Shown: positions 1 through 33,077 of the stretch, piece after piece
Numbering within the stretch: position 1 is the first letter of the stretch
Layout of the letters: the number at the start of each line of letters is the position of its first letter
IMG/VR virus record: IMGVR_UViG_3300035438_000527
Location: 1 to 33,077 of that record
Direction: 5' to 3' (one strand)
Source of the DNA: a virus
Length of the DNA stretch: 33,077 bases
Notes under the pieces: model-generated
Database searches by the model: none
Seen by the model: only the letters and a program-made list of their open reading frames with translations
Told to the model about the DNA's origin: nothing
Translations under genes and position numbers: made by a program

Positions 1-17
1 AACAGTGTTCTATATCT

Positions 18-1595
18 CTATACATCCATACCAAACTGTTGACTAATACGATTAATGTCTTCAATAGTCCAAAAACGTGTTCTACTTAACTCTACCATCT
101 TTTTACAAAACGGTCTAGTAGTTGGTATAATGTCAGCACCGTAACTTGGTTTTACTTCATAACTATAAACCGTTTCTATTCTTGCAATGTCTTGCCTTGC
201 GACTTCAATCTTACCGCTTTGAGTAATCGTTCCATCAATTTCAATTAAACCTAAATCGGTCAATCGTTGGTATATCTTTGCTAGTTCGGTTGCTCTCGTT
301 TCCGTTGCTTCCATAACCGCATCAAAGGGAGTTTCTTCGCTAATTAATTGTAGTACTCTTTGAGTAGTTTCGTTCAATTCAGCAAAGTTTTTTTTAAATA
401 AATCCTCATCATAATTACCAAATAATATTATATCTTCGCTTCCATTTCGTTCACGTCCACAACTAGCAAAAGCGTTTATTATTTCTTCGTCTTTATTTTC
501 TTCGCTTAATTTAAAACGTGGTGTTTCAACTTTTGCAGTTGGCATCATAAATTCCTCAAACTCAACATCATTTACTAAACCATTTATTTCAGCAACCGCA
601 TCAATGATAGATAATATTTGATTACGTCTCATTTTGAAATACGTTTGATTCATCAAGTGAAATGCAATATCTAAATTTGATTGATTGAAATTTCCATCTC
701 GAGTAAAACCAAACAACTCACCACTAACAACCCCGTGACCTTTTAATATATTATTTTGTACACTTTCTCCTAAAGATAAATATCGTTCGTGTAATTGGTT
801 ACCGTTTAAATGTAGTACCGTTGGCTCAGTATCTTTACCATTGTTAAACACAACCATAACACCGCCAGCGTTATCTGACCCCGTTGCGCTATCAATGATG
901 TAATCTTTTACCTTATTCCTATCCTCTTCATTTGGTGAAGCACCGTTATTTAAACTTAATACCGTACCTAAGCTAAAGTTATTTACAACTTCGCTAAATT
1001 CATAATTCTTAATTTCAATATCAGTCATAATAGACTTAATCGAACCGCTATAAGGAATCTGAGGATAGTAGTTCAATGATACCTTTCTTTTGTTTGGATC
1101 TAACTTGTATTGCCTACCATGTTCCTTAAATGGAATGATGCAAACCATTTCATCGGTACGGTCATTAATGCTTACATAAGTAATTGGTTTGACTTGGCTA
1201 TTAGTCCAATCCTCACTCACTTGATACTTACCGCTTTTAGTTACCCTTACCCATTCAAAAGGAATATGTTTAACCTTACCAATAATCTGACCGCTAGGGT
1301 CAAAGATAGCTTTAACATAAGCACTATTACTAATTTCAATATCAGCACTAATGTATTTCAAAATAGGGTTAAACATTTTAACCAAATCTTCATTACCTGT
1401 AATACCACCACCAACAACAAAATTAACTTTGCCATTAACAATACCTTGATGAACTGCTGAGGTGTAATATAGGTAGTTTAACCATTGAGGAATAAGGTTA
1501 TCTTTTCCCCACCATACTAACTCTTGACTATCGTTTTCTAAAAACTCAGGAACTTCAACTTGTCTTGAAAATATTTGTATTTCTTTTTTGCTCAT
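18..1595 (-). CDS. Portal protein (visible 3' end is false; continues at 32857)
   Basis: Probable dodecameric portal at the head-tail vertex through which DNA is packaged. The N-terminal half has a portal-like layout: a WWGKDNLIP segment near residue 28, then a long mixed region with a GESVQNNILKGHGV helix and a FNQSNLDIAFHLMNQTYF segment typical of Bacteroidetes phage portals. A helical C-terminal part begins near residue 360. The start overlaps the stop of the preceding gene by ATGA. The TAG stop at 18-20 depends on base 19, which differs in the other copy of the repeat. There the codon is TGG, and the frame runs 31 residues further, through a GGWYHNP segment and a CRHYW motif, to TAA at 32857-32859. 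True length is then about 556 aa. The portal call is by family resemblance and position. Confidence 0.8.
   Translation of the reverse strand: MSKKEIQIFSRQVEVPEFLENDSQELVWWGKDNLIPQWLNYLYYTSAVHQGIVNGKVNFVVGGGITGNEDLVKMFNPILKYISADIEISNSAYVKAIFDPSGQIIGKVKHIPFEWVRVTKSGKYQVSEDWTNSQVKPITYVSINDRTDEMVCIIPFKEHGRQYKLDPNKRKVSLNYYPQIPYSGSIKSIMTDIEIKNYEFSEVVNNFSLGTVLSLNNGASPNEEDRNKVKDYIIDSATGSDNAGGVMVVFNNGKDTEPTVLHLNGNQLHERYLSLGESVQNNILKGHGVVSGELFGFTRDGNFNQSNLDIAFHLMNQTYFKMRRNQILSIIDAVAEINGLVNDVEFEEFMMPTAKVETPRFKLSEENKDEEIINAFASCGRERNGSEDIILFGNYDEDLFKKNFAELNETTQRVLQLISEETPFDAVMEATETRATELAKIYQRLTDLGLIEIDGTITQSGKIEVARQDIARIETVYSYEVKPSYGADIIPTTRPFCKKMVELSRTRFWTIEDINRISQQFGMDV
20..145. repeat. Contig-end direct repeat, left copy (circular overlap)
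   Basis: These 126 bases are identical to 32952-33077. Bases 10-18 also match 32942-32950, base 19 differs (t here, c in the right copy), and bases 1-9 do not match. This is what an assembler leaves when it closes a circular or circularly permuted genome, so the unit length is about 32,932 bp. The unmatched first 19 bases are most likely assembly noise. A real short terminal redundancy cannot be excluded from sequence alone. Confidence 0.9.
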
Positions 1596-1885
1596 TTCAC
1601 AATCATTTTACCAATTTCTAATATATCGAAGTTAGCCTCATCAGTACTACTTCCATCACCATCGTACACCCTATATTCATATTCGCCTATTGGTAAATCT
1701 AAATCGGTAGGGTCTTCAATTTCAAAGCGTGTGTAACGGTCTGTTGTAAGTTCTGGTATTAAGTATTCTTTTGTTACTGTTTGCGTTTGTAATTCTCTAA
1801 ACACAAAAAAGTAATTAAAATTAACTGCTAACTCCATTACTTGCAGACCTACTATATTAACGCTACCTTTAATTATTTGTATCAT
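1592..1885 (-). CDS. Small beta-rich phage protein upstream of portal
   Basis: A 97-aa protein with alternating hydrophobic strands, an acidic middle and a GEYEYRVYDGDG segment. Similar short proteins are common in structural clusters of Bacteroidetes phages, but I know of no assigned function. It is the first gene after the terminator at 1902-1935 and its TGA overlaps the portal ATG, so the two are translationally coupled. It may be a small virion or portal-associated protein; that is inference from position only. No signal peptide or membrane segment is visible. Confidence 0.7.
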   Translation of the reverse strand: MIQIIKGSVNIVGLQVMELAVNFNYFFVFRELQTQTVTKEYLIPELTTDRYTRFEIEDPTDLDLPIGEYEYRVYDGDGSSTDEANFDILEIGKMIVK

Positions 1886-1901
1886 TTGGTTGTAAATTTA
1901 C

Positions 1902-1935
1902 AAAAAAAAGGCGGACAAATATTAATTCATCCGCC
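1902..1935 (-). terminator. Rho-independent terminator after capsid and tail tube genes
   Basis: On the minus strand a GGCGGA / TCCGCC stem (1930-1935 and 1910-1915, 14-nt loop) is followed directly by eight T residues (A run at 1902-1909). It lies 23 bases past the tail tube stop. On the plus strand the same stem is also followed by T-rich sequence, so it could work both ways. It would end or attenuate transcripts carrying the capsid and tail tube genes before the portal block. Confidence 0.85.
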
Positions 1936-1957
1936 CCTTTTTATTTTATTTTTTCAA

Positions 1958-2470
1958 TTAGGAATTGAACGCTAACAAAGTCGCCAAATCAGTGTTTGAC
2001 AAATGAGGTGCCATTGCATCCTCTTGACCTGCAAAATTCAACGTGTATCCATTCATATCACCACCTGCTTGACCACTCACTCCCTCGTGTGTAGTTAGGA
2101 ATAAACCGTTTTCCAATCCAAAGATTTTGTTACGACCATTTCTGTCAGTTGCAATAACTTTGAAATAACCGTTACTTAATGTTTGAACAAGTAAATCAGT
2201 GTCAATGTCAGATGCTTTAAGCATAGCCATAACCGCTTGCTCAAAAGTTACTGAATTATTGTCTCTAGTTCCTGTTGGTGTTTGGTTTGCAAATCCTGAA
2301 TTAATATCTAATTCAAAGTTAAATGCAGTTTTCGTTTGCGTGGCTATCGTAGCTAATCCGCTAGTTACAGAAAAAACCACACCATCAGTATTAATGATGG
2401 CGAGTTTTTTTAATCCTGCTCTATTTGCACAATTTGGCTTGGTATAACCGCTTAATAATTCACAACTCAT
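1958..2470 (-). CDS. Major tail tube protein (probable)
   Basis: A 170-aa protein that probably polymerises into the tail tube. It has the pattern I associate with Bacteroidetes siphophage tail tubes: VTFEQAVMAMLKASDIDTDLL, then VIATDRNGRNKIFGLENGLFL, a glycine-rich segment and DMNGYTLNFAGQE near the C-terminus. The length is typical. It lies 29 bases after the major capsid gene and just before a strong terminator, the position expected for two very highly expressed virion proteins. Two cysteines lie near the N-terminus (C3, C14). A head decoration protein is the alternative, but the NGYTLNFAGQE ending favours tail tube. Confidence 0.7.
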   Translation of the reverse strand: MSCELLSGYTKPNCANRAGLKKLAIINTDGVVFSVTSGLATIATQTKTAFNFELDINSGFANQTPTGTRDNNSVTFEQAVMAMLKASDIDTDLLVQTLSNGYFKVIATDRNGRNKIFGLENGLFLTTHEGVSGQAGGDMNGYTLNFAGQEDAMAPHLSNTDLATLLAFNS

Positions 2471-2499
2471 AGTGTTATATTTTTAAGGTTATTATTTAA

Positions 2500-3468
2500 T
2501 TAAGATGATGCTTCATCGTATTTAGCAAAGTACTGAGGTCTTGCATAGTTAACTCCAATATCCATTATTGCAGATAATCTCAATGTTCTTTCTTTGATTA
2601 AATAATCAGCAAATACACCTTGTAAATCACCCTCTAAATTAGTTGAAACCATTACATAAGAATAAGGTACAAAATAGATTTCTCCAGTAGATAATTGTGG
2701 TACAACTCTAACTGTGTCAGAAGTGCCAGGCAACATCATTGTTTGAGAATTACCTTCGCCCATTCTTTCAGCAGTATAGTGATAGTTGTTATCAGTCAAC
2801 AAGTTATCAACCAAGTGATTGAAATCTACTTGTGAACAAATAATCTCACCTGCAAGCCCATTGTCTCTAACCTCAGTCGCAACTGTTCTTGATACACCTT
2901 TGAAAATAGCAAAAGCGTTTGAAGCAGTAACCGCACCAGCATTTGTAAAAGCTGGAATCAAAGGGTCGTTTTTAAATTTCTTAATCAATCCATTAAACAT
3001 AGCAAGTTCAGAGTTACCGCTTCCAGTGTCACCTTTGAAAATTAAGTCTTGAACTTTTTTCTCTAATTTCAATCTTGTTAGAGCTAACATTTGTTGTTCG
3101 ATTGGCAATGATTCCAAAGAATCTTTTGCACCGCTTCTTAATAGTAATTGAGCCCAAGTGTTGTTTAATGAATTATTACATAAAAATAATTCAATACCTA
3201 CTCTTTTAGAAGTCAACTCAACTTGAGTAAAAGCAACTGTACCCGCATCGTCAAATCCGCAGTTAGTCATTTCTTGAAGTTCAGGGTCAACATCGAATAA
3301 TTTTACGATAAAAGTTGAATCAGCTGGTACACCATCTTGAATTACTACTCTTGATAGGAAGTCGTTATTTTCAACTAATGCTGGAATTACTTCCGCTGAA
3401 TTGATGTTAATGTTATCAGCTAAATCGACTGCGGTGTAGCTGAATTTTTCTTTAAATAAATCTTTCAT
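2500..3468 (-). CDS. Major capsid protein (HK97-fold, probable)
   Basis: A 322-aa protein, the usual size for an HK97-fold coat protein. It shows the expected order: an N-terminal helical arm, a E-loop-like region around residues 60-100, a long central helix with EQQMLALTRLKLEKKVQDLIFKGD (about 123-147), an A-domain region, and a C-terminal segment with FADYLIKERTLRLSAIMDIGV. It directly follows the protease-scaffold gene (6-base gap) and precedes the tail tube gene. No cleaved delta domain is obvious, in line with scaffold being supplied by the upstream gene. Assignment rests on size, context and secondary-structure pattern. Confidence 0.8.
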   Translation of the reverse strand: MKDLFKEKFSYTAVDLADNININSAEVIPALVENNDFLSRVVIQDGVPADSTFIVKLFDVDPELQEMTNCGFDDAGTVAFTQVELTSKRVGIELFLCNNSLNNTWAQLLLRSGAKDSLESLPIEQQMLALTRLKLEKKVQDLIFKGDTGSGNSELAMFNGLIKKFKNDPLIPAFTNAGAVTASNAFAIFKGVSRTVATEVRDNGLAGEIICSQVDFNHLVDNLLTDNNYHYTAERMGEGNSQTMMLPGTSDTVRVVPQLSTGEIYFVPYSYVMVSTNLEGDLQGVFADYLIKERTLRLSAIMDIGVNYARPQYFAKYDEASS

Positions 3469-3474
3469 TTTTTT

Positions 3475-4578
3475 TTATTTTTGTTTAGTTTTAGATAAGC
3501 TAATTTTTTTCCAATCAGCCGTTGGGGTTGTTGTTTTAGTTGTTGTTTTTTTCTCTCCAGTTACTAACTCAAAAAGGTTAGCAATTTTTTTATCTTGTTC
3601 AGCAATAGTAGCTTTCAAAGATTTGATTTCACTTTTAAAAGTTTCACGTTGGTTAGCAAATTGCTTTGCCATTTCCTCGATTACTTCCTCAGTTACTTCT
3701 TCTGTTGGCTCTTCGGTCACTTCCTCAATTTCAGAAATAAGTCCATTTGCATCGACCATAATTACTAAATTCATTTCAGGAAGATTGTAAGTACCCTCAG
3801 ATGCAACGATGTCGCTTTCTTCTGTTACCAACATTACGGGTGTACCTACTGTAAGGTCGCCTTCCCATTTAATCATTTCACCATTTGATGTTGTAGTTTC
3901 GGCAAATGTTTTTTCCTCTTCTTTTTCATCTTCGGTGAAATACTCGATTACTCTTTTTAAGAGCGTTTCTTTTTTCTCCATTTGTATTTGATTTTTAAAA
4001 TTTACTTTTTCAATATCGAACCACGCTTCAATGCTAAAACCTTTGTAAGTTCCATTTTTCCACTTAGCCCATTCTTTGTCATCCTCAACAAAATAAGATA
4101 CTATCATTGTACCATCTTGTAAGTTTTGGTCTTTAAATATTTCGGGTGCGTTGTGACCTCTTGCTTTGTCGATATAATATATCTCTTCTAAAAATGCCCC
4201 TTTGATTTGCTTATTCTCATCGTGCATAGAATTAAGGTTGTGCATATACCCTTTTTTCATCATTCTTCTACCCATTTCACGTACAACCGTTGGTGGGAAG
4301 AATAGATTATATTCATTACCTTGTTGGTCACGTCTGAAAATAGGAATATTAGCAGCGATAGCAACACCCGTTACGATTCTTTTTTCATCATTAAAGTGAT
4401 GTTTAACCGTTGGTTTTTGTTTATCAAAGAAATAAGCGTTCTTTTGAGTAGCAGGATAGTCAACGAAAGCGTTAAAATCCATTCCATCATCCTCAGAATT
4501 AAGCACTACTTTATATAAAGGCAATTTATCCATACCTTTAAAACGAAAAAAGCCGTATTTTGTACGACTTTTAAACAT
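3475..4578 (-). CDS. XkdF-like prohead protease fused to scaffold
   Basis: A 367-aa protein that probably builds and then matures the procapsid. Residues 1-190 resemble the XkdF-like serine protease family: RIVTGVAIAANIPIFR (67-82), a candidate catalytic His at NSMHDENK (H119) and a candidate Ser in KGFSIEAWF (S182). A small beta domain follows (about 232-285), then an acidic stretch rich in EVTEE repeats and a coiled coil (about 300-340), and a Thr/Lys tail; together these look like scaffold. Met16 is a possible alternative start. Met200 (codon at 3979-3981) begins the scaffold half and could serve as a nested start like phage Nu3, but no clear ribosome site is seen. The major capsid gene follows immediately. 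Confidence 0.8.
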   Translation of the reverse strand: MFKSRTKYGFFRFKGMDKLPLYKVVLNSEDDGMDFNAFVDYPATQKNAYFFDKQKPTVKHHFNDEKRIVTGVAIAANIPIFRRDQQGNEYNLFFPPTVVREMGRRMMKKGYMHNLNSMHDENKQIKGAFLEEIYYIDKARGHNAPEIFKDQNLQDGTMIVSYFVEDDKEWAKWKNGTYKGFSIEAWFDIEKVNFKNQIQMEKKETLLKRVIEYFTEDEKEEEKTFAETTTSNGEMIKWEGDLTVGTPVMLVTEESDIVASEGTYNLPEMNLVIMVDANGLISEIEEVTEEPTEEVTEEVIEEMAKQFANQRETFKSEIKSLKATIAEQDKKIANLFELVTGEKKTTTKTTTPTADWKKISLSKTKQK

Positions 4579-4595
4579 AAATATGTGATAATTAA

Positions 4596-6995
4596 TTAAA
4601 TAGATGCAACGGTTTTTATCTTTTCGGATGCCCTATCTACTTTATTAAAAGAATCTACTACTAATACGGGTCCACCTTGTTGGTTAAGTAGTTGAGCAAT
4701 GTTAGTAAGGTTATCATTTTGTTGTGCTTGACCGTTAGAACCACCATTTGCGCCACCGCTTGCTACACTTGGAATTGATATTTTGTCACCACCACCACCA
4801 CCACCACCACTAGGTTGGAATTTAGTAGCTGCTATTTTTGCAATTTGTGAAAATCCAATCGCACCTGCTATACCAGCCTTAACAAAGTTAGCACCAGTTA
4901 AAGCATCCTGAGGTACTGCTAATTGCGCCATAATTGCACTCGCAGTTGAGGTAGTTGCTTGTGCTATTCCTGCAGCCTTATTAATATTAAATTGTCTCCT
5001 TGCATCTTTTTCAGAATCTTTACTAAACGCACTTGATAAATTAGATAGTATTTCAAAACCTTGTGAGGCATATTCACCAACTTGGTTTATCATTGCTATC
5101 TTTTGATCCAATTCTTTTTGGTCTGCCTCGCTTATAGCTACCTTACCTTGTTCATCATAATATTTTGCAAGTGCTAATTTTGCTTGTTCAAATTGTTCCT
5201 CAGTAATTAATTTAGAATCTAATTTCTCTTTTAATTTAGCAACTTCATTCGCTTCTTCAATATCAAACCCTTCTAATGTTTTTTGCAAACTTTCTTCTCT
5301 AAGTGAAAATAACTGTGCTTCTAATTCATTTTGTGCTAAAAGTTGTTTATCCTTTTTTTCCTTTGCGTATTTGTCGGTAATACCTTGAACTGCTTTTGCT
5401 TGTGCCTCTTCTAATAAAGTAATATCTTCACCGTTCTTTTTTGCCGCTTCTAAAATTGCAAAATATTTATCATAGACCGCATTAATTTCTTGTTGCTCTT
5501 GTGATAATTTAGAAGTCAAATATTCATCTTCTAATGCTGCAAGGTCTTGTAAAAATTTAGCTTGTGCATCCGCTTCGGCTATCCTTTGTTTTTCAGCAAA
5601 TCTTTTTTCCTCTTCAATTCTTTTGTCATTGGCTTCCTTTCTTGCTTTTGACTTTGCTGCGATTGCATCTTTCTCTGCTTTCACTTCCTTTGCTTTGAAA
5701 ACCGCATCATCTAAAACTGCCTTTTCACCCATTTTAGTATTTTCAACTAATGCCTCTTGTTTAGCTTTTAACAAAATTTTATTTTGCATTAACTCAGCAT
5801 TAAAGAGTTGGTTAAACTCACTATTCGCAGCTTTTAAATTCTTAATATTTTGGTCATATATTTCTATACTTGCATCTAACGCTTCTTTTTCAACCCTTAC
5901 ACGCTCTAATATTAAATCTATTCTTTGACGCTCTAAGTCTTTAATATCTTCACCGCCTGCTTGTCTAACTGCTAATTCAAAATCTAATTGTTTTACAGTT
6001 GAATCAATGGCAGCAATTTCATCTGAAGCCGCTTTCATTATAGCATCTGCCTTAGCCCGTTGTGCTTTGCTTTCATCATTGACCGCTTTTATCTTTGCGG
6101 CTGCGTTCTTTTTAGCTTGCGAAGTAACTTCGTCATCAATTACACCCATTGCAGTTAATGCTTCCACAACTCCCCAAATAAGACCAACAAAAGGGAATAA
6201 AATAGATAATACTATTTTTACACCCGTACCTAAATCAGTAAATGATTTGTAGGCTTTTTTAACGAATCCTACAACAACATCAAAGTTGGCTATCAATAAA
6301 CCTAAAGCAACCACAATAGCACCGATACCCGTACTGATTAAAGCTAATCTTAACAACTTTAAACCGCCCGTTGTTGTACCCACAACCGCAGCATAAGCAC
6401 CTGTTAATACCGTTGCTATTTTCGTTTGTGCGTTTTTCAAAGTCATCATTAAGATACCCTCTTTTTCAACTGCAACCCTCAACTGTTCTATTCCTGCAAG
6501 TACTGATTGTGCCGCTTGCATCTTAACAAGTGAGTTCATTAACACTTCGCTCTCTTGACCTGCTAAAGCCATTACACCTTGCATAGCACCATAGCCAGCG
6601 GTCACAGTCGAACCGATAGCAAGTGCGCCTTGCATAGCTTTTCCTTTTTGCGCTGCGTTATCGATTGAACGTGTTAAGGTGTCAACTTCTTGTTTTAATT
6701 GTCCTGCACGTTTGATAGCTTCTTGACCAACGGGCGAAGTTGCACCTGCAGCTAAAGCTATGTTTTGATATTGTTCAATAGCTTTTCCTGCCTCGCCCCA
6801 CGTTAGATTTTGATTCTCAACAACTGAATTTAACTTTTGCATTTGTTGAGTTAAACCATCGGTTGCGCCTGAACTACCAATATCCTTTAAACTATCTTCA
6901 ATATCTTTTAGGTTTTGTTCAACTCCTTTCGTTGCTTGTTCTGCGCCTTTTGTATCTAATGTTAACTTAACTACTATTTCTTTATTCTCTGCCAT
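4596..6995 (-). CDS. Tail tape measure protein
   Basis: A 799-aa protein that sets tail length and may help DNA cross the envelope. The N-terminus has the usual tape-measure look (KGAEQATKGVEQNLKDIEDSL). Hydrophobic segments lie at about 120-146 and 212-286. A long charged, alanine-rich coiled coil runs from about 296 to 640. The C-terminus has alanine/glycine-rich helices and a run of seven glycines before DKISIPS. At roughly 0.15 nm per residue, a family rule of thumb, the tail would be near 120 nm. It lies downstream of the two tail-tip genes and upstream of the protease gene, which is unusual for siphophages. Confidence 0.9.
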   Translation of the reverse strand: MAENKEIVVKLTLDTKGAEQATKGVEQNLKDIEDSLKDIGSSGATDGLTQQMQKLNSVVENQNLTWGEAGKAIEQYQNIALAAGATSPVGQEAIKRAGQLKQEVDTLTRSIDNAAQKGKAMQGALAIGSTVTAGYGAMQGVMALAGQESEVLMNSLVKMQAAQSVLAGIEQLRVAVEKEGILMMTLKNAQTKIATVLTGAYAAVVGTTTGGLKLLRLALISTGIGAIVVALGLLIANFDVVVGFVKKAYKSFTDLGTGVKIVLSILFPFVGLIWGVVEALTAMGVIDDEVTSQAKKNAAAKIKAVNDESKAQRAKADAIMKAASDEIAAIDSTVKQLDFELAVRQAGGEDIKDLERQRIDLILERVRVEKEALDASIEIYDQNIKNLKAANSEFNQLFNAELMQNKILLKAKQEALVENTKMGEKAVLDDAVFKAKEVKAEKDAIAAKSKARKEANDKRIEEEKRFAEKQRIAEADAQAKFLQDLAALEDEYLTSKLSQEQQEINAVYDKYFAILEAAKKNGEDITLLEEAQAKAVQGITDKYAKEKKDKQLLAQNELEAQLFSLREESLQKTLEGFDIEEANEVAKLKEKLDSKLITEEQFEQAKLALAKYYDEQGKVAISEADQKELDQKIAMINQVGEYASQGFEILSNLSSAFSKDSEKDARRQFNINKAAGIAQATTSTASAIMAQLAVPQDALTGANFVKAGIAGAIGFSQIAKIAATKFQPSGGGGGGGDKISIPSVASGGANGGSNGQAQQNDNLTNIAQLLNQQGGPVLVVDSFNKVDRASEKIKTVASI

Positions 6996-6999
6996 ATTG

Positions 7000-9693
7000 T
7001 TATTTTATAATGTAATAAATTGTTATATCTAATGTTGTTAAAGGGTCAACAGCAGTTAATGGGTCTGATTTTAATTCATACTCATTAGATAAATCCCCAG
7101 CAGTTTGCGCATTATTTTGAGTTAATAAATCAGTGTCAAAAAGAAAGTTAGTGAAGAAATTGCTTGGGGTTGAATCTGCAATATTAAAAAATCCACCATC
7201 AGTAATTCCAATGCCACCGTTTAATTTAAAATCCCAAATACAATTTAATAAAACGCAATCATCTGTCAAATCTAATTCTAACATCATTGGTAATGCTGAT
7301 AAATCCGTAGCGTTTAAACTGAATGTTTTAGTTTGAATAGCTCCATTAGGGTCAATAGTTTTTTCAACACCTCCTTCTTTTAATCTTATTGCGCCATTTT
7401 TAATATCAAAATTAACTTTGTTCCCCGTTGCTTGGTCATTAAATGCTAAGTCTTTAATCTGGTCATTGCTTGCCAATGGTGGCGGTGTGATTAAAAAGTT
7501 TCGAGGCGAAGTAGATTCTAAAACTTTCACTAACTCAACCTGCGAAGTATTACCATCATTTAATACCGTATCACTTATAATATTCAATCGGTATATTACA
7601 CCTCTTATTTTTTTCAATCTACTAAAAAAGTTACCAATAAAATCACCCTCATTCAATTTAAAGTATGACCTTAACAACCTTCCATCGATTGAAGTAAACT
7701 CATTTATAAAACGTCTAAAGTACTTTTGAAATACGTTGTTAGTTGTGTATGCAGTTGCAGTATAAAAGACTTCAATCGGTGTACCAAAACATAAGTCAAC
7801 CGTTGGTGTTGTCAAACTATCTAAGTGATGCGCTAATGGGTAAATATTATAAAGGGTGTCCGTTCCTACATTACTGTTTAACAACTTCCAATCACCACTT
7901 TGAACGGGGTTAATAAAATAGATTCGTGGCTTTCCTTTATAAGGATTGACGATGCTATTCTTTACATCAATTATTCTAGGTATAGTTAAATCAGTTCCAA
8001 TTATATCTACTAATGGTGTAACTGTATATGGCATCTTAATAACACTATCACCTTTTGCAAATACAGTAGGGTTATTGAATGTTAAGTTACCATATTGCTC
8101 ACCGTGAATTGACTTGTATAAAGCGTGATAAAAGTCATTGTCATCTGCATACTGATACAAGAATCTTTTAGGTTGTGTTACCGCTATTGGTTCTATTTCA
8201 ATATCTTTTGTAAGGTCTTGTTTATAACTCCAATCTTCGGCTGCGGAAGTAGTACCGTAGTAATCTTCTAAAGGTTCAATCCTTATTTGTTTTTGGTCGT
8301 TAGGCTCATCTACTTGTAAGTTATATTGTTTTATAAACGAACTAACAAACTCACTTACTTTTATATCGGGTGCAAAAACCGCTAAATCAACTGTATCACC
8401 ATTGACTAATTCGCCATCGGTTGCTTCTAACTTCCATTCAAAAGCAGTTGTATCTAAATCAATTTCAAGTGTACCCATACTTCCATCGAATGCTTGTTCT
8501 GCATTGTATCTTAAAAAAACATTAATTCGTATAGTGTCACCACCTTGTAACGGTGTATCTACTATTTTTAAAATGTTAAATGTTCCCGTTATGTTGTTAC
8601 TTACAACTGAACCACTTCCTATTACTTGGTCAATTATATTAAACCAAGGAGCATTATTTTTAAGCACTTGTAAAGAAACTTGAACATTATTAAAAGTACC
8701 CGTTCCCGTTCCACTAATTAAAAAGTCGTAATCTATTGCACCATCTAAAGTTAGCTTGTAAGAGCCTTGGCTTGCAACTTCAATGGTAGGTGTAGCATAT
8801 TGTACTTTGGTATCACTTACAACTGTTGCACCGTTCGAAAATGGGTACATTCTGTCTTCCCACCATTGCCTACTTGTATTGAAATCTGAGCCATTTCTTA
8901 TTTCATTGATATTCTTTGTAATAGTTAAATCAACCAATCTATTATTTAACTCGCCACTCGTTAACTTAGGCGGATCACCACCACCAATACCGATAATAGA
9001 TTTTTTTAATATAACACTATTAATAAAGTTACCACTAATGGTATATCCTAAAAATGCAAATGCCTTGATTAATATTTCACGTTGATATAAATGAGGGTAT
9101 ATTCTATTATCTTCAAACTCATCTGCAATGCCCCCAAATCCATTGTCTATTAAAGCGTAGTAATAACCAAAACCATCGGGCAAACCTGCAGTAAAATTGT
9201 TAGTGATTGCGCCATTTACTCTAACGTAAGTATCCCAACTCGCTGCAATATTCGAGTGAGTTAAAGCGTGACTATATTCGCCCCATCCTAATTGTGCAAT
9301 CTTAATATCTCCAAATTGATTAATGAAATTGACTACGTTACTAAACAACACTATTTCAAAGGTTACTACCTCATTAAGTATCTTTGTCTTAATAATTTGT
9401 GCAAAGCCATTAAAACGTAGTTGATTGTTTACATAGTACTTTGATTCATAAGTTTGTCGAGGGTCAAAGTCAAAACCAATAGGATTGATAGGGTCAAAGT
9501 ATTGAGGCAATGAATAGGCACTAAAGAAAATATTTAGATTGTTTTGAGTGCCTGGTATTGATATTGTTTTAGATACACTTCTACTTCTTTTGTCAGGCTC
9601 TTTAACATCGTTAATGCTAAAAGAAAAAGCAAAGTTAGTAGTAGAATCTAAATCAACTCTCAATCCATTTATGTACAATTCATCATTTATCAT
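7000..9693 (-). CDS. Large tail-tip / baseplate hub protein (Tal-like, probable)
   Basis: An 897-aa protein. The N-terminus contains SINDVKEPDKRSRSVSKTI and a PGTQNNLNIFF segment, a signature I know from large tail-tip proteins of Bacteroidetes siphophages. The rest is beta-rich with several GG and aromatic motifs, and has no transmembrane segment or evident enzymatic motif. It lies just upstream of the tape measure gene (4-base gap), and its ATG overlaps the stop of the 371-aa tail protein. It probably forms the tail hub below the tape measure, but this is by context and family resemblance; a role as side fibre is possible. Confidence 0.7.
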   Translation of the reverse strand: MINDELYINGLRVDLDSTTNFAFSFSINDVKEPDKRSRSVSKTISIPGTQNNLNIFFSAYSLPQYFDPINPIGFDFDPRQTYESKYYVNNQLRFNGFAQIIKTKILNEVVTFEIVLFSNVVNFINQFGDIKIAQLGWGEYSHALTHSNIAASWDTYVRVNGAITNNFTAGLPDGFGYYYALIDNGFGGIADEFEDNRIYPHLYQREILIKAFAFLGYTISGNFINSVILKKSIIGIGGGDPPKLTSGELNNRLVDLTITKNINEIRNGSDFNTSRQWWEDRMYPFSNGATVVSDTKVQYATPTIEVASQGSYKLTLDGAIDYDFLISGTGTGTFNNVQVSLQVLKNNAPWFNIIDQVIGSGSVVSNNITGTFNILKIVDTPLQGGDTIRINVFLRYNAEQAFDGSMGTLEIDLDTTAFEWKLEATDGELVNGDTVDLAVFAPDIKVSEFVSSFIKQYNLQVDEPNDQKQIRIEPLEDYYGTTSAAEDWSYKQDLTKDIEIEPIAVTQPKRFLYQYADDNDFYHALYKSIHGEQYGNLTFNNPTVFAKGDSVIKMPYTVTPLVDIIGTDLTIPRIIDVKNSIVNPYKGKPRIYFINPVQSGDWKLLNSNVGTDTLYNIYPLAHHLDSLTTPTVDLCFGTPIEVFYTATAYTTNNVFQKYFRRFINEFTSIDGRLLRSYFKLNEGDFIGNFFSRLKKIRGVIYRLNIISDTVLNDGNTSQVELVKVLESTSPRNFLITPPPLASNDQIKDLAFNDQATGNKVNFDIKNGAIRLKEGGVEKTIDPNGAIQTKTFSLNATDLSALPMMLELDLTDDCVLLNCIWDFKLNGGIGITDGGFFNIADSTPSNFFTNFLFDTDLLTQNNAQTAGDLSNEYELKSDPLTAVDPLTTLDITIYYIIK

Positions 9694-10805
9694 AATACGG
9701 TACTTGTAAAAGTTTTCTGTTTGATTGTGATTGTAAAATTAAACAAGGTATCAAACTTCCTATATTTCTCTTCTGCAGTTGCATCGGTAATGGCTACCCT
9801 TTTACCATTCAATAAAACAAATGGACTTGTTAAAAGTTGGTCATTCAATACATTAAAGTCTGATTCATTTATCCACCCCGTTTGAAGTGTGACCGTTTCA
9901 TCTTGAGTAATCTGATAATTATATTGACCGCTTGTATCTAAGGTAGTGAATGTTCCAGTGTTTGATAGCACACCCTCATTTGTTTTAAATTGGTTTGGTT
10001 TAGTAGTTCTTGTATATCGTTTCATTCTTGTAAAGTGATACACATCTAAGCCACCTAAAAAGTTTAAGAATGTAATCTCATTTTGGAAGGTAGCACAAAA
10101 AGAATGGTCAATAAATATTCTATACAATACTGTATCACCTGCCACCATTTCAGCAGAAAAATCTACATAAGCTACTTCTGTAAAATCACCACTTCCAAAA
10201 ATAGCTTGCAGGTTTGAATAAGTAAAATAAAAGTTTAGAATATTACCTAATACAGTGGTATCATTTTCAACTAATATCTGAACACCTGCAGCATCTATAA
10301 AATAAAAACTTAAATTAGGTATTTCATCATTTGCAATTAAACTCAACCTTTGACTTCCAAAATTATAAAGTTTCTTTGTACTAAAAGAAGTTAAAAACTT
10401 AGCTTCATTAAGTCCATAATATTGACTACTTGTAAACGTGTATTTTGATTTTGCTTTATAAAAATCTTTTGTTGAAGTCGTAGCGTTCGCTTGGTTTGTT
10501 GGAGGTGTACCGTAATTTTCTCGAACGATTAAATAAATAGTATTGTAATTTAAAGCATCGTTAACTAACGTAGTTGCAATAGGTGAAACATTAACATATC
10601 TTTCAGCTACTTCGCTACAATCAAAGAATCCATAAATACCCGTTGTTGGAAATAATTTAGCTGTGTAAACTAAATTACTATTTATGTAAACCTCAACTAC
10701 ATAACTAAAATTAGCTTGCCCTGTTTGGTTGCTACTAAAAGTGAATACCATCGGTTGCCCACTTTGACTATAATTTTGCGGTTGTTGTACTATTGTGACT
10801 GCCAT
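9690..10805 (-). CDS. Tail-tip protein (Dit-like position)
   Basis: A 371-aa, beta-strand-rich protein. The segment FCATFQNEITFLNFLGGLDVYHFTR (about 236-260) is typical of a tail protein conserved in Bacteroidetes phages. A fibronectin-like N-terminal part (VTIVQQPQNYSQSGQP) precedes it. It overlaps the gp10-like gene upstream by 16 bases and the tail-hub gene downstream by ATGA, so it is part of a contiguous tail-tip block. Function as the distal tail ring is inferred from position between gp10-like and hub genes; I see no diagnostic motif for Dit itself. Confidence 0.6.
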   Translation of the reverse strand: MAVTIVQQPQNYSQSGQPMVFTFSSNQTGQANFSYVVEVYINSNLVYTAKLFPTTGIYGFFDCSEVAERYVNVSPIATTLVNDALNYNTIYLIVRENYGTPPTNQANATTSTKDFYKAKSKYTFTSSQYYGLNEAKFLTSFSTKKLYNFGSQRLSLIANDEIPNLSFYFIDAAGVQILVENDTTVLGNILNFYFTYSNLQAIFGSGDFTEVAYVDFSAEMVAGDTVLYRIFIDHSFCATFQNEITFLNFLGGLDVYHFTRMKRYTRTTKPNQFKTNEGVLSNTGTFTTLDTSGQYNYQITQDETVTLQTGWINESDFNVLNDQLLTSPFVLLNGKRVAITDATAEEKYRKFDTLFNFTITIKQKTFTSTVL

Positions 10806-11371
10806 ATGTTAGCTAATAATTGTGTTAGTTTGTTTATTTCTTCATCTGTAAATGAATTATCAATGAATGGTGTTTTTCTTATACCTTTACGTTTAACCCC
10901 TTGTGCAAATACATAAGCAGCACCCATTCTCGCTTTGTCCGTTGTCAATGGTTTTACTATTCTTTGCCCCTTTCTATCGGTATATGCTAATTCAGTAATC
11001 GTTTTATCCTTTATGTATTGAAGCATTGAAGATATAGGCGGTGCTTTCGTTGTGAATGACATCATACTACCGTGATTCACTTGAGTACCGTTTACACCAT
11101 AATTGATATATTGCCAATAGTCCTCAGCTAATACCGTAACCGATACAATACCCTCTTGACTTAAATCAAATTGTCCTTGTCTAATGGATGCACTTAAAGC
11201 ACCAGCGGTTGTATTCCTTCCATCCTCAGCTAATAGTTGTTTAGCGTAATCAATTCGACCTTGCAACCATTTAGATACAACACCCTCAACACTATTTTCA
11301 AGCGGTTCTATAACCTCACTTTTCATAATGGTTGCGAACTGGTCTAGTATATCAAAGTTTTGTTTTGCCAT
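10790..11371 (-). CDS. HK97 gp10-like head-tail / tail completion protein
   Basis: A 193-aa protein resembling the HK97 gp10-like family of neck or tail completion proteins. Supporting segments are AGALSASIRQ (about 56-65), the conserved aromatic stretch EDYWQYINYGVNG (about 83-95) and the C-terminal KGIRKTPFIDNSF (about 162-174). Family members are usually 110-190 aa. It begins 18 bases after the end of the frameshifted chaperone reading frame and overlaps the next tail gene by 16 bases. In most phages this family lies between the capsid and tail tube genes; here it is separated from them by three large tail genes. Confidence 0.65.
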   Translation of the reverse strand: MAKQNFDILDQFATIMKSEVIEPLENSVEGVVSKWLQGRIDYAKQLLAEDGRNTTAGALSASIRQGQFDLSQEGIVSVTVLAEDYWQYINYGVNGTQVNHGSMMSFTTKAPPISSMLQYIKDKTITELAYTDRKGQRIVKPLTTDKARMGAAYVFAQGVKRKGIRKTPFIDNSFTDEEINKLTQLLANIWQSQ

Positions 11372-11389
11372 TACTTTACAAACGAAATA

Positions 11390-12156
11390 TTATAAATTCT
11401 GTTTCATTTTATCCATATTGTCTAAGTAGTTTATATAATCTACTTTATGCTTGTAATAAAGTATGTTCCAACTACTCACTTCCTCCCAAGTTGTATTGAA
11501 GTGTTTGGCTAATCGGTCAACGGTCAATTCAAAATCATACGCTCGACTATCATCTTCAACTTCAATCGGCTCACTTTCTTCCTCAATAGTTTCTTTTCCT
11601 CCTCTGATAAGTTTTTGTACATTTCTAATATGGTAAAAAAAAACTGGTGAACATCAATAAACTGTTTCAATGTTAAATGTTCGGCTATTAGTTTTGTCCT
11701 TACATCGGTAGGGTTAATGATATTTTTATTCTTATCCATTTCAGCATATCCAAAACCTTTTTCAATGTAAAGTAAACCTAACTTATCTATTGGGTTTGCA
11801 TCTTGTTCTGTAAGCATCTTAATATGTTCCCACCAACCAACACTCATTTTCAAATACTCCGTTCTAAAAGTGTACGTTGTACCGTTAATCTTCAATTCTT
11901 TTGGTGGCTCACTTGGTTTATATTCAGCAAACTGTTCCATTAACTTTGTGTATAATGTTTTGATAGTTGCAACCGATTGAGTCCAAAGAATATCTGAATC
12001 CACATTTGTGAAGTCTGCAATGAAATTTAGCACTTCACTATTAGTAGGTGCTTCATTGTCTTTGAAGTAATCACCTCTATTGAATGATTCAATCTTATGG
12101 TAGTCAATAGCTTTAAAAGTATTAAGAAAATCGACCCTTGCTTCTGTATATTTCAT
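11390..12156 (-). CDS. Tail assembly chaperone, -1 frameshifted long form (GT-like)
   Basis: The zero frame ends at TGA 11524, but the -1 frame is open from just after a TGA near 11656 down to TAA 11390-11392 and is clearly protein-like. From about 11593 it reads ETIEEESEPIEVEDDSRAY, an acidic linker, then FELTVDRLAKHFNTTWEEV and WNILYYKHKVDY, a small helical domain. A slip would join 188 residues of the short form (counted from the inner start) to 67 new ones, giving about 255 aa. This is the G/GT arrangement of tail assembly chaperones, where the extension recruits tail tube subunits to the tape measure. It fills what would otherwise be a 152-base gap before the gp10-like gene. A sequencing indel is the main alternative. 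Confidence 0.72.
11524..12156 (-). CDS. Tail assembly chaperone, short form (G-like)
   Basis: The zero-frame product is about 210 aa from the start chosen here, MKYTEARVDF. An in-frame ATG at 12216 would add 20 residues but overlap the preceding glycosyltransferase by 95 bases, so the inner start (35-base overlap) is preferred. The part around KINGTTYTFRTEYLKMSVGWW and PIDKLGLLYIEKGF resembles tail chaperones of Bacteroidetes phages. After the likely slip site the zero frame becomes lysine-rich (about 22 residues) and stops. The chaperone would bind the tape measure protein during tail assembly and be absent from virions. The tape measure gene is 4.5 kb downstream rather than next door, which is unusual. 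Confidence 0.65.
   Translation of the reverse strand: MKYTEARVDFLNTFKAIDYHKIESFNRGDYFKDNEAPTNSEVLNFIADFTNVDSDILWTQSVATIKTLYTKLMEQFAEYKPSEPPKELKINGTTYTFRTEYLKMSVGWWEHIKMLTEQDANPIDKLGLLYIEKGFGYAEMDKNKNIINPTDVRTKLIAEHLTLKQFIDVHQFFFTILEMYKNLSEEEKKLLRKKVSRLKLKMIVERMILN
11593..11643 (-). other. Candidate -1 ribosomal slippage region
   Basis: Two slip sites lie where zero and -1 frames are both open. One is a run of nine T on the minus strand (11635-11643), read as TTT TTT TTT in zero frame and so a perfect T TTT TTT heptamer. The other is GGAAAAG (11593-11599), containing an A AAG tetramer, preceded at once by AGGAGG. The second keeps the natural-looking segment LEMYKNLSEEEK in the product and gives a smooth acidic linker, so I favour it on protein grounds; the first is the stronger slippery sequence. 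Confidence 0.55.
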
Positions 12157-12796
12157 TTGATAATTGTATTTGATTAGTTTGGTTTGTTCTACTTTCTGAT
12201 TGGTAAATTGATTCACTTACTACTTGCGGTTTTATCCAGCCATCGACTTTCTTTGCACACATTATTTTGTGATGCTTAGCTGCGTGACTAAAAACTACAT
12301 CACTCATTTTTTGGTATTGATTGTGTGTTGGATAGTCGTTAAAGTAATTAGTATCGAAAGCGGTCACTCCAGTACCTGCTACATCTATTAAAACGTGGTT
12401 AGTAGTTTCTTTATTACAATGCCAAAACTTATGCCCTCGATAATAGTCTAAATCTAAGCCTTGTAATAACCTACCATGATAGGTAACTATACATTTATAC
12501 TTATTGATTAATGATACTGTGTGTGCTACATAGTTAGGTGGGTATGTAATATCGTCATCACAACTAAAATAGTACTCACGTTGCTTTGTAGGTAGGAATA
12601 CAAATTTACCATTATCGGTTAGGTTTTCGTTTGGAATAAAGCAATCATATTCTTTTAGTGATTCAGGAATACTCTTATACTCATTCAAACAAATACGAAT
12701 AACATCCGCTTGACCTTTTAAAGATTCAAGTGTAGCCATTAAGTTACTAAAACGTGCTGGATATGTAGCTATATTTATTGAAGTTAAAACACCCAT
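12122..12796 (-). CDS. GT-A glycosyltransferase
   Basis: A 224-aa protein with a GT-A fold pattern: an N-terminal strand-helix LTSINIATYPARFSNLMATL (4-23), a nucleotide-sugar region, and a metal-binding aspartate triplet in YYFSCDDDITYPPNYV (D80-D82). A later segment, VAGTGVTAFD (about 139-148), fits the acceptor side. It lacks a membrane segment. Its start overlaps the end of the two-helix membrane gene by 13 bases. Together with the next glycosyltransferase it sits between large terminase and the tail chaperone. It may glycosylate virion proteins or modify host surface sugars; the substrate cannot be read from the sequence. Confidence 0.75.
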   Translation of the reverse strand: MGVLTSINIATYPARFSNLMATLESLKGQADVIRICLNEYKSIPESLKEYDCFIPNENLTDNGKFVFLPTKQREYYFSCDDDITYPPNYVAHTVSLINKYKCIVTYHGRLLQGLDLDYYRGHKFWHCNKETTNHVLIDVAGTGVTAFDTNYFNDYPTHNQYQKMSDVVFSHAAKHHKIMCAKKVDGWIKPQVVSESIYQSESRTNQTNQIQLSNEIYRSKGRFS

Positions 12797-12969
12797 AGAA
12801 TGAATTTAATTGTAAAATACCACACCGTTAAATTAATCATAAGCATTAAAGCATAGCCTACTATTTTTGATGATATAGTAATATCTTTTAACTTTTGTTT
12901 TGGAATTTTTGGCATTGCTAATATTCCAACGTACAAATATAATACTATTCTAATAATTTTTAACCACAT
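12784..12969 (-). CDS. Small two-helix membrane protein between glycosyltransferases
   Basis: A 61-aa protein with two predicted membrane helices, about 3-20 (LKIIRIVLYLYVGILAM) and 37-60 (VGYALMLMINLTVWYFTIKFI), joined by a basic loop KIPKQKLKDI. It overlaps both neighbouring glycosyltransferase genes (13 bases downstream, 20 upstream), so it is likely translated with them. It could anchor or assist the glycosyltransferases, or be unrelated. No homolog is recognised. Confidence 0.55.
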   Translation of the reverse strand: MWLKIIRIVLYLYVGILAMPKIPKQKLKDITISSKIVGYALMLMINLTVWYFTIKFILWVF

Positions 12970-13564
12970 ATTTATTTTTAATTAATTGTTTTACATTATT
13001 CCTTTTTTGTTGGTAGTATTTATCTAAGTTACCTATTGACTTTTGGTTTTGGTGAAGTCTATACTTAAATATAACCTCATCAATAAAACCTATTTCATAA
13101 CCTTTGCTTAATAACCTTAAATGATATTCATATTCCTCAGCGGTCCAAAGGCTCTCATCAAATTTATTCTCTTTAATTACGTGTGACTTATACCAACAAG
13201 TTCCACCGTGAATATAATTATGTTTAATCAAATCTTTAACGGTTGGATATTTTAACAATGGCTTATAAATAGTATTCGTTTCTTTGTCAAATCTAATAGC
13301 CTTACCGTGAATAAAATCATAATCACCAATTCCATTAACCACGTGTTCAATAGTTTTAGGACAAAGTAAGTCATCCTCAGCAAAGTAACCAACAACATCA
13401 CCAGTCGCATATTCAAATCCTTTATTGATATTCTTTGATACACCATCTTTAGACTTGCAAAGTATCAACTCTATATTCTTATACGTTTGATTCATTACAC
13501 TATCAATAGCGTGCTTTAAATAGCCCCTATCTTTGTTGAATGGAATAATTACTGTTACTTTCAT
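12950..13564 (-). CDS. Family 2 glycosyltransferase
   Basis: A 204-aa GT2 enzyme. It has the classical opening MKVTVIIPFNKDRGYLKHAI, SVMNQTYKNIELILC (22-36), a DxD-like metal site GYFAEDDLLCPK (D64, D65), and a likely catalytic-loop region LWTAEEYEYHLRL (about 149-161). I take ATG at 13562-13564 as the start because it begins exactly at the conserved strand and lies one base after the terminase stop; an ATG 60 bases upstream would add non-homologous residues inside the terminase gene. The sugar donor and acceptor are unknown. The neighbouring genes suggest phage particle or host-surface glycosylation. Confidence 0.85.
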   Translation of the reverse strand: MKVTVIIPFNKDRGYLKHAIDSVMNQTYKNIELILCKSKDGVSKNINKGFEYATGDVVGYFAEDDLLCPKTIEHVVNGIGDYDFIHGKAIRFDKETNTIYKPLLKYPTVKDLIKHNYIHGGTCWYKSHVIKENKFDESLWTAEEYEYHLRLLSKGYEIGFIDEVIFKYRLHQNQKSIGNLDKYYQQKRNNVKQLIKNKYVVKNY

Positions 13565-13565
13565 T

Positions 13566-14720
13566 TTATAAATAATTACCTGAATACTTACCATCACTAC
13601 CAATGGCATATAATAAACCATCAATTAAGTGGTCAAGGTCTGACTTTTTAGGTTTGCCACTTTTGTCATCCCAAACGTAGTATCGTAATTCGTTGACCAA
13701 ATTACTACTATTTTTTAAAACATTGAAGTTTTTTGTATTTAATTTTTGTATAGCAAACTTTTTAATGTCTTGTTTGGAATCACACGCAACCGCATTAATG
13801 TTTGCTCTCCTTAGTTCTTCTATTGATTTAGGCTCAGCACTATCACAATACATTAACGAACCTTTGTAACCTCGTTCAATCATTAACCTGGCTGCATCTT
13901 GATTGGTCAAGTTAGTGGCATAAACTAATTCTTCTAATATGTACTCACCATTGTATTGATACACATTAACCGCTGCAAATTTAGAAGTAGCAAAACCAAA
14001 ATCAATGCCACCAAATAACAAACGTGCTTCTTTTGGTAACGTATCAATGATTGACCAATTCTCAAATACAACTCCATCGATTGAACCGACTAAACCTAAG
14101 CCATATACTCGCCATTTATTAGCCCAGTACTTATTTATAATTTCGTTACCGTTGTATCCTAATTCTTTGTAGCGAAGTATCTCTGACCGTTCCCTATCAG
14201 AAAGCAATTCATTATCTCTAAAAGTCAATTCTAAATAGTCAACATCGTTTCTACCTAATACCTCAGTATGAATAAAGAACTCAGCATCGGGGTTATAATC
14301 GGCAAATACTTTTCCTGCCCTACTTGCTACTTGTCTATAAGTTTCTGAATCAATCTTATTAACCTCATTGAAGTATGCAACATCGGAGCGCAACCCTTTA
14401 CCAACGTCTGATTTATCTAAACCGATAAACTTAATAAATGATCCATTTGGAAATCGATATAGGGTACCTGCAATGAATCTACTATCTTGATAGATACCCG
14501 AAGTCTGCATTATCTTAACAAAGTCCTTTATTACCGTTAACCTCATCTTTGTTAATTCAGCACTAAGTATTAAAATCTCTTTGTTTGGTTTAGATGCAGC
14601 GTGTTGAATAAGTAGTATTAAGATTGAAAAAGTTTTTGATGCACCTTGACCCCCTTGTATAACTTTAATCGGTTTCTTTAGTGCTGCTATCTTCCTTAAT
14701 GCGGTTGTCTGCTGAATCAT
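13566..14720 (-). CDS. terL: Terminase large subunit
   Basis: The 384-aa packaging motor. The ATPase has Walker A GGQGASKT (23-30) and Walker B VAYFNE with catalytic Glu119. The RNase H-like nuclease has acidic residues at GGIDFGF (D240), YCDSAEPKSIEEL (D293) and DHLIDGLLYAIG (D364, D367). The pattern is closest to the PBSX-type terminase family (XtmB), which is about 400 aa. It overlaps the small terminase gene by 56 bases. Packaging type (headful or cohesive end) is not readable from the gene; the circular contig fits headful packaging but does not prove it. Confidence 0.95.
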   Translation of the reverse strand: MIQQTTALRKIAALKKPIKVIQGGQGASKTFSILILLIQHAASKPNKEILILSAELTKMRLTVIKDFVKIMQTSGIYQDSRFIAGTLYRFPNGSFIKFIGLDKSDVGKGLRSDVAYFNEVNKIDSETYRQVASRAGKVFADYNPDAEFFIHTEVLGRNDVDYLELTFRDNELLSDRERSEILRYKELGYNGNEIINKYWANKWRVYGLGLVGSIDGVVFENWSIIDTLPKEARLLFGGIDFGFATSKFAAVNVYQYNGEYILEELVYATNLTNQDAARLMIERGYKGSLMYCDSAEPKSIEELRRANINAVACDSKQDIKKFAIQKLNTKNFNVLKNSSNLVNELRYYVWDDKSGKPKKSDLDHLIDGLLYAIGSDGKYSGNYL

Positions 14721-15105
14721 CTAACGGGTCTATATTAAGGATTGATATATTTGTTTGAATTATATTTTGGTCTATCTCTTCTTTTGGTTTTCCATACACC
14801 CTATCAAATAACACATCCAAAATATGAAGGCTACCTTTTTCAAAATCTCTTTTAGCTTTCTTTGCAATCAAAGCTACCCAAAAAGGTAAATCATCATTAG
14901 AAGCTAACTCCATTAATTCTTTCTTAGTCTTACCTAAAATAACTTGAATAATATCTTGTGTTTGACCTTTGCTTAGCTTTAAGTTATGCTCAGAAAAAAA
15001 GTAATCAGATAAAACGGTTTCAATCTTCTTAGGTCGCCCGTTTGGGTTTCCTGATTGACCTTTTTTGAAAGGCTCAAGGTTTTCTATGTTCGGGTCTTTA
15101 TTCAC
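14665..15105 (-). CDS. terS: Terminase small subunit (DUF5681-like)
   Basis: A 146-aa protein that probably recognises the packaging site. The N-terminal motif FKKGQSGNPNGRPKKIE (13-29) is the hallmark of DUF5681-type phage proteins found next to large terminase genes. A helical middle (QDIIQVILGKTKKELMELA) and LDVLFDRVYGKPKEE follow, typical of oligomerising TerS proteins. The 56-base overlap with the large subunit gene supports coupled expression. It is 16 bases downstream of the TAGT glycosyltransferase gene. Confidence 0.85.
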   Translation of the reverse strand: MNKDPNIENLEPFKKGQSGNPNGRPKKIETVLSDYFFSEHNLKLSKGQTQDIIQVILGKTKKELMELASNDDLPFWVALIAKKAKRDFEKGSLHILDVLFDRVYGKPKEEIDQNIIQTNISILNIDPLDDSADNRIKEDSSTKETD

Positions 15106-15121
15106 TGTTTAATCTCTGTTT

Positions 15122-15841
15122 TTACAAGTTTAATTGTATCGCAAAACTTGTCCCCCTATGTTTTGCTTGTTTTATCATTCCTGGGTACATTGTAATTAAT
15201 TTTTTTACTGCTGTTTTTTCTTTTGCAATTCTATTACTATCCCTACAACCTCCTCTTAATTGTGTGTGTTCGTGTTGCATAAAAATAATATTTGAACGTA
15301 CAGTTATGCCTCTTTCTGTAAAGTGCCTTAAAGTTAATTCATAATCTTCTTTAACTTCAAAAGTTTCATCAAAATAATAAGAACCATCGTTTATAATTCC
15401 CATACAACTACCTAAGCAAACTCCGTTAAATAAAAAAGGGTTGTAAGAATAATTACTCATTGCGTTTTGAACTGTAAAAAGTCCAAATATTTTAGAATTA
15501 CATTGTTCAGAAACTTCAAATAATTTTTGTAACTCTCCAATGTAAATACTTTCATCTTTAATTCTTTTTACCTTATATTTTTCATCTGTTTTTTCATAAT
15601 ATCCACCTACTAAAAAATCATCATCTAAAAAGAAAATATTGCAATCGTTGTTTTTTAATATCCAATTTCTCGTTGCTGTTATACCCTTTACATCAATAGG
15701 TACTCCAACTATTTTGTTTTTGTAAATAGAATATTGTTTTACTTCGTTTTCAGGAACGTAAATAACTGCGCTTTTAAATATTTCATGCGAAGTAATTAAT
15801 CCAGCCCTTCCTTTACTTGGTATTGCTATCTGAAAATTCAT
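15122..15841 (-). CDS. TET-associated-type glycosyltransferase (TAGT family)
   Basis: A 239-aa enzyme with the layout of the TAGT family, glycosyltransferases linked to phage DNA base modification. It starts FQIAIPSKGRAGLITS (3-18), has VKGITATRNWIL (51-62), and the metal-binding triplet FFLDDDFLVGGYY (D73-D75). A C-terminal part has FMQHEHTQLRGGCRDSNR. It overlaps the ParB-like gene upstream by 29 bases, an association described for this family. The usual acceptor is a hydroxylated base, but no thymidine or cytosine hydroxylase is visible in this genome. Host-supplied modified bases, an unrecognised enzyme, or a protein or sugar acceptor are all possible. Confidence 0.75.
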   Translation of the reverse strand: MNFQIAIPSKGRAGLITSHEIFKSAVIYVPENEVKQYSIYKNKIVGVPIDVKGITATRNWILKNNDCNIFFLDDDFLVGGYYEKTDEKYKVKRIKDESIYIGELQKLFEVSEQCNSKIFGLFTVQNAMSNYSYNPFLFNGVCLGSCMGIINDGSYYFDETFEVKEDYELTLRHFTERGITVRSNIIFMQHEHTQLRGGCRDSNRIAKEKTAVKKLITMYPGMIKQAKHRGTSFAIQLNL

Positions 15842-16445
15842 TTAACACCCTTTCTTTAAATGTTTTTAAATCAAAAACTCTTTCTGTGCTTTTATGGTCT
15901 GCAGTGCCTCCAATTTTAGCACCTCCATTTCTAACTAGACCACATTGAAATATTTGTTGTAATTCAATCCATTCATCACTATCTTCGTCAGCCATAATTA
16001 AAATATATTCTTTTTTTGGTATAACTTGAAGCGATTTAGGTATTTTTATTTCGTCACCCTCTTCAGCTCCGTCAATAGCTTTTAATTCTGGAACATCCAC
16101 CCCCCAATCTTCCAACTGCTCCGAATCCCATTCGTTTAATAAAGCCCAATCCCACTCACCACCACTTACATTATCTTTAATTAAAAACTCCCTTTGTTGT
16201 TCCTCTGTAAGGTTATCAGCAACTATTATCGGTACTTCTTTAAGTCCAGCTTCTTTACACGCTTTAAATCGCATATTCCCACCAAGTATAACCATATCAC
16301 TATTGACAACGATAGGTCTAATATCTAACATCTCAGGAAAATCTTTAATAGACTTTACTAACTTCTCAAACTTATCATCTTTAATTAAACGAGGGTTGTT
16401 TGGGTTAAGTTTTATTTCCGATATTTTAATCTTTTTTGACTGCAT
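15813..16445 (-). CDS. ParB/Srx-domain protein
   Basis: A 210-aa protein. Residues 6-85 form a ParB/Srx-type domain with ISEIKLNPNNPRLI, PIVVNSDMVILGGNMRF and the conserved GGNMRFKACKEAG (55-67), then VPIIVAD and an LTEEQQREFLIKDN helix typical of phage ParB-like proteins. The C-terminal half is poorly conserved and contains EYILIMADEDSDEWIELQQIF. There is no ParA partner and no parS-like site, so a role in partition is unlikely. Phage copies lie near terminase, methyltransferase and base-modifying genes, and CTP binding or a nuclease/kinase activity has been proposed for the fold. It overlaps the TAGT glycosyltransferase gene. Confidence 0.85.
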   Translation of the reverse strand: MQSKKIKISEIKLNPNNPRLIKDDKFEKLVKSIKDFPEMLDIRPIVVNSDMVILGGNMRFKACKEAGLKEVPIIVADNLTEEQQREFLIKDNVSGGEWDWALLNEWDSEQLEDWGVDVPELKAIDGAEEGDEIKIPKSLQVIPKKEYILIMADEDSDEWIELQQIFQCGLVRNGGAKIGGTADHKSTERVFDLKTFKERVLNEFSDSNTK

Positions 16446-16483
16446 AACTAATTGTTTATTATTCCTAAAGCCATTTCAATATT

Positions 16484-16672
16484 CTAGTTGGGTTCATAAT
16501 CTTTAGCGTAATTAGTTAATTCTATTTTAGATCCCCATTGTGTTTTAACTGGTGTTGTACTACTTCTTAAATCTATTTGTTCAGCAATATACCAACGATA
16601 AGCATAATAAACTTTATAGCAAGTAAACCAATGCTTTTTACCATTAACATAAAACATCCAAGTACGTTTCAT
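16484..16672 (-). CDS. Small hypothetical phage protein
   Basis: A 62-aa basic, aromatic-rich protein (MKRTWMFYVNGKKHWFTCYK) with no recognised domain. Its ATG overlaps the TAA stop of the 35-aa membrane protein (TAATG), so it is probably translated by coupling. The single cysteine and many Tyr/Trp residues suggest a small folded domain. Function unknown. Confidence 0.6.
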   Translation of the reverse strand: MKRTWMFYVNGKKHWFTCYKVYYAYRWYIAEQIDLRSSTTPVKTQWGSKIELTNYAKDYEPN

Positions 16673-16779
16673 TACATCAATACACTTGCAGCCAAATACA
16701 ATAAATAGATAGCAACTCCAAATGATATTAATCCTAATACTACACTTGATTGTTTAGGTTGTTCTGGTGTTGTGCTCAT
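16672..16779 (-). CDS. 35-aa single-pass membrane protein
   Basis: A short gene encoding a polar N-terminus (STTPEQPKQSS) and one hydrophobic helix, VVLGLISFGVAIYLLYLAAS. Its start overlaps the upstream TAA (TAATG at 16779) and its own TAA overlaps the next ATG (16672-16674), so it fits the coupled gene chain exactly. Function unknown; the size and layout would suit a small membrane modulator. Confidence 0.6.
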   Translation of the reverse strand: MSTTPEQPKQSSVVLGLISFGVAIYLLYLAASVLM

Positions 16780-17144
16780 TATAACTCGTTTATTTGTTTA
16801 ATAAATTTAGTTTTTGAATTTTCTTTGATGTAAGGAAACATTGACTTCAATTCTCTAAAAGTGAATCTTGAATAATCTTCAATCTCTACTTTCATTACAT
16901 CTGCCTCAACTGATTCAATAGGGTGTATTTTAAAGTAGTTTTGGCAAAGTACTAATGTAGCTGCACACATTCGACCACAACCTTTGCCAGCAGGTCTGCT
17001 AGTCATTTCAAAAAACATTATTTCTAAGATGTGTATTTCATCCTTTGTGAATACATCTCCGACTGTTTCTTTAAGAAGTTTAGGTACAAGCGGTGTAACT
17101 ATATCTAGTGTTTCTTTTGATAGTTTATTTTGTATTTTTGCCAT
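16779..17144 (-). CDS. Hypothetical protein with RPAGKGCGRMCA motif
   Basis: A 121-aa, mostly helical protein. The centre has SRPAGKGCGRMCAATLVLCQNY (about 49-70) with three cysteines, a motif I have the impression of seeing in small Bacteroidetes phage proteins next to ECF-like sigma factors. No catalytic signature is recognised. It overlaps the CxxC membrane protein gene by 20 bases. A regulatory or adaptor role alongside the sigma-like factor would be speculation. Confidence 0.65.
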   Translation of the reverse strand: MAKIQNKLSKETLDIVTPLVPKLLKETVGDVFTKDEIHILEIMFFEMTSRPAGKGCGRMCAATLVLCQNYFKIHPIESVEADVMKVEIEDYSRFTFRELKSMFPYIKENSKTKFIKQINEL

Positions 17145-17382
17145 AGTAAATTGATATTATAAAGTTAGTAATAAATAACATAGGGTTAAACGTAATTAGT
17201 GATATAATCGTTCCAATCCAAAATGAAGTACAGAATCCACAATCAATAGGTTTGATGTTAATATGTAACGGTTTCTTTAACCATTTCTTGATGTACAAGC
17301 CATATTGTAGTACTTCATATAGTAGTATCGTTATCGCTATTGATATTACTTGCAATTCTAATATATTCCAATCCAATTTCAT
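17125..17382 (-). CDS. Membrane protein with DCGFCTSFW motif
   Basis: An 85-aa protein with three hydrophobic stretches, about 10-28, 47-63 and 65-79. Between the first two lies PIDCGFCTSFWIG (46-58), a CxxC plus aromatic signature similar to DUF1360-like phage and bacterial membrane proteins. Function unknown; the cysteines could bind metal or form a disulfide. It overlaps the sigma-like gene by 68 bases, more than other pairs here, so the true start could be a non-ATG codon further in. It is followed by a 20-base overlap with the 121-aa gene. Confidence 0.6.
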   Translation of the reverse strand: MKLDWNILELQVISIAITILLYEVLQYGLYIKKWLKKPLHINIKPIDCGFCTSFWIGTIISLITFNPMLFITNFIISIYYGKNTK

Positions 17383-17779
17383 TTTTTGATGTTTCGATTA
17401 TTTTATGTAAAATTATTCTACTTATATTTGTTTGCCTAGAAATTTCAGTAATGTTAGGACAAATTAAGTACAATTCAATTACATCGGCAAATATAGTACT
17501 ATTATTTTTAATTAAGAAATTATCTAGGGCTTTTTTATAAATTGATGGGTTATAGCTTTCAGTATCTTGAATATCGATTAGGTCAATCGTAGTGGTGTGA
17601 GGTGTCTTTTTACGTTTGCTATCTAAAAATATATTCTTTGCGGTTGTGTAAAAGATTTTGTAATAGTCATCATTGATAGGGTATCGGTTGTTTAATCTAA
17701 TGAATGTATCTTGCATTAAGTCCTGAGCATTAAAACGGTCAATACCTTTGCAAATAGATAGTAGTTTCTTTACATCCAT
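17315..17779 (-). CDS. Phage ECF-like RNA polymerase sigma factor
   Basis: A 154-aa sigma-70-family protein. Region 2 is visible: AQDLMQDTFIRLNNRYP (18-34), the core-binding helix, and YYKIFYTTAKNIFLDSKRKK (39-58), the -10 recognition helix. Region 4 is a weaker helix-turn-helix, VIELYLICPNITEISRQTNIS (about 100-120). The length is that of ECF factors. It would redirect host RNA polymerase to phage promoters. It lies just upstream of the ParB/TAGT/terminase and structural genes, so it is a good candidate for the late switch. A TAnnTTTG box ends only four bases before its ATG. Confidence 0.75.
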   Translation of the reverse strand: MDVKKLLSICKGIDRFNAQDLMQDTFIRLNNRYPINDDYYKIFYTTAKNIFLDSKRKKTPHTTTIDLIDIQDTESYNPSIYKKALDNFLIKNNSTIFADVIELYLICPNITEISRQTNISRIILHKIIETSKNEIGLEYIRIASNINSDNDTTI

Positions 17780-17783
17780 TTCA

Positions 17784-17791
17784 CAAAGGTA
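17784..17791 (-). promoter_or_regulatory. Candidate -7 promoter box before sigma-like gene
   Basis: The minus strand reads TACCTTTG, an exact match to the Bacteroidetes -7 consensus TAnnTTTG. No TTTG is found at the usual -33 distance; the sequence there is AT-rich. The box ends four bases before the ATG, so a transcript started here would be leaderless or nearly so. The exact match is seen; promoter activity is inferred. Confidence 0.45.
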
Positions 17792-17800
17792 TTAAAAAAA

Positions 17801-18031
17801 TTAATTAGTTATTGTATCGGAGTTAAAAAGTTGTTCCGTTGATTCAATACTATTATACATCATTGATAAAGCGTGACTCATTTCTTTAACCTTATTTTCT
17901 AAGTCATCAAGTCTATTTTTAATCTTACCCTTATTCATCTTATTTTCGTGTAAAGATATAAGGTAAGATAGTTCTTTGTGTAACCTACCATCGGTTGAAT
18001 TTAGGTGGTAGTATGTTGCTTTTAGTTTCAT
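17801..18031 (-). CDS. Small coiled-coil hypothetical protein
   Basis: A 76-aa helical protein. Residues 29-60 (ENKMNKGKIKNRLDDLENK and onward) show heptad-like spacing of leucines and methionines, suggesting a short coiled coil. Its ATG overlaps the stop of the 26-aa gene upstream by ATGA. No function is recognised. The region between its stop and the sigma-like gene holds the candidate -7 box. Confidence 0.55.
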   Translation of the reverse strand: MKLKATYYHLNSTDGRLHKELSYLISLHENKMNKGKIKNRLDDLENKVKEMSHALSMMYNSIESTEQLFNSDTITN

Positions 18032-18108
18032 AGTAGATTAGTTTTAATTATATCCCCACTAAACAACTCTTTGAATCGGTGGATGTATGTTTGTATTAGG
18101 GTTTTCAT
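18028..18108 (-). CDS. 26-aa micro-gene coupled at both ends
   Basis: The frame encodes MKTLIQTYIHRFKELFSGDI plus six residues. Its ATG overlaps the TGA of the 102-aa gene (ATGA, 18105-18108) and its own TGA overlaps the ATG of the next gene (18028-18031). Exact overlaps at both ends are hard to explain by chance and support translation. It may act mainly as a translational relay, or as a short amphipathic peptide. Confidence 0.45.
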   Translation of the reverse strand: MKTLIQTYIHRFKELFSGDIIKTNLL

Positions 18109-18413
18109 CTTTGTTTTTTAGTTTCGATCCTTTCAATCGGTTGTATTAATGACCACGCCTTGCTATCAAACTTGCTAATCAACAAATGCCTAATCATTAT
18201 ATTTTCCTCAACTGTAATGTTTAAGTCATCGCCATTTATCCAAACCATTGCAGATTCTATTCGGGGGTTAAGTGAGTAGTCGTAACGAAAGCTAATCATT
18301 TGTTTATTTATATGAATTACACAACAATCGTACACACCTTGCTTAACAAGGACTTTCTCCAGCTGACCATTTTCGATAATGGTTTCAGCTATTTTTATAG
18401 GGTTTAGTATCAT
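18105..18413 (-). CDS. Hypothetical protein
   Basis: A 102-aa protein of mixed strands and helices (ILNPIKIAETIIENGQLEKV, then YDCCVIHINKQMISFRYDY). No domain is recognised. It overlaps the upstream 93-aa gene and the downstream 26-aa gene by ATGA, so it belongs to a coupled chain led by the promoter near 18.71 kb. Two adjacent cysteines (CC near residue 30) are the only notable feature. Confidence 0.65.
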   Translation of the reverse strand: MILNPIKIAETIIENGQLEKVLVKQGVYDCCVIHINKQMISFRYDYSLNPRIESAMVWINGDDLNITVEENIMIRHLLISKFDSKAWSLIQPIERIETKKQR

Positions 18414-18691
18414 AGTGAGTTCAATGTGTTACGGTAGTTAGTCATTTCTTCTTGTTGTGATTCTTCACGTTTCGCTTGACGTTCATAAATCTTCTCGAAT
18501 GTTTTCTCAAAGGCTTTTAGTTGGTCTGTATCCATACCCTCCAAACAAGCCTCAAGATATTCAATTTGTGAGCAGTTAACTACTTGACAAAGGTAATCAA
18601 TGTCAATAGTGTTATTTTCTCTACGTGTCGCTAATTCATTAGTCAAATCCTCGTTTGAGATTAATGCTAATATTTGTTGTTTTAATTCCAT
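18410..18691 (-). CDS. Hypothetical helical protein
   Basis: A 93-aa protein, almost wholly helical and charged, with a long C-terminal helix FEKTFEKIYERQAKREESQQ. No domain is recognised. It is the first gene after a candidate promoter (18709-18716) and a perfect 11-bp inverted repeat, so it may be the leader of a small operon running to 17801. Fully coupled to the next gene by ATGA. Confidence 0.65.
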   Translation of the reverse strand: MELKQQILALISNEDLTNELATRRENNTIDIDYLCQVVNCSQIEYLEACLEGMDTDQLKAFEKTFEKIYERQAKREESQQEEMTNYRNTLNSL

Positions 18692-18708
18692 ATCGTTTAT
18701 TTTTTTAT

Positions 18709-18716
18709 CAAAAGTA
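18709..18716 (-). promoter_or_regulatory. Candidate -7 promoter box for 18691-17801 operon
   Basis: The minus strand reads TACTTTTG, matching TAnnTTTG, 17 bases upstream of the ATG. No TTTG lies at the -33 distance; that space is taken up by the inverted repeat at 18728-18761. Activity is inferred. Confidence 0.45.
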
Positions 18717-18727
18717 GGTTTTAAATA

Positions 18728-18761
18728 AATACCGCTTACATAGTTTTACATAAGCGGTATT
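18728..18761. promoter_or_regulatory. Perfect 11-bp inverted repeat (operator or terminator)
   Basis: AATACCGCTTA (18728-18738) and TAAGCGGTATT (18751-18761) are exact reverse complements separated by 12 bases. It lies six bases past the stop of the 81-aa gene. On the minus strand it is followed by TATTTAAAA, too poor in T for a strong terminator. It covers the -33 zone of the downstream promoter, so an operator or a weak terminator are both possible. Confidence 0.55.
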
Positions 18762-18767
18762 ATAACT

Positions 18768-19013
18768 TTATGAGTGGTTTACCTTATGTTCATACTCTAA
18801 AAGTCTTTCACGTGCTTTTTTAACGTCTTTTATCAATCCTTTGTGTAATTCATCATTCACAAAATTATCATTCTTTTGGCGCACCTCATTTAACACTATC
18901 GATTCTTTTAAATGCGCTGGTATCGAATGGTAAGTATCGGGGTGCATCATACAACTATAATATTCTTCGCCATCTCTAAGATGAATAAAGAAATCTTTAG
19001 TACTCATTCCCAT
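18768..19013 (-). CDS. Hypothetical protein downstream of ERF
   Basis: An 81-aa charged protein (MGMSTKDFFIHLRDGEEYYS, then a C-terminal helix LIKDVKKARERLLEYEHKV). Its first ATG overlaps the TAA stop of the ERF gene (TAATG), which favours that start over the ATG two codons later. No domain recognised. Position suggests a link to DNA recombination, but nothing in the sequence proves it. Confidence 0.65.
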   Translation of the reverse strand: MGMSTKDFFIHLRDGEEYYSCMMHPDTYHSIPAHLKESIVLNEVRQKNDNFVNDELHKGLIKDVKKARERLLEYEHKVNHS

Positions 19014-19516
19014 TACTTAATCGAGTTTAAATATTTATCTTCTTGTTCTGGAGTGAATGAATAAGACTTTTTAAGCAAGTCTAATGACGTTTTAAGTGGA
19101 ATGTGAATGTCAGCTACCGTTTTAGTGAATGGAAGCATTGTAGGTGCTTTTGTTGGTTGTGATGCCAAATGACCATCATCGTCAACTGCTTGTAAACTTA
19201 AAAGGCTTTGTAAAGTGTAACGTCTAAAATAGGTTATTGCCGAACCTAACTTTTGGGGGTCTGTTATTTGTGGCAGGTCTATATCACTTTGGATTGATTC
19301 GCCACTTTCAACATCAAAAATCATTGTAATAACTTTGCCACCTTGCAAGGGTTGTAAAAGTAACATATTCTTTTCAAGTAGTATCGGTTCAACTGCATCA
19401 ATTAGTGAGTTCAAGTCTGCATACGTGTTTTTAAAATGTGGGTTCTTTGAGTTCTTTGCTACTTTGCCAATCTCTTGTTTAGCTTGATGTAACTTTGTGT
19501 AAATTGTTGTTTTCAT
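19013..19516 (-). CDS. erf: ERF-family single-strand annealing protein
   Basis: A 167-aa recombinase of the ERF family, which anneals complementary single strands during phage recombination and genome circularisation. The signature DPQKLGSAITYFRRYTLQSL (86-105) and LQAVDDDGH is clear; the N-terminal TKLHQAKQEIGKVAKNSKNP and YADLNSLIDAVEPIL also fit. I chose the ATG at 19514-19516 because it begins at the conserved part and overlaps the previous TAA; an ATG nine codons upstream is possible. The C-terminal half beyond residue 120 is short and variable, as usual. Confidence 0.88.
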   Translation of the reverse strand: MKTTIYTKLHQAKQEIGKVAKNSKNPHFKNTYADLNSLIDAVEPILLEKNMLLLQPLQGGKVITMIFDVESGESIQSDIDLPQITDPQKLGSAITYFRRYTLQSLLSLQAVDDDGHLASQPTKAPTMLPFTKTVADIHIPLKTSLDLLKKSYSFTPEQEDKYLNSIK

Positions 19517-19698
19517 TATAATGTTATATTTACTATTTTGCAATTAATAAATCTTTCAGGGTCATTAGCTATTACGCTTTCTAAATAACTTTTTTCTTCT
19601 AATTGTACTTCCCAATTTGCACCGTAAAATCTATTTTCGTTAGTATCAAATGATTCATCAGTTTTGGTGTTCCAAATGTAAAATGTTGCGTTGTTCAT
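19516..19698 (-). CDS. Small hypothetical protein upstream of ERF
   Basis: A 60-aa acidic protein (MNNATFYIWNTKTDESFDTN) with no recognised domain. Its stop overlaps the preferred ERF start, so the two are coupled. It follows a 54-base gap after the 57-aa gene. Function unknown. Confidence 0.6.
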   Translation of the reverse strand: MNNATFYIWNTKTDESFDTNENRFYGANWEVQLEEKSYLESVIANDPERFINCKIVNITL

Positions 19699-19752
19699 TG
19701 TTTTTATGTTTTTAATTATACCTAAAATTACTATTAATACTAATATACAGTA

Positions 19753-19926
19753 TTACATATTACACAAGCGGTAAATATCAAATATAAAAGGCTTGACCTT
19801 TAAATACTCCGATATTCGTTTACTTCCATCATTACCAACTACCAAAACAAATTTAGTATCGTTGTGTATTGGAAAGCCATTTAAGGATCTGACTGTGTAT
19901 AAGATATTGTTATGCGTGAACTTCAT
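19753..19926 (-). CDS. 57-aa hypothetical protein
   Basis: A short gene reading MKFTHNNILYTVRSLNGFPI and ending in VKPFIFDIYRLCNM. Its ATG overlaps the TAA stop of the nuclease gene (TAATG at 19926), consistent with the coupled pattern of this operon. Beta-rich by composition. No function recognised. Confidence 0.55.
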   Translation of the reverse strand: MKFTHNNILYTVRSLNGFPIHNDTKFVLVVGNDGSKRISEYLKVKPFIFDIYRLCNM

Positions 19927-20411
19927 TAGTTGTTCGTTATAAATTCATTATACCAATCCATAAAGCCATCGAATGTTTTTACAATAACATACACCGCCCC
20001 TACATTATTCATATCTTGTTCATACTTCTTTTGGTCTGAACTTTGTCTATCTTTTCCAAATTTAATCTCAATAGATACTGGTATTGCAAACTTATGATTA
20101 GGTAGCTTTATTTTAGCTGATATGTCGCTTGTTCCATTCGTTCCCGTTCCTTTAATATATTTACCATTCGTTTGATATTTTGCGTGTCCTTCATCTATCT
20201 TAACTCCAGCTATAAATCTGCCCGTATTCGATACTCTCTCTGCAAAATGCCCTGAGTAGTTTAGAAAGTCAACTACGCATCTAGTAAGTGCGTTAGTAGA
20301 ATTATCCGAGTGCTTATAATCGTGGTGATAGTGTTCAGGGAATGATGGGTATTTCAATCTCTGAGTAGCTTTAAATAACTCGTTTAATATTGCTTTGTTT
20401 TCTTTGGTCAT
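19926..20411 (-). CDS. PD-(D/E)XK nuclease (VRR-NUC-like)
   Basis: A 161-aa protein with a restriction-endonuclease-like core. TNGTSDISAKI (91-101) supplies the Asp (D96), PVSIEIKFGKDRQSSDQKKY (111-130) supplies E115 and K117 with the following QxxxxY-type helix, and VGAVYVIVKTFDGF (137-150) completes the fold, all as in VRR-NUC/Holliday-junction-resolvase-like phage nucleases. The N-terminal helix ALTRCVVDFLNYSGHFAERV fits. It is coupled by TAATG to the methyltransferase gene, so either a recombination nuclease or part of a restriction-modification-like pair is possible. Confidence 0.75.
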   Translation of the reverse strand: MTKENKAILNELFKATQRLKYPSFPEHYHHDYKHSDNSTNALTRCVVDFLNYSGHFAERVSNTGRFIAGVKIDEGHAKYQTNGKYIKGTGTNGTSDISAKIKLPNHKFAIPVSIEIKFGKDRQSSDQKKYEQDMNNVGAVYVIVKTFDGFMDWYNEFITNN

Positions 20412-21067
20412 TAGAATAATGTTAGTTGTGATTTAAAGTCATTAAAACGCTTTTCTTGTTTCTCATAATATTCTTTGTCTATTTCAAATCCTACAAAGTT
20501 AAACCCGCCTTTATACGCTGCAATTCTACTGCTTCCACTTCCTAAATGAGTATCTAAAATCAAATCATTTTGCTTTGCGTATTTATCCAAAATCCATTGA
20601 TACAATGCTACAGGCTTTTGAGTTGGATGTATTCTTTGTTCTTTGTCTTTCATATTTTGCTGAAGCATTCCTGACCATTTCCATTTGAATATTCTTACTG
20701 CTGTTTCAAATGATGTCCAAGCTAATTCACAATCAGCAAAATCAGTTTCGCCATTCTCTTTGTTCCAAACTATCCAGCAAGTTGCATTGTATGGTATTTT
20801 TTCAATAAAGTGATTTGCACCCCAAATGATTTGATTTTTAGATACTCTTATAAGTTCATTAAAATAATCAATATTGGGGGCTTGTTTATCCCAATCTTTT
20901 TTTGTGTATTCAATCTTTTTTGCAACACCTCCTCCTTTGCCTTGCGATTGATTATTTATATCAATCCCATAAGGCGGGTCAACTATTGCAAGGTCAAAAT
21001 GGTTATCCGCATAGCGTTTCATTCCTTGTATGCAGTCTTCTAAATATACTATCGATTCTTTTTTCAT
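20411..21067 (-). CDS. DNA methyltransferase (N6-adenine/N4-cytosine type)
   Basis: A 218-aa enzyme. Motif IV is IVDPPYGI (D30-Y33) near the N-terminus and motif I is DTHLGSGSSRIAAY (about 173-186) near the C-terminus, the beta-class order. HPTQKPVALYQWIL precedes motif I as expected. It transfers a methyl group from S-adenosylmethionine to adenine or cytosine amino groups in DNA. It is coupled at both ends: TAATG with the 61-aa gene and TAATG with the nuclease gene. No specificity subunit is seen. Likely role: protection of phage DNA from host restriction. Confidence 0.9.
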   Translation of the reverse strand: MKKESIVYLEDCIQGMKRYADNHFDLAIVDPPYGIDINNQSQGKGGGVAKKIEYTKKDWDKQAPNIDYFNELIRVSKNQIIWGANHFIEKIPYNATCWIVWNKENGETDFADCELAWTSFETAVRIFKWKWSGMLQQNMKDKEQRIHPTQKPVALYQWILDKYAKQNDLILDTHLGSGSSRIAAYKGGFNFVGFEIDKEYYEKQEKRFNDFKSQLTLF

Positions 21068-21252
21068 TAGTTTTGGAATTTATCTTTATTACAAAATACT
21101 TGAACTTGCAAAGGTGTGTCGAATATCGCTATGCTAATATGCTTATTGTAGCGTTTACTAACGATGTACTTTCCTGAGTGTATCGTTACGAAATGCCCTG
21201 AACAAACGTAAGTTTCAGTTATGGCAAAGGGTTGTCTAATTAGTGGGTTCAT
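21067..21252 (-). CDS. Small hypothetical protein
   Basis: A 61-aa protein (MNPLIRQPFAITETYVCSGH) of beta-rich composition with two cysteines. It overlaps the primase stop by ATGA and the methyltransferase start by TAATG. No domain recognised. Confidence 0.55.
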   Translation of the reverse strand: MNPLIRQPFAITETYVCSGHFVTIHSGKYIVSKRYNKHISIAIFDTPLQVQVFCNKDKFQN

Positions 21253-23531
21253 TTTTCTAATTCTTTTATAAAGTTATAAATATGTCTTCTTGAAACTCCT
21301 ATTAATTCTGCAGCTTCTTTTTTGTTTAAATTAGGATTTGATTTATAAAGTATTTCAAATTGTTCCTTAGGTGTTAATTCATCATTTCTTTTTAATACCT
21401 TTTTAATCTTATTTACTTCGCTTGAATTAACTTTAATTTTCTTTGCCATTGAAATAAAATACTTGCTTAATTTTTCAGCGTTTAAAATACTTTCTTTTGA
21501 TATTACACCTAAATCTCCTTTATCTTCATAAGCATTTATAGTATTAATAATTAATGCAAACCTTGGAATATAAGATTTTTGTTTAGGTAACATCGATTTC
21601 ATATACTCATTTTCATCATCATCATTTTGAGTTTGAGTAATCTCATTGTATATCCTTATCCATTCTACTTTTGCATCCTCTGAAAATATAGCTATGTTTG
21701 GTTCAATATCATCATCATTGTTGTACTTAACAAAGGTGTTGATTATACTATTGTGAAAATGAATTATATTATCGTTATACCAATTTAATAAATCTTCTGC
21801 TATTTGATTTTCGTTGTATGTTTCAATTTCTAATTCAGGAAATGATAAAAGCATTCTATCTATAAATCCATTATCTTTATTTTCATCAGTATAAAAAGAA
21901 CTTAAAATGCTCGGTTGAATACCGCCTAACACACTTATAAAAGGTTTTGATACAAAACTACTTGTTGAAGTTTTACGATTCAATGATACACTTTTACCGC
22001 TCCAAGTTGATAACCAAAACTCCAAATCAGAACCAGCACGATATTTGTTCATATCCTTTAACCATCCAGCAAGTTCATCTTTAAATACTCCAATACTATT
22101 TTTGTTTTGTTCGTGCAATTCAACTAATGCTTCAAGTGTAATATCATTCGCTATAAATTGAGTTTTTTTAGGTTCTTTTATTTCCTCTGAATGTTCCTTT
22201 TGGTCTTTACTCATTTTTTGATAAGCAATGTATTTTTTATTTTCTTTAATGTACTTTGTAATTTCTCGGTTATTAGCTTTTATTAAAGGTCTTATTACAT
22301 TGTCAATACTTGGTGTTTTACCTAAACCAGCTTTACCAACTATCGAAATCCAAACGGTGGCAGTCTCAGTCCATCCTTTTTTAACTTCAATATGAATAGA
22401 GTTTCCAATCATTACTGAAAAAAGCCAAATCATTGAGCAACCCATGTAATCTACTGAACTATCCAAGGTTCTATTACATTCTTGTAAATAGTGCCTTATT
22501 GTTACTGGAAAAATATCCAAAGGAAATTCAGTGTTAAAGTTTTTATCTTTTAACTCTATTGGTTCAATATCAACTTTTTTAACGTATCTCGATCCAAAAC
22601 CTTTTTTATAAATATCCTTAGCTGATTCATTAAAATTACCTTGGTGGTATTTTATAGTATAAACTGCAAATGGTGTTAATAATACTTCGTTTGGATATTG
22701 AGTTCCAGTTGTAAAAAGAAACATACAATTACTGTTTTTGTAAACATATCCACTATGTGGAGAAGTTGCCCCATTTCTTTTTATAATGTACTTATCATTC
22801 AAATTCCTTACTATTGTAAATTCATCTGAAATCAAATCCATTACGTTTTCTTTTTCGTTATAATCTACCCAAGGTTTTAATTCTACTTCGTGAAATTCCT
22901 TTGCTTCTTTTTTTGTAGGCTCGTGAATTATTGTAGGTTCTTTGTAGTCGTAAAACTTTGAACACTGCATTAAAACATCTCGGTCTTTTTCTGATATTTC
23001 TTGCAGTTCGTAATAACTTCTTTTACTAATTTTTTTATCATACATAAAACAATAACCTCCCTTTCCTTTGGTTTCAATTATTGCCTCTTTCATTCCTTTT
23101 AGCCTTGCTACTTTAACATTACCCTCAAGGCTTTTACATTTATAAATTATATGATAACCATTATTAACGGTTTTATAAATTACAAATTTATCATCAAAGT
23201 CTGCAATGTTATCTTTTAAAAAACTAAGGTATTCATCCCAAAAATCTGTTTGAGCTTTTAGAGTTGGTAAAACTTTTAAATCAATATCGACTACTTCAAT
23301 ATCATTAAAACCAGTGCAATAACCAAGAGCGGTTGTAGCAGGTATTTCAGTTTCATCTTTTTTAAATATACCACCTTTATAATTGTAGTATTCGATTAAT
23401 TTTTCTCTACTTAGTTTCTTTGTTTGTTGTTCAGCCCATCTAAAATTAGGCACTTTTGATTCTCCAACTGTAATAATTGAATAATCATTTTGAAGCATCT
23501 TTAATGCTTGCTCTAGTTTTTTATCTTCCAT
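21249..23531 (-). CDS. PrimPol-DUF3987 primase-helicase with C-terminal HTH
   Basis: The main replication enzyme, 760 aa. Residues 5-175 resemble a primase-polymerase domain: GFNDIEVVDIDLK with D82 and D84, NGYHIIYK (H127), and ETKGKGGYCFMYD. Residues about 330-640 match DUF3987, a P-loop helicase family: Walker A GKAGLGKTPS (399-408), acidic pair VFKDELAGW (D485, E486), and FISVLGGIQPSIL (531-543). The end has a helix-turn-helix KKEAAELIGVSRRHIYNFIK. I chose the ATG at 23529-23531 because AAGGAGG lies five bases upstream, a rare strong ribosome site in this genome; ATGs 15 and 18 bases earlier are possible. It overlaps the preceding gene by 11 bases. Confidence 0.88.
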   Translation of the reverse strand: MEDKKLEQALKMLQNDYSIITVGESKVPNFRWAEQQTKKLSREKLIEYYNYKGGIFKKDETEIPATTALGYCTGFNDIEVVDIDLKVLPTLKAQTDFWDEYLSFLKDNIADFDDKFVIYKTVNNGYHIIYKCKSLEGNVKVARLKGMKEAIIETKGKGGYCFMYDKKISKRSYYELQEISEKDRDVLMQCSKFYDYKEPTIIHEPTKKEAKEFHEVELKPWVDYNEKENVMDLISDEFTIVRNLNDKYIIKRNGATSPHSGYVYKNSNCMFLFTTGTQYPNEVLLTPFAVYTIKYHQGNFNESAKDIYKKGFGSRYVKKVDIEPIELKDKNFNTEFPLDIFPVTIRHYLQECNRTLDSSVDYMGCSMIWLFSVMIGNSIHIEVKKGWTETATVWISIVGKAGLGKTPSIDNVIRPLIKANNREITKYIKENKKYIAYQKMSKDQKEHSEEIKEPKKTQFIANDITLEALVELHEQNKNSIGVFKDELAGWLKDMNKYRAGSDLEFWLSTWSGKSVSLNRKTSTSSFVSKPFISVLGGIQPSILSSFYTDENKDNGFIDRMLLSFPELEIETYNENQIAEDLLNWYNDNIIHFHNSIINTFVKYNNDDDIEPNIAIFSEDAKVEWIRIYNEITQTQNDDDENEYMKSMLPKQKSYIPRFALIINTINAYEDKGDLGVISKESILNAEKLSKYFISMAKKIKVNSSEVNKIKKVLKRNDELTPKEQFEILYKSNPNLNKKEAAELIGVSRRHIYNFIKELEK

Positions 23532-23808
23532 AATGCCCTCCTTCATCAAATCCCATTAAACAAATCCCATCAACGTAAATAGAAACTAAATACTCACATT
23601 GCTTATACCATAAGTAAGAAAATAAATGATAAAACAAATCAACCTCGCTTCTATCTACTAAATCAATCATTAAAGTTCCTTTGTGGTCTCTAATTCTTTT
23701 AATTTGAGTTAACTTTTTAGGTTCTAATTTGCAAAACTGCACTAATACTTTTGATAACCTTTCATCTGTTTCGGACTTCCCTCCGCCATCTGTTCTAAAT
23801 ATTTCCAT
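23521..23808 (-). CDS. Hypothetical protein, first gene of replication operon
   Basis: A 95-aa protein (MEIFRTDGGGKSETDERLSK) with a mixed fold, LTQIKRIRDHKGTLMIDL and a hydrophobic end EYLVSIYVDGICLMGF. No domain recognised. It is the first gene after the origin region, preceded by a hairpin (23829-23880) and a TAnnTTTG box (23919-23926). The AAGGAGG at the end of this gene drives the primase start, so the two are tightly linked. It could be a replication accessory protein. Confidence 0.65.
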   Translation of the reverse strand: MEIFRTDGGGKSETDERLSKVLVQFCKLEPKKLTQIKRIRDHKGTLMIDLVDRSEVDLFYHLFSYLWYKQCEYLVSIYVDGICLMGFDEGGHYGR

Positions 23809-23828
23809 ATTTAATTTATTTTAATAAA

Positions 23829-23880
23829 AAAGCCCTTTACAAAGTTGCCACGGTCAAACAGCTTCTAAGTAAAAGGCTTT
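23829..23880 (-). terminator. Leader hairpin with T run upstream of primase operon
   Basis: In minus-strand RNA, AAAGCCTTTTAC (23880-23869) pairs with GTAAAGGGCTTT (23840-23829), 12 bp with one G-U wobble, followed by TTTATTAA; six T in a row span the stem end. The loop is 28 bases. It lies between the candidate promoter at 23919 and the first gene at 23808. Since the upstream gene has its own terminator at 24238-24271, this one looks like an attenuator in the leader. Confidence 0.6.
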
Positions 23881-23918
23881 AATAAAATTTCTTATTTTGT
23901 AATTGACCGTTACGAATA

Positions 23919-23926
23919 CAAAGATA
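23919..23926 (-). promoter_or_regulatory. Candidate -7 promoter box for replication operon
   Basis: The minus strand reads TATCTTTG, matching TAnnTTTG. A TTTG (23949-23952) lies 22 bases upstream, slightly beyond the usual 19-21. The first iteron begins 31 bases past that, so an iteron-binding protein could affect this promoter. Activity is inferred. Confidence 0.5.
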
Positions 23927-23982
23927 TAAATAATTTTAATATACAACACAAAGTAATAAAAATATTTTACCGTGAGAAGTCC

Positions 23983-24232
23983 GTGTGAAATGAGTGTGAA
24001 ATGAGTGTGAAATGAAAAACGGTGTAACTTATTGAACATCAGCAAAAAAGTGTGAAATGAGTGTGAAATTTCACAAAAACCGTATTTTAAAAAAAATTAA
24101 AATTAAAATTAAAATATTTTATAGTGTGCAATCGCGTGCATTTCACACATTTTTATTAGTAATCAGTTAGTTATGTTATAATCATTTCACACTTGTTCAC
24201 ACTTGTTCACACTTGTTCACACTTGTTCACAC
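23983..24232. other. Probable replication origin (iterons, AT-rich core, palindrome)
   Basis: This fills most of the 484-base gene-free stretch 23809-24292. Left block: GTGTGAAATGA, 11 bp, three tandem copies (23983-24015), and two more at 24050-24071, the last ending in TTT. The latter overlaps a perfect 14-bp palindrome TGTGAAATTTCACA (24062-24075). Middle: 41 bases of only A and T (24083-24123). A TTTCACAC lies at 24141-24148. Right block: TTCACACTTG, 10 bp, four copies plus a partial (24186-24232), in the opposite orientation. The right block reads TTGTTCACA at each junction, one base from the DnaA box TTATNCACA. A DnaA-domain-IV gene and the primase gene flank it. Confidence 0.75.
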
Positions 24233-24237
24233 ACTCC

Positions 24238-24271
24238 AAAAAAAAACCCACCTCAACTGAATGAAGTGGGT
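24238..24271 (-). terminator. Rho-independent terminator after DUF3127 gene
   Basis: In minus-strand sense ACCCACTTCA (24271-24262) pairs with TGAGGTGGGT (24255-24246) with one mismatch, then a run of T (A run through 24246). It lies 21 bases past the stop of the DUF3127 gene and separates that operon from the origin. Confidence 0.85.
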
Positions 24272-24292
24272 AATTATTATTGATGTGGTTAT

Positions 24293-24586
24293 TTAAAACG
24301 CTTCATCTGACTTCGGCAATCCCTCACCGCTTATTTTCCACGCTTGTAAGCTAACATAATACTTACCGTTATATTCATTGCCTCTTACATTGAATCCAAC
24401 TGTAACAGGTTGCCCTATACCGTAGCTATCAAGTAGCTTACATTTGTCTTTTACAAATTCTAATTTGATGTCTTGAGGATAGTCGCCCTCAGTTGTGATA
24501 ACGAACTCACGTTTTTGAAATCCTGAATCATAAACTTGTGCGTCTGTGATTACTTTGATCGTTCCTTTTAATTCTAATGTTTCCAT
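24293..24586 (-). CDS. DUF3127 family OB-fold single-strand DNA-binding-like protein
   Basis: A 97-aa protein of the DUF3127 family, common in Bacteroidetes and their phages and thought to have an OB fold related to SSB. Diagnostic parts are FQKREFVITTEGDYPQDIKLEF (23-44), the turn IGQPVTVGFNVRGNEYNGKY and the ending VSLQAWKISGEG. It lies between the DnaA-domain-IV gene and the origin, so a role in handling single-stranded DNA during replication is likely but not shown. Confidence 0.85.
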   Translation of the reverse strand: METLELKGTIKVITDAQVYDSGFQKREFVITTEGDYPQDIKLEFVKDKCKLLDSYGIGQPVTVGFNVRGNEYNGKYYVSLQAWKISGEGLPKSDEAF

Positions 24587-24611
24587 TTTTGTTTTTATTT
24601 ATTTGTTTTTG

Positions 24612-25007
24612 TTAATTTACTTTTTCTACTTGGCTTAAAATAGCCTCAATTCTATTGACCAAATCATTCACATCACTATACATTAATTGGTTTTCTATTT
24701 TATTACAAGCGTGCAATACGGTTGCGTGGTGTCTGTTTAAATGACGTCCAATAACTTCTATTTGTTTTTTGGTATGTTTGTGTGCAATATAGAAAAAAAG
24801 GTGTCTAGCGGTCATTATATTATTTTTTCTAGTATTACTTCTTAATTGATACGCTTTCAATTCAGTAACGTGGCAAACAACTTCTAAAATATTATCTAAT
24901 GTTTTCCCTTTTATATTAATATCCAGTTGAAGTATATCCATTGGTACGTCTAATTTGTGCATCTCTTGGACTATCGTTGGCAGTCCGATGTAAGTGTGTG
25001 GATTCAT
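24612..25007 (-). CDS. Stand-alone DnaA domain IV protein
   Basis: A 131-aa protein whose residues 38-108 match the DNA-binding domain IV of DnaA. The sequence runs ELKAYQLRSNTRKNNIMTARHL and then IGRHLNRHHATVLHACNKIE (86-105), close to the DnaA signature (GGRDHSTVLHA). No AAA+ ATPase domain is present; the first 37 residues are a short unrelated leader. It would recognise DnaA-box-like DNA and either initiate phage replication or compete with host DnaA. The array of TTGTTCACA units just downstream (24186-24232) is the obvious target. Confidence 0.85.
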   Translation of the reverse strand: MNPHTYIGLPTIVQEMHKLDVPMDILQLDINIKGKTLDNILEVVCHVTELKAYQLRSNTRKNNIMTARHLFFYIAHKHTKKQIEVIGRHLNRHHATVLHACNKIENQLMYSDVNDLVNRIEAILSQVEKVN

Positions 25008-25008
25008 T

Positions 25009-25248
25009 TTATAAGTTGTTTATTTCGGTTTTTACTTGTTGCCAATAAGCTATATCACTTGCATAATTTAGCGAACCGTATTCATTATTCAATACCTCAT
25101 CACACGCAATTAAAGCGCATTGTTTGGCTGAATTATAAATCATTGTATTTTTAATAATGCAAGGATTACCATCGCCACAACCTAATGTTGTAATTTGTAA
25201 TTCCTTATATTTTTCTACAAGTTCTATTGCTTTTTCTTTTGGATTCAT
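25009..25248 (-). CDS. Small conserved phage protein
   Basis: A 79-aa protein (MNPKEKAIELVEKYKELQIT, SAKQCALIACDEVL, then YWQQVKTEINNL). This pattern, KEKAxELVxK ... AKQCALIAxDEI ... YWxxVKxEI, is common in small proteins of Bacteroidetes phages, with no known function. It ends one base before the DnaA-domain-IV start and begins with an ATGA overlap with the 52-aa gene. Confidence 0.75.
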   Translation of the reverse strand: MNPKEKAIELVEKYKELQITTLGCGDGNPCIIKNTMIYNSAKQCALIACDEVLNNEYGSLNYASDIAYWQQVKTEINNL

Positions 25249-25403
25249 TGTGTTTTTGTTTCTTTAAATTCCTTAACCATTTGTTTAATTTCATCAGCCC
25301 ATTCAACTCTAACTCTGAATGATATTGTAGTGGTTTGGTAGTCGGCTTTCTTACGACCAGAGAAAGGGCGCTTACCCCCTCTCGATTGTTTTGGTTTTGT
25401 CAT
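25245..25403 (-). CDS. 52-aa conserved phage protein (GRKKADYQ type)
   Basis: A short basic protein with RGGKRPFSGRKKADYQTTT and SFRVRVEWADEIKQMVKEF. This is a recurring family in Bacteroidetes phages and mobile elements, resembling small ribbon-helix-helix-like DNA-binding proteins (TTTISFRVRVE as the strand, then helix). Its ATG overlaps the upstream TAA and its TGA overlaps the next ATG. A role as a small transcription regulator is plausible. Confidence 0.7.
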   Translation of the reverse strand: MTKPKQSRGGKRPFSGRKKADYQTTTISFRVRVEWADEIKQMVKEFKETKTQ

Positions 25404-25558
25404 TAGAAATTTAGTTTTATAATAGCTTGTTGTTTTTCATTTTTAACATTTATAATGTTTACTAATTTTTCAGACACACTTAAACATTTAATTGGTTCAA
25501 AATAACCAAGTTTTATTTTTTGTAAGTATTGTGCTGCGTTCATTGTTAAAGTTTCCAT
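25403..25558 (-). CDS. 51-aa hypothetical protein, first gene of early operon
   Basis: The product begins METLTMNAAQYLQKIKLGYF and continues with a helical, lysine-rich stretch. Its TAA overlaps the next ATG (TAATG). It lies 27 bases downstream of the best-matching promoter in the window (25585-25616), so it probably leads the operon that carries the DnaA-domain-IV and DUF3127 genes. No function recognised. Confidence 0.6.
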   Translation of the reverse strand: METLTMNAAQYLQKIKLGYFEPIKCLSVSEKLVNIINVKNEKQQAIIKLNF

Positions 25559-25584
25559 TTTGTTTTGTGTTTTTAATTATGAAT

Positions 25585-25616
25585 CAAAGGTACGGCGACA
25601 CTTTGAATTATGCAAA
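25585..25616 (-). promoter_or_regulatory. Bacteroidetes-type -33/-7 promoter
   Basis: On the minus strand TTTG (25616-25613), 20 bases, then TACCTTTG (25592-25585): both elements and the spacing match the Bacteroidetes vegetative promoter TTTG-N19/21-TAnnTTTG. The expected start is near 25580, giving a leader of roughly 20 bases. It should drive the early operon with host sigma factor. Confidence 0.7.
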
Positions 25617-25673
25617 CTTTTTTCAAACTATTTTATAAAATAATGCTTATTTATATTCATTCTAAATAACAAA

Positions 25674-26078
25674 CTAACAACTCGACCACTTCCAAAGCAC
25701 CATTTTAACCTTATCGATGTACCCTTTATTCGCAGCGTAACCCATTCTACTAAGGAATAAGTAGTAATCTTCAACTCCATTGTAGTAGTATTTCTGATAG
25801 TACAAATAATCGATAACTGAATCGTGCCAATGTTTGTAATATGCGTGGCCATTCTTTGTACCTAATGCAGTCGTTCGCCTTTGCTTAGCTTGTTTCATTC
25901 CAAATAGGTTGTTATTCTCTTTGAATATGTTTGAAGTCAAGTGACCTGTTTCAACAAGACATTGAGCCATTACTATCTCGGCTTGTTTGATGCCGATTTG
26001 GTTAAGGTACTTGTAGATTTCGTTTTGGCTTTGTGAGTGGATCGACAAAGGAAACAATAGTATAATTAGCTTTTTCAT
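25674..26078 (-). CDS. Secreted glucosaminidase (endolysin-type)
   Basis: A 134-aa N-acetylglucosaminidase that cleaves the peptidoglycan glycan chain. Residues 1-15 are a typical signal peptide (KKLIILLFPLSIHS). The catalytic region has EIVMAQCLVETGHLTSNIF with Glu43, followed by NNLFGMK (56-62) and HAYYKHWHDSVIDY (78-91), the pattern of glucosaminidase domains. At only about 115 residues the domain is minimal. It is not beside the plus-strand lysis genes but in a separate early unit, coupled by ATGA to the 94-aa gene. A signal peptide would let it reach the periplasm without a holin. Confidence 0.82.
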   Translation of the reverse strand: MKKLIILLFPLSIHSQSQNEIYKYLNQIGIKQAEIVMAQCLVETGHLTSNIFKENNNLFGMKQAKQRRTTALGTKNGHAYYKHWHDSVIDYLYYQKYYYNGVEDYYLFLSRMGYAANKGYIDKVKMVLWKWSSC

Positions 26079-26359
26079 TCCTCAACTTTAACAAACTGTT
26101 TAATATCCATACCTACAACCTCATCAACCTTAGTATTAAAAGCATCTTCAAAGATAAGCATTGCTTCTGCATCAATTTCGTATAACTTAGCCATTATTTT
26201 CATTTGCCTTGTTGCGTAGTTGTCAAAGTTGCGTAACTTCTTTTGAAGTGATAATGTGAACTCGCTGGGTATGGTTTGAGAATGTACCTTATCAATGTGA
26301 CTTAATGCGCATTGAACGTGGAATAGTGCTTGTAGTAAGTGTTCGTTTGGTGTTTTCAT
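26075..26359 (-). CDS. Hypothetical helical protein
   Basis: A 94-aa helical protein (NEHLLQALFHVQCALSHIDK, LRNFDNYATRQMKIMAKLYE). No domain recognised. It overlaps both neighbours by four bases (ATGA), so it belongs to the same unit as the glucosaminidase gene. Confidence 0.65.
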   Translation of the reverse strand: MKTPNEHLLQALFHVQCALSHIDKVHSQTIPSEFTLSLQKKLRNFDNYATRQMKIMAKLYEIDAEAMLIFEDAFNTKVDEVVGMDIKQFVKVEE

Positions 26360-26751
26360 AGGTTAATTGTTAATTCTTCATTTGTAATTGAAAAGTAAAG
26401 GTTTTGAAGTTGGTGTAAAAAACAACCATTATCGTTATAAAAAACTTTACGTATTTCACCATCAATACATTGTTCTAAATCAATATTTTGAGTATCACAA
26501 TAAATCTTATCCCAATCTTCTCTTGTGCCATAATTAAAATATTTAAAAAACCTATAATCATATTCTTTAGTAAATCCTATTTTCAAAAGTATATCTTCAG
26601 TGATTGGTATTGGTTTACGACTTAAGTTAAACGCATCATTATCTTCTACTGCTATTTTAATATCTAAATAATCAATAGTATCTATTTCTATTGCCTCACC
26701 CGTATTGTAATAAACTTTATTACCCAATCGGATTTCATTTGCTTTTAACAT
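26356..26751 (-). CDS. Conserved phage protein (LKANEIRLGN type)
   Basis: A 131-aa protein from the start chosen here, MLKANEIRLGNKVYY. It shows the LKANELRIGN ... PIPITEDILLKIGF ... FLHQLQNLYFSITNEEL pattern of a family widespread in Bacteroidetes phages, of unknown function. ATGs further upstream (to 26817) add non-family residues and would place the promoter box inside the gene, so the inner start is preferred. It leads the unit containing the glucosaminidase. Confidence 0.8.
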   Translation of the reverse strand: MLKANEIRLGNKVYYNTGEAIEIDTIDYLDIKIAVEDNDAFNLSRKPIPITEDILLKIGFTKEYDYRFFKYFNYGTREDWDKIYCDTQNIDLEQCIDGEIRKVFYNDNGCFLHQLQNLYFSITNEELTINL

Positions 26752-26775
26752 AATTCTAATTTTAATATTTGACTT

Positions 26776-26783
26776 CAAAATTA
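26776..26783 (-). promoter_or_regulatory. Candidate -7 promoter box, leftward from divergent region
   Basis: The minus strand reads TAATTTTG, matching TAnnTTTG, 24 bases upstream of the ATG at 26751. No TTTG is found at the proper -33 distance. It lies at one side of the divergent intergenic region 26752-26953. Confidence 0.45.
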
Positions 26784-26897
26784 ACTTTCTAAACAACACG
26801 TTTAACATATTATACACAAACGGTAAATTAAAATGATGTACGGTATTGGATATGTGAAATATTTTGTTTTACTTTGTAGTCACTTTTCATAAACACT

Positions 26898-26932
26898 AAC
26901 ACCGTTCGTCATTGATTTGTTCGGGCGGTGTT
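26898..26932 (+). promoter_or_regulatory. Hairpin with T run in 5' leader of lysis operon
   Basis: On the plus strand AACACCGTTCG (26898-26908) pairs with CGGGCGGTGTT (26922-26932), 11 pairs with two G-U wobbles and a 13-base loop, followed by T (five T ending at 26935). It lies 21 bases upstream of the peptidase ATG with no upstream plus-strand gene to terminate, so it looks like a leader attenuator or a structure that shields the ribosome site. It resembles a terminator in shape. Confidence 0.55.
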
Positions 26933-26953
26933 TTTAAATTAAATTTAGAGATT

Positions 26954-27355
26954 ATGAATACATCTTCAATAGAGCGTTTAAAAGGAGTAAATCCAATTTT
27001 AATAGATATACTTATTTCAGCACATAAAACATCACCACATCGTTTTGAAATACCTAGAGATGGCGGTGTGCGTACAACTGAACGTCAACAGGAATTATAT
27101 TCTTATGGTCGTACCGATTTGAGTAAAAAGAAAGTGACCAATACTGATGGTGTAAAGAATAAGTCAGTACATCAAAGCGGTAATGCTTTTGATATTTTCA
27201 TTCTATTGCCAAACGGTAAAGCATCTTGGGATAAGAAATTATTAACGGTAACGGCTCGCCACATTCAGAAAGTAGCTAAAGAGGAATTTAATATTAACCT
27301 TACTTGGGGCGGTGATTTCAAATCTTTTGTAGATATGCCTCACTTTCAGTTGTAG
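26954..27355 (+). CDS. M15 L-alanyl-D-glutamate peptidase (endolysin)
   Basis: A 133-aa endolysin of the peptidase M15 type, like phage T5 Lys, cutting the peptide stems of peptidoglycan. The zinc site is SVHQSGNAFD (H73, D80) and FVDMPHFQL (H130); RDGGVRTTERQQELYSYGRT (35-54) is the usual substrate-side segment. The chosen ATG begins just before the family N-terminus; an in-frame ATG at 26912 would lie within the leader hairpin. No signal peptide is present, so a holin or other release is needed. It ends with tandem stops TAG TAA. First gene of the plus-strand lysis operon. Confidence 0.92.
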   Translation: MNTSSIERLKGVNPILIDILISAHKTSPHRFEIPRDGGVRTTERQQELYSYGRTDLSKKKVTNTDGVKNKSVHQSGNAFDIFILLPNGKASWDKKLLTVTARHIQKVAKEEFNINLTWGGDFKSFVDMPHFQL

Positions 27356-27357
27356 TA

Positions 27358-27501
27358 ATGAAAGCCACAAAGGAATACTATTTGAAAAATCGAAACGCAT
27401 TCCTATTTTTAGGTTACAATGAAGAGGTTAGGCAGTTAGATATTCATTTTGGAATAATTTTAATCTACAATAAACAAGGGCAATTAATACACATTATATG
27501 A
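27358..27501 (+). CDS. 47-aa hypothetical protein in lysis operon
   Basis: The gene starts two bases after the peptidase stop and its TGA overlaps the next ATG (ATGA at 27498). The product begins MKATKEYYLKNRNAFLFLGY and has a moderately hydrophobic end (HFGIILIYNKQGQLIHII), not a clear membrane helix. Function unknown; the position inside a lysis cassette makes a regulatory role in lysis possible. Confidence 0.6.
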   Translation: MKATKEYYLKNRNAFLFLGYNEEVRQLDIHFGIILIYNKQGQLIHII

Positions 27502-27935
27502 AACCAAAAAGAACGTTATTAATTACCATTACATTGTTAATACTTTCAATTTTGGCATCTGTTGGTTGCTCACCACAAAAGAGATTGAATAGAATTGTAA
27601 AGAATCACCCTCACTTAGTACAAAAAGATACGGTACACATTCACGATACTATTATTGTCGAGGGTGTCCGGTACGATACTATTACTAAATTCCTAACCAA
27701 TACAAAAGTTGAAGTAATAAACAACGAAAGAGTAAGACTTCAATATTTTTACGATACCGTTACCAATGAAATACATCACGAAGTTGAATGTAAAGAAAAT
27801 AGGATAGTCTATGAACGCTCTTTTATAGTCGATAAGGTTATCACTACCCACGAATGGGAAAAGTATCTTAAATGGCTTGTAATTCTATTAGTTGTTGTTA
27901 TTGGTGTAAGGGCTTTTATTAAATATATTTGGTAA
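27498..27935 (+). CDS. Lipoprotein-like, C-terminally anchored protein: candidate u-spanin
   Basis: A 145-aa protein with an N-terminal signal of basic and hydrophobic residues (KPKRTLLITITLLILSILAS) ending at a possible lipobox SVGC (C24), a periplasmic-looking middle rich in beta-prone, charged residues (24-120), and one C-terminal membrane helix WLVILLVVVIGVRAF (125-139). That two-ended topology, outer-membrane lipoprotein plus inner-membrane helix, is the layout of unimolecular spanins such as T1 gp11, which fuse the two membranes at lysis. It lies in the same operon as the endolysin. The lipobox is not ideal (Ser at -3), so a signal anchor plus C-terminal anchor is the alternative. No Rz/Rz1 pair is seen. 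Confidence 0.6.
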   Translation: MKPKRTLLITITLLILSILASVGCSPQKRLNRIVKNHPHLVQKDTVHIHDTIIVEGVRYDTITKFLTNTKVEVINNERVRLQYFYDTVTNEIHHEVECKENRIVYERSFIVDKVITTHEWEKYLKWLVILLVVVIGVRAFIKYIW

Positions 27936-27936
27936 T

Positions 27937-28140
27937 ATGAAAATAACTTTTGAAACAGAAGATGAAAACGAAGCTAAAACTATATTAAAAGCTAGTGATA
28001 TGGCTTGTTTTATCTTTGAGTTAAAGAATAACTTATGGAGGCAATTTAAACACATCGATTATGAATATGAGCCTTATAAAAAAGCGGTCATTGAATTACT
28101 TGATCAGTTTGGTTTACTTGATGAAAACATTGGAGGTTAA
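27937..28140 (+). CDS. Small conserved phage protein
   Basis: A 67-aa acidic protein (MKITFETEDENEAKTILKAS, FIFELKNNLWRQFKHIDYEY). The pattern of a beta strand, then FELKxxLWRxxK, resembles a family of small proteins common in Bacteroidetes phages, with no known function. It ends the lysis operon. Its TAA (28138-28140) overlaps the TAA of the convergent phosphoesterase gene within the sequence TTAA, leaving no room for a terminator. Confidence 0.7.
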   Translation: MKITFETEDENEAKTILKASDMACFIFELKNNLWRQFKHIDYEYEPYKKAVIELLDQFGLLDENIGG

Positions 28141-29243
28141 AAATAATGTGTTAAATGACTCACTCTACCATGTTCCTTTGAATGAATAAACCCCTCAACC
28201 GCAACCATATTTAAAAAGCAATTATTAGCGTGCCAAATATCAGCAGAACTCGGACTACGAAGATACGTAATATTCACACCGATATAATCTTTACTTGATT
28301 GAAATTGTTTTTTATCTTGATGGTGTACGTGGTGAAGATAACCGTATCTAAATTTAGTTTCATACCATAACTTAGGATTTGATTGAGCATAAACCAATGG
28401 CAAATCCATTACCTTACCTTTGTCGCCATGTTCAAGTGAAATCATATTATTAAAATAACGGTAATATTTTCTATAAGCTGGGCTTACATCAAAAGTAATA
28501 TTTTCGCAGTTTCTAAAATGTGTATAAATAACCTCAGCTAAAAAGCAACCACTCATAAAATCGTGATTCGATGGGCAGTGAATTACATCTACATCTGCTA
28601 CCGATAAGCATAATTCAATACATTCAACATAACATTTCTTTGCTATTATAAACGCTTCATACCAACTTACATCTGTATCTTGTGGAGTTTCTTTTGTAGT
28701 GGATTGTTTTAAGTTATCTGTATTCAACACATCGTTACCAATTACAAATACTATTTTATCAATGTTGAAACCACTTGATTTTTGTAATAATCCTTTAGTG
28801 CCTGATATTGCCCTTTCAACTGCTAATTCACTGTTATATTCTGCACCCGTTAATTCTGCGGTTGCGTACTTATTAATGTGTAAATCAGCAATGTCTATCA
28901 CTAACAAATGACCTTCACTTTGATAAACTCTTTCAATGGTAGGATATTTTGGTGCGTGTTCAACAAGTGAGGCAACCAATGCTTTTGTAAAATCGTCTTT
29001 ATGTTCCTCTTTAAATAAAGGATTTTTCCAAAATACTGAATGACCATCTACCTTTCGCCATCCATGTTTAATATCTGACTTGTCAATTTTAGTAGCGCTT
29101 TCAACATTATTAACCCAATTATAACGTATTTCTTTTAGTTCTTGTTTTTGTGATTCAGTAAGACGATATTGCTTTGATGGATTTAGCTTTAAACCTAATA
29201 TTAATGCTACTTCATCTTTAATCGTACATTTCCAATTAGGCAT
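28137..29243 (-). CDS. Calcineurin-like metallophosphoesterase
   Basis: A 368-aa protein. An N-terminal helical region (1-60) may be a helix-turn-helix. The metallophosphoesterase motifs follow in order: IDIADLHINK (D120-less-certain first Asp, H122), FVIGNDVLNTDN (N170, D171), CPSNHDFMSG (N226, H227, D228) and GYLHHVHH (H304-H308). These bind two metals and hydrolyse phosphodiesters or phosphomonoesters. Similar proteins in phages are often called DNA repair exonucleases, but the substrate is not clear. It is the last gene of the late operon and converges with the lysis operon. Confidence 0.85.
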   Translation of the reverse strand: MPNWKCTIKDEVALILGLKLNPSKQYRLTESQKQELKEIRYNWVNNVESATKIDKSDIKHGWRKVDGHSVFWKNPLFKEEHKDDFTKALVASLVEHAPKYPTIERVYQSEGHLLVIDIADLHINKYATAELTGAEYNSELAVERAISGTKGLLQKSSGFNIDKIVFVIGNDVLNTDNLKQSTTKETPQDTDVSWYEAFIIAKKCYVECIELCLSVADVDVIHCPSNHDFMSGCFLAEVIYTHFRNCENITFDVSPAYRKYYRYFNNMISLEHGDKGKVMDLPLVYAQSNPKLWYETKFRYGYLHHVHHQDKKQFQSSKDYIGVNITYLRSPSSADIWHANNCFLNMVAVEGFIHSKEHGRVSHLTHYF

Positions 29244-29295
29244 AATTTAATTTTTTATATTACAAATGGTATAAATTAAGGTTATAAGATTATCT

Positions 29296-29535
29296 TTATA
29301 CCTTATCAGTATCCTTATTGGACTTTACAACCCCGTAAACGGTAATACCTACCAACGAACCAATCAAACCCGATAACACTAATGCCATTTCAACGCTATT
29401 AGAAACGTCTGTGTAGCTTATTACAACAATAGCCAACATAATGACCACTGCAAATAAAGTAGCACGCTTAGAAGATGGTTTACCATTCTCTAAAAATGTA
29501 CCTTTTACAAAATCAATTATCTTTATCCAGTTCAC
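29296..29535 (-). CDS. Two-helix membrane protein, holin candidate
   Basis: A 79-aa protein with two membrane helices, about 26-40 (LFAVVIMLAIVVISY) and 51-69 (ALVLSGLIGSLVGITVYGV), a basic N-terminal segment and a charged tail (KSNKDTDKV). The size and layout fit a class II-like holin or a Bacteroidetes phage membrane protein of the same position. It overlaps the upstream one-helix gene by 23 bases. With no other obvious holin in the genome, this gene and its neighbour are the leading candidates; evidence is topological only. Confidence 0.6.
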   Translation of the reverse strand: MNWIKIIDFVKGTFLENGKPSSKRATLFAVVIMLAIVVISYTDVSNSVEMALVLSGLIGSLVGITVYGVVKSNKDTDKV

Positions 29536-29731
29536 GTTGCTTTAATTTATTATCTAAGTATTGACCACGAATTTTATAAGCTATCCAAACTATACCGCCT
29601 ATTGAAGTGACTGTAATAAGCCATTGATTAATATTAACCACGTCTAATCGGTCTGAAACAAACATCATTACGCTCATTAAAGCAGTTGACAAACCTATTG
29701 AATCAGCCGCAGCCTCTACTTCATTGCTCAT
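29513..29731 (-). CDS. Small membrane protein, holin or antiholin candidate
   Basis: A 72-aa protein from MSNEVEAAADSIG. It has a hydrophobic stretch near 13-26 (ALMSVMMFVSDRL, weak) and a clear helix at about 34-50 (WLITVTSIGGIVWIAYKI), then a charged tail. I chose this start because its ATG overlaps the upstream TGA (ATGA at 29728-29731); an ATG eight codons earlier is possible. It precedes the two-helix protein with a 23-base overlap. The pair may act together in lysis timing, by analogy with holin/antiholin pairs. Confidence 0.55.
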   Translation of the reverse strand: MSNEVEAAADSIGLSTALMSVMMFVSDRLDVVNINQWLITVTSIGGIVWIAYKIRGQYLDNKLKQRELDKDN

Positions 29732-29964
29732 AATACTTGAAATTGTTTTAACCACTCATTAACCATTGGTGGAATATCGTCATCATCCCAAGTTGAAGAA
29801 TAAGGCATATCAGTTGCGGTCACTCCAAAGGTTGCACTATCGGTTATTAATGTAATATCTACGCTCAGCAACTTATCTATTGCTTTGTCTTGAATTGTGT
29901 TCAAATTTATTGCAATCTTAGGGTCTGTTATTGTTACTTTGAATTGTTCAAATTTATAAGTCAT
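29728..29964 (-). CDS. Hypothetical protein after adhesin gene
   Basis: A 78-aa protein (YKFEQFKVTITDPKIAINLN, then FGVTATDMPYSSTWDDDDI and MVNEWLKQF). It is beta-rich and acidic. Small proteins of this type occur among structural genes of Bacteroidetes phages; no function is assigned. It is 13 bases downstream of the adhesin gene and coupled by ATGA to the membrane protein gene. Confidence 0.65.
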   Translation of the reverse strand: MTYKFEQFKVTITDPKIAINLNTIQDKAIDKLLSVDITLITDSATFGVTATDMPYSSTWDDDDIPPMVNEWLKQFQVL

Positions 29965-29977
29965 ATTGTTTTATTTT

Positions 29978-32293
29978 TTAAGTTAAAATTATTCCTGTTA
30001 CTGTGAAATTTCTGCAAGGTATATAATTAGCACCGCCCGTTTTATTAGCTGCGCCTAAAACATTTTGATTTGCCAATCTATACGATTGACCTGCTGATGC
30101 TGGGTTAGTAGTTGAACACCAAATCCCAATACTTCCACTTAATCCTAAAGTAAAAGGAGCATAATTTAATGATGTTGGCACTGAAAAATTACATATATTT
30201 TGCAATTCATAAATATTAGGTAACCTCCACCCCGTTGTGAATATTCCTATACTTACTAATAAAGAATCGTCTATCGCTTGATTCCAGAGTACATTTACAC
30301 CATTTCTTACTCTGTAATAACCTAATACAGTACTACCATCATAAGTACTCCAATCAATCACTATATCAGTCAAATATAACTGTGTACCTAATTCATCAGT
30401 AAATCTATTGGTATTACCAAAAGGGTTATTACTTGCTAACGTAAAAAAGTTAGTTGCTCTTCCTATACCTAAATTACCATCGTCACCCGTTCTATAAGAA
30501 GTTGTTTGACCCGTTTTCATTAACTTAGCACCAACGGGAGCAGCACCACCGCTTGGCACTTCAATAGTTACGGTATAACCACTTACCACAACGGAAGTAG
30601 GTGTTACAGGATTCACTCCATCGGTTAATTGAATGCCGACAGTTGCAGCACTTGGAACCGTACCCTCAAATATACTATTTACCTCAATATCAGTATCGGG
30701 TAATATTAACGTGCCACCGCTTACAATAGTGTCTAAATATGAAGTATTACTATTTTCTACCGTTGCATCGGGTGCTATAATTACATCGTTTGATCCGCTT
30801 GGAATTGAACCACTTGATAATGGGTTACCTAAAGTATCCTCAAGGTCATACGTTGCATCTGCACTAAGTGTACAAGTTACGTTAGTAACACTCGGCTGCG
30901 TGTATGTACTTCCATCTGAATCAGTAACCGTAATATCGGGCAAAACTAAAGAACCACCACTTACAACTATATCAGTATATGAAGCATCTGAATTATCTAC
31001 TGTTGAATCGGGTGCAATAATGTTTTGGCTTTCAGTTGCAGGAACATTAGTAGTTGATAGCGTATTATTTGAACTGTCTTTTAAGGTAATTACACTATCA
31101 TCAATTCTCCAATGTTGCCCTTGTAAACTACCTATCTGGTCACTTCCTGACTCTTTTCTAACTTGTATAGAATCACTATCACCGCTTGGAATACTAGCTA
31201 CTTGTGTACCGTTTATGCTAAATATAGCATCGGGTGCAATGATATCTTCACTCGCTTCTGCATTGATTGAAGTAGTACTTAATATTGTGTTAAGGGTATT
31301 TTTTAAAACCGCTTCTGAATCTTGTATTACTTGTGTATTACTACCCTCTGCAAGTGTTGAAACGGTGTACAAAGTATTTGCATCGTCATCTGTAATTGTT
31401 ACCGTTGAATTTTGGATTTTTTGGTCTAAATTACCACCGCTTGCAATCGACCCCGAATATAAAATATTTTCATCTATATCTACTATTTCATAAGTAACAT
31501 CTTCGCAAGGATCAGTCACTACTTCCCAAGTATTTGTTCCACTATTCCACGTTCCGCTTGCATTACCATCCAATGTTACATATGCTTGAAATAAATTAGG
31601 AGCGGTATATGTACCTATAATCGTTTTATTTAATCGAACATCACCACTACCACCGCCAGGCGAACAAGTAAAGTTAACACCACTTGGATAATCTATTTCA
31701 GTACCATCACTATCAGTTACCGTAATATTAGGCACAATTATAGTATCATCACTATCACTTACTAATTTAGTAGCTAGTATATCGTTATCAGTATTCCTAA
31801 CAATGGCTAAAACCGTTGTTTCAAAATTGCCAGCCATATCAAAGTCATAATCGTCAATAGGCAAACCTACCAAACAATCATTTGAATAAACTTTTAATTG
31901 AATCGTACAACCCCAACCGCTCAACCTATCTTGTAATTTATCGTAATATTTCAACTCACTTACATCTGACAGTACTTCGCTAAAGTTATTCCACCTCGTA
32001 GAGTATCTAATAACCGTTATAAGGTCGTTTAATATCCTTTTGGTAGTGTTTTCTATATCAGTTCTATTGCTATCGTCTGAGGCTAATATATCGAATACAA
32101 ATAATTCTAAATTAAATGTTTCAAAGTTAGCATTATTGGAAGCACTATTTATTGATAAAAAACAAGTAGCGTAATCTATTGCACCTATCTTTATAATATC
32201 CAATAAATCACCGTAATAAAATGACCTTAACTGAACGTGTGCATCAGTTAGTACGCTGGTTTCGTATATTATCTGCTTTAGGCTTTTTTCCAT
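29978..32293 (-). CDS. Tail-terminator-like domain fused to repeat adhesin with DUF1566 tip
   Basis: A 771-aa protein in three parts. Residues 1-154 resemble small tail-terminator or completion proteins (LELFVFDILASDDSNRTDIE, then LNDLITVIRYS and GWGCTIQLKVYSNDCLVGLP). Residues 155-560 hold beta repeats: NIIAPDSTVDNSDASYTDIV at about 424 and VIIAPDATVENSNTSYLDTI at about 504, and ITVTDSDG at about 190 and 454. Residues 600-771 match DUF1566, a C-type-lectin-like fold: TTGWRLPNIYELQNI (686-700), GIWCSTTNPASAGQSYRL and YIPCRNF. It probably joins tail structure to host recognition. The ATG sits inside a short overlapping frame (32247-32360). No reverse transcriptase or template repeat is present. 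Confidence 0.7.
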   Translation of the reverse strand: MEKSLKQIIYETSVLTDAHVQLRSFYYGDLLDIIKIGAIDYATCFLSINSASNNANFETFNLELFVFDILASDDSNRTDIENTTKRILNDLITVIRYSTRWNNFSEVLSDVSELKYYDKLQDRLSGWGCTIQLKVYSNDCLVGLPIDDYDFDMAGNFETTVLAIVRNTDNDILATKLVSDSDDTIIVPNITVTDSDGTEIDYPSGVNFTCSPGGGSGDVRLNKTIIGTYTAPNLFQAYVTLDGNASGTWNSGTNTWEVVTDPCEDVTYEIVDIDENILYSGSIASGGNLDQKIQNSTVTITDDDANTLYTVSTLAEGSNTQVIQDSEAVLKNTLNTILSTTSINAEASEDIIAPDAIFSINGTQVASIPSGDSDSIQVRKESGSDQIGSLQGQHWRIDDSVITLKDSSNNTLSTTNVPATESQNIIAPDSTVDNSDASYTDIVVSGGSLVLPDITVTDSDGSTYTQPSVTNVTCTLSADATYDLEDTLGNPLSSGSIPSGSNDVIIAPDATVENSNTSYLDTIVSGGTLILPDTDIEVNSIFEGTVPSAATVGIQLTDGVNPVTPTSVVVSGYTVTIEVPSGGAAPVGAKLMKTGQTTSYRTGDDGNLGIGRATNFFTLASNNPFGNTNRFTDELGTQLYLTDIVIDWSTYDGSTVLGYYRVRNGVNVLWNQAIDDSLLVSIGIFTTGWRLPNIYELQNICNFSVPTSLNYAPFTLGLSGSIGIWCSTTNPASAGQSYRLANQNVLGAANKTGGANYIPCRNFTVTGIILT

Positions 32294-32360
32294 CTTGCTC
32301 TTTCTTTAATTTAATTAACGCAACTTTAATTTTTTGGTGTAGTTTATACGTGTTTTTCAT
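32247..32360 (-). CDS. 37-aa basic peptide overlapping adhesin start (tentative)
   Basis: The ATG at 32358-32360 overlaps the TGA stop of the connector gene (ATGA). The product is lysine-rich (MKNTYKLHQKIKVALIKLKK, then 17 residues). It runs 47 bases into the adhesin gene in another frame. It may be a true small gene or just a translational relay that carries ribosomes to the adhesin ATG; low certainty. Confidence 0.3.
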
Positions 32361-32854
32361 TGACGTGCTATTGAAAATGTAATATTTTGACTGAATGATG
32401 TTTGTTCCTGAAGTGCGTCACATACTTGCTCATACAATGGGAATGAAGTAAGGTTATCATTAAGATAAACTACTAACATATTTCTGTAAAGATATGCTTG
32501 TTTGTTTAAATCATTCTTTAATTTGTCTATTGAGTCCCAATCACCAGCTTGTGCGTATTGGTCATTACTTGCACCTACGCTCTTATTTCTAATATCCCAA
32601 TTAAAATGTACACACGCTTCTATTTCAGTGCGTACCATTAAGAATTTAAAGATATATTCATCAATCAATGTTTGTTCTGGTGTAGTATAGGTAGTCGCAG
32701 CTAACAAATAATCAAAGAATGGTTTGCCTAATATTTCACGAAGGTATAAATCTTGTGACCTTTCAATCATTATACCTAACTTTTGCGCATCTGCGTTACC
32801 ATTGATTAACGATTTGTTTTTAATCTGTGCAACTGTTATAAGTGGGTTTGCCAT
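32357..32854 (-). CDS. Head-tail connector-like protein (DUF6712-like)
   Basis: A 165-aa helical protein that probably sits between portal and tail. It starts MANPLITVAQIKNKSLINGN, has IERSQDLYLREILGKPFFDYLL (30-51) and ends with a helical region LKNDLNKQAYLYRNMLVVYL. This resembles the connector/adaptor proteins of Bacteroidetes phages (DUF6712-like). Its ATG lies two bases after the true portal stop, so portal and connector are adjacent as expected. The DUF name is from memory. Confidence 0.7.
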   Translation of the reverse strand: MANPLITVAQIKNKSLINGNADAQKLGIMIERSQDLYLREILGKPFFDYLLAATTYTTPEQTLIDEYIFKFLMVRTEIEACVHFNWDIRNKSVGASNDQYAQAGDWDSIDKLKNDLNKQAYLYRNMLVVYLNDNLTSFPLYEQVCDALQEQTSFSQNITFSIARQ

Positions 32855-32856
32855 AG

Positions 32857-33077
32857 TTATCTAAATATTACATTTTGTTTCCAATAGTGGCGACAAGAAG
32901 GCTCGTTTTTCTCAGTACGTGGGTTATGATACCACCCACCTCTATATCTCCATACATCCATACCAAACTGTTGACTAATACGATTAATGTCTTCAATAGT
33001 CCAAAAACGTGTTCTACTTAACTCTACCATCTTTTTACAAAACGGTCTAGTAGTTGGTATAATGTCAGCACCGTAAC
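32857..33077 (-). CDS. Portal protein, true 3' end (partial, runs off contig end)
   Basis: This is the last part of the gene listed at 18-1595, seen in the right copy of the overlap. The frame passes the position of the false stop as TGG and continues with WRYRGGWYHNPRTEKNEPSC and RHYWKQNVIFR to TAA at 32857-32859. The ending, with C and CRH residues next to aromatics, resembles a conserved C-terminal module in head proteins of Bacteroidetes phages, and an upstream TTRPFCKKMVELSRTRFW segment belongs to the same module. The Cys/His set could bind a metal. Confidence 0.8.
   Translation of the reverse strand, partial: YGADIIPTTRPFCKKMVELSRTRFWTIEDINRISQQFGMDVWRYRGGWYHNPRTEKNEPSCRHYWKQNVIFR
32952..33077. 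repeat. Contig-end direct repeat, right copy
   Basis: Identical to bases 20-145. Bases 32942-32950 also match 10-18, with a single difference at 32951. It lies within the portal gene and shows that the sequence closes on itself. This copy gives the biologically sensible reading. Confidence 0.9.

Follow-up and report, generated by a model that had tools for sequence, protein, structure and literature searches.

A repeat cluster in a complete IMG/VR virus record of 33,077 bp (the window, that is, the whole stretch of DNA analysed) is very probably the replication start of a Bacteroidota phage, read by the C-terminal end of a primase-helicase encoded nearby. As judged from sequence comparison, a three-residue code linking this helicase to its iterons holds over more than 100 related uncultured phages.

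Anatomy of the array and of its candidate initiator

Within 248 bp (23984-24231), the array contains 12 TGTGAA cores, against about 0.2 expected, whereas the 33-kb window as a whole has 30 copies of this hexamer and shuffled sequences give 26.5. On the plus strand, cores of the left set start at 23984, 23995 and 24006 and then at 24051 and 24062, in 11-bp steps; five minus-strand cores of the right set extend from 24186 to 24226 in 10-bp steps, and one extra minus-strand core is isolated at 24142. These positions bear out two opposed sets sharing one core, as described in an earlier sequence-only reading, and the palindrome, the A/T-only core (exactly 41 bp and the longest such run in the window) and the four right-set copies of TTGTTCACA that it listed are likewise present, with one more copy of the latter elsewhere. 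The top 7-mer of the window is found in 11 copies inside 350 bp, compared to at most four in comparable flanks resampled with a first-order Markov model, the null used for array 7-mer counts. GC skew, which had been put forward as a check on the origin, tracks gene direction and has no turning point at the array.

Table 1. Features of the window around the iteron array and the initiator operon.
Feature	Position	Strand	Basis or remark
Primase-polymerase/MCM-like AAA+ helicase (DUF3987), 766 aa, proposed initiator	21249..23549	-	Pfam, AlphaFold, PDB folds
C-terminal helix-turn-helix (HTH), aa 727-766	21252..21371	-	AlphaFold helices; co-variation
Recognition helix, aa 754-765, with R754, R755 and N759	21255-21290	-	
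ORF of 95 aa without a family match, between helicase and array	23521..23808	-	No match in L002, the swapped relative
Leader RNA of the initiator operon, predicted to be structured	23826..23920	-	12-bp hairpin with a T-run after it; its loop TTGACCGT pairs with segment ACGGTCAA
Left set of GTGTGAAATGA iterons, one every 11 bp, with the palindrome at its end	23983..24075	+	
14-bp palindrome TGTGAAATTTCACA	24062-24075		Closes the left set
41-bp A/T-only stretch between the sets	24083..24123		Candidate DNA-unwinding element
Lone iteron copy next to the A/T core	24139..24148	-	
Right iteron set, AGTGTGAACA units, 10-bp steps, five cores	24183..24235	-	
Terminator-like hairpin between the SSB/DnaA-IV operon and the array	24239..24278	-	Inverted repeat, then T-run on the minus strand; inspection
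SSB-like DUF3127 gene, outside the iteron cassette	24293..24586	-	2.5e-27; the swap with L002 has its junction at the end of this gene
Stand-alone DnaA domain IV (DnaA-IV) protein, 131 aa, neighbour of the array	24612..25007	-	Bac_DnaA_C, 9.5e-21

The 766-aa protein matches DUF3987 in Pfam (PF13148; 2.8e-56) and both helicase and DNA polymerase/primase families in PHROGs. Its AlphaFold model has a mean pLDDT of 85.5 and a pTM of 0.59, so that domain placement is uncertain; the predicted fold resembles, in its N-terminal part, the primase-polymerase of pRN1 ORF904 and, in its central part, MCM AAA+ helicases. Taken together, Pfam, PHROGs and the predicted fold place a DUF3987 ATPase and an AEP-type primase-polymerase domain in the same chain. 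The C-terminal helices (727-737, 743-750 and 754-765) form a three-helix HTH in the model, with R754, R755 and N759 located where the last helix starts. The protein is predicted to be a self-sufficient initiator combining primase-polymerase, MCM-like AAA+ helicase and HTH and working in the manner of SaPI Rep or P4 alpha. Primase-fused DUF3987 ATPases are predicted helicases of mobile elements (PMC5862659). A PDB sequence search with the 766-aa helicase returned no relative, the DUF927 and D5-type Pfam models did not match it, and no cultured phage in the phage collection searched covers 80% of it. In the packaging half, the window also encodes (15813-16445, minus strand) a 210-aa ParB-like nuclease or partition-type protein (PHROG 620 and 940).

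We consider it highly likely that the array serves as origin for a phage replicon that is self-contained and run by this helicase and its iteron-reading HTH. The 766-aa protein would bind GTGTGAA iterons via the HTH, assemble on the two opposed sets, melt the A/T core between them and load itself as a hexameric helicase; its N-terminal primase-polymerase would prime synthesis, and replication would start bidirectionally at the array.

Arrays and a recognition code across helicase relatives

Four IMG/VR scans with family helicases and one bacterial-genome scan, which contributed three Bacteroidota MAG contigs, yielded 144 distinct proteins; the scans behind these loci were pattern scans started from close relatives, and some contigs are partial. 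An array was called when a 350-bp stretch adjoining the helicase gene on its 5' or 3' side contained at least five exact 7-mers. Such arrays adjoin the gene in 129 of the 144 relatives (null maximum, 4), lying 5' in 67 and 3' in 62, whereas seven relatives with both flanks present have none by the five-copy rule. The 3' arrays begin at the end of the helicase gene, at a median of 10 bp ahead of the stop codon. Typically, the arrays span about 230 bp and their spacing is most often 10-12 bp; A/T-richness marks the largest gap, which exceeds its own locus in A/T content in 117 of the 129 cases. One relative (L036) carries at 2676-3006, about 1 kb upstream of the helicase, a 15-bp tandem repeat (AGCGTTGGATAA...) of more than 20 copies that is unlike the iterons.

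To relate iterons to proteins, array motifs were aligned blind to the proteins, seeded on the motif of the window, and sequence-weighted mutual information was computed between every motif position and every protein column, over a set of 128 proteins with an effective number of about 39. Of all columns of the protein, those of R754 (base 3), R755 (base 5) and N759 (bases 7 and 8) rank first; this triad was first spotted by eye and then tested on this larger set, which contains those first sequences. Where residue 754 is R or K, core position 3 is G (118/118), and where it is L, V or I, the base is T (10/10). At residue 755, R goes with G at core position 5 in 32 of 39 cases and Q, M, V, T, I or N with A in all 67 (G in none), while at residue 759, R goes with C at core position 7 (30/30) and N with A (49 of 51 readable). 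Arg-G and Gln-A are classical contacts, and the SRRHIYN segment of the window, with its R754, R755 and N759, fits GTGTGAA. The exceptions in these raw counts are seven R755 without G and four K755 with G. Several of the former are, on inspection, near-palindromic motifs or places where the blind motif alignment slipped in register, and one (L223) looks like a true exception; K755 is found with TGGGAC iterons, and the code is therefore not one-to-one.

With the C-terminus left out of the tree, phylogenetically independent contrasts gave 38 changes in agreement, none opposed and seven unchanged for the three residues together (agree/oppose/unchanged: 17/0/6 for R755, 16/0/1 for R759 and 5/0/0 for R754). 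Among helicase pairs at least 90% identical outside the HTH, all 50 with the same triad have the same core; in 22 pairs both differ, in four the triad differs and the core is the same, and none combines the same triad with a different core. For instance, L064 and L076 have R versus Q at position 755 and TGCGAAC versus TGTAAAC iterons. Over aa 30-690, the helicases of L045 and L049 share 98.9% identity; their HTHs differ, and their iterons are GTGTGCA and GTGTAAA, respectively. Outside the HTH, helicase identity is about 99% in both L045/L049 and L062/L066, with HTH and iterons differing within each pair, and we read the two cases as recent events of recombination at the 3' gene end that took the adjacent 3' array along. 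Co-variation and natural swaps indicate that the C-terminal domain sets iteron specificity. A code with so many natural single-domain swaps could make origin specificity predictable and directly testable.

Other candidate readers and the leader RNA

The sequence-only reading also reported a stand-alone DnaA domain IV gene about 380 bases from the array, correctly so: 377 bp separate the end of this gene from the array, and the SSB-like gene and a terminator-like hairpin lie in between. The 131-aa product matches Bac_DnaA_C only and has no AAA+ domain III, hence lacking the full layout of a DnaA initiator; its closest solved relatives are 2Z4R and 1J1V. That this protein, alone or by recruiting host DnaA, reads the iterons and starts replication there appears very unlikely, although its gene is close by, the right-set units are a single mismatch away from the DnaA box, and the protein retains the residue aligned with E. 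coli DnaA R399 as well as two of the four signature residues in the recognition helix. In it, the base-contacting D433 of E. coli is replaced by H, whereas two Bacteroidota DnaA proteins keep D (RHHATVLHAC versus KDHATVLHAC). The strict DnaA box TTWTNCACA is absent from the array and occurs five times in the whole window, against 7.2 expected, and the bases of the iteron are accounted for by, and follow, the HTH residues of the helicase. The DnaA-box likeness on which the earlier interpretation was built thus does not underlie the array; TTGTTCACA resembles the box because the recognition sequence of the helicase is GTGTGAA.

A natural exchange bears on the same question. In L002 and L003, the DnaA-IV protein is 97% identical to that of the window and the SSB-like protein 99% over 87 residues, whereas the primase-helicase is only 47-48% identical and the array at the same spot consists of an unrelated iteron, GGTGTAACC. 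At the DNA level, flanks of 86-97% identity enclose one replaced block (approximately 21254-24317) comprising helicase and array. In L004 (DnaA-IV 63% identical), another gene occupies that place and no array is evident. Because of this swap and the situation in L004, the iteron is seen to track the helicase, not DnaA-IV, and the idea that DnaA-IV or captured host DnaA acts on the array fails where the array changes completely while DnaA-IV stays 97% identical. Nor is the proposed pairing of the two general in related phages: a PF08299 scan of 50 records located DnaA_C in nine of the 47 helicase-bearing records (some of them fragments), most of which carry arrays, and most array-bearing helicase relatives belong to records without DnaA-IV. 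The DnaA_C-like proteins in nine helicase-carrying records are more distant ones (26-55 bits), and when DnaA-IV relatives were sought more widely by means of an alignment, L002 and L004 came up again and no others. Array and helicase would thus form one exchangeable cassette, a view supported by these comparisons. The DnaA-IV protein is very probably a separate module beside the array and may be a competitor or regulator on host or phage DnaA-type sites. Of the earlier proposal, the origin itself finds support in analogy and comparative anatomy, and DnaA-IV or host DnaA as its reader does not; DnaA-box look-alikes beside a DnaA-like gene need not mean DnaA control.

The initiator operon is preceded by a predicted structured leader, in which a Bacteroidota-type promoter element (TAnnTTTG) is followed by segment A and a terminator-like hairpin whose loop pairs with A. 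Under a strict rule (hairpin end no more than 45 nt from the start codon), 52 of the 125 helicase leaders show this form, compared to 41 of 890 other genes, and segment A comes in 36 different sequences. Segment A lies inside its own small hairpin in 68% of 47 distinct cases versus 26% with swapped flanks, which suggests a kissing loop. The leader of the window precedes the 95-aa ORF and hence falls outside the strict count, but the pairing is still there, and its hairpin has a predicted energy of -20.4 kcal/mol (z -2.9). Predicted pseudoknot or kissing-loop leaders are found just 5' of the helicase gene in L064, L070, L077, L080, L115, L250 and others, and the pairing sequences differ in almost every phage. 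Rfam searches of array and leaders gave a chance match in the window (E = 0.19) and none in five relatives. We propose that the leader RNA controls expression of the initiator.

In the window and other phages with upstream arrays, the array lies just upstream of this promoter and leader, as would be expected of an operator bank at which the helicase protein represses or times its own operon, with the origin elsewhere. We regard this as unlikely: in 62 of the 129 relatives the array begins where the helicase gene ends, away from the promoter of that gene; 8-13 copies across about 230 bp around A/T-rich gaps exceed the needs of an operator; and such sites are origins, or proposed origins, of SaPI Rep and SCCmec Cch2 (PMC7581432). 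The location of the 95-aa ORF between array and helicase could also point to this small protein, or a host factor, as the reader, with the helicase merely co-inherited. However, tblastn gave two partial hits to the ORF, which is missing from nearly all array-bearing relatives, co-variation places three residues of one recognition helix at the top of the whole helicase, and swaps limited to the HTH alter the iteron; we give this explanation almost no credence.

With the array as an origin read by the helicase, a broader picture can be entertained, tentatively and with slightly more doubt than confidence: a compact exchangeable replicon, consisting of primase-polymerase/helicase-HTH, cognate origin and leader RNA, might be spread through a large group of uncultured Bacteroidota phages, its iteron-reading residues and RNA contacts being constantly re-coded against cross-replication and cross-regulation between related phages sharing a cell. 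If so, the simplicity of the iteron code would allow an origin to be predicted from three residues. The comparisons predict origins and initiators in a phage group with no cultured full-protein member in the collection searched, and suggest rapid diversification of phage origins. Such rapid diversification is reported of Vibrio PLE origins, which are under attack by origin-directed nucleases (PMC8263062).

Comparison with known replication systems

The closest parallels come from staphylococcal elements. As cited in PMC7581432, SaPI Rep is an initiator helicase whose C-terminal domain recognizes iterons beside its own gene (Ubeda et al. 2007). The phage helicase would share with it C-terminal recognition of short iterons next to its own gene, but SaPI Rep is a DUF927 or D5-type ATPase of a satellite, whereas the phage protein is a DUF3987 helicase from a phage of another phylum, with arrays on either side of the gene, unlike in SaPI. 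SCCmec Cch2 is a self-loading helicase, the isolated C-terminal domain of which binds AAGTG direct repeats downstream of the gene (PMC7581432). Self-loading, as proposed for the phage helicase, and a C-terminal domain acting on repeats near the gene would be common to both systems; Cch2 differs in its three repeats, separate primase and D5-type helicase.

Fusion of the activities in one chain also has counterparts. The alpha protein of satellite phage P4 joins primase, helicase and a C-terminal origin-binding part, with GGTGAACA-type iterons. By description, this is the layout of the 766-aa protein; alpha has a TOPRIM-type primase and a helicase of another family. The archaeal plasmid protein pRN1 ORF904 (1RNI, 3M1M) similarly has an N-terminal primase-polymerase fold, the part compared here, fused to a helicase. 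In Vibrio PLE, the DNA-binding domain of the RepA initiator co-varies with the origin, and the two are swapped together as one module (PMC8263062), as in the phage cassette, but RepA is of the RepA_N type, binds DNA through its N-terminus, has no helicase and uses iterons of about 30 bp. The literature searched contained nothing relevant on iteron origins of Bacteroidota phages and no paper on this system. Overall, there is precedent for the mechanism, and novelty appears to lie with the family, hosts and residue code.
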